Shown here: positions 1 to 64,000 of the stretch, piece by piece
How positions within the stretch are numbered: the first letter of the stretch is position 1
Layout of the letters: each line of letters opens with the position of its first letter
Source of the DNA: Cliona cf. orientalis
Taxonomy: Eukaryota; Porifera; Demospongiae; Clionaida; Clionaidae
NCBI GenBank assembly: GCA_963930775.1
Contig: OZ005691.1
Span: 806,001 to 870,000, forward strand
Direction: 5' to 3'
DNA length: 64,000 bases
Notes under the pieces: model-generated
What the model was told of the DNA's origin: nothing
Database searches by the model: none
What the model saw: the letters and a program-made list of their open reading frames with translations, nothing else
Made by a program: the position numbers and the translations under genes

Positions 1-642
1 CAGAGTGCCATGGTTACAACCATGTTTCTATTTAAAGCACAGCATACTGGGGTCTGGGGACGAGACTATGGATGGCTATATAGGCTCAAGCTCAGTGGCC
101 GTGCATGGGGCGTGGGGAATTCTGTAGACGAGTGGCTCGCCCGCGCATGCGCTAATTATTCGGGTGCGTGCTAGGAATTGGAAGGAGGACAACTGTAGGT
201 CACCAATCCATACATGTAACTGGAATCCGATACGCGAGTACAGGTATTGCAACACTGGGCTCGGGGTGGCCGTGGACTGGGAATGAGGCTCTAGTATGTA
301 CGCAAAGCACACTGATACGCAAATAATTTTTAATAGCGCTCATAGGCATTGCGCGTTGACAATAATAATTAGCGTATGCGCGCATGTATAGCAATGATCT
401 GCGTGCGCTCGCGAAGAAATTCGATGTAAAATGTCTAGGGCCTAAGAGATGGACTTGGAGCTGGTGGTACTACTAGAATAATAATAACAGCAGAGTGATC
501 GACCTACACCTAATGTTATGGAACGAAGAGTTTGAAACTTACAATGTAAGTCACATGGGGCTGTAGATACATCCGCGATCACGCGCAAAGAGCCCTGCCA
601 CGAGCATCAAGTTAGCGTTTATATTATGACCTTGGTGTAGCT

Positions 643-1029
643 AGATGCCAAACACTGTACCATCATTAGAAACGCCTGAGGGGGGTATATTTATGAAAGC
701 GCCTGGCCCTGTATGTAGCTACTCTATCAATAATAGAAGCACTTACTAATACTAGACTTAGTATTACAAATTTATTATTTTCTTTTGAGTTTTTGTTCAT
801 CCTAATGTCATGCATGCTGTTTGCAGGTCGATTTTAAATGCAGTTGGTGATGTAGATGCTGTGACCAGACGATGATACACCTACGGGAAGGTGAGGGTGA
901 TTATTAAATAATAGCTAAAAGTGACTGTGGCTTAGCCTCGTCCCCAGACCCTCTCACCTTTTCATTGTTACACACAAAAATGGGAGGACCTTGGATCACA
1001 CGAGAAGTGTCACATAATGCCATTGATTA
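643..1029 (+). repeat. dispersed repeat, copy 1
   Basis: Runs from GATGCCAAACACTGTACC to CATAATGCCATTGATTA and recurs with small changes at 1857-2286. The shared parts include the GGGGGTATATTTATGAAAGC block, a TTTGCAGGTCGATTTT block and a CCTCGTCCCCAGACCCT block. No coding potential is seen. Confidence 0.75.
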
Positions 1030-1856
1030 ATGCGGGCTGCTTGAATGCTGAAAATCGGCTGTTTTCATATTATGTTTTTCATATTATGTGCCTTCAAGTG
1101 TAGTAGCATGCTATACACTACCACTCCAGAGCGAAACATCGAAGGTACATGTACCTTATGTACCGTAAACGATTGTACATAATATACTGTGGTGGTAACA
1201 AACCATGCTTTTATTGACTACTGAACTCCACAGTAGTTTCTCATGTTTCTGTTAGAAAATCTTATTGGTGATATATACTTTTACAGACTTGTGTCTGAAA
1301 GCTTCATAGATAGTAGCTAGCAAAGTATGCATCTGACATTAATTTTATCTCCCAGTGTTTGAGTCTGTGGGTAACATTGAAAATCCTTGGGATAAGGCTA
1401 ATAAAGACAGCCAATTGTATCATATATTTTATACATTGAGTACTAAGAGGGTGGATGTGTCCTTATGTATGCAGTAGAGAACAATTATTGTAGGATTATG
1501 CTGTTTTGGGTCGAGTCTTATAAATTACCATACTCACTCTAATTATTTGAACATTCTAATAGCCTGAATAATAAGTTTAATTTCCTTTGTAATTCATTGA
1601 ACATCCAAACTTTCAAGTTTTCTCACCCATTCTATTCAACTGAATGACCACGCGGTACACAGCATGATAGGAGCTCGAGACAACTCTTACGTTCATTGCA
1701 GAGTATGGCTACCACATTTTGGACAGCATCTATGAGCGGAAAGATATCATAGAATTTTAATGCATTTTTAAGGTTCTGGACACAATAGGATCAAAACTTT
1801 TCGCGCGCAGTTGTCACAAAGCCCCCCTACTTTCAAAATTGTGTCTACGCCCTTGA

Positions 1857-2286
1857 GATGCCAAACGCTCTACCATCATTAGAAACGCCTGGGGGGGGGG
1901 GGGGGGGGGTATATTTATGAAAGCGCCTGGCCCTGTACGTAGCTACTCTATCAATAATAATATTATTATGCTAAATGTACCCTATCATTAGAAAAGCATT
2001 TACTAGACTGAGTATTACAATTTTCTTTTGAGTTTTTGTTCATCCTAATGTCATGCATACTATTTGCAGGTCGATTTTGAATGCAATTGCATGGTGATGT
2101 GGATGCTGTGACCAGACGATGATACATCTATGGGAAGGTGAGGGTGATTATTAGCTAAGTATATAATAGCTAAAAGTGACTGTGGCTAGCCTCGTCCCCA
2201 GACCCTGTCACCTTTTCATTGTTATACACACAAAAAATGGGAGGACCTTGGATCACACGAGAAGTATCACATAATGCCATTGATTA
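1857..2286 (+). repeat. dispersed repeat, copy 2
   Basis: Second direct copy of the 643-1029 repeat about 1.2 kb downstream. It differs by a long G run at 1892-1908 and by small insertions. The two copies point to a local duplication or two insertions of the same element. Confidence 0.75.
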
Positions 2287-3193
2287 TAATTCTCCATTTT
2301 TTACACTCTAACTAGCCATTGGCTGAATTTACTGAACGACGATATTATTAGTAATTAGTTTTGGGTGTTCAGTTAATTAGAGCAAGTACAATACCTTCAA
2401 ATTTTACTAGGATAATGTGGGGATGAACCCTCACGTTAATTTTACAAAAGCACTGCCAGCTACATAGCCATACATTCAAACAGTATGATGGTAATTGTGT
2501 ATTATACATGTGATGTTGCATGCCTATCAGCAATTCGTACTCAGTGCTTAATTCATGTAGGTCATAATATGGTCACACACACAACTATGTATAGATGCTC
2601 GTGACTGATGTACATGTATCCACCGACTGAAATGTGGTAAAGTCCTATGGGAACAATCAGAATGCTATTTCAACCAAGTGTAGGTAGCCGTGATACTCTA
2701 TATCTTCCTACTTGGAGGCAAGAGAGAGGATAGTTTTGGGAATATCTTCACTTGTGTCACAGGGCAGAGAAAGCGAGCTGGAGAGAGTAGCAAGAACTAA
2801 GAAGAGAAAAAAATTCATTTTTCTTATTGATTTGTAATGTCACCCTTTTTTATTTTCTAACTTTTGTAGCATATACACATGTTAGAAGTGTGGTCATAGA
2901 TAGCTATAGCTGCCTAGATTCTGTGTTTAAAGTGGTTATTCTGTTTTTATGTAGGATCTGCAGTGCTGGACGTGAAGTGGGGATCTACGTGCGCTTCCGT
3001 GAATACACAATGGAAATGGTGCTGTGCATGAGTGTGTGTGCATGTGCGAACGCTGAGCCTATATAGTGTACAGCAGTGCTTGATTTTTTTTACACGACAT
3101 ACGTTGTTTTTTTTGTTTTCTTCTCTTACAGTGCTGATTGGTGGACTCTAGGATCTGGAGCTAGGGAGGCTGTGACGGACGAGGACCGTTGGT

Positions 3194-3220
3194 TTGTGTG
3201 TGTGTGTGTGTGTGTGTGTG
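3194..3220 (+). repeat. (GT)n microsatellite
   Basis: Uninterrupted TG/GT dinucleotide run. Further GT-rich DNA continues through about 3660 and gives His/Thr-rich spurious frames on the minus strand. Confidence 0.9.
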
Positions 3221-3289
3221 GTAGGTGAGCATGTAGCAAGGGTGTACGTTGGGGGCTCTGCCCCTGGTTCAGTACACCCTTGATTAGTG
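3221..3289 (+). repeat. short hairpin repeat, copy 1
   Basis: A block with inverted arms AAGGGTGTAC and GTACACCCTT around a G-rich then C-rich loop (GGGGGCTCTGCCCC). It is repeated almost exactly at 3508-3575. Both copies sit next to GT-rich DNA. Confidence 0.7.
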
Positions 3290-3507
3290 TGTGCATGTGA
3301 GTGTAGAGTGTGAAGTGTGTGCGTGCACAGTGACTGTTGTGTGTGCGTGTGTGTGAGTGTGCATTCTTCAATATTTTGCTGTAGTATGGCATGCAGATTG
3401 TTCCAGGAGCTGGGAGGCTGTGATGACTGACTGATGGCTGACCGGCGGGGGCCTGAGGAAAACCATTGCAGTGGTAATGTTGATTGTGTGTGTATGCATG
3501 TGTGTAG

Positions 3508-3575
3508 TAGGTGAGCTTGTAGCAAGGGTGTACGTTGGGGGCTCTGCCCCTGGTTCAGTACACCCTTGATTAGTG
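3508..3575 (+). repeat. short hairpin repeat, copy 2
   Basis: Near-identical second copy of the 3221-3289 hairpin block, in the same orientation about 290 bp downstream. Confidence 0.7.
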
Positions 3576-3779
3576 CATGTGTATGCACATGAATGTAGCT
3601 TGATAAGTGCATGCGTGCATACATGTGAGTGTAGAGGAGTGTGGAGAGTGTGTGCACAGCAGCAGTGGCTGTTGTGTATTTTAATATTTTGCTCTAGTAT
3701 GGTATGCAGGGTTGTTCCAGGCAAGAATCTGCACAAGGAGCGATACATAGGTGAGACGTAGTTGTAGTGTATTGACCAC

Positions 3780-4700
3780 ACTCATCTTTTTATTCATTGT
3801 TATAGTTGTTATCTTTTTCATATCTTGTGATTTCTCACTTCTTCATTCATTATTCATATTTAGTCTTCATATTTTATTCAATGTTTGTACTGCTAATAAT
3901 AATATTATTATTGTATGCTATTTCAATGACTTTTAGTAATTTCAATTGTGTGCGTGCGCATGCAATAATCACGCTAGTAATCGCGTATTGGATCGTGCGC
4001 TCCGCAATGTAATTTGAGTCCGAGTCCGCTTCAATATTCACAAACTTGAGTTTGGACTTATGGGAACAGGAATGGATGATGTTGGCCAGTAGTTGGATCA
4101 CGTGCGCGATATACATAGCACTACATTTAGTCACATGATCACGATCATGGCCATAGAGTAGGTCGCTGAGGCGGCGATGAAGACGCTTAGCTACGAAGAT
4201 ATCTCCGTTGCACAAAGCGAATAACGTCGATTTTAAGCCATACTGCCCGGGGGCAAGAAGAGCTGTTCAACGGGACGGGAGATATTCAGGTAAATACCCC
4301 TCCATGATCGGTAAATTTATAACACGTCGTGGTATTCTAGCTTAGTAGTATGACAGATCGACTTGCCCCCGTGATATTTATTAGTTAGGCATATGAGTAT
4401 TATATAAGGCCTGGAGAAACAGTCGTCCAGGCTGATCTTTACCGCCGCCTTTGGCGATTTAGTCTTCAGAAGAGCCATTACACATGACGTCACCAGGAGG
4501 CAACTAATAGTTGGGCGTGGTTATAAATTAGTTTGCGGTTAGAGAAATGGTTTTTTCGTCTATAATATTTCTTGCTTCTTAATAATAGCAAAGGATACAC
4601 AATAGCCAGAAGTATATATTACGAAATGCTAAACTAAGGCTAATCGAGTGTGCACCCTGGTACATAAATACAGTGACAGAAAGGAATACATAAAAACAGG
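3780..4700. other. intergenic, no gene seen
   Basis: No supported gene. A block at about 4030-4090 (TTCACAAACTTGAGTTTGGA...GATGTTGGCCAGTA) recurs at 5466-5520, so a dispersed repeat flanks the retrotransposon fragment. Confidence 0.5.
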
Positions 4701-4726
4701 TATAGCTAAACATAATAGTTTAAAAG

Positions 4727-5380
4727 TCAAGTTGGGCTGCTTTTAAGAGCCAGCTTAAATGACTGGAGACTTGGGGTAAGTACTAAGTCCTCCTCTAGCG
4801 AGTTCCAAGCTCTGATGCCACTGGGGACAAATGAATTATAATAATAGTTAGTTCGTGCAAAGGGACAGTGCAGAGTTTGTGCCCTGGCCAGTCTGCTTGA
4901 ATGTGCCAATTGGATTTGTAGAATATCATCGGGAAAGTCACACAATCCATGAAGAATCTTATAAACTTGCACAAGCTTCAAGTGTAGTCTCCTCTCGCTC
5001 AGCATGGGGACATTTACCAGCCTAGTTAGCTCCTCATAGCCTGCATCCCAGCGATGAGAAACGAGTTTCAAGGCAAATTTCTGGACTGACTCGAGCTTGT
5101 TGACATCGTTCTGGGTGTATGGATCCCAGAGCTGACAAGCGTACTCCAAGTGGGGCCGAACAAGGCTCAAGTAAAGCTGCTTCACCGTCGAGGGAGAGGA
5201 GTGGTTATAAAATTGTCTGTAAATCAATCCAAGAATTTGTTTAGCTTTGTTGCAAATGCCCGAGATGTGTTCAGACCACGTCAATGGTTGGTCTACTTCA
5301 TGATACAACTTTCTTGTCCATATCATGTTATCTTCTAGACACAAAACTAGCAAAGATACAGCTAAAATCATGAGGTGTCC
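4727..5380 (-). mobile_element. 5'-truncated non-LTR retrotransposon, reverse transcriptase C-terminal part
   Basis: The minus-strand frame ends at a stop at 4727. It reads as the C-terminal part of an APE-type (CR1/Jockey-like) ORF2. Characteristic stretches are WSEHISGICNKAKQILGL, LYLSLVRPHLEYACQLWDP, LESVQKFALKLVS and the terminal SFVPSGIRAWNSLEEDL followed by SLQSFKLALK. This is the region after the RT catalytic core; the YxDD box and the endonuclease are absent, so this is a dead 5'-truncated copy. It lies between two copies of a short repeat (GGCGTGGTCCGCGATCGGTG at about 5381 and 5527), which suggests insertion into, or next to, a repeated segment. The family-level name is less certain than the RT assignment. 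Confidence 0.8.
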
Positions 5381-5640
5381 CGTCGGCGTGGTCCGCGATC
5401 GGTGCCATTGTGCGCTCGGTATGCGCGCCGCCACTGAGTCGCGACTCAAACCACCGCTTCAGGATTCACAAACTTGAGTTTGGAATTATAGGAACGAGAT
5501 TGGATGATGTTGGCCAGTATTGGACTCGGCGTGGTCCGCGATCGGTGATGCTCGAAGAAGTAATGATCGCGTATGTATAATATGTGATTGTGCGCTCGGT
5601 ATACGCATGCGCGCCGCCACTACTTCGCGACTCAAACCAG
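5381..5640. repeat. duplicated GC-rich segment next to the retrotransposon
   Basis: GGCGTGGTCCGCGATCGGTG and GCGCGCCGCCACT...CGCGACTCAAACCA occur at about 5381-5453 and again at about 5527-5639. No gene is seen. Confidence 0.55.
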
Positions 5641-5826
5641 GTCCAAACCAGTCCAAACAAGTAATTAAGTTTTGTATAGATTTGAACAATTCAAGGTGTG
5701 GAAACCAATTACAGCCAGTCAAAACATACAATTAGCCCTTGACTGGATGATTCAGAGAGAGGAGTATTTAAAGAGCAGCAAAAGCCAGCATTGTCATTCA
5801 ACTAAACTAACTGTTCATCCTTCATC

Positions 5827-6245
5827 TCAGCTGTACTGTGTCTTCATCGTTCATCTCGGCTGTACTGTGTCTTCATCCTTCATCTCAGCTGTACTGTGTC
5901 TTCATCCTTCATCTCAGCTGTACTGTGTCTTCATCTCTGCCAACTGTTGCTAGCGCTCTTCAATTGGAAGGATCTACTGCATTGTTGGGATCTTGGCTGT
6001 ACTGTGTCTTCATCCTTCATCTTGGCTGTACTGTGTCTTCATCGTTCATCTCGGCTGTACTGTGTCTTCATCCTTCATCTCAGCTGTACTGCGTCTTCAT
6101 CCTTCATCTCAGCTGTACTGTGTCTTCATCTCTGCCAACTGTTGCTAGTGCTCTTCAATTGGAAGGATCTACTGCATTGTTGGGATCTTGGCTGTACTGT
6201 GTCTTCATCTCTACCACCTATTGCTGGTGTTCTTTAATTGGAATG
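5827..6245 (+). repeat. 29-bp tandem array with higher-order unit
   Basis: Tandem copies of a 29-bp unit containing CTGTACTGTGTCTTCATCC. The array is itself duplicated: after several 29-bp units a spacer with CAACTGTTGCTAG and AATTGGAAGGATCTACTGC occurs at about 5940-6000 and again at about 6137-6195. Open frames across the array (Ser/Leu/Cys-rich repeats) follow from the repeat period and are not taken as genes. Confidence 0.85.
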
Positions 6246-6249
6246 ATCC

Positions 6250-7140
6250 TACCGACTGGATTGTTTGGAATTTCTACTGGTGCACATTGTTAGTAGATTG
6301 AGGCAAGTTCTTTTGCATGACTTTATTGTCTATTTACTGGTACATATGGTGCATGGTGCTGGCTTAAGACTCTTGTCCACCGATTTGTTGTGCTTCTACT
6401 GGTGCATGGTGCTAGCTTGAGGCCTTTCCACTGAATCTTGGTATGCTTATACTCTGGTGCATATGGTGTTGGCTTGTGTGTGTGTGTGATGTGTGTTTGG
6501 AGCACAGCTTTAGAGTTTGTGTGTGTACTAACTCACCTTCACTGGATTAGGCTCATATTACTTTGTGTATGCTAATGTTAAATATATCCATTGAGTTTAT
6601 CACGTATATATATTTTTTATTCAGAGATTTTTGGGAGTTGCTATCTACTGGTTGTTGGTGTAGCCTCTTGTGTCTCCAGCCTGAGACGAGCCTTGGTCAA
6701 CTGCTTTGTCCTCCACTCTTGTTGGGATCGCTGCCCCTGCATTAACGGTATGTGGAGCCGTCGGATGTTGGTGGTGTGAACAACTAGGGTGTAGCGTGAT
6801 GCACTTGACCATGGCCCGTCAATGGATTGTGATGAACTGCTGTTCTCCTCTCTTGCACATGACTTTGACTCAACTTTACTAGATTATATTGTATGCATGC
6901 ATATTTTTAATTTATGGATTTTTCTGCGCTGCGCTTCATCTAGGCCCCTTAATAATCAAATTTTCCCTGCGTTGATCTTCAACACGCAAAGACTTAGTTT
7001 AATATGGGAGGATATGGGGATATTTTTGTGAGACTAGTGAGATAGACACAAACAAGCTTAATAGGCATGACAAAAGTAACTGTTCAGCGTAGTGTCTGTG
7101 TCATGCTCTCGCCTACAAATCTGTGGAGACTATAGAAACT
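6250..7140. other. intergenic, diverged short repeats
   Basis: Between about 6270 and 6480 a motif containing ACTGGTGCA...GGTGC...GGCTT recurs several times as diverged units. No supported gene. Confidence 0.45.
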
Positions 7141-7172
7141 GTGGTCCTAGGTTCGAGCCCAGCACGGGGGGT
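7077..7172 (+). repeat. possible tRNA-derived SINE remnant
   Basis: GGTTCGAGCCC at about 7149-7159 matches the RNA polymerase III B-box consensus, and the upstream CTCTCGCCTACAAATCTGTGG resembles the 5' part of tRNA-derived SINEs. I cannot fold a full cloverleaf, so this is not called a tRNA gene. Confidence 0.3.
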
Positions 7173-7211
7173 TTGGGGGGCCAAAGCATGGGGGGCGCAT
7201 AAGTATGGTTC

Positions 7212-7669
7212 TGCGCATAAGTATTGGGTCGAGCAATAAGTATTGGGTCGAGCAATAAGTATTGGGTCGAGCAATAAGTATTGGGTCGAGCAATAAGTAT
7301 TGGGTCGAGCAATAAGTATTGGGTCGAGCAATAAGTATTGGGTCGAGCAATAAGTATTGGGTCGAGCAATAAGTATTGGGTCGAGCAATAAGTATTGGGT
7401 CGAGCAATAAGTATTGGGTCGAGCAATAAGTATTGGGTCGAGCAATAAGTATTGGGTCGAGCAATAAGTATTGGGTCGAGCAATAAGTATTGGGTCGAGC
7501 AATAAGTATTGGGTCGAGCAATAAGTATTGGGTCGAGCAATAAGTATTGGGTCGAGCAATAAGTATTGGGTCGAGCAATAAGTATTGGGTCGAGCAATAA
7601 GTATTGGGTCGAGCAATAAGTATTGGGTCGAGCAATAAGTATTGGGTCGAGCAATAAGTATTGGGTCGA
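7212..7669 (+). repeat. 19-bp satellite array
   Basis: About 24 head-to-tail copies of GCAATAAGTATTGGGTCGA with almost no variation. The first copy lacks one A. The array runs directly into the GGGTTC/GGGTTT array; the junction (GGGTCGAGTTCGGGTTCGGG) suggests the hexamer could have arisen from the GGGTC end of the 19-mer. Confidence 0.95.
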
Positions 7670-9521
7670 GTTCGGGTTCGGGTTCGGGTTCGGGTTCGGG
7701 TTCGGGTTCGGGTTCGGGTTCGGTTTGGGTTCGGTTCGGTTTGGGTTTGGGTTTGGGTTTGGGTTTGGGTTTGGGTTCGGGTTGGGTTCGGGTTCGGGTT
7801 CGGGTTTGGGTTCGGGTTTGGGTTTGGGTTTGGGTTCGGGTTCGGTTCGGGTTCGGGTTTGGGTTTGGGTTTGGGTTTGGGTTTGGGTTCGGGTTTGGGT
7901 TTGGGTTTGGGTTCGGTTTGGGTTTGGGTTTGGGTTTGGGTTTGGGTTTGGGTTTGGGTTTGGGTTTGGGTTTGGGTTCGGGTTCGGTTTGGGTTTCGGG
8001 TTCGGGTTTGGGTTTGGGTTTGGGTTTGGGTTTGGGTTTGGGTTTGGGTTTGGGTTTGGGTTTGGGTTTGGGTTTGGGTTTGGGTTTGGGTTTGGGTTTG
8101 GGTTTGGGTTTGGGTTTGGGTTTGGGTTTGGGTTTGGGTTTGGGTTTGGGTTTGGGTTTGGGTTTGGGTTTGGGTTTGGGTTTGGGTTTGGGTTTGGGTT
8201 TGGGTTTGGGTTTGGGTTTGGGTTTGGGTTTGGGTTTGGGTTTGGGTTTGGGTTTGGGTTTGGGTTTGGGTTTGGGTTTGGGTTTGGGTTTGGGTTTGGG
8301 TTTGGGTTTGGGTTTGGGTTTGGGTTTGGGTTTGGGTTTGGGTTTGGGTTTGGGTTTGGGTTTGGGTTTGGGTTTGGGTTTGGGTTTGGGTTTGGGTTTG
8401 GGTTTGGGTTTGGGTTTGGGTTTGGGTTTGGGTTTGGGTTTGGGTTTGGGTTTGGGTTTGGGTTTGGGTTTGGGTTTGGGTTTGGGTTTGGGTTTGGGTT
8501 TGGGTTTGGGTTTGGGTTTGGGTTTGGGTTTGGGTTTGGGTTTGGGTTTGGGTTTGGGTTTGGGTTTGGGTTTGGGTTTGGGTTTGGGTTTGGGTTTGGG
8601 TTTGGGTTTGGGTTTGGGTTTGGGTTTGGGTTTGGGTTTGGGTTTGGGTTTGGGTTTGGGTTTGGGTTTGGGTTTGGGTTTGGGTTTGGGTTTGGGTTTG
8701 GGTTTGGGTTTGGGTTTGGGTTTGGGTTTGGGTTTGGGTTTGGGTTTGGGTTTGGGTTTGGGTTTGGGTTTGGGTTTGGGTTTGGGTTTGGGTTTGGGTT
8801 TGGGTTTGGGTTTGGGTTTGGGTTTGGGTTTGGGTTTGGGTTTGGGTTTGGGTTTGGGTTTGGGTTTGGGTTTGGGTTTGGGTTTGGGTTTGGGTTTGGG
8901 TTTGGGTTTGGGTTTGGGTTTGGGTTTGGGTTTGGGTTTGGGTTTGGGTTTGGGTTTGGGTTTGGGTTTGGGTTTGGGTTTGGGTTTGGGTTTGGGTTTG
9001 GGTTTGGGTTTGGGTTTGGGTTTGGGTTTGGGTTTGGGTTTGGGTTTGGGTTTGGGTTGGGTTTGGGTTTGGGTTTGGGTTTGGGTTTGGGTTTGGGTTT
9101 GGGTTTGGGTTTGGGTTTGGGTTTGGGTTTGGGTTTGGGTTTGGGTTTGGGTTTGGGTTTGGGTTTGGGTTTGGGTTTGGGTTTGGGTTTGGGTTTGGGT
9201 TTGGGTTTGGGTTGGGTTTGGGTTTGGGTTTGGGTTTGGGTTTGGGTTTGGGTTTGGGTTTGGGTTTGGGTTTGGGTTTGGGTTTGGGTTTGGGTTTGGG
9301 TTTGGGTTTGGAGTCCACATTGGGTTGGGTTTGGGTTTGGGTTTGGGTTTGGGTTTGGGTTTGGGTTGGGTTTGGGTTTGGGTTGGTTGGGTTTGGGTTG
9401 TGTTTGGGTTTGGGGTTTGGGTTTGGGTTTGGGTTTGGGTTTGGGTTTGGGTTTGGGTTTGGGTTCGGTTTGGGTTTGGGTTTGGGTTTGGGTTTGGGTT
9501 TGGGTTTGGGTTTGGGTTTGG
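7670..9521 (+). repeat. (GGGTTT)n / (GGGTTC)n hexamer array, G-quadruplex prone
   Basis: About 1.85 kb of hexamers. The first about 330 bp mix GGGTTC with GGGTTT and short units; from about 7999 to 9300 the array is nearly pure GGGTTT with two single-base phase slips (about 9055 and 9212). An interruption GGAGTCCACATTGGG lies at about 9308-9326, followed by less regular units. The G-rich strand is the plus strand, with four or more G-tracts every 24 bp. The array ends at an assembly gap, so its true length is unknown. Huge open frames in all frames are artefacts of the 6-bp period. Confidence 0.95.
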
Positions 9522-9721
9522 NNNNNNNNNNNNNNNNNNNNNNNNNNNNNNNNNNNNNNNNNNNNNNNNNNNNNNNNNNNNNNNNNNNNNNNNNNNNNNN
9601 NNNNNNNNNNNNNNNNNNNNNNNNNNNNNNNNNNNNNNNNNNNNNNNNNNNNNNNNNNNNNNNNNNNNNNNNNNNNNNNNNNNNNNNNNNNNNNNNNNNN
9701 NNNNNNNNNNNNNNNNNNNNN
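9522..9721. other. assembly gap (200 N)
   Basis: Exactly 200 unknown bases, which looks like a fixed-size placeholder. It lies between the hexamer array and the TAF4 coding sequence, so 5' exons of TAF4 may be missing or misplaced. Confidence 1.
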
Positions 9722-12700
9722 AAGCAGCCGAGAAGCAACAGCAACAACAACAACAGCAGCAGCAGAAAGACACCGCTTCCGTTGCACCGCAGCAACTCCA
9801 TCAAGCAAAACCCCTCACAGTTTCCAACAAAGTCACCGCTTTACCTTTATCATCCACTACCACTGTCCCTACCCCTAGTCCTAGTCCGGCTCTAATTCAG
9901 ACAGGCCAGAGTGGTGGTAGCACAGTCGTAGCGAAGCCTCTGTCCACGGTAACTGCTTCAGCTCTGGCTCCTGCCCCCACTGCAGTCAAATTGCAAGTCA
10001 CTAAAGGAGGAGGGGGAGGGAGTGTGGCTCTAGCAGCAGGGTCATCGTCGTCGACAACGGCTACTCCAGGGGCCACCCCTAATGCCAAGAACCCTATAAT
10101 TATCCCACCAACGAGTAGCACGTCTTCTGCGATAGTGGTGGGTGCGGTTGGTGGTGGTGTTGCTGGTAGTCAGATCCCTCCCAGTATACAGCAACAGCTA
10201 ACGGCAGTTTTCAACAGTCCAGCTTTCAAACAACAGATCATCAACCATTTTCCAAAAGACGTGCGCGATCAGGTGGCCAAATTGCCACTCGAGCAGCAGA
10301 AGTTCATATATACACACCACTTGCGTCAACTCCAGCACCTAAAACAGCAAGCTCAGCAACAGAACAGCTCCACAGCGGCAGGCACGAGCAAAAACCAAAC
10401 TTCATCGAATAAGACAGCTTCTTCGTCTTCTGGTAGTGGAGTGCCTATGTTTCCACCTAATTCCGCAGCAGCTACGGTCGTGGCTACTCCTCAGGTGGTC
10501 CTAGAGAAGCAAAAACAGTTGATAAAACAGCAACAGGGGGGAGGACCGTTTGTCATCGGAGCAGGAGCAGGCTCCAAGGGGGGAGGAGCTGCCGCGTCTT
10601 TCGTCATCGGTAAGAGTGGTCTCGGTGGAGCATTGCAATTGACAGGGGCATCCTCATCGTCATCGGCCGCTGGAAAGGTTGGGGGACTGTCGAGTGCAGC
10701 GTCTATAGGGACGGGGAAGACAAGCTTTGCAAATTTAAAGCTTGGAGGTGCGGCAGCAGTGGGACAAGGGGTCACGGCCGGAGAGACCATTGGGACTGCG
10801 GGTTCTTCAGGAGGTCCTGGAGCATTGTCTAATGCTTCTCCGAGAAAGAAGGATAGGAGTAAAGGGTCAAGGCACAAGGATGGCACTGCTGGAGATGAGT
10901 GAGTGGATTTTTATACTACTATATAACAGATAATTTTTGCGAGTTTCATACACTTTATGTTATTCATTTTCCCAAACCATCACATAACCAAAAATCTAGC
11001 CTCCTTTCTCCTATAATGATTATGTTGTTTTTTTTAGTGAGGAGGATGAAGTTGTTGGAATGGATATCCTGGACGAAGTCGGCGTCAACCTACAGGTGGG
11101 TGGAGCCGTACATAATAATATTATAATCTGCAGTCACATGACTACCTAACATGATCACATGACTCATTCATTATCTCACATGATTACATACTTACATACA
11201 TACAGGAGGAAACTGCTCACTTTCTGCCAAGCTCAGTTGGTGAGACCACTCAGAGGATTTACAAAGACGAGGTTTTCTTGAATAATCCACTGCTACGACA
11301 AAGAGTCACTACTATTAGTAAGTTCAGTGGCCCATTTCATCTTAAATCTGGAGAAAAATTTGTAAAATAAAATAATTGTATATAGTTGATGGACGTATTA
11401 ATCTCATACCCATTCTCCATTCCCATTCCAGTGCGTCGGTATGGACTGACTGATGTTAGCGATGAGTTTCTTGTTCTCCTGTCTCACGCCACCCAGGAGA
11501 GGATGAAAGGAGTGGTAGAGAAACTAACTCAGATCAGTCAGCACCGACTCAACGTGCTAAAGGTCATTACGAACACTCACCCTAGCCTCGTACCCAGGCC
11601 ACTCCCACATTTTCAATATTACCTTTTTCTGTGTGTAACACTGAAAATGTGGGGGTATATATGAGGCTAACACTCACCCGATTTAATAGCCTCAGAATAC
11701 ACTTTTCATTCAATATAAAATTGTACACTGCAGGATAGCGACAAGTACACAGTGTCTTCCGAGACGCGTAGCCAGCTCAGAGTGTTGGAGACCATCGACA
11801 GAGTGGTGAGCAAGAGGAAGCAGGAGAGAGAGAACGAACAGACGCTGAGGGCTGCCAAGAGCAGGTCAAAGGGCACTGATCCTGAGAAGGTTGCCAAGAT
11901 ACGCGAAGAAGCAAAACAGGTATGTGTTGTATAATGTGCTATTTTGTCAAGTCACTAGAACAATATCTAAAAACATCAAAGGATATTATTTACAGATTTA
12001 AAGCCACATCAAACGTAAAAAGGGCTTTTTAAGAGCAGCACTATGCCACTCTACTGCTCTTTAGTGGCTTCTTTATTATATTTTTGTGAATGGACAGCAG
12101 TTTCAGAAATTTCATGTGATGTGTTTAATTAAAATTCTGTAGTCCACCCCCTAACCTTTGCAACATTGTACAATCATACATTTTGATGAAGTTCATGGCT
12201 ATATACTTCTCGTTCATTTTAGATTCAGCAAGACAAGGCTGCCCAGCTACTCAATGCTGCAGCTAACCAGACGGCACTTGCTGCCATTGGACAGCGGAAG
12301 AGACCGCTGTCGGATGTGGGAGGAGCTTCGGGGTCCTCTCAGTCTGGGGGCAGCTCAGATGGCTCCTCTAGCGCAGCCTCTCTCTTTGCATCTCTGGTGA
12401 GTCACAATTTTGAGTCACAGTAGGTGATGGGATGGATTATAAAGAGTTTGCTACCGTACTTAATCTATGCAAAAAATAATTTCAATTTTGAAGACGCGCG
12501 CTTTTCTGGTAAAGGTCGTCAATCGCTCCATATATACACATTATGAGAATTTGTAAAACACTTAGTTTAGATTGGATCATATGTTGTATTCAATTAACTA
12601 TGGTATACATGGTTGCTCTACCATTACTTTATCCAGCTTATAAATCCTATCTGCAATGTACTTGTACACGGTTGCTTCTACCATCCTTTATCCAGCTTAC

Positions 12701-12897
12701 AAATCCTATCTACAATGTACTTGTACAATGTTCTTTTAATCAATCTCTCTCTCTCTCTTTCCTTTTCTCTCTCTCTGCCTCAGACCACCACTCGAGCTCC
12801 AAAACGACACATAACTTCACGTGATCTCATATTTTACATGGAACAGGAACGCGAAACACGCAAATCACTCACACTCTACCGAACGCTTCTCAAGTGA
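9722..12897 (+). CDS. TAF4: TAF4, TFIID subunit (3' part, seven exons)
   Basis: TAF4 is a TFIID core subunit in the nucleus. Its histone-fold pairs with TAF12. Exons that join in frame with GT/AG borders: 9722-10898, 11038-11095, 11206-11317, 11432-11562, 11734-11919, 12223-12396, 12784-12897. The visible product is 649 aa, open at the 5' side into the gap. The first exon is Gln/Ala/Ser-rich low complexity with one helical Gln-rich block (PAFKQQIINHFPKDVRDQVA, translated from about 10220-10280). From exon 2 the conserved TAF4 C-terminal region begins: EVVGMDILDEVGVNL, then FLNNPLLRQRV and a histone-fold with LLSHATQERMKGVVEKLTQI, then SSETRSQLRVLETIDRV, LRAAKSRSKGTDPEKV, TALAAIGQRKRPL, and finally RDLIFYMEQERETRKSLTLY before the stop. 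This order is diagnostic of TAF4. A TAFH (NHR1) domain is not seen and may lie in the missing 5' part. Confidence 0.93.
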
Positions 12898-13208
12898 CCA
12901 CACCTCCAGCGCTATCTGTAGCATAATTCTCATTGCTGTATTCACACTTAAATTTTTTCTGTGTTTCATTCATTTTTTTCTCGATTGTCGTAATTATTGT
13001 TAGAATTGCTTATTTAATTTGTTAGTGAAGTGTAATACTGCTTATTCACACCAAATGGCATAATTAAATTTTGTTATTGATCAATGTATGTATCATACTA
13101 TTGTCTTCTTGTCATAAAACACATGTATGTAAACAAATGCACACGCGAACAAAATCAATTTTTGAAGACGGACATGTCTATGTGGTATAATAATTATAAT
13201 GGTTGGTT
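12898..13208. other. TAF4 3' flank / UTR
   Basis: AT-rich DNA between the TAF4 stop and the convergent minus-strand small frame. No gene is seen. Confidence 0.5.
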
Positions 13209-13409
13209 CTAGTTATGTCTTGCTGTGTTGCCAATGGTTAAACGCTTCCGTCTCTTCTCCCTCTGCTCTGCCTTCAGCAGTGCCAGCCTTCTTCTATCAA
13301 TGTCTCTCTTGCACCATACAAACGTGCTTACCCCACTTATGATCACAACCACCCTGCACAGTGTCAAAATCACGTGATATTCATGGCTCTGGAGCTTCTC
13401 TGAGGCCAT
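13209..13409 (-). CDS. candidate 66-aa single-pass membrane microprotein
   Basis: An ATG-initiated frame of 66 codons. Residues about 13-32 (VILTLCRVVVIISGVSTFVW) form one hydrophobic segment. It is followed by a strongly basic, Arg/Lys-rich helix (DIDRRRLALLKAEQREKRRK), giving the layout of a small inner-facing tail protein like several animal SMIM proteins. I cannot match it to a named family. It is convergent with TAF4 and divergent from SS18, with a GC-rich 262-bp segment between its ATG and the SS18 ATG. No intron is needed. The layout (single TM plus charged coil) and the promoter-like position argue for a real gene; its length alone does not exclude chance. Confidence 0.5.
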   Translation of the reverse strand: MASEKLQSHEYHVILTLCRVVVIISGVSTFVWCKRDIDRRRLALLKAEQREKRRKRLTIGNTARHN

Positions 13410-13671
13410 CCTGCTAACTCACCAGCCAATGGCTACTGATTTCATAGTAAATTTGTAATTTCTTATCCTCTCAAACACCTCCATACTTGCAGACACATGA
13501 GACATGAAGTTTACTTCACTGCATGAAAGGGTTAAATTTTAAATTCTAAGAAGACTAATTGAGCGGCGCGCGCCAAGACAAAGCCAAGAAGCCTACGAGC
13601 GCTAGCGCGCGAGGAGAGAAAAGCCCAGTGGCTATTGCCAAAACTCGTTGGCGTATTTGAAGAACTCGAAG
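13410..13671. promoter_or_regulatory. putative bidirectional promoter and SS18 5'UTR
   Basis: 262 bp between divergent start codons. It contains the GC-rich block GAGCGGCGCGCGCCAAG at about 13560 and GCGCTAGCGCGCGAGG at about 13599, in otherwise AT-rich DNA. No TATA box is obvious. Confidence 0.45.
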
Positions 13672-16431
13672 ATGTCTTCTGCTACGTTGAAGGTGCCGTT
13701 CAACAGGGCTGATGCTACTCCCCAGTCCATTCAAAAGGTTAAAAATCTACCCTGTATACGTTTTTGAAGCCGGTGCGTTGCGCAATTCCTGACCACAGCC
13801 CTGGGAGAATAAAAAAAAAAGCAACAGAGAGGGATATTAAAGGAGTCAAAATTGACTGAAAAAGCTTTACACTAACTATTGGTACAGCTAGGTGGCCTTT
13901 TTAAGGATGACTTTCTCGTTTTTAGGACGAAAGCACATGGCAATGATATTGCTGACATCAGCAGTTTATGATTAATTTTTTATTTGCATTGTGTGCCTGT
14001 TCTTTCGACTTACTGTTGCTGTTTCATTTTGTACAGTTGCTGGATGAGAATGCACAGCTGATTAGGGTGAGTGAGGTTGGCTATATAGCTAACTTTTAAG
14101 CCATTACCATGTATGGATGTGTGCATGTTAGATAATTATGTCCAACGAAAACGTGAATATTGGAATAAATAAGTGTTAATTACTGTGTGCACACGTACAT
14201 TGTATATATTTTATACACATGCACACACCACGCCTTGACAGGTATTGGTTGAGAACATGAATAGCAAAGGAAAGGCTACAGAATGCATCCAGTAAGCTTT
14301 GCAAGTCCTCGTGTATGGGAATCAGTTGGACAAAAACCATTATAATTTGTTGATGACTGTGGGATAGTATTGACTTGACTTAGTGGAGGTGTCATAGTTT
14401 CTAATGTATGAATTCTGTTTTTAGGTACCAACAGACTCTTCACAGGAACCTGACCTTTCTGGCAAGTTTGGCTGACCCCTCGCTTAACGTTCAAACAATT
14501 CTACCTGTAAGCTAAGCCAGTTGCTAGGCATTGTCATACATGCATAATGATATAATTACTGTGTGCACGCGCACATGTGTTGAATCATAGTGGGTTCTCC
14601 CCCATTTTCCCCCTGTAGCCTCCAGGTGCTACCATGTTTGGCCAACCACCGTCCCAGTACCTTCACCAACAGTCACATAAGCAGCAACATCCACAGCAGA
14701 CCTCCTCACAACATCCACAATCATCATCACAACCACCCTCATCCTCCTCTTCTGCTGCAAGCGGTGGTGGTGGTGGTACTAGTGGCACTACTGGTGCTGT
14801 GCCTGCTGCTACGTCAACTTCAGCCCGTCCATCATCTTCCCTGGCCACCCCTCCTCCTCCTCCTCCCTCGTCCACGGCTGCTGCTCCCCCCGTCTCTTCT
14901 ACTTCTCCCTCCGTGAGTGCTGCCACTCGTGCTGCTGCCGGTCCCCCTCCTCCAAGTTCTTCTTCTTCTACTGCTGCTGTGTCCTCGTCGTCCATGATGA
15001 GTGGTCCTCCTAGGAGCGGTGGGAGTGGCCAGCAGCAGATGCCTCGATCCGGCCATCAGCAACAGGTAAAGACACTCGTGATGAGATAAGTTACATATCA
15101 CTTTTTCTAGGCTTTTGACCTTACCTATGTGCCACTTGGTAAGTTAAATAGCTGCAATGCACACCTGTGCATTCTAGAATTTAGACCAAACAGCGCCTTC
15201 TCTTACATTAAATTTGTATCTTGCCCATTTGACCAGAATTAATCGTGAGATTTAATGCATGTATGTAGCCATTCATCATGTGGAGGTACAACCAAGTCTA
15301 ATATTTTTTCTAAATCTGTTTATTTTTCAGCCTCCGCCGCCGCATCACCACCCACAACACCAGCAGCAACAGCAGGCCAGACAGCCCCAGGCTTCGATAC
15401 AGCAGGGAGCCAACATGGCAGCTGCCTCGTCCACAGCCACCTCCTCCAGTGAGGTTCACTGGACTGGCTCATCCTCCGGAGCATCTCATGCAGCTGCAGC
15501 CCAGAGGCCTCCTGCTTCAATGGATACCACTGGTTAGTCGGAGGAAAAGAGCAACTATATATCTCACAAATATCTACAGTTAGGGGTTCGAACACTATTA
15601 ATTTTGTGATCAAATTGTCTTTGCACATTGGCAAGAGTATGTGAGTGTACCTTAAGGACACTTTTGTTTGCTGGTACTAAATTTAGCGAAATTAGCGATT
15701 TGCTCAATTTTGGCTAAAAATTATACTCGTGAATATTAATTTTTTTAAATATTTTCGAATAAAATTGATGGAATGATAATTTTTTGAAAAATCGCTAAAA
15801 TGAGTACCAGCTAAACGCACTATTTTCGAAATCCGCTAAAATTTTTACGTGCAAATAATCATAGCCCTAAGGTATATAGTTCTCTTCATTTTATATTTTG
15901 AATAAAAATAAGCATAATATTTTCCTATAATACTTCTTCCTAGGTCAATACAGTGGAATGAAACAGATCTACAGTGGAGGGACTTCATGGGGACCACAGG
16001 GCCAATCTGGGATGTACGGGATGCAGAGAGCCCCCTCAATGATGGGAGCAGCTGCCGCGGGGGGAAGCGGATATCCCCCCACCATGGGGGGAATGATGAT
16101 GGACGAACACCAGCGCCAGCGAATGCTACGCATGCGTCAGGAGCAGTACATTCAGGCTCAGCAAGCACGTAGACTTCAGCAGCAACAACAGCAACACCAG
16201 CAGGTTCAGGGGGGAATGCACACTGCTGCAGCTGTAGCAGCGGCCGCGGCCGCAGCAGCGGCGGGGGGCATGTATCCAGGTGCAGGGGGAATGATGCCTC
16301 CCCCTCCCCCACATCCACACTCTCATCCAGCTGCAGCAGCGCATCAGGGGCCGGCTGGAATGCCCCCCGGCTATCCACAGCAGAATCGCATGACGCCACC
16401 GAATATGCCCCCAGGACCGATGCCCATGTAA
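13672..16431 (+). CDS. SS18: SS18 / SYT homologue, BAF (SWI/SNF) subunit
   Basis: Exons 13672-13737, 14037-14066, 14242-14291, 14425-14506, 14619-15065, 15331-15532 and 15944-16431 join in frame with GT/AG borders and give 454 aa. The first four exons and the start of the fifth encode the SNH domain (about residues 11-77): TPQSIQKLLDENAQLIRVLV, then NSKGKATECIQYQQTLHRNL, then TFLASLADPSLNVQTILP, which follows human SS18 closely in order and spacing. The rest is low complexity: Ser/Pro/Gln/Thr-rich in exons 5-6, and Met/Gln/Gly/Ala/Pro-rich in exon 7 (QYSGMKQIYSGG, poly-Ala, MPPPPPHPHSHP), as in the QPGY-type tail of the family, although Tyr is scarcer here. Known role of the family: coactivator bound to the BRG1/BRM ATPase in BAF complexes in the nucleus. 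The SS18/SS18L1 split is vertebrate, so this should be the single pre-duplication orthologue. Confidence 0.92.
15648..15874. mobile_element. MITE in SS18 intron 6
   Basis: Imperfect inverted ends TACCTTAAGG (15648) and CCCTAAGGTA (ends 15874). Internal arms are also inverted: GCTGGTACTAAATTTAGCG on the left against CGCTAAAATGAGTACCAGC on the right. No coding capacity; it lies fully inside the intron. Confidence 0.7.
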
Positions 16432-16436
16432 AAATT

Positions 16437-16442
16437 AATAAA
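16437..16442 (+). terminator. polyadenylation signal of SS18
   Basis: AATAAA begins six bases after the SS18 stop codon (TAA at 16429-16431), giving a very short 3'UTR if used. Confidence 0.5.
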
Positions 16443-16918
16443 AACTACAATTTTATTGGTGCTAAACTAATGGACGCGTTTTAGTGATTGTTACCAATTT
16501 TTGTTTCTTTGTCATTTCTACCACGCACATGGATACATGATTCACTAATTCTGTATTGATACCATAAGCACATGTATGTATAATAATATTATAATACTTT
16601 AATTTGCTAATACATCAATTATTATTACTGTGCAATAATTGTACAAAGTGTAAGGGCATGTGACGAGTGCTGCTTGAGATTTCAATGGTGGACATGATGT
16701 TTTTATGCTTAGCTCTTTTGTAGAATTTGATTTGCATGTATATAGCTAGGTACTCGGGGCCATTGAGAAGCTTCATTGACTTGTAGGAGTCCTCCATGAG
16801 TAAAAAAGAATAGTCATTGCAAAAAAATTCAGTTAGGTTAATTTTATTGTGTGACGTACAATATTTTTGGTAGGTTAGTTAATATAGAGTTAGCTAGATA
16901 GAAATTCAATTTTAGGAA
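16443..16918. other. intergenic, no gene seen
   Basis: AT-rich spacer between SS18 and the first membrane-family gene. No recognisable element. Confidence 0.5.
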
Positions 16919-18355
16919 ATGCCTATACTTTATGGTTGGCAAAGAAAGTTGGCTCTCCTGCCTCTTGCTTTCTTCATGGTGGGGTGGCTACTCTACGCAG
17001 TGGGATTCATCTGGACACTGGTCAAGTGGCCAGAGGAACAAGTGCAAAACAACGAACACCCATCCCGAGATAGCTCACTGAATTTTCCCTACTATGTATC
17101 ACTTCTTGTACCACCAATTGTGTACTTTTTTGGTGTGCTGTTCACAGTACTGCCTGGAATCGCCAGTGCCATAGTGGGGATAATAGTATCTTTTTTTAGC
17201 ACCTTTTTCTTCATATCTGCCGGATGGACAGTGTACGAAAGTGGAAGGAGGCTAACCTATCTCGAACAGAATGGAGTAAAGTTAGATTTGAAGCTACTTT
17301 TTGTATTTGTTGGCTGTCTTCTTGAACACCTGTGCTGGTGCCTGATGCTTCTTCTATCTGTCTTCTACAAGTACAAAAAGCCGCCGCCTGACCAACTAGA
17401 GTTCTTACCTGTTGAGGGTGAAGATTATCAGTCGAGATATCAATTTTTGTGTACTTTTCAGAATAGAAATTCAGTGTGGATTTCCCTGAAGCGATGCATC
17501 CTGAAATGCCAGAGTAAAGAAATCCCGTTTACCCCCGGAATAGCTCGTCTAATCTCTGTCCCTTTCATTATGCTCTCAATCACAGGGTGGTGTGTATTCA
17601 CTGTCGGCTTCCACAGGCTCTTCTTCAACACAGACCCTGAATCAGCCTACCCTTTTAGTTTCAGTGTGATTCTCATCATTCCTCCACTTCTTTTTATCTC
17701 TGCCTTTCTCCACGCTGCCTTTCCAGGAAGCGCTGGTAAGGTTGTGGGAGAACTAGCCGCACTCCTCTATGTACCTTTTGTGACCTTTGTGGGGTACATA
17801 TTAATTGACACTGGACAGTATCTGCACCATCTTTGCGGTGAGATGAAAGAAGACGGCCCTTGGAATGAACAAGATTGGATGTGTTACGATGCCGAGGAGT
17901 GGCCTATTCACATGCACAAGGTCTACATATACGCTGGAGGCATTGCCATGCTTGTATTTTGGACCTGTGTTATCTCACTGTGGCCGTTTTATCGCACAGA
18001 CCGTCCTCGAGCTGAAGATTTGGAATGCTTAACTGTTTCTAACAATTATTTGAGAAATAATCGGACTGTGGTGCCAGAAGTGGACCTCCAGAATTCACAA
18101 CAGCGATCACTGACATTGTACGGTTCTGTGCAGTTGGTTGAGAGCTATCAAGAAAGCTTTAGTAATGCTTCACAGTGTTTAGAAACAAACCATGAAGCTC
18201 AACATTTACTACAAGCAGATATTCATGAGAGATGCCATGTCGAATCTGATATTGATGATCATCGTCAGCGTGATCAATATTATGATCAAGAGCAGGAGTA
18301 TCAAAGTGATCAGAATGAACGGTATCACAGTGATCAATATCAGGAGAATCAGTAG
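16919..18355 (+). CDS. 8-TM duplicated-module membrane protein, subfamily A (paralogue 1)
   Basis: Single-exon gene, 478 aa, family not recognised. It starts MPILYGWQRKLALLPL, the subfamily A signature. Predicted membrane segments: about 12-35, 57-79, 81-105, 125-150, 209-231, 246-268, 271-297 and 336-357. The two sets of four resemble each other, e.g. LLPLAFFMVGWLLYAVGF against LISVPFIMLSITGWCVFTVG. Basic residues at the N-terminus, in the 4-5 loop and after TM8 (WPFYRTDRPR) put both ends in the cytoplasm. The outer loop between TM7 and TM8 has two Cys (306 and 322), as in other A members. The tail is the longest of the family (about 118 aa). It keeps a Tyr-Gly motif (LYGSVQLVESY) and ends in an Asp/Gln/Tyr/His-rich low-complexity stretch, unlike the short PLLAES-type ends of its sisters. 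Expected site: plasma or endomembrane; function unknown. Confidence 0.85.
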   Translation: MPILYGWQRKLALLPLAFFMVGWLLYAVGFIWTLVKWPEEQVQNNEHPSRDSSLNFPYYVSLLVPPIVYFFGVLFTVLPGIASAIVGIIVSFFSTFFFISAGWTVYESGRRLTYLEQNGVKLDLKLLFVFVGCLLEHLCWCLMLLLSVFYKYKKPPPDQLEFLPVEGEDYQSRYQFLCTFQNRNSVWISLKRCILKCQSKEIPFTPGIARLISVPFIMLSITGWCVFTVGFHRLFFNTDPESAYPFSFSVILIIPPLLFISAFLHAAFPGSAGKVVGELAALLYVPFVTFVGYILIDTGQYLHHLCGEMKEDGPWNEQDWMCYDAEEWPIHMHKVYIYAGGIAMLVFWTCVISLWPFYRTDRPRAEDLECLTVSNNYLRNNRTVVPEVDLQNSQQRSLTLYGSVQLVESYQESFSNASQCLETNHEAQHLLQADIHERCHVESDIDDHRQRDQYYDQEQEYQSDQNERYHSDQYQENQ

Positions 18356-18788
18356 TATGGTGAAGGTCAGCAGGATCAGGGCAATCAGTTAGTCAATATG
18401 ACTCATAATCTCTACTTGCTGCCGAATGTACAATTGTAACAGTTACTACACCTTAATCGGACAATCTGCACTATTCTACAACTATTTTATATGGCTGTAT
18501 AATATTTTGTACCTATATAATATTTCCATAGAATAATACCTATTGATCACTCAATGTAGCACATGTAGTGTAATGCATGGACTATTATAGTGGTTATGTG
18601 ATTATTGTTTCAACACAAATGGTCATATTTGGGCATAGTTATTGATACAAATTCGGAGCATGTGACTTGTAAATTGTGCTCTTTTAAGTCCATTTGCTCA
18701 TTGACAATAGTACAGTACCGCACCCGTGATGTACAATGCCAAGTTAATTATTGGTAGCTAGCTACATTACTATACAATAAGGGTAACT
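18356..18788. other. spacer between paralogues 1 and 2
   Basis: AT-rich, no gene or clear repeat seen; it must hold the 3' end of one gene and the promoter of the next. Confidence 0.5.
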
Positions 18789-20000
18789 ATGGCTCTCTTG
18801 GACAGCTGGCAAAGAAAGTTAGCATTGCTACCTCTCAGCCTCTTCTTGCTAGGTTGGTTGATATACACAGCTGGATTCACATGGCAGTTGATCAAATGGG
18901 AGGATGAAACTGCTCTAAACTCGACACTTACACCAGTCGTGACATCAAGACATGATCTACTCGTCTTTCCTTACTATGTCATACTGGTAGGAGGACCTTT
19001 CGTATTTCTGCTCGCTCTTCTACACACCATCTTGCAAGGAGTTGCGAGTTCCATCCTCGGCTTTGTATCAGCTCTTTTGAGTAATGTGTTCCTCGTATCT
19101 GTTGGATGGATGATCTACTACTGGGGACTGTACCTCAAATCTTCAGTCGATAATGATATCAGTGTGGACATTAAAGCAGTACTGATGTTTGGTGGAGCTC
19201 TGCTTACTGCACTGAGCTGGTGCTTCATTCTGATACTCTCTGTCTCCTTCACTTACCAGAGGAGGCCTGATCCCTTCAGCTATGATACACTCCTCAATCA
19301 CGATCTCAGCCAAGATTTAGAACGAAAAAGAAATCTTCCTTTTACTCCGGGTTTTGGACGAATTTTCTCCGTACCATTCGAAGTTCTATCCGCCATCGGT
19401 TGGTGTGTCTTTGTTGCTGGATTTGACAAGTTACCAAAGCAGCTGCTACAGTCAAATGCCAAATACTTGGATTTTAGCGTCTATGGTAGCATTTTGATAG
19501 GCCCACTCCTCTTTCTTGCTGGCCTTCTGCATGCAGGCTGCTCAGTGAGAAGTGCTAGTGTTGTGATGGGAATATTTACTTCCGTCCTTCACACAATCTA
19601 TGTCATCTTCATGGGGTATATCGTCACTGAATTTGGTCGGTATATTTACTTCTCATGTCAAGAGCACCAGCAATCCACTGCTCAGGATCATGAGTTTGGG
19701 TCTGGATTACCGCCCAGGGTAAACTGTTCTCTCATACACTCGTCTATAGATATCAATATAATTTATGTATTCTCTGGTGCTGTTGGGAGCCTCCTTTTCT
19801 GGAGTATGGTTCTTGCTTTATGGCCATTTTATCGACATCATCCTTCTTCTTCTGTGAACACTGACAGTGACAACACAGCTGTGATCAATTCCACTAGGCC
19901 TTTTACTTATGGCACCATGCAGATGAAGGAGAACCGTAGCTACTCCGCCCATCGTCCTCGGCAATCGCTTCTAATTGTTGAAAGTGGTGAACATAATTGA
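18789..20000 (+). CDS. 8-TM duplicated-module membrane protein, subfamily A (paralogue 2)
   Basis: Single-exon, 403 aa. N-terminus MALLDSWQRKLALLPLSLF. Membrane segments at about 12-35, 58-83, 85-111, 129-152, 191-212, 231-250, 256-281 and 322-346. The conserved family stretches are present: LGWLIYTAGF, YYVILVGGPFVF, PFTPGFGRIFSVPF, AIGWCVFVAGF, GPLLFLAGLLHAG, FSGAVGSLLFWSMVLALWPF. Outer loop 7-8 has Cys290 and Cys313, the latter in an N-glycosylation sequon (NCS); loop 1-2 also has NST. The cytoplasmic tail has TYGTMQM and ends SLLIVESGEHN, matching the YGT and (P/S)L(L/I)xxES motifs of paralogues 3 and 4. About 430 bp separate it from paralogue 1, in tandem. Function unknown. Confidence 0.88.
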   Translation: MALLDSWQRKLALLPLSLFLLGWLIYTAGFTWQLIKWEDETALNSTLTPVVTSRHDLLVFPYYVILVGGPFVFLLALLHTILQGVASSILGFVSALLSNVFLVSVGWMIYYWGLYLKSSVDNDISVDIKAVLMFGGALLTALSWCFILILSVSFTYQRRPDPFSYDTLLNHDLSQDLERKRNLPFTPGFGRIFSVPFEVLSAIGWCVFVAGFDKLPKQLLQSNAKYLDFSVYGSILIGPLLFLAGLLHAGCSVRSASVVMGIFTSVLHTIYVIFMGYIVTEFGRYIYFSCQEHQQSTAQDHEFGSGLPPRVNCSLIHSSIDINIIYVFSGAVGSLLFWSMVLALWPFYRHHPSSSVNTDSDNTAVINSTRPFTYGTMQMKENRSYSAHRPRQSLLIVESGEHN

Positions 20001-20189
20001 GTAATAATTATTAATTAATTTTTAGAGTGTAAAGTTGATGAGTACATGTACATGGTAATGGTCGATAAATCAATTTGCTACGCGTGGGAAAAAAGGGAAA
20101 TACGCATGCGCATAATCCTTGCATGCGCGCATTGCCAATAGAAAAGCACCCCGCCCCCCGTTCTTATTTTACTAGTTCCTGTTCTCAAG
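20001..20189. promoter_or_regulatory. upstream region of paralogue 3
   Basis: Contains TACGCATGCGCA at 20101-20112, close to the NRF1-type palindrome also found upstream of the B-type genes at 46761 and 61944. This motif is frequent in the window, including inside repeats, so a regulatory role is only suggested. Confidence 0.3.
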
Positions 20190-21738
20190 ATGGCACTGTC
20201 TTGCTTCAGGGGCGTACCTTAGTTGTTTCCTCGTTGCCCGGAAACCCCCCTTGGCAGTCAGATTCAGCATTATCTTAGTATGACTTAGCTGCTACAGGAA
20301 ACCCCCTTGGTTTCCAGATTCCATCTGCAGGCACTAAAATCTCTTAAAACTTAGCTTAGAACTCTCCTCTAGTGTTTTACCTTGTGTTTCTTTGCTAAAA
20401 TCTTCGAGAAACTGGCAAACTGTTACTAAAACATGCTAAACAGCGATCGTTAATTAGAGGGCGTGGCCCCAAAAGTGGGCGTGGTCGATAACTTTTTCGC
20501 GCGCGCTTCGCGCGCAACTGCTTAGAAACCCCCTGTATTAAATCCTGGGTACGCCCCTGTGCTTGTATGGATGGCAGAGGAGATTAGCGCTGGTGCCGCT
20601 CGGTCTCTTCATGCTGGGATGGTTGCTGTACTCCGTTGGATTTATCTGGTTCCTCATTTCTTCCGAGCCCAAGAAAGCGAATGATCCGGCGCCGGACGAC
20701 CCAGCTGACCCTACCTTATTTCCTTTCTATGTCGCCTTGATTGGAGGCCCCGCAGTCTACGTGTTTGGAGCGCTACACGCTATGCTCTCGGGCGCTGCTG
20801 GCGCTGTTTTGGGAATTTTTGTTGCCTTCCTGAATGTGGTCTACTTTTCGTCTGTCAGCTGGATTGCGTACGATAAGGGATTGAACGTGACCAATGGCTC
20901 CAGTACTCCCGGTGTTGATAGACCAGCGTGGCTGATGTTTGAGGGCACCCTCTTCGCTCTGGTATGCTGGTGTATAGTGTTAGTTTTGTCCGTATTCTAT
21001 AAAAACCCCAACAACCGCTTGAATCCACGCCATAGTCAAGACTGCCTAACCATGTGCACCAGAGCTACTCAGACTGCGGACAGCAAAAGACCATTTCCTG
21101 GAGTTGCTAGGCTCTTATCTGTGCCATTTCTTATTCTATCCATGATTGGATGGTGTATATTTGTTGCTGGATATCACCAGTGGAATACTGATCACGAGAA
21201 GAACTCGACTGTACAAGTATTCGATGATCACATCAATCCTGTCGTCATTTGTGCATTAATCATCGGTCCACTTCTCTACCTGGCTTCCCTACTGCATGCA
21301 GGCTGTTCAGGAAGGACCAGTACCATGGGTGTATTCACGACCATTCTTCATGCACTTTACATCGTGTCTAATGGCTTTATCATCACGCATCTCAGCCAAT
21401 TATTCATCTGTAATGCTAAGAATGTTTCATCCAACACGTGCACAGAACAGTATAATATCGACTACATGTTGGGAGGTTGTGTGGCAAGTGTTCTATTCTG
21501 GACGATTGTTTTTGCACTGAGACCATTTTACCAAGATTTTCGAGGGACTGGTGGTGCGTCAAGCTCAAGCTCAAGCTCAAGAGTGAGGGGGAACGCTGAT
21601 AATAATCTGCGCGAGTCCACTCCTGGGTCGCCGCCCCCTGACTACGGTACTGCTACCGCAGCCACACACCCGGCAGCACAGGTGAGGGAAGCGGGTGACC
21701 AAGACACACGACCTTTACTTGCTGAAAGTGCACAATGA
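20190..21738 (+). CDS. 8-TM membrane protein, subfamily A (paralogue 3), interrupted after codon 5 by a MITE
   Basis: The body (20565-21738) is an intact single-exon frame but has no ATG in the usual place. The missing start lies 355 bp upstream: ATG at 20190 followed by GCACTGTCTTGCTT, then a 353-bp element (20207-20559), then the repeated TGCTT and GTATGGATGGCAGAGG. Removing the element and one TGCTT copy restores an N-terminus like those of its sisters (MALSCLYGWQRR), giving a 396-aa family member. As it stands, translation from 20190 stops within the element (TAG after five more codons). The next in-frame ATG lies within TM1. The body keeps all family motifs (PFPGVARLLSVPFLILSMIG, GPLLYLASLLHAGCSG), two Cys in loop 7-8 (ICNAKNVSSNTCTEQ), a PPDY sequence followed by GT in the tail, and DTRPLLAES at the end. 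DTRPLL fits an acidic di-leucine sorting pattern. The allele is probably broken; the lack of other damage argues for a recent insertion. Confidence 0.8.
20207..20559. mobile_element. MITE inserted in the 5' coding end of paralogue 3
   Basis: Terminal inverted repeats CAGGGGCGTACC (20207) and GGTACGCCCCTG (ends 20559), flanked by the 5-bp direct repeat TGCTT (20202-20206 and 20560-20564). 353 bp, non-coding. The ends resemble the CAGGGGCGGATCC elements at 41924 and 43165, so this belongs to the same family of non-autonomous elements. Confidence 0.9.
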
Positions 21739-22057
21739 AGGTACAATTGTATGGTATAATAATTATTATTGTAGTGATTGATAGCCTTTGATGTTTGCAG
21801 TGTTTATTTTTTATGCAGTTAGCTAGCTATGGCTAGTTGGTGTCAAAAATGTTCTTTTTTCAAATAGTTGCCTTCAGCTCATGTCATATCCAACTCTTGA
21901 GATTTTTCGTCACCAGCTACAAAACAGAAATAGCAGCATAAAATTTAATAATGAATCAGATAGCTAGCTACTCAATTCACAAGAAGATAATAATTGCATG
22001 CTTTAATAAGGGCATCTAGTTATCTACAACCTACTATCATGAACAATGGAGGTCAAC
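21739..22057. other. convergent spacer between paralogue 3 and the NLR gene
   Basis: Holds both 3' ends. A minus-strand acceptor TTTGTAG followed by CTGGTGA at about 21917 could form a last tiny NLR exon if the GTAAGT at 22056-22061 is used as a donor. Confidence 0.4.
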
Positions 22058-25000
22058 TTACATGTACACGCCTGTCATATTAGCAGCTGTGGCGAGAGCT
22101 TCTCTTCCAACTTCACTGATATGGTTGCCATAGAGACTGTGAGAGGAAATTCCATAAGGACACAATGTCACGACATTATACCTTTTAATTATTATTGATT
22201 CGAGCTGGTATGCAAATGAAACTCACTATAACTCCTGAAGACCCTTTAGTGTCTTGATGGCCTCAGAAATGGCCACAGCTCCCTCTGCGCCAATAGAGTT
22301 GTAGCTGAGGCTATAATAATATTACATGCGTGAAGGAACAATGACCACTATTGACCATACATACGAGTAATAGTAACTGTTACGTTCAATCTTACTCGAG
22401 CAAGTGAAGATGTGGTGTTGATTTTACTCCATCAGCAATGAACACAGCTCCACTATCACCAATAGAATTATACGGTAAGCTATATAATAATATCATACAA
22501 AGGTCAATATTACACAATCATACTAACATGTTCTAGTGTATTGACTTACTAAAGTTTTTGAAGGTTAGTCATGGTCTTCATAGCTTCTGAAACCACCATA
22601 GCACCTTCGTTGCTGATAGAGTTATCATAGAGGCTATACAGGAGGGGGATATTATAACATAAGCACAGTCGATTTTATGATTATGCCTGATACCTCAAAA
22701 TCTGTAGATTGTAAAATTTATCCTGTCTAAATAGATTCTTGCACTGAGCTACACCAATGGAGCAAACTGAGAGATCAACTTCAAAATCTTTACAATAAGT
22801 CAGAAAGTAGCCAAGAGCGCTGCAATCGATTTGAGTGAGGTGGACCTCACAGAAATTTAGTCTTGATTTGAGTACATCTGCAACTAGGTCGCACAGAAGT
22901 GGGTCTTGTGCTTCGAAGAGGCAGTGTATTAAAGAAAGGAGAAGGGCCTTATCTTCGAGCTTTGGATGTCTCACTGCACATTTCTCTGCAACCTGGAACA
23001 CGACCTCTTTTATCCCATAATTCCGTAGCTTAGTCTTAGCAGCAAAGAATTGAAAGACAGCGCTGAATCGTGGATGGCCGAGGAGCATTTTGAATTTCTC
23101 CGTCTGTTCTCGGGCATCTAATTTGGTTGCCATGTAGATAGCAGCAAGTAACTCCTGGACTGATAAGTGAAGGAAATTGTACAAGTGAGATTTCCCTCCG
23201 ATAGTAAAGCTTTCCACCTCCTGAAGCAGACCAAGGGTACTAAAATCAGAAGGTAGATCGAAGATGACCTTATCTTCCACAATGCCATTGTAGGCAACTT
23301 CACAGAGCTGCTGAAATGGGCCTCCAACTTCTGGCGGAAGCTCGTCCAAGGATTTCAGTTCTTCTACGTTTTCTTGGCAGTGTGTCTTCATGAGATGACG
23401 AAGAATGCAGTTGCACGTAAGCTCTGTAAAGATGCCGTACTGTGTTGTAGGTAGCACGTTGCCGCCGCATTTGAATAAGTGTACAAGGATGCTGGCATTC
23501 AGTGGGAGGTAACAGCTTCCCTCCAGTACTGAGTTCTCGGTCATCCTTTGCAAGAGATTCTCGGCGGCCATTGCATCATCTTGCAGGCATGCAGTGAAAT
23601 AGTGTCGAAGTTCATCCTTGGTAAACCCCAGAATCTCAGTTCGAGAGGACACCAGTGGGTGGAGACTTGTAGATGATGTCGGTCGAGAGGTGACGATGAT
23701 GGAGCTCTCGGGGAGTAGGGTCCCTCCGAGGAGGCTTAAAATGACGGAATGGCCGGGCACATCCTGAGGTAGCTCGTCCCAGCCGTCCAAAACGAATAGA
23801 ACGCTTCTTCCGTCAACGGCTGCTATCTCTTCTGCCATGTCCTGCCCCATCTTTTCATTTCTTCGCGGCAGTAGTTCAGCGATGCTTGTAGCATTCTTAA
23901 TGTTTGAATCACACAGCCTCACGAGTATGATCAGCTTGTATTCTTGAAACAGCTGCTCGTCAGCCCACTCATGGCAGATGTGGAGAGAAAGGGTGCTCTT
24001 TCCACTTCCTGCCACACCCTCGATCAGCACCTTTTTCTGTTGGTCTAGGTCTCTCTCTTCAATTCTCACGAAAATATCTTTAAGTTTGATGGGAACCTTG
24101 CATTTGAGAATGTTATCTACCCTCCCAGTTATTGTCTTCTGGCGTATCACGTCACCTTCATCGTACCCTCTCCGAACCGGCTCCTTCGTTTGGATCATTG
24201 CTAGCCGAAAGATCTTGTGCGTGACTGGAGGGGGCCATTGATCGTCAGGGGAGGTGGCTAGGGTCCTAGCCTTGTATAAAGACCTCAGGTACTTCAAGTA
24301 GTTATCCCATTTGGAGTCGGTCACTGAATGCACAGAGAGAATATACACTTGTAGTAAACGCGGTTACGTGATCCTTGAAGAAAAATTAATATCAGGGAGA
24401 TAATAATTATGTAGCTACCTTATAGCACTATTAATGGCCTTGTTTCCAGGCCCTATATTTCTATAGCTATACAATTATCATTTAAAGATTAAGGAGCCTG
24501 GAGACGACTTTCTATCACTTTAATCGTTTAAGCAATGTTACATAGCATAAGGTACCTTGAATTGAAGATGCCCCTTCCGTCAGATATTTAGATTGGAGCA
24601 CTCTGGCCATTTTGCTTCGGGTGGGTTTAGGGTTGATTCCACGCAGCCACTTCACTATCAATTGTACCAGCTGATCTTCCACTCTGCTGTGGTTTTTATC
24701 GATGGCCTCAAGCGTGCCCGAGTCAATTCCAAGTTCCACCCCGATTAATTTCCAACTGGCACGATAGTCCCAGAACATGTCAAGTACTTCCCTCAAATTG
24801 TCATTTTTTAGGACATTGTCTGTACACAAGTATATAGCTATAGTAACAGTCTATGAAGACTTACTTAGAATCTTAAAATTGCATAATATGCATACATGCA
24901 GTTTCGCATACACTAGACAGACATGTTCGAGCATGACCTACAATCTATTAATTTTAATAACCACGTATCTTTAAAAAATTCACCTTTAGGATGATTTAAA

Positions 25001-25576
25001 GCAATTTTCTTGGCCAACTCATGGTCATTTCCACCAGCGTGCTTGTCCACAGCCTCTGCCAGCATTCTCCAGGTAGGAGGGCCAAATCTCTCAACGTTGT
25101 ATTTTTGTCGAAGCCATAACAGGACTACATCATTGAGCGCTCTTTCAGTATTACTGTGATCAGATTCTTTGCCTGCACCAGTGCTAGTGCCGGTGGAGCC
25201 ACAGGCTTCAGAGACAGCCCTAAGGTCGTCAGGTCGTAGCCGTAGCGATCGACCAAGAGAGAAGTACACCGACTTGATGGAAACTATCTCCTCTATGATG
25301 TCAGCTAAATCATCTTCTCCTGTAAAAAAAGATTGCCATCACTACTTTAACGCTCCTAATTGCGTGCATGGTATATACTTCAGTGAACAGTGCGCACCTA
25401 ATACTTGAGTTGCATTGATACTGTCATAGTCGAGATCTGCAAGTTATTATTAGAAATTGGACTCAATCATAACGGTAGTATAAAATATTATTAATGATTT
25501 TCATACCTCTAGGTCCAGGATTCTCCTCAATGTCTCCAGACAACAGTAGCAAGTACAAGATAACAGTAGCTTCCAT
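22058..25576 (-). CDS. NLR-type immune receptor with N-terminal 2A leader: 2A-Death-Death-NACHT-LRR
   Basis: Nine exons on the minus strand join in frame: 25576-25507, 25436-25398, 25319-24984, 24819-24556, 24323-22694, 22633-22550, 22479-22396, 22310-22227 and 22136-22058; about 889 aa. Residues 1-22 read MEATVILYLLLLSGDIEENP then GP: a hydrophobic leader ending in the 2A consensus D(V/I)ExNPGP, with the skip expected between Gly21 and Pro22. Two Death-like helical domains follow in exon 3 (about 38-148, e.g. TWRMLAEAVDKH) and exon 4 (about 149-236, e.g. WKLIGVELGIDSGTLEAIDK). NACHT has Walker A GVAGSGKST (about 339-347) and Walker B VLFVLDGWDEL (about 411-421). Three 84-bp exons each encode one 28-aa LRR with the same intron phase, followed by a 25-aa end repeat. 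Family role: cytosolic sensing with nucleotide-dependent oligomerisation. The last exon may instead splice 4 bp earlier to a tiny exon with nearly the same end. Confidence 0.9.
25507..25576 (-). other. 2A-like ribosome-skipping leader exon
   Basis: This first exon of the NLR gene encodes little else than the leader: Met, a hydrophobic run (VILYLLLL) and SGDIEENPGP, then Arg and a splice donor. All eight positions of the D-I-E-x-N-P-G-P consensus are met. It is in frame with the Death domains. Confidence 0.88.
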
Positions 25577-25845
25577 GAAGGAGCACATAAGCTTATTTAA
25601 TATAATGAATTCGATAATGGTATAGCTCTGGAATGGATCTCGGCGTACATACGTACCGACACGTAGCGAATTCGCGAATAAGATTCATCGTGTTGACGTA
25701 AACCTATTTAGGATCCCGTGACTCCATTACCATGTGACCTTTCAGCGATTATTATCATAATATTAAATGACCTGGACCAGACATCACAGCGTGCAAAGTC
25801 CAGGTACAGTTCACTGATCATCTCAGATCCTAAGCTGGAAAAATC
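25577..25845. promoter_or_regulatory. 269-bp divergent promoter between the NLR gene and paralogue 4
   Basis: The two start codons face away from each other across 269 bp. No TATA box is plain. A shared bidirectional promoter is inferred from spacing only. Confidence 0.5.
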
Positions 25846-27027
25846 ATGGCGATTCTGTACGGCTGGCAGAGGAAGCTGAGCCTTCTCCCTCTCAGTCTTG
25901 TCGTAGTGGGCTGGGTGGTGTTCTCTGTTGGTTTCATATGGACCCTAGCTGACTGGCCAAAGGAAGACGAATCCAAGTTCCAGCCTTACCTTCCTCGAAC
26001 CAGCCCCGTGCTCTTCTCCCTATATCTCATTCTAGTCGGTGGACCATTTGTCTACTTCCTAGGAGTGGCACAGGCAATCCTACCCGGAATAGCGAGCTCC
26101 ATCGTTGGAATATTCACCGCCTTTGTGGGCAGCGTGTATATTGTGTGTGCAGGTTCTCAAGCGTATAGTGGAGCCCTCTACATTAAGGAGATTCTCGAGA
26201 TCAACGCACGTGATGGGGTAAAGTTATCTCTTGACACTAAAGAAGTACTGATGTTTGCTGGCGCTGCGTTTATCACTATCTGTTGGTGCTTCGTGCTTAT
26301 GCTCATGGTCTCCTACGAGAACCGACCAACGAGGAACCACGGCAACTATCAGTATGACATTTTCAATCCGCCACAGGGTGCCATTGAAAGTCCACACCGT
26401 AGACAAAAGTGTCGTGCTCCGTTCACCCCCGGAGTGGCGAGGGGTCTCAGTGTACCCTTCATCATCCTCTCTCTCGTGGGATGGGGTGTGTTTACGGCGG
26501 GTATTGAGAAATTGGAATTGGACGATGACGAGCCATTTCTCAGTGGATACTTGATCGAGTCTCCACTCGCTACCTACGGCGCTATCACTGTTGGCCCCCT
26601 GCTGTATTTGGCTGCGTTGCTACACGCTGGCTGCTGGGGTGGAGCCAGTACTGTAATGGGCGTATTTTCTTCCATACTTGGTACAGTCTACACAGTGTTC
26701 ATCGGATTCATTGTGGTTGCTTATGGTAAAGGATTCTACACCGTCTGTCAGCTCGAAGGAACCAAGCCGAATTGCTCAATCGATCACTCGTATCTAGGTG
26801 CCAATTTGATCCTTGTCTTTGCTGGTGGAGTAGGTAGCCTCTTTCTCTGGAGTTTCGTGCTAATGCTGCGTCCATTTTACCGCAACCATGTGCAGGGAGG
26901 CCCTGGGGATAATATCATAAACTCCTCCTCCCCGCCCCCCACTACGTATGGAACTTTGAGAATGGAAGAGAGCTTTAATAATTCTTATTCTTCTCAGCCC
27001 CTCATTGCTGAGAGTGGGAAACGCTGA
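25846..27027 (+). CDS. 8-TM duplicated-module membrane protein, subfamily A (paralogue 4)
   Basis: Single-exon, 393 aa, the clearest example of the internal duplication. Membrane segments at about 12-35, 55-79, 81-107, 133-155, 199-220, 243-263, 266-294 and 319-341. Half 1 aligns with half 2 segment by segment: VGWVVFSVGF with VGWGVFTAGI, VGGPFVYFLGVAQA with VGPLLYLAALLHAG, SSIVGIFTAFVGSVYIVCAG with STVMGVFSSILGTVYTVFIG, VLMFAGAAFITICWCFVLML with LILVFAGGVGSLFLWSFVLM. The 4-5 loop (RPTRNHG...RRQKCR) is basic, so cytoplasmic. Outer loop 7-8 has Cys301 and Cys310 (the latter in NCS). The tail has SPPPTTYGTLRM and ends PLIAESGKR. Head to head with the NLR gene. A decayed copy lies at 31979-33653. 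Function unknown. Confidence 0.88.
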   Translation: MAILYGWQRKLSLLPLSLVVVGWVVFSVGFIWTLADWPKEDESKFQPYLPRTSPVLFSLYLILVGGPFVYFLGVAQAILPGIASSIVGIFTAFVGSVYIVCAGSQAYSGALYIKEILEINARDGVKLSLDTKEVLMFAGAAFITICWCFVLMLMVSYENRPTRNHGNYQYDIFNPPQGAIESPHRRQKCRAPFTPGVARGLSVPFIILSLVGWGVFTAGIEKLELDDDEPFLSGYLIESPLATYGAITVGPLLYLAALLHAGCWGGASTVMGVFSSILGTVYTVFIGFIVVAYGKGFYTVCQLEGTKPNCSIDHSYLGANLILVFAGGVGSLFLWSFVLMLRPFYRNHVQGGPGDNIINSSSPPPTTYGTLRMEESFNNSYSSQPLIAESGKR

Positions 27028-28769
27028 CTCTCATTACTGTGTTATGCTATTATAGATTAGCTATAGACTGTGTGTGTTTTCGATAACAATTACCATTACA
27101 TGTGCATACTGATAATATTATTATAGATACAATATTATATTATTATTTGTGAATCATGGATAAGGATGTTTGTTATTTTACAGCCTTATTATCAAAATTA
27201 TGAAACGTAACTCCTAGTAGTTTCATTGTATGTGGTAAGGGGTCACTATGTATGTAAGTAGCATACTTGACTTAAGCAATCATCAAACGCTTTGAAGTGG
27301 AATAACTTGAAAATGAAAACAGATGACAAACTCATATTCACCTATATCTGTGCCAAATACCCTTACTGGGCAAAATATTGCTTGTTTCAGAAAAGTAAAT
27401 TGCTATATTATACTAGGAATGTACCGTAAATCGCGAATATTTCGTATCTACGTGCAATAATTTTTCGCGTTAAGCAATTTTCGGACCAACGACCCTGTAC
27501 CACATTATCGTTTAAGTATTTTCGCGCATTTAATTTTCGTACAATCCAGGCTGTCCGAAAATATTTTAACAACGAAATATTCGCGATTTACGGTAACTAG
27601 TGGCATTGTCATAACACTGTGAGGGCTGCTATTTTTCCCAACAGAAAATTAATATATTATGTGGCAGTCCCAGGTAGAAATCGAATATTATTATTTCGTT
27701 TTTAATTGGGTTAACTAAATCAATTATATTTTTAACATCTCTTGATTGTTTAGTCACAAATTTTAGATACTTATTCTAAGGTGATTGTAGTATCTTTAAA
27801 CTAAATGTGAAGTTCTGGGATGCTACCACTCCTGAGCTTCAAATTCAAAAAAGTGGTTCAGTAAAATTGACTAGGAATAATATTTGATTTCTACCTGGGA
27901 CTGCCACATATAGTTCAGATAGAATAGCTAAGTGAGAAGAGAGTGGCAAGGGTGTAGATGTTCAAAATTTAATAGTAGGTGGGGCTGAAGCCCTGTGTAT
28001 AATCATGACTCCCCGATCATTTCATTTTTGCCAGCCTGGTGCTATATAGGAATAATAGTATCAGGTCACTTTCTCAGAATGGTGCAATAGTACAATAGCC
28101 AGTAGGCGTACGTGGTCACGAAAATAGCTGTAGGTGTGGCAACCAAGTCCTCCCCCTCTCTATACTATCTATGGTACAAGCTGATGCTATCATGATCACA
28201 GGATGCATGCTGAACCAATTCTATATTGGGAGAAAGTTCAGGCTGGATTCATAATAATATTATTATTATTAATGAGTATACCAGGTTTCTCCCAGGCCAG
28301 CAAACGCATGGCATCATTCGAATTCATGTAGCTAGCTATTATTATGGATATAATGTGTAGCTAAATAGCTATAATTATAATTATAGTGCTATTATCACTG
28401 ATTGCCAGGGATTTATCCCCATGCAAGGCTTGAGCTCAGTCTGTTTACTTGGCCCCCCCTGCTATAACTATTACTGTAACATAACAATATGCACAAATAT
28501 GCAGCAGTGTTGGTACAATAACCTCCTTTTGAAATAGACGGTACCATCCCGGCCCTTGCCACAATGTCATGCATGACATTGTACGTATACCGGTATAGCT
28601 TCTTTGATTCACGGTCACACACACTCATAATTAAATAAAATTATCTTTGCAGCTATTTAAGTGAGCACTTAAGATACAAATCAGAATCATAAGCTTTTGC
28701 CAACAATCCATCATCGACTAGACTTAGTATCTCCAGTTCAAGTCTACATAATAATATTCTATTATTACA
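27028..28769. other. spacer between paralogues 4 and 5, with repeats
   Basis: No gene seen. Contains a hairpin MITE (27422-27595). A segment at about 27270-27420 reappears inverted at about 31770-31950, and 28260-28769 recurs upstream of 35156 and 36974, marking a duplicated block. Confidence 0.6.
27422..27595. mobile_element. hairpin MITE with perfect 24-bp terminal inverted repeats
   Basis: Left end at 27422-27445 begins TACCGTAAATCGCGAATATT; the right end (27572-27595) is its exact reverse complement. The terminal TA pair probably is the target duplication. The inside is non-coding. Confidence 0.9.
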
Positions 28770-29912
28770 ATGAAGTTATTCGACACAGTCCCCAAGAAGC
28801 TGGCAATTTCAGCCTTTGTCTTATTTGCAGTTGGTTGGATCGTGTTCATTGTTGGATTTGGCCTGCTGTTAAACGAGTTGGTGACTGAGTCGGACACAGT
28901 CACTCTTTTGAATTCCTTATACGTGCCTTACTATTTCACCTTGGCTGGCGGACCGTTTGTGATCGCATTTGGACTCATCCACGCTGCACTGCCTTCAAAC
29001 CTAGCTGGTGCCATTATTGGAGCTATCTCTACCATCTTAAACAACATTTACTTCGTACTCGTTGGTTTTGTAGTCTCATATGGTCATTTCCTCATCCAGC
29101 GGCAGCTTATAGTAACTAACTTCAATCTAATGTTTGCTGGAGCGATACTTCTTGCAGTGAGTTGGAGCTTTTCGCAGATACTTCTTGTCTTCTTCAATAA
29201 ATCGTCACAGACACAAAGAAAGAATTTGTGGGTTCTAATCAAGGATATATTTACCGGAAATCATGAAGGTCAGCATCAATTGACTCGTACTAGTACTGCG
29301 GCGATACGCCTATTAAGCATCCCAACTATTGCTTTCTCTTTCATTGGATGGGGTGTGTACTTGGGTGGAATGCACAACATCCTTCAGGCATTGACAACTG
29401 GTGGAAATACCAATTTCATACCTCTCTTCAACCATTTTCCATCCTGGGGCTCAGTTACCATTACACCTTTTGGGTTCTTGGTTGCTCTGCTTCAAGCTGT
29501 AACCTCAGGAAGTGAAACTGTCCTTGGAAGTCTTTTGTCCATCTTAAATTCATTCATTATAGTCTGTGTCGGTTATGTAGTGACGATCATAGGGATAATT
29601 TTTGTAGTACAGGGCGATCTTGGATCAGACCCGCTTGATAATCAGTATATATACAACCTTATATTTGGTGGAGGTATCGTCTTTCTTTTTTTCTGGACTG
29701 CCACGCTGACACTGTCAAGATTTTACGACGCTGTGCACTCCATCTGGGCCACAGACAATACTAGCAATCAGTTACAGGCCTCGAGATCTGCTCCTTCTGG
29801 ATCCGTGCAACACAACGCAAGTGCATTTAATAATTCAGCTATTTCGCAGTCTGAGTTTCAGATGACTGCAGCAGCAGAGCCACCACCAGCCTATGACTAC
29901 AAGCAGCCGTAA
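28770..29912 (+). CDS. 8-TM duplicated-module membrane protein, subfamily B (paralogue 5)
   Basis: Single-exon, 380 aa. Starts MKLFDTVPKKLAISAFVLF; subfamily B has the (K/R)xFD(T/S)(V/I)xKKLAI start instead of YGWQRKLALLP. Eight membrane segments in two similar sets of four: FVLFAVGWIVFIVGFGLLL with IAFSFIGWGVYLGG, and LAGAIIGAISTILNNIYFVL with ETVLGSLLSILNSFIIVCVG. The cytoplasmic 4-5 loop has an NLW motif shared with the other B genes. Loop 7-8 has no Cys pair, unlike subfamily A. The tail ends EPPPAYDYKQP, which contains a PPxY motif (PPAY), the binding site for WW domains such as those of NEDD4-type ubiquitin ligases. The start is supported by an identical ATG context in 36974 and 35156. 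Function unknown. Confidence 0.88.
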   Translation: MKLFDTVPKKLAISAFVLFAVGWIVFIVGFGLLLNELVTESDTVTLLNSLYVPYYFTLAGGPFVIAFGLIHAALPSNLAGAIIGAISTILNNIYFVLVGFVVSYGHFLIQRQLIVTNFNLMFAGAILLAVSWSFSQILLVFFNKSSQTQRKNLWVLIKDIFTGNHEGQHQLTRTSTAAIRLLSIPTIAFSFIGWGVYLGGMHNILQALTTGGNTNFIPLFNHFPSWGSVTITPFGFLVALLQAVTSGSETVLGSLLSILNSFIIVCVGYVVTIIGIIFVVQGDLGSDPLDNQYIYNLIFGGGIVFLFFWTATLTLSRFYDAVHSIWATDNTSNQLQASRSAPSGSVQHNASAFNNSAISQSEFQMTAAAEPPPAYDYKQP

Positions 29913-30109
29913 GCAGTGCAACAAGAGACTCTGACTATATTGTCAATGAGAGTGTCTAAAAAGTTGATTACAGAACCCTTAATTGTAACTACAATAATAA
30001 TAATATTATTATACTAGCTGGAGCAATACTTTAATTGAATATTATTATTGCTATTATATTATTATATAGCTAGGCCATGTATTATAATAATAATAAATAT
30101 AAAACTAGA

Positions 30110-30490
30110 GCTCTATAGAGCACATCATGACCCCGCGCGCTGCAGCGTCGATGTCGAACTCTCTAGCTAGCTATATGCATGCCACCTGTAGGCTGTTGCC
30201 GACCTTTACCTACATATTGTGCCAGGTTGTGCGCATGAGCAGAAAGTACATGGTGGGTAGTGTTTATAGGCGTGGTCAACAAAATGCAGTATTTGCGACG
30301 CTCATAGACCTTGCCAAACGATTCGAAGCGTAATGAAGCCAGTTTTTCGACGATATCGACGGAAACGTTATATTTACGAGTCCCTCAGATGCCTAGATCT
30401 CCAGATCTGGCGATTTTTGTGCTAACGACAGACGACAGACGACAGACAAAACCGATCACATTACCCCTTGCGCATGCGCGCGGGGTAACT
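30110..30490 (+). repeat. dispersed repeat with GC-rich ends
   Basis: Runs from about AGAGCTCTATAGAGCAC to CTTGCGCATGCGCGCGGGGT. A related copy lies in the opposite orientation at about 35838-36260, and a fragment of the left end at about 34555-34590. Confidence 0.6.
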
Positions 30491-31669
30491 ACAGGCTAAA
30501 TGTGTACTTAGTCTACCCCATGCATCTGCATGCTAATTAAATACCCTCATTAATCATACATCATTATAATATGATGTGCTGTGGAACACCATACATATTC
30601 AATCAATATAATAATAATAATACTGCATGTTACTCAGTAGGTCTTAATACTTTCGAAAATATGCCAGTGGATCGAAGCAGCGCATGCAGCATGTTTGTGT
30701 ACATGCATGCACGTATTATAGGTACAACAAGAATGTAAGCATATCAAAGGATGGCTACATATTTGTCCCAACAGTACTAATTATTTAGAATATCTGGGCA
30801 CATGCTAGTCTGTTGAGAAAAGCAGTGCTCATTAGCCGTTTAACCTAAATTGGTGCATTCTGTATAGAAGTCGCAGTGATGGAATGCTAATAATATTATC
30901 ACGAGATGCTGTCAATCATTAGATTATTGGGAGAATTAAATTTGGTTCATAGATTAACCATGCAGTACCTAACAGCACAGTGACTATTCTTTCTCCCAAC
31001 GGAATTCAAAGCTAATAGACTGGTGCTTCTGTAGGCTAAATAATATTATTTTTAGGTTAAATTCTGCTGAACTGCAGTAGACTACACAGAATCCTGATGA
31101 TTATCATGCACGCATGGCATCAATAAGAGTTCATGCATGATAGCTGGTGTTAATTACGGCAAACTTTCAATAACAACATGATACCTGGCCGGTATACCCC
31201 CTTTATCCTAGGTCTTTATTAGTTGACCTTATATTATGATGCAGGTATTGTGCCAACTAAGGTACATACAGGTTGTACTAAAATTAATATGATACAAGTT
31301 GCAACTGGTATCACTTCAATGATGGCTCCATCATGACTGGGGATGATCGGTATATAGCTATATACAATACCATGCACTGCCAGGTAGTCACGTGACGAGA
31401 TAGCTAAGTGTATGTCTGCGTGCATGGCCAATGAGAACTTTTTTCTTCATGCACAATGCACTCAGGTTATATTTAAGAACAAAAATCCCTTCATTAAAGA
31501 CAAGACGAATGCAGATGAAACTTTGTCACTTGTTCAAAATCATTATAAGATGACGGAGTTTCCAGATACTCCGATATTACATCGCTACAAAGAGGACTCT
31601 ATAATAATTTAAACAGATCAATTAATATAACAACTCTCTTTGGGCAAGAACTTCAGCACATCAATATTC

Positions 31670-31764
31670 TTTCTTTCCTAATGCCCTAGACTTGTGGAAT
31701 AAGTTACCAGAGGACATGACCAGCTGTGTAAACAACATTATGTCCTTTAAGATATTATCATAAT
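31670..31764 (+). mobile_element. non-LTR retrotransposon remnant (RT C-terminal end)
   Basis: The plus frame reads FFPNALDLWNKLPEDM...SFKILS and stop, which is the usual closing stretch of sponge and other animal non-LTR ORF2 proteins (xLWNxLPxD...SFK). Only the tail survives. Confidence 0.55.
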
Positions 31765-31978
31765 TTAATTACATCCCTAGTATATAGCAATTTACTTTTC
31801 TGAAACAGTAAGGATATCAAATCGTAAGGATATTTGAATTGTGAAATTTGGCACAGATACAGGTGTCCTTGAATATGAAAAATGGTTCTGTAAATATTTT
31901 AAATGGTTTGTCATCTATCAAGTTATGCCACTTTAAAGCATTTGACGATTATGTGCATAAACAGCGTGTGTACATTAC

Positions 31979-33653
31979 ATGTGCAGGTTTTCATGCGTGA
32001 CTCTCAAGATCAACGCACATGATGGGGCAATAAAGTTGTCTCTTGACACTAAAAAAAGTACTGCTGTTTGCTGGCGCTGCGTTTATCACTGTCTGTTGGT
32101 GCTTCGTGCTTATGCTCATGGTCTCCTACAAGAACCAACCAACGAGGAACCATGGCAACTTTATCAGTATGACATTTTCAATCTGCCACAGGGTGCCATT
32201 GAAAGTCCACACCGTAGACAAAATTAGTGTCATGCTCCGTTCACCCCCGGAGTAGCGAGAGGACTGAGTAGCTATACCGTTTATCCTCCTCTCTCTTGCA
32301 GGATGGGGTGTGTTCATGGCGGGTGTTGAGAAATTGGAATTGGACAATGACGAGCAATTTCTCAATGGATCCTTTAACGAGTCTCCACTCCGGCGCTACC
32401 TACGGCGCTATCACTGTTGGCCCCCTGCTGTATTTGGCTGCCTTGCTGCACGCTGGCTGTTGGGGTGGAGCCAATACTAGGGACACACGTGAGTGCAGGA
32501 ATTTCCTCGCTCAGCGCACAATTACAAGCCAATAATTGGTACTTGGTTAGGATGCGGTGAGGATAGTTGCACCACACCCCCCAAGGTAAGTAGGCTATGG
32601 ATAGGCTATATATAGGATCTAGGACGCGACGAGCGCTGGGTGGGGCTAGCCTCGTGCTTGGCACGTGCCAAGGCACGAGGCTCTAGCTAGCTAGCTAGGG
32701 TGGGGCAAGGTTACCTCAATACGAGCCAGACGGTGCTAAAATCCTTGCGTTCTGTAGATCTATTTGACCGTCTCTGGCGAGGCGCTAGTTAAGACTAGGA
32801 GTCTGAAAGTTTAGTATTGGATAGGTACCGGCTTTAGACACCTCCTATGTTTGTGAAGGAGCTGACAAAGGGACTACAGGATATGTGCAAAAAAGTCCAC
32901 GGACGCAACATTACGCCCACACAGTAAGTCCAATTTTTAGCTAGGTTGTCAGTTTGACATGTTCAAAGAGTGTGCCGATTGTCAGCCAATCTGTGAGTAG
33001 TAATGAAGTTGGGGTCACAACTGTGACAGTGGAGTGCGAGCTTTAAGGGAGGCGCACAATTTTTCAAATGGGGCACATACACTTAGGCAAGACGAAGCAT
33101 TGCACGGCTTTGTGACACTCGGTAGCAGGTTAGCAATCTGATCAACGGTTGATAAACTGCAAAGGCTGGCCTATGATGCTCTAGAGGCCGAGAGCGAGAT
33201 TTTCGAAATTCGGGAAACCATGCAAGTGTCACCAGGACCCGAGTGGGAACCTCGCTTCGCTCGGAACTATAATGGGCGTATTTTCTTCCATACTCGGTAC
33301 GGTCCACACTGTGTTTATCGGATTCATTGTGGTTGCTTTTGGTGGAGGCTTCTAGCCGTTATAAAGTCTGTCAGCCCGAAGGAACCAAGCCGAATTGCTC
33401 AAATCAATCACTCGTATCTAGGTGCCGATTTGATCTACATCTTTGCCGGTGGAGTAGGTCTATAGCCTCTTTCTCTGGAGTTTCGAGCTAATGCTGCGGC
33501 CATTTTACCGCAACCATGTGCAGGGAGGCCCCGGGGATAATAATATCATAAACTCCTCCTCCCCGCCCCCCACTATACGTATGGAACTTTGAGAATGGAA
33601 GAAAGCTTTAATAATTCTTATTCTTCTCAGCCCCTCATTGCTGCATGAGAGTG
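31979..33653 (+). pseudogene. decayed copy of the subfamily A paralogue at 25846
   Basis: Matches the 25846 gene from its codon about 105 onward (AAGATCAACGCACATGATGGGG, GTTTGCTGGCGCTGCGTTTATCAC). Small indels at 32030-32060, 32160 and 32225 and stops break the frame. About 790 bp are inserted between about 32477 and 33267, where the parent reads GGAGCCAGTACTGTAATGGGCG without interruption. The match then resumes through the loop 7-8 and tail codons to about 33653. The first third of the gene is missing and replaced by rearranged DNA, part of it inverted relative to 27270-27420. Confidence 0.85.
32477..33267. mobile_element. insertion inside the 31979 pseudogene
   Basis: Extra DNA relative to the uninterrupted parent gene at about 26643-26657. 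The flanks show a possible short duplication (ACTA near both borders). I see no transposase or clear inverted ends. Weak palindromic blocks occur (GCCTCGTGCTTGGCACGTGCCAAGGCACGAGGC at about 32650). Confidence 0.55.
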
Positions 33654-34099
33654 CATGGGAAACGTTGACTCTCATTAATTACTGTGTTATGCATGCTAGA
33701 TTAGCTATAGCTAGACTGTGTGTATTTTCAATAAAAAATTAAATACTATTATACGTGCATACTGATAATAATAATATTATTATAGTTATATAATATTGTT
33801 TGTGAATCATGAATAAGGATGTTTGTTATTTTACAGCCTTATTATCAAACTATTGCTAGTGGCATCATGCAGTTGTCGTAACACTAGTCTAAGACTGAGG
33901 GCTGCTATTTTTCCAAACAGAAAATTGATGGTTAGGTGAAAAGCAAGGGTATTATGTAGATGTTCAAAATTATTTTTATAGTGGATGGGGCTGAAGATAA
34001 TCATGATTCACCTGACAATTTCATTTTTGCGATAGCCTGTAGGCGTCGTCACAAAAATAGCTATAGATAGGCGTAATATTATTATTATAATTATTAATG

Positions 34100-34860
34100 A
34101 GTATACCAGGTTTCTCCCAGGCCAGCAAAGTTTAATATTAATGCATGCCATGGCATCATTCATGTAGCTAGCTAGCTATTAATAATATCATTATGGATAT
34201 AAAATAGATTTATAATTATAATTATAATAGTATACTTGTACTTTGATGTGTATAAATCTTGTATACCAATTGCAAGTATTACGAGTGAAATAGGCACCTG
34301 AGTTTGAAATATCCTTCTGAGTTGAAATACCTATCTGACTTTGTGTATGTATACTATTAGCCTGTGATAGTGCATGAGGTTGTATGTTGAATTTGGATAA
34401 ATAGCACTCTGAAATAGGCATTTGGTTCATCAAATTGTACTCGCTATCGCTCATATAATTTTTGAACCAAATACCTATTTCAGAGTGCTATTTTCAGTAC
34501 CCAAATCTTCAACATAAAACCTCACTACTACCTATACTAATAGTGCTATTATAACTAGAGCTCTCTCGAGCACAAAACCCTCGGCGCGTTGCATGGTATT
34601 ACATGCAGAAAAGGGGCAGCTAAAGGGCTGGGGCCGGGGCGAGACTGGGATGAGGCTAAGGCCACTCCAAATTAATTCATTGTTTCTCATCACCCCCGAG
34701 CCAAAAAAACTGATGCGGCCGCGGGCGGCTGGAAATGGTCATTTAATCACAAGTTTGATGGGAAATGGTCGTCAAAATCATAAGTTCAGCAGCGAGGCGG
34801 TATACTTTTGTATTGTGCTGGAAATACATGCGGGCGGCTCATATGCTCCAGCTATTACAT
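34100..34860. other. intergenic repeat mosaic
   Basis: No gene. 34250-34560 contains an inverted pair (AGTACAATTTGATGAACC... type arms around 34435-34470, with AAATAGGCATTTGGTTC against GAACCAAATACCTATTT) and further short repeats. Confidence 0.4.
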
Positions 34861-35155
34861 AGCAATACGCATGCATGCACCACAAATATGCAGTAGTACC
34901 TAGTGTTTGTATAATAATCTCCTTTTGAAACAGATGGTACCATCCCCTTGCCATAATGACACTGTATAGCTTCTTTGGTTGTCAGGTACATACACTGTTA
35001 AATAAATAATATCATCTTCCGCAGCTATTTATTAAGTGAGCACTTACGATACAAATCAGAATAATATTTAATATAAGCTTTTTCCAACAATCCATCATCG
35101 ACTAGTATCTCCAGTTCAAGTCTAGCTATATAATATTATTAGCTCTATTATTACA

Positions 35156-35273
35156 ATGAAGTTATTCGACACAGTCTCCAATTCAAGAAGCTGGCAATTC
35201 CAGCCTTTGTCTTGTTTGCAGTTGGTTGGATCGTATTCACTGTTGGATTTGGCCTGCTATTAAACGAGTTGGC
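35156..35273 (+). pseudogene. truncated copy of a subfamily B paralogue (first about 37 codons)
   Basis: ATG at 35156 and the following sequence match the starts of 28770 and 36974, but a 5-bp insertion (CTCCAATTCAAGAAG instead of CCCCAAGAAG) breaks the frame after codon 7. The match ends at AACGAGTTGGCGA, where unrelated repeat DNA begins. About 300 bp of upstream flank (34860-35155) also match the flanks of 28770 and 36974. Confidence 0.88.
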
Positions 35274-35387
35274 GAAACGTGGGAGTGGCCTGGGGACGAG
35301 GCTAGATCACAGCTCCTTCTGTTCTTGAGATGCAGGTGTCTGATTATATGTCGTGGCTGATATTTGATTTCTGACTCTAAATATTAG

Positions 35388-35694
35388 TTAGGCCACTATT
35401 TGTTGAATAATAGTTTCTCATCAGGGACTTTCCCAGAATTGTATGCGGGCGGGCGGTACATTACCATTACGCCATTATTTAATTACATTAGTGCATTCCA
35501 GGAAATGTGCTATGTAAACACATCTTGATCCTTAAAATAACAAAATATACACACAAAGAAGCAATACTAGCGTGGTCAGATAGCATCTGCGCATGCGTAG
35601 TAGCATATAATGGCATAATGACGAGATTGAAGCGGGGGCAAAATTCCATGCGGGCGGGGGATGAGAAACTAATCTTCAACCAATAGTGGCCTTA
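35388..35694. mobile_element. TTAGGCC-type MITE
   Basis: Ends TTAGGCCACTATTTGTTGAA (left) and, inverted, on the right (TTCAACCAATAGTGGCCTTA), each followed inward by a TAGTTTCTCATC block. Relatives lie at 44256-44698 and 51255-52698. Confidence 0.8.
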
Positions 35695-35699
35695 GACAC

Positions 35700-36690
35700 T
35701 GTTTAGGAGGTTTCTATGTGGTTTAGAAGACCGAAGAACTCTATATAGAATCCCACTGAAGCGAAGCGAGGGTTCTATGAGAGCCCTGAGGTCTTCTAAA
35801 TCACATAGAAACCGACTAAATTTAATAGTGTCCAACAAGTTTAGATAATATAGTTACCCTGTGCGCATGCGCAAGGGGTAAAGCAATCGGTTTGTACGTC
35901 TGTTGTTGTTGTCGTCGTCGGCACGAAAATCGCCAGATCTCGAATTCTAGGCGTCTGTGCGTGCTATAAGCACAACCAATCGGTAGATATCGGTGAAAAA
36001 TGGTTTGTACACGCTTCGAATTTCTCAAAAAGGCTTACTAGTGCTACAAATCGTACATTTTCTGTTCAGCATGCCTGTGGTTTATCGACCACACCCACTC
36101 TTTTAGCATAATTTAATAGTATGCGGATGCGACTGCGCATGCTCAAGCATTGTGTTGGAAAGGGTAGTCACGTCATGAAATCGCTACATGTGTGCCTCAT
36201 AGTGTTGCAATACTACGCTATAGCGGCGCGCGGGGTATGTGCTCTACAGAGCTCTATATATAGTTTTGTATTGCTAAGAGCCAGAGGACAAGCGCAGCGA
36301 GGGTTCTACAGAGCTCTGAGGTCTTCTAAATTACGTGGAAACCGACTAAACAGTGTCTAACATGTTTAGATCATAATAGTAGAACACTGTAATGGCCGAG
36401 GATACAAAATTGTAGGGGTTCTATCAGACTTGTAGGGGTACTATCACATGTAGATACCTGCTATTAGATGACCAATCAGATTGCAGTATTTGTTACAAGT
36501 ATGATCTAAACTTCCTTATTTGGAACTGCAGCTGGTGCAGTGCACAGCAGATTACTTTTGTACAAGCCACACTGCACTAGCTAATTGACTTAGTTTGTAG
36601 TGTGGTTGTAGACTGTGCACTACGGGGGTGGGTAAAGCATTGCTAATGCACTTTGCCTAACACATCTGACACACAGTCCGAAATTCCTTC
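35700..36690. repeat. repeat mosaic upstream of paralogue 6
   Basis: Two related blocks (about 35700-35835 and 36260-36360) share GAGGTCTTCTAAAT, GAAACCGACTAAA and AGCGAGGGTTCTA. Between them lies the inverted copy of the 30110-30490 repeat. No gene is seen. Confidence 0.5.
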
Positions 36691-36973
36691 GTGCGGCTCA
36701 TATGCTCCTGCTATTGCATGCACCACAAATATGCAGCAGTACCTAGTGTTTGTGTAATAATCTCCTTTTGAAACAATCCCCTTGCCATAGTGACACTGTA
36801 TAGCTTCTTTGGTTATCAGGTACATACACTGTTAAATAAATAATATCTTCCGCAGCTATTTAAGTGAGCACTTACGATACAAAACAGAATATAAGCTTTT
36901 GCCAACAATCCATCATCGACTAGTATCTCCAGTTCAAGTCTAGCTATATAATATTATTAGCTCTATTATTACA

Positions 36974-38077
36974 ATGAAGTTATTCGACACAGTCCCCAAG
37001 AAGCTGGCAATTCCGGCCTTTGTCTTGTTTGCAGTTGGTTGGATCGTATTCACTGTTGGATTTGGCCTGCTGTTAAACGAGTTGGCGACTGACACGTTTT
37101 TTAATCCCAGTAATCCTTTTTACGTGCCTTACTATTTCACCTTGGCTGGTGGACCATTTGTGATCGTATTTGGACTCATCCACACTGCACTGCCTTCAAA
37201 CCTAGCTGGTGCCATTATTGGAGCTATCTCTACCATTTTAAACAACATTTACTTCGTATTCGTTGGTTATGTAGTCTCATATGGTCATTTCCTCATCCAG
37301 TGGCAGCTTATAGCAACTAACTTCAATCTCATGTTTGCTGGAGTGATACTTCTTGCAGTGAGTTGGAGCTTTTTGCAGATACTTCTTGTCTTCTTCAAGA
37401 AATCGTCACAGACACAAAGAAAGAATTTGTGGGCTCTAATCAAGGATATATTTACCGGAAATCACAAAGGTCAGCATCATTTGACTCGTACTAGTACTGC
37501 AGCGATACGCCTATTAAGCATCCCAACTATTGCTTTCTCTTTCATTGGATGGGGTGTGTACTTGGGTGGAATACGTAACATCGTTCAGGCATTGACAACT
37601 GGTGGAAATACCAATTTCATAGCTCTCTTCAACAATTTTCCATTCTGGGGCTCTGTTACCATTATACCTTTTGGGTTCTTGGTTGCTCTGCTTCAAGCTG
37701 GAACCTCAGGAAGTGAAACTGTCCTTGGAAGTCTTTTGTCCATCTTAAATTCATTTATTATAGTCTGTGTCGGTTATGTAGTGACGAGTATAGGAATAAT
37801 TTTTGTAATACAGGACAATCTTGGATCAGGCCTGCTTGATAATGTATTTGGTGGAGGTATTGTCTTTCTTTTTTTCTGGACTGCTACGCTGACACTGTCA
37901 AGATTTTACGACGCTGTGCACTCCATCTGGACCACAGACAACACTAGCAATCCGTTACAGGCCTCTGCTCCTTCCGTGCAACATGACGCAAGTGCATTAA
38001 TAAAAATTTTGCAGTCTGAGTTTCAGATGACTGCAGCTGCAGAGCCACCACCAGCCTATGACTACAAACAGCTGTAA
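36974..38077 (+). CDS. 8-TM duplicated-module membrane protein, subfamily B (paralogue 6)
   Basis: Single-exon, 367 aa, very close to paralogue 5 (28770) over most of its length, including the 5' and 3' flanks. It is a recent duplicate. Differences lie mainly in loop 1-2 (ATDTFFNPSNPFYVPYY instead of VTESDTVTLLNSLYVPYY), in a shorter loop 7-8 (DNLGSGLLDNVFGGG) and in the tail, where several small deletions remove residues between TM8 and SEFQMTAAAEPPPAYDYKQL. The frame is intact and the PPAY motif is kept, which suggests selection on the protein. The same eight membrane segments and NLW-containing 4-5 loop are present. Function unknown. Confidence 0.88.
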   Translation: MKLFDTVPKKLAIPAFVLFAVGWIVFTVGFGLLLNELATDTFFNPSNPFYVPYYFTLAGGPFVIVFGLIHTALPSNLAGAIIGAISTILNNIYFVFVGYVVSYGHFLIQWQLIATNFNLMFAGVILLAVSWSFLQILLVFFKKSSQTQRKNLWALIKDIFTGNHKGQHHLTRTSTAAIRLLSIPTIAFSFIGWGVYLGGIRNIVQALTTGGNTNFIALFNNFPFWGSVTIIPFGFLVALLQAGTSGSETVLGSLLSILNSFIIVCVGYVVTSIGIIFVIQDNLGSGLLDNVFGGGIVFLFFWTATLTLSRFYDAVHSIWTTDNTSNPLQASAPSVQHDASALIKILQSEFQMTAAAEPPPAYDYKQL

Positions 38078-38834
38078 GCAGTTCAACAAGATAATTATTA
38101 TCAATGTGAGTGTCTAAAAATTTGATTACAGAACCCTTAATTGTAACTACAATAATATTATTATAGCTGGAGCAATATATACATTAAAATTTTAATTGAA
38201 TATTATTATTGCTAAATATTATACTGCATGTTACTAATAGGTCTTAATGATATGCCAGTGGATCGCAGCAGTGCAGCATGTTTGTGTGTGCACATGCACG
38301 TAGGTACAACAAGAATGTATAAGCATATTAAGGGATAGCTAGTACATGTTTGTCACAACAGAACTAATTACTTAGAATACCTGGGCACATGAAAAGCAGT
38401 GCTCATTAGCAGTTTAACCTAATTTGGTGCATTCTGTATATTAGAAGCTGCAGTGATGGAATGCTGATAATATTATCACGAGATGCTGTCAATCATTAGA
38501 CTATATTAAATTGGGAGAATTTGGTTCATAGATTTACCATGCAGCACTTAACAACACAGTGACTATTCTTTCTCCCAACGGAATTCAAAGCTAATGGACT
38601 GGTGCTTCTGTAGGCTAAATATAGGTCAAATTCCGCTGAACTGCAGTAGACAACATGTCTAGATCATAATCTGATTATCATGCACACATGGCATCAATAA
38701 GAGTTCATAATAGCTAGTGTTACAGCGAACTTTCAATAACAACATGATACCCGGCTGGTGTATAGCTACCCCCTTTATCAGCAATCATGTGATTGCAGTG
38801 GCGGATCTAGAATTTCCTGAAGGGGGGTTCTGTT
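38078..38834. other. 3' flank of paralogue 6 and repeat left end
   Basis: Matches the 3' flank of paralogue 5. At 38795-38835 a CAGTGGCGGATCTAGAATTT element end joins the pseudogene fragment that follows. Confidence 0.55.
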
Positions 38835-39024
38835 TTAGTCAAATGAAGCCACTGAACACTCGCAACCAATTGCTCATGCCCAGAAAAATGAATTATGTGG
38901 TCCAGGAGACACCGGTACCACTACTGCTCACTCCATGGCCAGCTTCGTTCCTGGGCAGCAAGTGCCATCGCCTAACGCCAAACACCTGGAATCGGAAATG
39001 CAACCAGTGGCTAATTAACTGATA
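38835..39024 (+). pseudogene. 3'-end fragment of a 61944-type (subfamily B) paralogue
   Basis: Matches the tail codons of the gene at 61944 (ACACTCGCAACCAATTG, AACACCTGGAATCGGAAATG, CAGTGGCTAATTAAC). The intact gene reads GGACAGCAAGTGCAAGTGCCACCG where the fragment reads GGGCAGCAAGTGCCATCG, and this indel shifts the frame. The flank after it (39025-39117, then 40072 to about 40990) matches 63261-64000, so a whole duplicated block ends here. Confidence 0.88.
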
Positions 39025-39117
39025 AATTAGACGGTAACACTGTCACATCCGAACACTATTATAATTATAGACTTAAAAATTAATAATAATATTAGCTACT
39101 GCTATTATTAGCTGTTA

Positions 39118-40071
39118 TACCGTAAATCAAGAAATTTGTGTTGCATTAAAGTCATGTGGTTCAGTGTCATTTTGATCAAATTAAAAATTAATGTCATCAA
39201 AATCATGTGCATTTCAACCTTGAGATACTTCCCAGAGCAACTGTTTTTTTAACTATAGTCTCTCTATTCTTTAGCTACAGTCTCTCAATCAGAATCACAA
39301 ACAGGTAAGGGGCCTTGTCCAAAGTCCTTATGGAAAAATTAACGTCATTATGACATTAACATTTTACCCCCCTCCCCCCCCCCCTTAACGTCACAGCATT
39401 TCAGCATAGATTCAATACTGAAACTCTGATTCTGCTCCATTTAGCCTACACAATCGATATTCACTTGTATTCTACAGTGCTAGCTATATGTCTTCATGGA
39501 TTCATTGCATACCTGTGCTTCTTTAACAGTTTCTTGCTTGCCTGTAGCTACATGCACACTTTCAGCTAGGTAGTGCTTGATACAGCTGTCACAAAAATGC
39601 AAATTTTGACACTGCTGGAGGTGTGTCCAGACTTGTTCAACCACAAGAATGCATAATCACAACTAAAGCTAAAATCTGCTGACAATGCAGTTGTAAAATG
39701 TCATGATGACGTTAATTTTTCCACAAGGACTTTGGACAAGCCCCCTAACCAATTTCACTAATCTTTTCAGTATTACTGACACTCAGTTTATTAGCCTCCT
39801 CTGTTTCTCTCTGCCTGATTCGCATAGCTAATAGGCAGAGCTTCCTTTTTAAAATACTTTAGCAAATTTATATTATAATCAGTAGTGCAGGTAGCTACAC
39901 ACTAGCACTAGCATGCATTGGTGTGTGACCTTGTGGTAAACCACTGGCGCATGCATGTGGGTAATAATTGCGTTAGTTAAATGATAATGTAATTTTATTC
40001 ATGCGCCTAGGCTATACCCTGCATGAATTAGCATGAATGAGATGCACGCATAAATTTCATGATTTAAGGTA
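39118..40071. mobile_element. non-autonomous transposon with TIRs and a verified empty site
   Basis: Ends TACCGTAAATCAAGAAATTT (left) and the inverted TACCTTAAATCATGAAATTT (right), terminal TA duplicated. The duplicated flank near 63351-63362 reads through without the element (GCTGTTACGTATCACC), which fixes its limits. No coding capacity; it contains a second nested element (39309-39744). Confidence 0.85.
39309..39744. mobile_element. nested MITE with about 45-bp inverted ends
   Basis: Left arm GGGGCCTTGTCCAAAGTCCT continues through GGAAAAATTAACGTCATTATGAC; the right arm is its near-exact inverse ending at about 39744. Possible TAA target repeat. It sits inside the 39118-40071 element. Confidence 0.85.
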
Positions 40072-41308
40072 TATCACCCCCCACTTTATTGTTTGCATTG
40101 AAGAGGCATTTATAAAGTTGAGTAAAGTAGCTATATAATATAGCAATATAGAATTATATTATTGTGTATACAATCGTGGATTCGAGAATTTTGTTGCTTT
40201 CATGACCCATTGAACTCGGAGTACATAGCTATTATATAGGTATATAGAATCTAGAGTTGTACAGGATAATATTATTATGCTTTAGTGCCTGCATGGGTGT
40301 CTTAAATTCTTTGGTGTCATATTAAGGCAGAAAGCTTATACACATCTGATCATGAGGTAGTCCCCCCTCCCCTTCCCTCAATGCATTCTTGTAGCTATTC
40401 CTACTCGTAATAAAAATAGAGTTTTAAGAGGCTACCCACCCAACAGAGACTTTATAGGGCCAAGTGCCAAATGGACAGCTTGTATAACAATTAATATTAT
40501 GAACCACAAAACTCCCCTGTACAACATTAACCTTTGTTACTCCCTTTGAAATTCCTGCAAAACTCATTAACTAATTATCTTTGGAATTGTTGGCTATATA
40601 TAGTGCATGGGGGCTGAGGCGCATGAGTACAGATTTTTTTTGTATCATACAGTACTGTATGATCAAATTAATTCCAGTACTGTATTAAACATATCTATAG
40701 CCATCTTACAATTGAGACGCATCCAGTAGCTTCTGAATGATGGCTATAATAATACAGGTATATACTTATACATTCTAATAATATTATTATGATTCCAAGC
40801 TTTACCAGCAGCTAAAATTACTGCATGATCAGTATTCGTGCACTGGGGTGGGTGCATGCACATAATCATTGCAGCTATTGTAATTAATTAAAATAATATT
40901 ATGTCATGATATCAGAGTTAAAGGGCTGGGCCTGGGTCAACCATGCTATACTTTAACCCTGTGCACCACAACATCCTTTGGTCTCTATTCTGTATTCATA
41001 GTAGGGTGCAACATATTAATTAAACAGCTATAATATGTACAATAGGATGGTTTGTTATTTCAGCTTGACAGGTGACACTGTGGCTTCTACAAGGCCTGTT
41101 TGCTTCAATTCGACTGTCATTGTAGGTAATCGCAGTGGCCATACTATCATAAGTAAAGCTATTGGAATGTGTATTTATCTGAGTAGCATATTATTCAAAT
41201 ACACTTTGGCAATCATGTGCGTGTACGTATGCTACAGGAAAAAATTAAGTAGCTTATATTGTAGCACGATTTGCCTATATGTATACCTAATACCAGGAGG
41301 AGTACACA
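40072..41308. other. duplicated non-coding flank
   Basis: Corresponds to 63356-64000 (e.g. CTACCCACCCAACAGAGACTTTA, AGGGCCAAGTGCCAAATGGA). No gene. 41030-41340 is related to 53690-53890. Confidence 0.6.
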
Positions 41309-41548
41309 GTAGTAGTACAAACATCTCTTTCCAGATTTGACATCACAACCACTCTAGATCTTGTACATGGACCTTCATGAAACGGTACTTATTATAATTT
41401 GCATGCAACCACGGAGTCCATTCTGTACAGCTACAGCTAGCCTTACTATCAAAACACTGATAGATACAATTTCATGGTTTTAGTGGTTGTGTGTTAATGA
41501 TATAAAATCTATGACATCAAATCTGGAAAGAGATGTTTGTACTACTAC
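41309..41548. mobile_element. MITE with inverted ends GTAGTAGTACAAACATC
   Basis: The left arm begins GTAGTAGTACAAACATCTCT and continues into TTCCAGATTTGACATCA; the right arm ends with the inverse ACTACTAC. A related diverged copy is at about 53855-53990. Confidence 0.8.
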
Positions 41549-41923
41549 ACAATCCTTGTAATGCAAAGTATGCCTGTACTCATGATCAAAGTTGAACTTT
41601 TTTTGCAAGTTGACCCATAAAAGGGGTGAGGGTGCATGGGGATTTTCAGGCTGAGGAGCGAGCCTGTCTGAATAGAATAGATTATCAAGGGCTTATAGAC
41701 CCCAGAGAAGCCCTGATATTATTCCACACAGTCATCATTCCATTGGGAAGCTGTAGCTCGGGCTTCTCTATAATATTATACATTCTATTAATTTTGTTGG
41801 TAGTTGCCTAGCAACCAAAGTTTTTATAGGCAATTTGCCGGCTATGGGAAGGGGTTGGGTCATCATAAAGTAGGCCAATGATGAACAGAGGTCAACTACC
41901 AACGAAATAGTTATCTGACAGTA

Positions 41924-42200
41924 CAGGGGCGGATCCAGGATTTCCTGGGGGGAGGTTCACTGCTTGGGTGCGCATGCGCGCTAATATAGGACCACGCCTA
42001 TTTTAGAAAACCACGCCCACAAACGGGCAGCAAGCGTGACTGCATGGTGACCAACAGCTAGAGAACTCAACTTTTCAGGTTGTTTTAGTCTGATTTTGTA
42101 CAGATTGTTTATCAGATATGTTCTATTAAAATCAGTGAATTGCTGGAGGGGGGGGGGGGGGTTCACAGGCACCCTGTGAACTACCCTAGATCCGCCCATG
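41924..42200. mobile_element. MITE of the CAGGGGCGGATCC family
   Basis: Left end CAGGGGCGGATCCAGGATTT, right end inverted (GATCCGCCCATG); flanked by the 5-bp direct repeat CAGTA (41919-41923 and 42201-42205). Non-coding. Confidence 0.85.
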
Positions 42201-42205
42201 CAGTA

Positions 42206-42551
42206 ATTGGGGTGCATTTGACCATACTATCAGATAATATACTAGAGGAATGTGTTTAGTGGTTGTGGGGTATTATTATACAGCAGTGATAAATCCTGCA
42301 GCTTATCCAAATTAAAGGTAGTGGCTTGTTTCAACTGAATGAGAACTACTTTGTGGTCTTCACTTTATTCAGGGCTGCACAGGGTACGATGCAGCTAGGC
42401 TTGAGCCAGTTGATAACCAATCTGACCGAGCAATTTGCAACATAGTTTGTTCATCAAATTTAACCACTCAGATCATGAGTGGTTTGAGGTCTGTCTCACA
42501 TAATATTGCATGATTGGTCAATTTGGAGACCTGATCAGTCAATATTATTAT
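42206..42551. other. duplicated non-coding segment
   Basis: 42235-42500 is related to about 55010-55570 (GGGAATGTGT, GTGGTTGTGGG, GGCTTGTTTCAACTGAATGAG). No gene. Confidence 0.55.
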
Positions 42552-42679
42552 GTAATAGTTATATCACGGGTGCGAGGGATGTATGGCATTTATTGCACCG
42601 AAGCACGAGGGCGCGAAGCGGCCCGAGGGCTGAGTGCAATAAATACCATACATCCCGAGTGCACGTGATATAACTATTT
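42552..42679. mobile_element. hairpin MITE, GCACGAGGGC core
   Basis: A long palindrome: TAATAGTTATATCACGGG on the left returns as CACGTGATATAACTATT on the right, with a central GCACGAGGGCGCGAAGCGGCC-type loop. It shares the core with the hairpin at 48334. Confidence 0.85.
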
Positions 42680-43164
42680 TATATCCCGTGGGCATTAGCT
42701 ACCATGGATACCGAAAAGAAGAAGAAAGAACCCATATGATCTATGGTCGTATCAGTCTACTAAGCCGCTCTCTGAGTCAGCTCGATCGTTCTTTAGAGCG
42801 CCCCGTGGCTGAGGGGTGTGGTCAAATCGACACTAAACTCGATCGCGTGATAAGCACCATTGAGTTCAGAATCTGATATTCGTCGCTCAAGCTATTGCCT
42901 AGCGCAGAAGCAAGGTTACCTATTGCCATGCCAAAGCTTCTACGCGGTAAGCTTACCTTGGTATGTATGTAGCTCTCTCAGTCTGTGTAGACTCGCGGCC
43001 GATTGACGATACGACTCCGCCCATCGCTTCGAACTGCTTTGTGCTTTTTCCTGCCATTCTTCCCGCTACACGCTCCATTAATACAGCTTTACAGAGCCCC
43101 ACAGAATCGCTGAAGAAGCGGCTATTCATATGAAGAACTAGTGATCATTTTGCATAGAGGTATG
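42680..43164. other. intergenic, no gene supported
   Basis: A 62-codon plus frame (42688-42876) has no recognisable features. Otherwise mixed-composition unique DNA. Confidence 0.4.
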
Positions 43165-43515
43165 CAGTGGCGGATCCAGGGGTGGTGCCTAGGGTGCCTG
43201 GGCACCACCCTAAGCTGTGGCAGATTTAGGGTGCCAGGGGGTTCCTAGGGTTCCATGGAACGCACCAAGTACTGATTGATAGGCTAAATGGAGCCCCCCC
43301 CTCTCTGTCTATAAACTAAGAAAACTACTGCTATGGCTCACCTTAGCATGCTTTAGCAGTTCAAAAACAGATCGATTGGACTGGTAGGACTGACAGTTTC
43401 TCTCAAAACGATCGAAATGGGCGTGGTTTTACCTCAAAGTGGGTGTGGCTTCAAAAATTTCGCGCGCAACTGCATTATAGGAACCCCCCTCCTACAAATC
43501 CTGGATCCGCCACTG
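43165..43515. mobile_element. MITE of the CAGTGGCGGATCC family
   Basis: Inverted ends CAGTGGCGGATCCAGG and CCTGGATCCGCCACTG, flanked by a direct GGTATG (43159-43164 and 43516-43521). 351 bp, non-coding. Confidence 0.9.
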
Positions 43516-43579
43516 GGTATGAATACTGTCACAGATTAACACCTACTCACACGTTTCTAGGTGCAATTTTGCTCTAAAA

Positions 43580-43925
43580 GTTACTGGTTTTTGGCTTACT
43601 TTTGCTTCTCATTCACAGTAGAACTGAATTTTCAACTATCACAACCCAGAACCATAAAATTCAACCTTTTTGGATCAGTGTGATACTAAAACTGTGTGCT
43701 TTCGTTAAAGTTATCTTGCGTCATTTTTGGGTCAAAATTATCCACTACGCACTTTTTTTACATTAATATCAAGTATAGGGAATGATTTTGGGGTCATAAC
43801 TATAACCAAAATATCAAAAATCACAAGTCAGTACCATAACATTTGATCTTTCCTGATCAATTTGATACCTTAAGTGTATGAATTAACCATTGTTAAGTTG
43901 CGTCATTTTTGGGTTGAAGTTGCCA
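43580..43925 (+). repeat. diverged tandem pair, about 180 bp each
   Basis: Two neighbouring segments share the order: CATAA(AA)TT, TTGATCTTTCC/TTTTTGGATCAG, GATAC, and TTGCGTCATTTTTGGGT (about 43719 and 43897). An old tandem duplication; no gene. Confidence 0.5.
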
Positions 43926-44255
43926 GATGTATAGTAACAAGTGCAGATCAGCCAAATTAAAACCACAAAAGAATGGGAAACAGAGTACTATATGATTAGG
44001 TTATCAGCAACTGCCTATATACAATGATTCTAAAGCTAGAAAACCATCCAGTATGATTTACTATGTTACTAGCTATACTGCTCTGTTCTAGTGTAGCATA
44101 TCACAGCAGTGGCCACACCCCCATAGAGCTTATTAACACGCATTGACACTACAAAGGTGTGATGATCACTTTATAGTACACACTTCTTGATATGCTTTGA
44201 TCCTCGGCAATACTTTTGCCTGAAGCGCATTTGACAGTGCAATATGACTTTGCGG

Positions 44256-44698
44256 TTAGGCCCCAATTCGTTGATTATTAGTTTCTCATCAACCGCCCGC
44301 ATCAATTTTTCAAGTTAGAATTTGTCACCATTATTTCATTAGTGCATTCCAATGATGTAATAAAAGGCGTGGACAATCACATGACCGACCTTGTGCAGCA
44401 GTTAGCTACAATGTTGTTGAAGAGCTAGGGGGTGCTATGGCTCTGGTAAGCATCTGTGTACTGCCTAACCATGCTACTTTCATGACTGACACTCTTGATG
44501 CCACTTTTGTGACTAGTATACTGTTTGTGTGTGCCAATAGCAATGTTTGCCCAGGCAGCACCATGCATTTTATGTGCCTTTCAAGTGTTGCATAAGTTGT
44601 GGTCAACATTAATTAAATAATGGTAATACCCGCCCGCTCGCATGGTATGTTGGGAAACTACCTGATGAGAAACTAGTAATCAAGGAATTGGGGCCTTA
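44256..44698. mobile_element. TTAGGCC-type MITE
   Basis: Inverted ends GGCCCCAATTCGTTGATTA and TAATCAAGGAATTGGGGCC, each followed inward by TAGTTTCTCATC. Same family as 35388-35694. Short frames inside show no family resemblance. Confidence 0.85.
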
Positions 44699-44699
44699 G

Positions 44700-45600
44700 T
44701 GCAATATCGTTGCGGTTAGTGCAATATGGCATATATTTTACTTAGCAACAACATAGTAACGGGATATAAGACTTTATACCAGCACAGTTAACTATAATAA
44801 CAATATTATTATTATTATCTTATCACATTGCATGTTAACCGCCCCCACCCTCGCAAAGTGGTCACATTCTTGTGGCTTATGTAAGCAATAACGAGTACCG
44901 GTATACTGATAAGAGACTAACTATCGTACATGTAGACTAGTGAGTGTAGAAAGTGCACGTTTGCTCAGGCATGTGTGCTAGGAAAGAGGTCATCATATAC
45001 TTATATACTATAGCTGGCCAGACGCACCACCATAAACATTCACAATATTTATTAAAATTAATATAGAACCGATAAAAATATGGAAATCCAGCATGAAAGC
45101 AGAAAGTGTATTATAGATTCTATTGAACCCCCCCCCCCCCCCCCCGGGGGGGGGGGGGGGGGGGGGGAGTCAAGAGATTCATTCACTCTAGATCCATTTC
45201 TCTTGCAGACTATTACTTATATTACACCCTATTTATCACGAGTGCAAGCTCTCACCCTCAGCGACTACTAACAGCTAATGGTGTCTGTCCAAAGAGAGAT
45301 GAATTTCCAACCGTTGGGTTGGCACAAGCATTAATGCAAATTAGGTGTAGTAACTGCATGCAGACATGTCTGCAGATATATCAGTGAACCTTAATGTAAC
45401 AGTAAAATTATCATAAGTATTTAATAATAGTGTAAACGGTTAGCTATGTTCTAGAAGTTCTGCTAGGGAATTAGGTATATTATTATGTATGCTTAGTCAT
45501 AGTGTTAGAGTATGCAATACCTTGTAGTCTCTATAATATCTATTAAAGTCATATATCACGTGCAGAGTATGAAAGATATTATACTGGCTACGAGGATAAA
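44700..45600. other. intergenic with C/G homopolymer hairpin
   Basis: No gene. Holds the C18-G22 run at 45128-45167. Confidence 0.5.
45128..45167. repeat. C18-G22 homopolymer palindrome
   Basis: Eighteen C followed directly by twenty-two G. Such a sequence can fold on itself and also marks possible sequencing or assembly trouble. Confidence 0.95.
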
Positions 45601-45627
45601 CCTGCAGAGCTACAATGCATGGGTACT

Positions 45628-45825
45628 CATGGAACTGTTGGAGCTTTTGGCGCCCCTGGTGCTCCATCTGCTCCACCCTCTCCAGGTGGTCCCTTGGCTC
45701 CGGAATCACCCAGATCACCTGAGCTACCTGTGGCCCAGGATCACCAGCACGTCCAACTCCTCCCTTTGATCCCTTTGGTCCAACGTCTCCACGAGATCCA
45801 TCAGGGTCTGGTGGACCTGGAGGAC
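45628..45825 (-). pseudogene. collagen-like Gly-X-Y exon fragment
   Basis: On the minus strand an acceptor-like ACATACAG at the 45826 side is followed by GPPGPPDPDGSRGDVGPKG, SKGGVGRAGDPGPQ, then a frame shift, then GDLGDSGAKGPPGEGGADGA. The Gly-every-third-residue pattern is unmistakable for the collagen triple helix. The frame shift near 45715 and a stop after APTVP, and no neighbouring collagen exons, make a dead fragment likely. A real short exon ending at CAG/GTAGCT is the alternative. Confidence 0.7.
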
Positions 45826-45829
45826 CTGT

Positions 45830-46440
45830 ATGTAGCTAGCTAGACCCATAGATCACTGATCTGGCATAGGGGATGAGCTGATGCCACAATTGCAAGCTAG
45901 TTACTAAAAAGATCTAATAATTAAGAGTTGAGCCATAGAGTTCTAGAACACAATGTACAACGTAACTGTTAATAAAAATTTAATATTAGTGTTAACGTTG
46001 CTACAATAATGCATGCATTATGGTCATATATGCATGCTGCCCGTGTCCATGAGCCACTTAGGTGGGTAGGGAGAGTTTCCATGGAACAAAAGAGCTTTTC
46101 AACCTACCACCCCTAGTTCTCAAGGCTAGGCACCTATGTGGCTCTGCCTTTTGCTTAAATTAGGTTTGCCTGAGCAGGCAGTGAGATGGTTTTCCCCTTA
46201 GGTTTGGATTGGTAGTAGAAGATAAACCTACTGAATTTTCATGCATGCACAATAAATTAAACTGAAAATGAAGGTAATGATTCTCTATCTAGGGTATTTA
46301 TATTTTACTGAGCAGTCAACCAATCCTTTAATAGCTATCTCCAAACACGTTTCCTTCAGCCACAACAACACCAAGTCTGGTACCTTCAATAACTTAAAGC
46401 TAGTTCAGCCTCCTATTCAACACTGGCGATAGAGACAAAC
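45830..46440. other. duplicated non-coding segment
   Basis: Corresponds to about 54787-54990 (ATAGATCACTGATCTGG, GAGTTGAGCCAT). No gene. Confidence 0.55.
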
Positions 46441-46447
46441 AATTCTA

Positions 46448-46560
46448 CTTCTACAGATTTATACTGCACCTCTGGAACTAACTACCTCCCATTGACCTAA
46501 ATTTATCATTCAGAAAGCAATTAATCAATATCTTTTGGAAGTCGTTTCTCATAAAATTCA
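46448..46560 (+). mobile_element. non-LTR retrotransposon remnant upstream of paralogue 7
   Basis: The plus frame reads LHLWN, stop, LPPIDLNLSFRKQL, INIFWKSFLIKF: the closing stretch of a non-LTR ORF2 with one stop. The same remnant lies upstream of paralogue 8, split by a transposon (55790-55915 and 61370-61410). The remnant is therefore older than the duplication. Confidence 0.65.
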
Positions 46561-46662
46561 ATGACAGGTCAAGGTGAAAGCAACGCGCCAACACTGCGCA
46601 TGCGCACTGATATGACAAACCCGCCACCTCCCGCATGGTACCGACATTGCGGGGCTATATAT
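46559..46662 (+). promoter_or_regulatory. conserved promoter block of paralogue 7
   Basis: Shared almost base for base with 61755-61835. Contains a perfect NRF1-type palindrome TGCGCATGCGCA (46595-46606) and a TATATAT box (46656-46662) about 100 bp before the ATG at 46761. Confidence 0.55.
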
Positions 46663-46760
46663 CGCGGACTCACCAGAGCTGTTACATCCGTTTTGTTGGA
46701 TTGGAGTCTCTACCAGGCTACTCTGCAAATCCCACCCGTGCTCAATTTCGTCGATCGAAG

Positions 46761-47945
46761 ATGCGCGCATTCGATTCCATTGCCAAGAAGCTGGCCATTC
46801 CAATGGTCGTGCTGTTCGAGCTAGGCTGGATCATCTACACTGGCGGTTTGGGTTCGTATATGCATCTACAAGTCGTCGAAAATATAGACCGTTTCGATAG
46901 CCGCTATCCGAGTTATGATCAGCAGAGTGCGTCGGATGCGCACAAAGTACTGAGGGACCCAGTACTCTTTTCGCAATATTTTGCGCTGGTCGGCGGGCAG
47001 TTTGTCGCTGTCCTTTTTCTCATCCACGCTGCGCTGCCATTGAACACAGCTAGCTACGTTGTCGGCGTCCTCTCCTCCATTCTGAACGTCATCTACTTCG
47101 TGTCCATTGGATATTTGATTGTATGGAGCGTGAATGAGGTGAGGTTAATTAGCGCCATCTTGGAGTCCCCCTACCAGTCCTACTCTCCCGACTACTCTGA
47201 ATTGTCAAGCGAAGCTCTAAGGAGGTATTTGCGAGCTTTTAGATGCGTTCTCTCGGGGACAATCATCATGACAATCAGCTGGGGGATCATTCAGTTGTTT
47301 ACCTTCTTTTACAAGCCCCCACAAAACAAGACGAATCTGTGGCAAGTAGTTCGAGAGTTTTCGCGAAATTTATCCACGTCCTCTTCACAGGCGAAAGCGA
47401 AACTCGATGAATTAATTCGACTGAGTACAGTCCCACTGCTCATTCTCTCAGCAATTGGATGGGCAGTGTGCACTGCAGGACTATACAGACTCTATGACAA
47501 TAATCGTTCATCGATAATTATTCAACAATACGATTTTGCAACTTGGGCCACTTTCTTCGTAACCCCCCTCCTGTACTTTGCAGCTCTATTCCATGCTGGA
47601 TGCTCGGGAGATGCTAGCACAATGAGTGGTGTCTTTGCTGCCATTTTCAATGTGTTCTTTGTCCTTAACATGGGCTGTACGGTTGTTGCCGTTTGCATAT
47701 GGAAATATACTCTGGATCAGTCAAATTCAACCTTTCAAGTGTCTGAGGAGGATATACACAATTCTAATCTTGTCCTGGGTGGTGGCATAGTCTGCCTTCT
47801 CTTCTGGACCATCGTTCACACTGCTTGGCTCTTTTATCGCATCGATACGTTAGCAGATCACGGCAGGTTGCAGCCAAACAGAGATGCTGAATACTCACAA
47901 CCAATTGTTCATGTCCAGCAAAATTCATACGGTGCAGCTAATTAA
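46761..47945 (+). CDS. 8-TM duplicated-module membrane protein, subfamily B (paralogue 7), short tail
   Basis: Single-exon, 394 aa from the ATG at 46761 (MRAFDSIAKKLAIPMVVLFE). A longer frame opens at 46635, but the family start signature and the TATA box position favour 46761. Conserved blocks: ELGWIIYTGGLGSY, QYFALVGGQFVAVLFLIHAA, SYVVGVLSSILNVIYFVSIG, LSGTIIMTISWGIIQLFTFF, LLILSAIGWAVCTAGLY, FVTPLLYFAALFHAGCSG, STMSGVFAAIFNVFFVLNMG, LGGGIVCLLFWTIVHTAWLF. Outer loop 1-2 is longer than in paralogues 5 and 6. The tail ends QQNSYGAAN: compared with paralogue 8, about 130 bp between the Tyr-Gly and the final Ala-Asn codons are gone, and with them the PPPY motif. Function unknown. Confidence 0.87.
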   Translation: MRAFDSIAKKLAIPMVVLFELGWIIYTGGLGSYMHLQVVENIDRFDSRYPSYDQQSASDAHKVLRDPVLFSQYFALVGGQFVAVLFLIHAALPLNTASYVVGVLSSILNVIYFVSIGYLIVWSVNEVRLISAILESPYQSYSPDYSELSSEALRRYLRAFRCVLSGTIIMTISWGIIQLFTFFYKPPQNKTNLWQVVREFSRNLSTSSSQAKAKLDELIRLSTVPLLILSAIGWAVCTAGLYRLYDNNRSSIIIQQYDFATWATFFVTPLLYFAALFHAGCSGDASTMSGVFAAIFNVFFVLNMGCTVVAVCIWKYTLDQSNSTFQVSEEDIHNSNLVLGGGIVCLLFWTIVHTAWLFYRIDTLADHGRLQPNRDAEYSQPIVHVQQNSYGAAN

Positions 47946-48333
47946 CGAATGAAAATACTGTCACACATGTGCATTTGAACACTGCATAGCTATTATAGTA
48001 AGTAGCTACAAGTCAGACTCGAAACATTACTAGCTATAGATCTTAAGCCCCCAGTTGAATAGGCATTTGATTTAATTTTAATAAAGTAGCTAGCTGTTGC
48101 TGATATTATTATATCATTGTGTACATGCATGTAATCAAAAAGATTTTTTTGCTATTTTTGTGACCCATTGAAGAGTAATTTCAACCCAATAATAATTGAT
48201 TTTTCTCAATAATTTCAGTTCGACGTAATAGAGTTTATTGGAGACTCACTGGTTACTGTTTAATTCTTTTTCAGTAGGTATAAATAAGCGGAGTGAATAT
48301 ATGCAGAGGAAGGTAAATTATTCTTAAGTTATA
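47946..48333. other. 3' flank of paralogue 7
   Basis: Related to 63261-63500. No gene. Confidence 0.5.
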
Positions 48334-48475
48334 GTTAACACACCCCTACTAGTGCTGTATGGAATATAATGCACGAGTGCAGTAACCACATACAGCACGA
48401 GGGCGAAGCCCGAGGGCTGTATGTGGTTACGCACGAGTACATTATTCCATACAGCACTAGTAGGGTGTGTTAACT
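48334..48475. mobile_element. hairpin MITE, GCACGAGGGC core
   Basis: Near-perfect palindrome from GTTAACACACCCCTACTAGT to its inverse ending at 48475, with loop GCACGAGGGCGAAGCCCGAG. Relative of 42552-42679. Confidence 0.9.
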
Positions 48476-49079
48476 GGTTTGTATCCCCACTATTGTAATA
48501 GCACTACAAGTGTGGTGTCCGAGTGAGTCTGACCACTGGGCCAGGTACCAGTAGTACACTGTTAAAAATAGTGCGTTATGGTGACACACTTTTGGTGTGT
48601 TAGTACAGGTACTTAAATTTAACACACCAAATGTGTGTCAGTCAACACACTCTGTTTGGTGTGCTCTACAACACTGAAATAGTGTGTTGCACAGCACTCA
48701 TTTAGTGTGTTCAGTAGGGATTCTGGTGTGCTTCTGTAACATGCAACAATGTGTATTAAATTTCATTTCAAAATTAAAATGTTCCAATAACAACACTACA
48801 ATAGTTATAAATAATAATTATTCGTTCAAAAGACATGATTGTAATACTATTACTAGTACTTTTACTGTTCGGAAGCTTTCGTTGGTGTTCAATTATACAC
48901 CCCAACTTTGGAGAAACAATGATCTTGCTGCTGCTACTGTTATTTCATCTAAGGAGAAAAACAGAAAAAAACATTGACTCAACCAGCTGAATTAGCGTGT
49001 ACGGGTGGCCATGATTATTCATAGACATACATAATTAAGGATAATGGAAATAGACGGGATGCAGGGACAGAATAAGCAG

Positions 49080-49425
49080 TAGTCTTGTGCCCAGCCCCCT
49101 TTTACGCACGTGGAGAGAAGGGGTCTGGACAAACATGTATAGGGCCCGAGTCGCCCGTGCAACATACAGTGCACTCCAATCAGATGCACGGATCAAATCA
49201 CATGACTGCACGGGTATGAATGGAATGCAAATTAATGACTGTGCGCGTGCGCATTTGTACACGATAGAACCCTTGGTACCCAATGGAATGTTAATTTATT
49301 CGCATTTCTTATTTACGCACACCAGAAATATGTGACATCATGCATTTCTCGGCGACACGGGCCCTATACACGTTTGTCCAGACCCTTCTCTCCGCGTGCA
49401 TGAAAGGGGGTTGGGCATGAGACTA
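49080..49425. mobile_element. nested MITE with about 65-bp inverted ends
   Basis: The left arm starts TAGTCTTGTGCCCAGCCCCC and runs to about GGGCCCG at 49146; the right arm mirrors it, ending CATGAGACTA. It lies inside the 48555-50620 element. The TAAGCAG on both sides may be a target duplication. Confidence 0.85.
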
Positions 49426-49429
49426 ATTA

Positions 49430-49850
49430 AGCAGTAGGAAAAGAGATAGGCATAAAAGAGAAAGAGATCTGCATGAGAGAGAGGTGAAACTCACCAGATT
49501 AACATGTGTTTGGTAGTATGACGCAACAGGAGGCAAAGTTATGAGCACCAGGCAGCAGCTGTATCAGGTATAAATGAGAGAAAATCATTTACGCACTAGA
49601 CCCTCAACAAGAGGAGGAAGAGAGAGAGAAGCAGGGAGGGAGGGAGAGAGAGACGTTGGGTATGGAACTTACCAGATCGACATATTGGGTAGTATGGCAC
49701 TCCAGAATTACAAACAGCAGGTGGAATCTGTACCATGCAATGAGAGAAAAATCACCTTATGCATTTGATATCATGACAGAAGGAAAGAGAACTTCAGTAA
49801 GAGAGGATAGAGAGAGAGAGAAATCAACAAAACTTGCTTACCTAGCATAA
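49430..49850 (+). repeat. GA-rich diverged tandem repeats
   Basis: Purine-rich DNA (GAGAGA runs) with two diverged copies of a block containing ACTCACCAGATTAACAT / ACTTACCAGATCGACAT followed by TGGGTAGTATG. No coding evidence. Confidence 0.6.
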
Positions 49851-50620
49851 TGTAACATCTTAGCTTGATAGCATCAGCAGTTGCATCATTTATGTGCCGG
49901 GGAGCAGCCTGGGAGAGAAACTTTTAAATTGATAAATATGGCCCTAAAGTAGAGAAGGGTGAGAGAACATTTTCATTCAGGTATTGAAACGATTGCTCCA
50001 TGCTTCTTATGGCCATTAATCTGGGCAATAATGGATTGTAAGCATATTTTACTCTAAAATACCACCCCCTGCATGTAAGTAAACTCTAAAAGGGAGGCCA
50101 GTCCAGAGACAGTGACCGAAAAAGATGGCAAGTTTAGCTTGCAACTAGCTACAGCTTCCTAAAAGACTGGTGGTACTTATTTGGAGTAGCAGAGGGAATA
50201 AACCATTTATGCTGCACATAAATATTATCTTAACCGCTTACTAAACTCACTTATGCAGTTAGAAATCACCATTTCACTATCAGAGAGCTGGCCAAAGATT
50301 CAAACTGGAGAGCAGCTGCCACAGAGCTAATCAATATGCGCATGCGTAATTAACCCAATGACGTAATGATCATGATAGCCCCGCCCCCATAGCCATACCA
50401 ACTCCCCTGTGAGTGTATCATAACACGCACACAAGTGTGCACTTTTGCACACCTACTATTAAAGTGTGTCAGATAGCACACTTCCTATGTACTGAGTGAA
50501 CATGTGTGTCCAGCAACACACTTCGTGTGTCAGTGGAACACAAGTGTGTTATACAACACACTAGTGAAATCTGACCACAAAATTTAGTGTGTTGAACAAC
50601 ACACCATTTTTAACAGTGTA

Positions 50621-51254
50621 GTCAGCTGTACCACAGGGATTGCCAATATCATGATATTGCCCTAGCCACAGGGCAATATCCAGTATATTGCCCTGGTGGT
50701 AGCTTTGATCTACGTCATAGGTGGGATACAATGGCCGGTTAAACGTTTAAGGTTCCCATTATTTTATATAGTCTAATATATGATTGTATCCCGATTGAAC
50801 TCCTCTGCACTAGCTAATTTCCATAAAATATAAGTTGTAAAATCTGGAATATTCTGAATCACAATGAGATTTCCTGATGCTAAATTAAATGGTTAATGAT
50901 CTAGAAAGGAAGCATGAAACGAGACAACCACATATTAATTATGGTCAAAATTTTTTACAATGTAATAATTAGCTAATCCAAGTCGGCTATAATATTATTA
51001 CATTCTATAATAGCTATTATACACCACAGAACACCCCTGCAAGGCCTGCAAAATCCATTAACTCATCCTCAGAATTGTTAGCTATATTATTATACTGGTA
51101 TATATGTGACCTGCTATGAGAAAAGGGACCATTCATGTTAGCATGAAGCAAGATCAATTTTCATCATGACAATGTCCAACTTGCTTTCTACAAATGTAGT
51201 AGTGAGTAGCTATACTTGTATCGGCGTATTGGCACCAACCAAGAGCGGATTCAC
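50621..51254. other. intergenic, no gene seen
   Basis: Contains a small hairpin built on CAGGGCAATAT (about 50665-50700). GTGGGATACAAT...GGTTAAACG at about 50722 is an inverse of the left flank near 48470-48492, so the two lie as an outer inverted pair around the 48555-50620 element. Confidence 0.5.
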
Positions 51255-51280
51255 TTAGGCCAAGCAAAATTGATTATTAT

Positions 51281-52445
51281 AGGTTATACGAGAGTGCCTA
51301 CCTGCCATCGGAATTTCGCACCTAGCAGCCTAGGCTGCACGCGTTAATTAGGCTGCAGAAATCCAGCAATCCAGGATGGTAAAGGATGATAAAGGAAAAT
51401 GTGTGTATATAGGTACAGTCAGGGATAAAATAAAAACAGAGCCAGGTCAATGATAATGTGTGTATATATAGGTACATAACTATTATAGTGGGTATCTTTC
51501 TACTATGTGTTCCATGAGTTTTTCGAATAAATCACTTTGCTCATATCTTCTTCTCCAGAGACACTCGGCTAAATAGCTTTGGAAAAGGGTCGGGGAAGTG
51601 TTCATAACTCCCTGTTTCCTCATCATTCTCTTTGTACATGACCAGTGACCCTCTATTGATTGATGAAGTTTTGGGAATGATTAACCGTTTCATGGGAGTA
51701 GCCTGGGATTCGTCCAATTTCATGTACAAAGAGAATGATGAGGAAACAGGGAGTTATGAACACTTCCCCGACCCTTTATTCTCAACTACAGGAAGACGCA
51801 AATACAACCGTGGACGTCAAGTTGATGGGCAGTGGGTGTTTGGCGGTATCGAGAGGGGTACAACCAATGCCTTTATGCTGGTTGTCCCTGATCGTACCAG
51901 AAGCACCTTACTGCCCATTATCCAGCAGTATATTCGGTCTGGTACCACTATCATGTCTGATGAGTGGGCTGCCTACCGTGAAATTGGACGAATCCCAGGC
52001 TACTCCCATGAAACGGTTAATCATTCCCAAAACTTCATCAATCCTACCTCAGGAGCACATACTCAATCGATAGAGGGTCACTGGTCATGTACAAAGAGAA
52101 TGATGAGGAAACAGGGAGTTATGAACACTTCCCCGACCCTTTTCCAAAGCTATTTAGCCGAGTGTCTCTGGAGAAGAAGATATGAGCAAAGTGATTTATT
52201 CGAAAAACTCATGGAACACATAGTAGAAAGATACCCACTATAATAGTTATGTACCTATATATACACACATTATCATTGACCTGGCTCTGTTTTTATTTTA
52301 TCCCTGACTGTACCTATATACACACATTTTCCTTTATCATCCTTTACCATCCTGGATTGCTGGATTTCTGCAGCCTAATTAACGCGTGCAGCCTAGGCTG
52401 CTAGGTGCGAAATTCCGATGGCAGGTAGGCACTCTCGTATAACCT
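51281..52445 (+). mobile_element. fold-back Merlin/IS1016-type DNA transposon
   Basis: Two long arms are inverted copies: about 51281-51718 mirrors about 51984-52445. The outermost bases are AGGTTATACGAGAGTGCC and the inverse. The arms contain the 3' coding part of the transposase, so the left arm carries it backwards. A piece of the arm (about 51718-51775) is also repeated directly next to the coding centre. The element is therefore rearranged, not a simple TIR transposon. Confidence 0.8.
51776..52243 (+). pseudogene. ISXO2/Merlin-type transposase, 5' part lost
   Basis: The frame from about 51776 to the stop at 52243 reads as a DDE_Tnp_IS1595 (ISXO2-like) domain: RKYNRGRQVDGQWVFGGIER, TIMSDEWAAYREI (second Asp) and HTQSIEGHWSCTKRMMRK (acidic third position). 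In this family the first catalytic Asp lies just before the K-Y-N-R-G stretch (typically in an IDE motif). Here that position is replaced by arm sequence (HFPDPLFSTTG), so the first catalytic residue and the N-terminal part are missing. The upstream frame from 51632 is arm-derived and not the native protein. Confidence 0.8.
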
Positions 52446-52698
52446 AACCATTAGTTTCTCATCCTATATTCAGGAATTTCCCCAGGCGGGAGGGTGGCTT
52501 TTTATTTTATTTTTTGTCATGAATATCATTAAATGTATCATGAATTTCATTAAAAAATGGGCGAGTCTATGACGTAATGCCTCGTGCATTTTTTAATGAT
52601 AGTTTTAATGATATTCATGAATTAAAATGTGGTCAGGCGGAGGAAAAACTAGAGGCGGGCGGGGATGAGAAACTAATATTCAATTTTATTTGGCCTTA

Positions 52699-54890
52699 CA
52701 GAAAATTAATATACATTATATTCATGTGCTCCTGACTCTATGCATATTAGTATGACTACATAGCTAGCTACGACAAAATTAATATGAAGTCCTAAAATTA
52801 ACGGTCCCTTTTCTCATAATAATATATAGTTGGTCACATATTATAGTGCAGGGGGCAGATATCATGAATACAGAATCTGTCAGGGATTTTTTTTTTTCAC
52901 TGCATGCCACCATAATTATATCACGATCGAATTTTTAATTCCAGCTAGTGCACACCTATAGCCATCCTAATTGAAGCCCATTCAGTACTGGATGACTCGG
53001 AGATGATGGCTATGTAGGTGTGTGTATACTGGAATTTGTGATCTGATTTAATATATATGATGTGAAAGCAGAGCTAATGGATCCTGCACTGATTCCAAGC
53101 TTTACCAGCAGCTAAAATTACTGATCAGTATTCATGCACTGGGTGGCCAGCTAATCCTATAGCATTGGTATTCCATATTCCATGTAGCTAGCTACTCTAG
53201 GTATCAGAATCTTTCGTGACATCCCTTGAGAAGTTGATAATTCTGCTGTTTGAGCATTTCCCCCTCCTCCTTCCCCAAGGCTACCGCAAGCAGACCTTCT
53301 TTGCTGTCCTCAAGCTCATTCTGGGGATTTCTTCAAATCGTCCCACGTACTCTCAAAACCTTTCTTTCCCATATTAGCAAGAAATTTGGTAGCTGTATAC
53401 ATAATATTATTATAAATAATTGTTATTTTTAGTATTAATTAACAAGAGGTAAACTGGTTTACTGGTATGTTCACTGTTGTGATTATCGTAAGTTTTGAAA
53501 CATGTCATGTTATTTTCTAGTCAGCCGAATGTATCGAAAGTATGTTGCAGTTTGTGACCCAAGAGGGAATTCTCATAGCAGACACTGTATACATTGTGTG
53601 CAAAAGAGAGTCACATGGAATAAAATAAGAGTATATTAATGCAGCTGTGTTTTATTAGGTATAGGGTACAACATAATATTATTATATACAGCTATATGTA
53701 CAATAGGATGGTATGTTATTTCAGCATGACAGGTGCATAATATTATGGCTTCTACAAGGCCTGTTTACTTTAATTCTACTGTCGTTGTAGGTAACTTCAA
53801 AGTGGCCATATCATGTTATTGTGCATTACGTAGGTACAAGGAGTATGTAACATAGTAGTGGTATACAAATATCTCTTTCCAGATTTGACATCACAGCCAC
53901 TCCTGTACGTACATACACATGGGCCTGAATATCATGTACACAACAACCACTAAAACCATGAAGTTGTGTCTATCAGTGTTTTGATAGTAACTAGCTGCAG
54001 CTGCAGCTGTACAGAATGGACTCTGTGGTTGCAACTCAGTAAGTACCCTTCATATTTTAGGTCTAGCTGATGGCACCTTAGAAAGGACATGTCGACAGGG
54101 AAGATCCTTGGGATGATGTGTGGCATGTATATAGGTAGTAGTTATTCTTATCAGACAGGCTGGCTCCTCAGCCTGGAAATCCCCATCCCCCTTGTGGGTC
54201 AAGTTCGCAAGCTTTAATCATGAATACAGGCATACTTAGCTATTAAAATTTTTATATATACACAGGAAAAAAATCGAGTAGCTTAAATTTTTATTGCATA
54301 ATAGATCTACATAGCACATGTACAGTTTGCCTACATACTAGGAGTACATTACAAGGAGTACATACAATATTAGGCCAGACCAATTTAATTTGTTGTTGCT
54401 CGGATATCGTGAGGTAAAAATTGGACCGAGCGATTGAAAAAAAAGAAAAAAAAGCAATCTTTGGGGTGTGGTTATAGACCACAATCTAATTAAGACGACT
54501 AATGTGACTATCTAGGACCAGGGAATTAAGATAGAATACAAAAACCACTCTACTATACATAAGCTCCCCCAACTTAATTAAGAAATTTTTTTTCTGTTTG
54601 CCCAAAAATTGGAGCGAGCGAATCCGTGCAACAACTTATTTAATTGATCTGGCCTTATATACAAACATTTCTTTATTTGATATCACAACCACTCGATCTT
54701 GTACATGGGCCCAATCAATGCATTTAAATTCCAAAGATGTGCTTGACTTTTGTGCTTCCTTCCTGCCACTGTACATTCGTCTGTGAAATATGTAGCTAAA
54801 CTCATAGATCACTGATCTGGTATAGGGGATGACCTAATGCCACAAGCTAGTTGTGACTATATAAAAGATCTAGTAAGAGTTGAGCCATGG
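52699..54890. other. duplicated non-coding segment
   Basis: No gene. Blocks correspond to 40550-41650 in order (e.g. GATTCCAAGCTTTACCAGCAG, GGCTTCTACAAGGCCTGTTT, ATCTCTTTCCAGATTTGACATCAC), so this is an older block duplicate. Confidence 0.6.
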
Positions 54891-54892
54891 AG

Positions 54893-55490
54893 TTGTACTA
54901 TTGTATTAGTGTTGCTATACAGTACATGCATGCATGCACAGTAAATTAAATTGAAAACGAAGAAGGTATACAACGTCTATAGTATCAGATTCTAGTGGTC
55001 AAGTTAAATAGTATAGGGAATGTGTCTATAGTGGTTGTGGGATACAGCAATGATATCGATAAATCCCTGCGGTTAATTAAAAGTATAGTGGCTTGTTTCA
55101 ACTGAATGAGAACTACTTTGTGGTCTTCGCTTCAAGTTCAGGGCTGCACAGGGTGTGCATGCATGCATGCATATGAAGCAGCTAGGCTTGTACTATTGTA
55201 TTAGTGTTGCTATACAGTACATGCATGCATGCACAGTAAATTAAATTGAAAACGAAGAAGGTATACAACGTCTATAGTATCAGATTCTAGTGGTCAAGTT
55301 AAATAGTATAGGGAATGTGTCTATAGTGGTTGTGGGATACAGCAATGATATCGATAAATCCCTGCGGTTAATTAAAAGTATAGTGGCTTGTTCAACTGAA
55401 TGAGAACTATTTTGTGGTCTTCGCTTGAATTCGAAGTTCAGGGCTGCACAGGGTGTGCATGCATGCATGCATATGAAGCAGCTAGGCTTG
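54893..55490 (+). repeat. tandem duplication, two units of about 297 bp
   Basis: Unit 1 (54893-55188) and unit 2 (55189-55490) are almost identical, starting TGTACTATTGTATTAGTGTTG and ending GCAGCTAGGCTTG. The strong similarity shows a recent event. Confidence 0.9.
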
Positions 55491-55915
55491 AGACAGTTGA
55501 TAACCAATCTGACTGAGCAATCTGCAACTTATAGTTTGTTCACAGTCAAACCACTCAACTTTGGAGACCTGACCTGTTATAATTATGACTGTATGTATGT
55601 AGCTAGCTGCGCATGCGCATAATTATTGAGGTAAAGATCGTCAACGTTGGCCGCGCTAACTCAGATGCAGAAATTATTAATTTTCTTCACTTCAGCCACA
55701 ACATGAACAACACCAGGTCTGGTATATACCTTCAATAAGTTAGTTCAGCCTCCTATTAAACACAACAGAGACAAACAATTCTATTTATACAGATTTCCGC
55801 ACCTCTGGAACTCACTACCTCCTATTGACCGACTCTTATTATCATTCATAACAATAAGAGTATTATATATTATTATAATATTATTATACTGTTAATAACA
55901 ATCAGAAAGCAATTA

Positions 55916-56347
55916 CCGTATTTATTCGAATAGAAGCCGCATCCCGAATAGTAGCCGCCCTCGAATAGTAGCCGCACCTGGAGCTCCGCCAAAGAAAATA
56001 GTAGCCGCCCTCGAATAGTAGCCGCACGCATGCGTGAACACAATTAAGTGGGTGTGGCCACGTTCGCACGCCATGAACGATCGTTAATTCGAGGCAAAAG
56101 CATGCCAGCAGACGTCCCTGGCTTGGTTCTGCTGCTGTTTTTCGATCATAGTATCTCGACTATTTGAAAAGTAGTCCTGAAAAACTAGTTTATCACAACA
56201 AGATACCACCGGATCGGCGCAAGCATGGCGCAATATATATAGCTTAAGGTATCCCTCCAAATAAATAAAAGCCGCCCTCGATTAGTAGCCGCACTCCAGC
56301 AAGGCCGAAAGTAATAATAGCCGCGGCTACTATTCGAATAAATACGG
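55916..56347. mobile_element. MITE with CCGTATTTATTCGAATAG ends
   Basis: Left end CCGTATTTATTCGAATAGAA and inverted right end CTATTCGAATAAATACGG, with TA on both sides (55914-55915 and 56348-56349). Inside, AGTAGCCGC units repeat. It sits directly at the left border of the 5-kb transposon. Confidence 0.9.
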
Positions 56348-57044
56348 TAGAGTAGGGTAGGGTATTATCGGACGGAGGCAGTTACTGGACGCCTCGCACA
56401 TAATTGCGTTTATACGGCCAATGGTATTACGTAATCTTTCACCATTCGCCATGAGGTAGGGGCCATGTAAGTACTAGCTATATCTCATTTCTTGTGGTGT
56501 GCATCCACACAGAAGCTGCACAACACTGCTCTAAATAGTTGCAACTTTTTCGTATTTTTTTCAAGAAGCTGTTTTTTCATGGTATCTAAGATTTATACTA
56601 TTATTGCCATGGCACAGCGGCATCAATTTTTGATGAATGGTTTTTTCATTTGGTATGTGCATACTAGAATGTATGAAGAATTTTTAGAATTTTTTCCGGA
56701 ATTTTTTGACCTTATTATAAGCATAAACCGGATTTTTTTTGTAAAGAACTTTCAGAGGTAGTTTCTGGACAATGCATATATTGCATTATTTTATGTATTC
56801 ATGTATTATTTCACAATTTTTGGGTGAATCTTCAAATCTAAAGGCAGGATGTAAGAAGGATGTTGTTCATGATGCATTTGATGCCATTTATGTGTCATAT
56901 ATTGATAACCGCAGCCGCGATTTTTTATGTGTTGTTTTTCACCTTCGTCCGGTAATGGTCGACACTGTCCGTTCTCTACCTCCGGAACCAGCGGTACTTT
57001 GTGCGCATGCCCTGCACGAACGGAAGTACGTGGGGCCACGGTTA

Positions 57045-57086
57045 AACGAGCATGCGCCGTATAAAAGGGGCGTGGTCAGGCCAAAA
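57045..57086 (+). promoter_or_regulatory. TATA promoter of the transposase gene
   Basis: GTATAAAAGGGGCGTGGTC then AGGCC: a TATA box at about 57059-57066, roughly 210 bp before the ATG. The same motif occurs inverted at about 61143-61172. Confidence 0.6.
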
Positions 57087-57273
57087 AATGTCATTCGCTA
57101 AAATTTTGAACTTACAAAATGGCTGCCTTCTGCCAAGTGACCGTTCTCGCACTTTTACACCCATAGACACACACTAACAACTGTCAAAAACGCGAATAAA
57201 AGCAAGAGCGCTCCAAATAGAACTTTTTGCACGTGTTCGCATATTATTTGTTTCGAAGCTGATCTGTGATATT

Positions 57274-59785
57274 ATGTCGAGTTCTAATTCCTCCCGAAAG
57301 CGTCATCGCTTCACTCTACAAGCGACTTTCTCGACTTACGAGGAGAAGGAAGCCTTTGAGCGTCGATTTGAGGCCGTTTGCAAGCTCCTACAACCCGTAG
57401 GAGCCCCCACTCTAGACAATCACGGTGTGTTATGCGCCTTGTTGGATGCGGTAGAACGGAATGCGAGACCACAGGACAATTTCCCGGGTAATGAGCGCGT
57501 GGAAACAAGGAGCTTTCTACGAAACAGTGGTAAGGCTGAGTATGTGCAGACTATATATGATAGCTATGTTCAAGTGTGTATGCATCACATAGGAGTGTAT
57601 GTAAGTGATGAGCACCAGGAAGACCAAGCATTGTTTGTGACCGAAGAGTGCTGTTTTTCTGACCTGGTTGAAGGACTCTCCTCCCCATGTCCCTGTGGGC
57701 TGACAATAAAGCCATGGGCTGTGGAGTCTATCAAACAGGTTACAATATTGTAGCGTCAAGTATAGCAAGCTGTTTGTCATGATCTTCTTGTCCCATAGAA
57801 AGGTCATGTGTTGCGTGTGCTGTTCTCTTGCTGCCGTTGCCATCGGCAAAAGAGGACATGGTCAAGTTCAAGAGTACTCAGTGGGCTCTACTTAGCTAAT
57901 CAGAAGTAAATTTTAGTGTCGAGTAGAGTGGTTATATTACCGTTTGTGTTGTTGTAGGTTGGTTCATGGTTTCACTTGCGCTGGTGTGTTGCCTACTCAG
58001 TACATCAACTTTTCCAAGTTTTCAGGCATGGGCAGTGTTGGACATGGCTACATCAGACAAGGTAATTGTCATGCATATACACTGGTTTATTTCAAGAATT
58101 CAATAACATTTCAGTATACAATCGCCGTTGGTACATTGGCATAGTGGATCGTTTGGCCGAGCAGTTCATGAAGAAAGCAGTGGAAGAGGTGGAGACCCTC
58201 CCAGACTATGTAACAAAGGGAGAGGTTTGTATAAACGTACATGTACATGTATACGAATGAGTGATGTTCTATGTTCACAGTGGGTCATCACTGACGCCAG
58301 ACATGACTCAACTGCTAATGCCTACCACACCACTGTGCCTTGCCTTTCTGGAAGGTGACAATGCTTTTCATTGACAATACTAATTGTTTCTATTGTACCC
58401 TATGTACATACAGTACCATGAAGATTGTTGGCATTTCTACCATTTCGCGAAGTGAACATCATGTGGCCCAAACTCGTGAACTTGAATGCACTAAGGTAGT
58501 TGTGCCCCAAGTCATTGCTCGAGGTAGGTTATATACAATGTGATGTATACTATAATGTGTTGTGTGTATGTGTATAAAATTTGTGTATGTCCATCCAGGT
58601 TTGAAAATCGTTGAGATTGCACATGATATGCAGCTTGCTGTTGGACGCTATGTGAAGCAAGATCTCAAGCTCCTCAACTCCTTTGACACATGGCATGGTA
58701 CGAAATGGATGGTATACTTTATATTTGAATTGATGCGACTACACCACTGTGTGTAGGAACCAAGAATGTTGCCAAGGAGCTCGCCAAAATCACCAAGGGC
58801 AGAGTAAGAGATCGTGATGTGACATGGTTTACTGAGCTTACGGATAAACGTATGCCACTTGTATGTACTGTGTAGTTATGTGGATAATGTAGTGTACTTT
58901 TTCAGGAAGAAGTATTAAAATTCATCTCTACTGGGCCATGAAAAACTGGTGGATGTTCAGATGCTCTCCGCAATCTCATTCTCAACATACCCAACCATTA
59001 TATGGTATTAGCAGTCGTTCGTCCTACGTCATACAATATGGAAGCTGTTCACGTATATATATTTACTTACAGGGAATCCACTCTGACTGCCATCCAAGTT
59101 CGTCATGTCATGATCCTGGATACATTCCCAGTAGGCTGGAGCTCACTAACCCTCAAGCATGTCAGGCACTGCTCAAAGGTTTGAAGGACACCTACGTGTA
59201 CCGCTATGCCGATGACTTCTGTCGGGTATGTATGGTTTTCACAGTCAGTCCTCTTGCAATATTTAGCTTATATTACATGTATACAGTGTCGCGACACTTA
59301 CTGGGTGGAGAGTTTCAACCACCAGCTGCTCACATACTTACCGAAGCGGATTCACTTTTCCACCAGGGTATTCAATATGAGAATGAACCTCGCAGTGATG
59401 GACTGGGTCAGATGCATGATTTATGCTGTTTGTATCTTTATATCTATATCGTTGTAAATTATGCAGAATGAGAACGTGAATCGCACTCATACCAGTGTAC
59501 ACAAGGTGAAAGACCTTCGACGACCAGACAGGCGTACACCTATGAAGGTCCTAGTGGAGAAGACGTTCAAGTTTGTTGAGCTTGTGTGGACAGCATATGT
59601 TGATGACAACAAACCCGACATCAGGTATGTATCGTACATCATCCTATACTTTATATATGTGAAAATTGTTTTTTATCTTCAGAGAGATTGAAGATGAGGA
59701 GACTGAAGATGAGGAGACTGGTGACCTAGATGGAGAAGTTGACGATGGCACACTTTTATCCGAGGCAGAATCGGATGACGACTAA
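57274..59785 (+). CDS. DDE-type transposase (Kolobok-like group), 13 exons, one frameshift
   Basis: Exons: 57274-57738, 57799-57905, 57958-58061, 58115-58224, 58281-58354, 58414-58523, 58599-58697, 58757-58849, 58906-59004, 59073-59225, 59287-59406, 59467-59624, 59683-59785. Twelve introns, mostly 50-75 bp, all GT/AG. The product is about 597 aa. It resembles a transposase group common in cnidarian and sponge genomes: RTWSSSRVLSGLYLANQKLV, FTCAGVLPTQYINFSKFSG, WVITDARHDST (candidate first Asp), IVEIAHDMQLAVGRYV (candidate second Asp), LNSFDTWHGTKNVAKEL, and YWVESFNHQLLTYLPKRIHF (candidate final Glu), ending in an acidic tail. In exon 9 the reading frame changes inside an A5 run (about 58940-58944). 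Exon phases before and after agree only if one base is removed, so this copy is inactive or the base is an error. A 63-bp in-frame stretch in exon 1 starting GTAAGG could be another intron. The superfamily name is tentative. Confidence 0.75.
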
Positions 59786-60274
59786 GCAATTTCACAAGAC
59801 TACATGTATGTATAATATTATGTCACTGACTGATATGGTGTTACTGGCTCCACTTGCATATACTTTTGTTGCTGTTTAGGTTTATGTTATATGTATGTGC
59901 ACTGACCTCACTTTCTCACTGAGTCCATACCGACCTCCTTGCCCACAGGACAGTATTGCTGATCTCATCCACACAGGATAGTGCTATGATATTCGTATTC
60001 CCCCCCCCCCCTGTGCTATATTATTATGATATTCGTATTTTGCCCCCCCGTGCTATGATATTTGTATTGTGTGTCCCCCCCCCCTCCATTACAGTGTTAT
60101 GATATTCTTATTGTGTGTCTCCCCCAGCAGTTTCCCCGGTGACTACCATAATTATATCTCTTGCTTAAATTTAATCAAGTGCACTTTCAGCTTCGAAAGT
60201 AGACATATAATCTTTATATTCGCCATCATGGCTAGGATATCTTCTTCTGATTTCCTATAGACAGAAACATTATA

Positions 60275-60942
60275 TTACCTATTTGATACAGTGCAATCCT
60301 TGCTTACTGTAATGACGCATTTCGGAATTATTTTCCTCTTGTCTGCCCTTATAGTTCTCCGCTCCTTTCTCAGGAGGTACTCCTCATCCTGGAAGACGCC
60401 GAGAGTGTTGAGCAACTTCCAAAACGCTTTGTACAATCTGTACCGCTTCTCATCATTCGCCGGATGGGGACCGCAGGCGCCGCGCAGGAAGTCAGGGGGC
60501 AACGCAATGACGCAAGGGGAACACAAAGAGTTGGGGCAATTATTCCTGCCACGAAGAATCGGACAACTGCTTGACTGCCGATAGCCTTCGGGGTGACTCG
60601 GAAAGGTAACACCTAAAGTGTCATATATTTGAGTATATTTTTACTGAGTTTGTACATGTAGCTACCTGTGCTACCCTGCTGCTGGGTCTCATTGTCAGTG
60701 GATGGTGGCTCATCCTCCTCGAGACGTACCCATCTCAGTTGAACCGTCAAAGCAGGCAGCTGGCTTTCATGGACCATACGGTTCACACGCGATACAAAAA
60801 CTTGAGGAGGAGTGTGTGTATATTCTACTTTCACCTAGTTTTAGTAGTTTTGTGTTATGTTTATATTATTGTTCTTGGTTATATGATAGTACTGCTATGA
60901 ATATCTTGCTGTAATCACTCTCTTGTCAGCTGATGAGGCCAT
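60275..60942 (-). CDS. small accessory gene of the transposon (about 176 aa)
   Basis: Minus-strand exons 60942-60919, 60834-60666 and 60612-60275 join in frame with GT/AG borders; the two introns are 84 and 53 bp, as in the transposase. The product starts MASSADKR. It has a Cys-containing middle (CPILRGRNNCPNSLCSPC) and a C-terminal helical part KRYRLYKAFWKLLNTLG ... KRKIIPKCVI. That last part weakly resembles the YRxxAYRxFxxWxxGxLG...RxxIPSCVV pattern of the zinc-binding domain from P2X7-like proteins, which also occurs in invertebrate mobile elements. I would not assign a function. It converges with the transposase and starts about 220 bp downstream of a TATA box at about 61165-61170. Confidence 0.5.
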
Positions 60943-61142
60943 ACTAGCGGCAGCGTGACAGGACGGTTGAAGGACTTCTGGTTTGTGTGCATGTGGCTGG
61001 AGTAAACACGTGTCTAAGCTAACAGAGCGTGTCCGATCCTGTTGCGCTTGCGTGTTGTGTAGCCTCGAAAGAGAATCGCGGGCATTCTGGACTAGTTTTG
61101 AATTTGAAATTCATCCGCCATATTTATGCGCATGGTCAAGAA

Positions 61143-61172
61143 CTTCCGGCCTGACCACCCCCCTTTTATACT
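61143..61172 (-). promoter_or_regulatory. inverted TATA promoter of the accessory gene
   Basis: On the minus strand reads GTATAAAAGGGGGGTGGTC then AGGCC, almost the same as 57058-57081 on plus. This suggests subterminal inverted repeats that double as promoters. Confidence 0.55.
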
Positions 61173-61369
61173 CCGCCCTCATTGATCGCGATTCGCGAAA
61201 GTAACGCGTACGTACGGAATATTTATTCAACACATGCTCGTTTAAGGGCTCGTTTAGTAGGTAATGTTTAGGCCTATCTGTGGTTGCATACTCGCGATCT
61301 AGTGCTGCTCGTTTGTCTGTGATATAACGCTGTCTTTTCTTAGCTGTCCGAAATATGCCAACCCTACTC

Positions 61370-61754
61370 TAATCAATATCTTTTGGAAGTCGTTTCTCAC
61401 AAAATTCAATCCAGATATATCAGCTGCTCCTACTACTTTACATGTCCATGCCCAAGATGCTTCTCCCTGCCAAAGTTCTGCTTCAACTAACTGGTCCAAG
61501 ACCCTGCAATAATTAATCATCTACGACTATTCCAGCCTAGAACGATTTACATTATGCTATACTTCATTATTTTGTCATCCTGTCAGGCTGTTACAACCCT
61601 GTAGCGGGCCTTCAGCTACATGTATATAGCTAGAAGCTGTAAAGCAATAATTATGAAGCATAAATCCCCCATACTTAATACTTCCGACCTTCCATAATAA
61701 TTAGTCTGGGGCTGAAGGGCTGGCACCCAGACTAATCTTCCATTAGGTGGTGTC
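61370..61754. other. upstream flank of paralogue 8
   Basis: Begins with the second half of the split retrotransposon remnant (CAATATCTTTTGGAAGTCG). The rest shows no gene. Confidence 0.5.
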
Positions 61755-61835
61755 AGGTCAAGGTGAAAGCAACGCGCCAACACTATGCGCATGCGCACTG
61801 ACATGACAAACCCGCCACCTCCCGGGGCTATATAT
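61755..61835 (+). promoter_or_regulatory. conserved promoter block of paralogue 8
   Basis: Near-identical to 46559-46662: NRF1-type TGCGCATGCGCA at 61786-61797 and TATATAT at 61829-61835, about 110 bp before the ATG at 61944. Confidence 0.55.
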
Positions 61836-61943
61836 CGCGGACGCACTAGAGCTGTTACATCCGTTTTGTTGGGCTGGAGTCGAGATTTAACTCTACCAGG
61901 CTACTCTGCAAATCCCGCTCGCGCTCAATTTCGTCGGTCGAAG

Positions 61944-63260
61944 ATGCCCGCATTCGACTCCATTGCCAAGAAGCTGGCCATTCCAATGGTCGTGCTGTTC
62001 GAGTTCGGCTGGATCATCTACACTGGCGGTTTGGGTTCTTTTTTGCATCAACAAGTCCTCGAAACTACTGAACGTTCCAATAGCCGCTATTCGAGTTATT
62101 CTCAGCAGGGTGCGTCGGATGCGCAAGAAGTACTGAGTAATCCAGTACTCTTTTCGCACTACTTTGCGTTGGCTGGCGGGCAGTTTGTCGCTGTCCTTTT
62201 TCTCATCCACGCTGCGCTGCCGTTGAACACAGCTAGCTACGTTGTCGGCGTCCTCTCCTCCATTATGAACATCATCTACTTTGTGTCCGTTGGATATTTG
62301 ATCAACTGGAGTGTAACTGGGGTGAGAATTTATGAAGACACGATTAGCACCCTCCAGGAGTACCCCTACTCGTCTTCCGAATCTCTAAGGAGGGCCCGTT
62401 TATATTTACACGCTATTCGGTGCGTACTCGCAGGGACGATCATCATGGCAATCAGCTGGGGGATCATTCAGTTGCTTACCTTCTTTTACAAACCCCCACA
62501 AAACAAGACGGATCTGTGGCAAGTGGTTCGAGAGTTTTCGCGAAATTTATCCACGTCCACTTCGCAGGTAAAAGCCAAACTCGGTGAATTAATTCGACTC
62601 GGTACCATTCCGCTCCTCATTCTCTCGACAATTGGGTGGGCCGTGTGCGCTGCTGGACTATACAGATTCTCTGACAGTATTAGTAGTTTATCATCACGGT
62701 CAACTTCAACTACCTACCAGACTGAGTACAATTTTGGAACTTGGGCCACTTTCTTTGTAACCCCCCTCCTGTATTTTGCAGCTCTATTCCATGCTGGATG
62801 TTCGGGAGGTGCTAGCACAATGAGTGGTGTCTTTGCTGCCATTTTCAACGTGTTCTTTGTCCTTAATATGGGCAGTACAGTTGTTACCTTTTGCGTATGG
62901 AAATATACTCTGGATCAAGAGTCGTTTTCAAGCTTTTCTGACTTGGAGGAGATCATACACAATATTGACCTCGGCCTAGGAGGAGGTATAGTCTGCCTTC
63001 TCTTCTGGACCATCGTTCACACTGCTTGGCTCTTTTATCGCTTCGATAGGTCACCAGATCACGACAGGTTGCAGTCAAACGGAGACGCTGAACACTCGCA
63101 ACCAATTGTTCATGCCCAGCAAAATGAATTATACGGTCCAGGTGACACCGGCACCACTACCGCTCACTCCATGGCCAGCTTCGTTCCTGGACAGCAAGTG
63201 CAAGTGCCACCGCCTTATGCCAAACACCTGGAATCGGAAATGCAACCAGTGGCTAATTAA
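61944..63260 (+). CDS. 8-TM duplicated-module membrane protein, subfamily B (paralogue 8), PPPY tail
   Basis: Single-exon, 438 aa from the ATG at 61944 (MPAFDSIAKKLAIPMVVLFE); the frame opens earlier at 61785, but the family signature and TATA spacing favour 61944. It is the closest relative of paralogue 7: FEFGWIIYTGGLGSF, YFALAGGQFVAVLFLIHAAL, SYVVGVLSSIMNIIYFVSVG, LLILSTIGWAVCAAGLYRF, STMSGVFAAIFNVFFVLNMG, GGGIVCLLFWTIVHTAWLF. The outer loops vary most. Extra Ser/Thr-rich residues in loop 5-6 (SSRSTSTTYQTEY) are absent from paralogue 7. The tail is full length, with LYGPGD and VPPPYAKHLESEM, the PPPY being a canonical WW-domain ligand. Function unknown. Confidence 0.88.
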   Translation: MPAFDSIAKKLAIPMVVLFEFGWIIYTGGLGSFLHQQVLETTERSNSRYSSYSQQGASDAQEVLSNPVLFSHYFALAGGQFVAVLFLIHAALPLNTASYVVGVLSSIMNIIYFVSVGYLINWSVTGVRIYEDTISTLQEYPYSSSESLRRARLYLHAIRCVLAGTIIMAISWGIIQLLTFFYKPPQNKTDLWQVVREFSRNLSTSTSQVKAKLGELIRLGTIPLLILSTIGWAVCAAGLYRFSDSISSLSSRSTSTTYQTEYNFGTWATFFVTPLLYFAALFHAGCSGGASTMSGVFAAIFNVFFVLNMGSTVVTFCVWKYTLDQESFSSFSDLEEIIHNIDLGLGGGIVCLLFWTIVHTAWLFYRFDRSPDHDRLQSNGDAEHSQPIVHAQQNELYGPGDTGTTTAHSMASFVPGQQVQVPPPYAKHLESEMQPVAN

Positions 63261-64000
63261 CTGTTATAGACAGTAACATCGATCGTCACATCCGAACACT
63301 GTTATAGTTAGTAGACTTGAATAATATTAGCTAGCTACTGCTATTATTAGCTGTTACGTATCACCCCCCACTTTTAATTATTGTTTGTAGCTATAGTTTG
63401 CATTGAATAGGCATTTAAAGTTGAATAAAGTAGCTAGCTAGCTATTGCCAATAATATTATTGTGTACAATTGAGAATTTTGTTGGTTTGATGACCCATTG
63501 AACTTCGGCCCAGAGTGCATAGCTATTAGCTATAGGTGGAATCTAGAGTTGTACATAATATGCTTCAGTGCCTGCAAATTCTTTGGTGTCATATTAAGGC
63601 AGAAGCTTACACATCTGATCATGAGGTATAGTCCCCCCCCCCCCCCCTCCATGTATTCCTAATATACTATTTTCAAAATAGAATTTTAAGAGGCTACCCA
63701 CCCAACAGAGACTTTAGGGCCAAGTGCCAAATGGATAGCTTGTATAATAATAATAATTATTATTATGAACCACAAAACACCCTTGTACAACATTAACCTT
63801 TGTTACTCCCTCTGAAATTCCTGCAAAACTCATTAACTAATTATCTTTGGAATTGTTAGCTACATAATAGTGCATGCATATGGGGGCTGAGGCGCTAGGC
63901 GCATGCATGAGTACAGATTTTTTTTCATCATACAGTATGTACTGTATGATCGAATTAATTCCAGTACTGTATCAAACATATCTATATATAGCCGTCTTAT
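63261..64000. other. 3' flank of paralogue 8
   Basis: Matches 39025-39117 plus 40072 to about 40720, the flank behind the 38835 pseudogene fragment. It lacks the 39118-40071 element, so it preserves the empty site. No gene to the window end. Confidence 0.7.

Follow-up and report, generated by a model that had tools for sequence, protein, structure and literature searches.

The closest described counterpart of the gene reported here is sea urchin SpNLR2A (Roulston et al. 2016, PMC4981915), in which, according to the available sections of that paper, a 26-residue hydrophobic leader ending in the StopGo/2A motif D(V/I)ExNPGP precedes Death, NACHT and LRR domains. The principle of a 2A leader on an NLR is therefore already known from sea urchin, where the same sections give the 26-residue form for 14 of 87 NCBI NLR entries and, elsewhere, 2A-like sequences for approximately 35% (85/241). 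A second reference point is viral StopGo/2A with a leucine-rich upstream segment. The available sections of PMC12846837 describe Leu at position 7 (p7) as wedging between rRNA bases, and report that L7A lowers F2A activity to 34%, that N16A or D12A abolishes it, and that LLLLSG-like sequences form one of the four major groups of viral upstream hexapeptides. Retrotransposons bearing a 2A likewise place D(V/I)ExNPGP after an L-rich stretch, and such elements are present in the genome studied here (locus L013). For sponges, a search of titles and abstracts, whose coverage did not extend to the sponge NLR survey of Yuen et al. 2014, returned no paper on 2A sequences in NLRs, and we do not claim their absence from print. 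The available text of a study of NLRs in a sponge genome (PMC12909245) contains none of the terms 'signal peptide', 'NPGP', 'skipping' or 'recoding', and in PMC5890393 '2a-like' and 'nlr' are present only within a gene description and the references.

The window analyzed here is a 64,000-nucleotide stretch of the Cliona cf. orientalis genome (contig OZ005691.1, positions 806,001 to 870,000). Its minus strand carries an NLR gene that we describe by a six-exon spliced model, in which all splice sites are AG/GT and the phases are consistent:

25507..25588, minus strand: exon 1, hydrophobic leader and 2A, MCSFMEATVILYLLLLSGDIEENPGPR(G) (sequence; spliced model)
after the exon end at 25507, minus strand: exon 1 donor GTATGAAA (GTATGA), phase 1 (spliced model)
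25535..25552, minus strand: hexapeptide LLLLSG, directly before the octapeptide, with p7 Leu and p11 Gly
25511..25534, minus strand: StopGo octapeptide DIEENPGP (D-I-E-E-N-P-G-P) (match to the strict genome-wide pattern)
25516-25514 (Gly) / 25513-25511 (Pro), minus strand: predicted unmade bond, within the octapeptide
24984..25319, minus strand: exon 2, first Death-like domain (profile comparison)
24556..24819, minus strand: exon 3, second Death domain (PF00531, E 5.8e-5, above the cut-off)
22694..24323, minus strand: exon 4, NACHT and the beginning of the LRR region (PF05729, E 2.6e-26)
22396..22479, minus strand: exon 5, LRR, 84 nt, phase 2 (LRR_6 on the spliced tail; model)
22062..22136, minus strand: exon 6, LRR, 75 nt, donor GTAAGT (spliced model)

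The first-pass annotation had described an exon 1 leader ending in a full match to D(V/I)ExNPGP, and the octapeptide at minus-strand 25534-25511 confirms this. It had started the leader at 25576, where there is indeed an in-frame ATG; this is the second one, however, with an earlier ATG at 25588, and the choice between them gives 22 or 26 residues, respectively, to the final Pro. Translation from the first in-frame ATG (25588-25507), a start codon assigned from the sequence alone, yields MCSFMEATVILYLLLLSGDIEENPGP and makes the 2A the extreme N-terminal element of an NLR. Both the octapeptide and the upstream context of StopGo/2A (p7 Leu, p11 Gly, L-rich) are present, and the upstream hexapeptide is exactly LLLLSG.

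The proposed in-frame splice to two Death domains, NACHT and LRRs held up for the phases, the exon 3 Death domain, the NACHT domain and the LRRs, but exon 2 is only Death-like by profile. Exon 2 has no Pfam match; it aligns with the exon-3-type Death profile at an hhalign probability of 97.7 and matches FADD weakly (E 0.016). Its AlphaFold model is of low confidence (mean pLDDT 58.7), and the 16 matches that Foldseek gave for this model (E up to 10) include no Death domain and nothing with E ≤ 0.001. The LRR exons were located by reading short open segments, with an LRR_6 match on the spliced tail (Pfam, E 7.7e-7), and the GTAAGT donor of exon 6 suggests at least one additional 3' exon; the gene may also have one more exon at its 5' end.

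A scan of the genome (216.8 Mb in 149 contigs) with a degenerate nucleotide version of D(V/I)ExNPGP found 152 strict sites (86 forward, 66 reverse; 105 with Val and 47 with Ile at the V/I position). The reversed pattern, used as a control, gave no match across the same genome, and occurrence of the motif by chance is excluded. When Gly was required at p11 and p19 was left free, the count was again 152 with an unchanged strand split; the positions listed for this search, the first 100 of 152, look identical to those of the strict search. Every strict motif among the listed or fetched sites has Gly at p11, and no GD(V/I)ExNPG among them lacks the final Pro; for the remaining sites the equal counts suggest the same. 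Gly in place of Asp at p12, which is as prevalent as Asp in the viral set (PMC12846837, available sections), occurs here at one site genome-wide. Leaving p16 free gave 161 matches, 9 more than the strict pattern, and eight of these are among the matches listed: five His, two Asp and one Ile, the last resembling transposon copies on contig C1. The ninth falls outside the matches listed and is taken to be the His variant read in locus L123.

We fetched 122 of the 152 strict sites; the other 30 comprise 25 in clusters on contigs C13 and C18 and five outside the matches listed. Twenty of the 122 were set aside by eye as transposon-type, only L041 and L013 having been scanned downstream with Pfam, which leaves 102 sites, the window's own included, a few of which could also be transposons (e.g. 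L100 and L101). Two residues outside the strict search pattern are conserved among the fetched sites. Gly at p11 is found at 122/122, hence at all 102 non-transposon sites, and Leu at p7 at 99 of those 102; by leader cluster, p11 Gly is present throughout in 24/24 and p7 Leu in every member of 21/24. These conserved residues match the tunnel-contacting positions of 2A, across leaders that are unrelated to each other.

Two kinds of 2A-bearing element were noted. One is a repeated element on contig C1 (18.0-35.5 Mb; L034, L035, L037-L045, L047-L049) in which a membrane-rich open frame is joined to a DIEVNPGP (once DIELNPGP) 2A; the distal half of this 37.5-Mb contig holds all 14 copies fetched, and one of them, L041, has helix-turn-helix matches downstream (Pfam). 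In the other kind (L013, L046, L080, L103, L110 and L115) the 2A is followed by a cysteine-rich, PHD-like stretch, as judged by eye, and the PHD and endonuclease domains found by Pfam in L013 mark it as a non-LTR retrotransposon type.

Downstream of the non-transposon sites, a Death exon is the recurrent partner. Two Death HMMs, with seeds from 13 of the loci, matched downstream of 62 of the 102 sites (the 13 seeds included), and gave no match in antisense, upstream or shuffled sequence. Forty sites had no Death match, in a set where 58 of the 102 had just 0.48-0.85 kb of downstream sequence. The transposon-type sites differ from the receptor 2As in this respect, with no Death match downstream at any of the 20. 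The best-scoring donor after NPGP is in phase 1 at 97 of the 102 sites, and the best acceptor ahead of the Death exon is in phase 1 in 55 of 62; since these phases agree, leader exon and Death exon form a pair able to splice in frame.

The annotation had also proposed looking for the motif in the first exons of other NLR genes of this genome. With the window's NACHT exon as the query, 78 of 499 candidates were scored, giving 104 rows, from which we dropped 29 partial pieces and four second NACHT copies in the same open frame, so that 71 were used. Among the 33 NACHT exons scoring at least 500 bits to the window (its own included), 24 have the strict motif upstream on the same strand, at a distance of 0.9-8.3 kb, compared with 4 of the 38 below 500 bits; across all 71 the motif is on the wrong side for three and on the opposite strand for none. 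Seven of the nine close NACHT exons that lack the strict motif have an N16H or N16D variant upstream (coordinates matched by eye), which brings the total to 31/33, to be set against the sea urchin shares given above; the remaining two, at C1:1614584 and C19:2758405, have neither the strict motif nor an N16H/D variant upstream. A Pfam NACHT search, in which 103 of 490 candidates were scored, found a same-strand 2A within 15 kb upstream at 12 of the 103 places, on the wrong side at two and on the opposite strand at none.

Five of the six sites with His at p16 lie upstream of a NACHT exon. The seven N16-variant leaders fetched (five His, two Asp), some of them partial, are nearly identical over their last ~20 residues, have a GT in phase 1 after the motif, and as a set show a Ka/Ks of 0.60. 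The available sections of PMC12846837 report more than 95% activity for p16=His in its native context and contain no data that we met on p16=Asp. A different partner is found at L024, where a Death domain (Pfam) lies downstream of the 2A, and at the adjoining L125 on the same strand, which encodes a TRADD-like N domain and ankyrin repeats. From their order and strand, the two are probably one Death-TRADD-N-ankyrin gene, and the leader-2A module thus seems to stand ahead of at least two receptor architectures.

The leaders themselves look like real proteins. Whole-alignment Ka/Ks is 0.40 for a type of ~85 residues (24 sequences), 0.43 (n = 9), 0.39 (3), 0.41 (3), 0.51 (4) and 0.32 (3, near saturation) for the long leader families, and 0.28 for the short DIESNPGP-type leaders (n = 11). 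In that order, the values without the octapeptide and the preceding 20 codons are 0.51, 0.46, 0.43, 0.36, 0.55, 0.36 and 0.60. The codons more than 20 before the octapeptide therefore give 0.36-0.55 in six leader groups, and the 0.60 of the short type refers to its first 8 aligned codons. In the 20 codons alone the values are 0.28, 0.29, no differences, 1.38, 0.53, 0.15 and 0.23, where the 1.38 belongs to family B2 (three sequences) and indicates no constraint there. The low Ka/Ks of the octapeptide is biased, as the sites were found by that very motif. In two of the 24 sequences of the ~85-residue type (L004 and L064) the first Met is not conserved.

The long leaders, of 140-243 residues, have in common an N-terminal motif around D-V-x-x-A-R and at least one membrane-like stretch. 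Every copy runs into a 2A, 13/13 in one search and 24/24 in another (by eye, with pieces joined), in which 10 more matches covered the last 33 residues only; one copy in the 13-copy search has a TGA, and one in the 24-copy search a TAG, inside the leader. The leaders of L015 and L016 match no Pfam family at E 0.1, and the predicted model of the long leader family is of low confidence (pLDDT 58.0) and consists of helices only. The window leader aligns by eye with only the last part of the ~85-residue type, and for this reason looks like a shortened member. Genome-wide, the pattern resembles a first-exon module of phase 1 that is reused before many Death-domain receptors. In the ~85-residue leader of L088, the hydrophobic stretch DVALSVAASVILSLLL is tandemly repeated, which produces a longer membrane-like part directly before the 2A. 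In L095 and L111 a long frame with many charged residues lies upstream; it includes a membrane-like stretch ahead of the 2A and gives no Pfam match above the cut-off.

These features set the sponge genes apart from SpNLR2A in several ways: close relatives have conserved leaders of ~85 or 140-243 residues, the 2A is closely followed by a donor in phase 1, a Death-TRADD-N-ankyrin gene has a 2A in front of it as well, and some motifs are N16H/D variants. With viral L-rich StopGo/2A they share the octapeptide, p7 Leu, p11 Gly, an LLLLSG-like hexapeptide and the p16=His variant (PMC12846837, available sections), but they are cellular genes, in which the 2A would part a leader from a receptor and not viral proteins. 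As far as we have seen, the new elements are the scale, an exon arrangement in phase 1, leaders that are long and resemble membrane proteins, a partner of Death-TRADD-N-ankyrin type and the occurrence of p16 variants outside viruses, in cellular genes.

The best explanation for exon 1 is, in our estimate with a probability of about 0.8, a working StopGo/2A leader that releases the Death receptor; that StopGo as such is functional in the window gene appears very likely. Recurrence across the genome, the in-frame exon pairing and the conserved tunnel-contact residues that were not searched for strongly support the 2A reading of the first-pass annotation. Skipping itself, how efficient it would be and where each product would end up are inferred. 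The ribosome would synthesize the 25-residue leader, and the nascent chain would clamp in the exit tunnel. No bond would form between Gly and Pro of NPG/P, after which translation would resume. The main product would be a free receptor, starting P-R-G-E-D-D right at the Death domains, continuing through NACHT and LRRs, and presumably cytosolic. A minority of unskipped chains would retain the hydrophobic leader and could reach a membrane; a physiological role for this form is at present a tentative proposal. FMDV 2A needs more than 30 native residues for full activity (PMC12846837, available sections), and the window leader, at 26 residues, falls below this, a point against full activity. Roulston et al., however, estimated ~80% recoding for the 26-residue sea urchin NLR leader, of which a non-skippable form localizes mainly to the Golgi (PMC4981915, available sections), and the window's 26-residue leader could behave alike.

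Two further proposals are compatible with StopGo release and concern what the leader is for. It is possible, though somewhat less probable than the opposite, that the 26-residue leader doubles as 2A and signal sequence, as in sea urchin, and that the unskipped fraction is sent purposely to the ER or surface. The sea urchin leaders are equal in length (26 residues) and position, 12 of 14 of them are predicted signal sequences (PMC4981915, available sections), and the Golgi localization cited above was that of one such leader with skipping abolished. The window leader has a VILYLLLL core, and the Kyte-Doolittle mean of its own 18 residues, 1.73, exceeds the mean of both groups of sites. Over the 20 residues before the motif, however, the 102 non-transposon sites average 1.31 (sd 0.65) and the 20 transposon-type sites 1.33 (sd 0.32), so that hydrophobicity is no evidence of targeting: the tract is explicable by the 2A itself, and the annotation's argument that the leader is 'hydrophobic enough' fails to tell signal sequences apart from ordinary 2As. 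By eye, the leader has no small residue at -3 before Ser-Gly, making a cleavable signal unlikely. The paralogues, moreover, have different kinds of leader, and since close ones carry conserved leaders of ~85 or ~200 residues with membrane-like stretches, the proposed identity with the sea urchin logic proved too narrow. A slightly weaker candidate is that one mRNA yields two proteins, a small membrane-protein leader with a job of its own and a Death receptor, the window gene being a shortened form. The conserved long relatives with their common N-terminal motif and membrane-like stretches, the unbroken run of long-leader copies into a 2A in both searches, leader Ka/Ks values well under 1 and the alignment of the window leader to the end of the ~85-residue leaders argue for this; the window's mere 25 residues upstream of the skipped bond, the missing Pfam family of L015 and L016, the low-confidence model and the two copies with internal stops argue against.

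The alternatives that dispense with recoding fare much worse. A plain signal peptide or membrane anchor, with an NPGP that is coincidental or otherwise employed, would account for a hydrophobic N-terminal tract, but would require neither the motif nor p7 and p11, both conserved across unrelated leaders, and sits poorly with 152 motifs whose number is unchanged when p19 is free and p11 fixed; we regard it as highly improbable. At least as improbable is that a mobile-element 2A was spliced in as functionless debris. Elements bearing a 2A do occur in the same genome, as the PHD and endonuclease domains of L013 and the helix-turn-helix of L041 attest, yet the leaders are under purifying selection, belong to several unrelated families and pair recurrently with Death exons, near which none of the 20 transposon-type sites is found.

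Engagement of the translocon by some signal-bearing upstream chains inhibits 2A in cells (PMC2978324, available sections), which suggests that the genes with long leaders may be sensitive to secretory-pathway status. By this analogy, we offer as an improbable but specific idea that the leader-2A module is a secretory-pathway sensor, an innate guard of membrane targeting whose decision is made inside the ribosome. Normal docking of a long membrane leader would suppress skipping, so that the receptor stays anchored in the ER or the plasma membrane; with the translocon blocked or under stress, skipping would proceed and free a cytosolic Death receptor. The window's 26-residue leader would not yet have left the tunnel at the moment of decision and would then be a constitutive, uncoupled form.

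One animal genome holds about 100 fetched, host-looking sites, 62 of 102 near a downstream Death exon, and their leaders, though unrelated, converge on tunnel-contacting residues. If active, they would be, to our knowledge, the largest natural collection of StopGo sites in cellular genes, would include p16=His variants of cellular origin, and would pose a testable question, namely why an immune receptor should be produced fused to a membrane leader from which it can separate.

Elsewhere in the window, two intronless frames with many membrane-like stretches (25846-27027 and 28770-29912, both plus strand) are divergent from the NLR gene and apparently paralogous; the former has no Pfam match, and a broken copy lies near 31990-33500. 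On the minus strand, 7116-9840 is a low-complexity tandem repeat without stops in any of the three minus frames; it contains a run of N and a second repeat unit.
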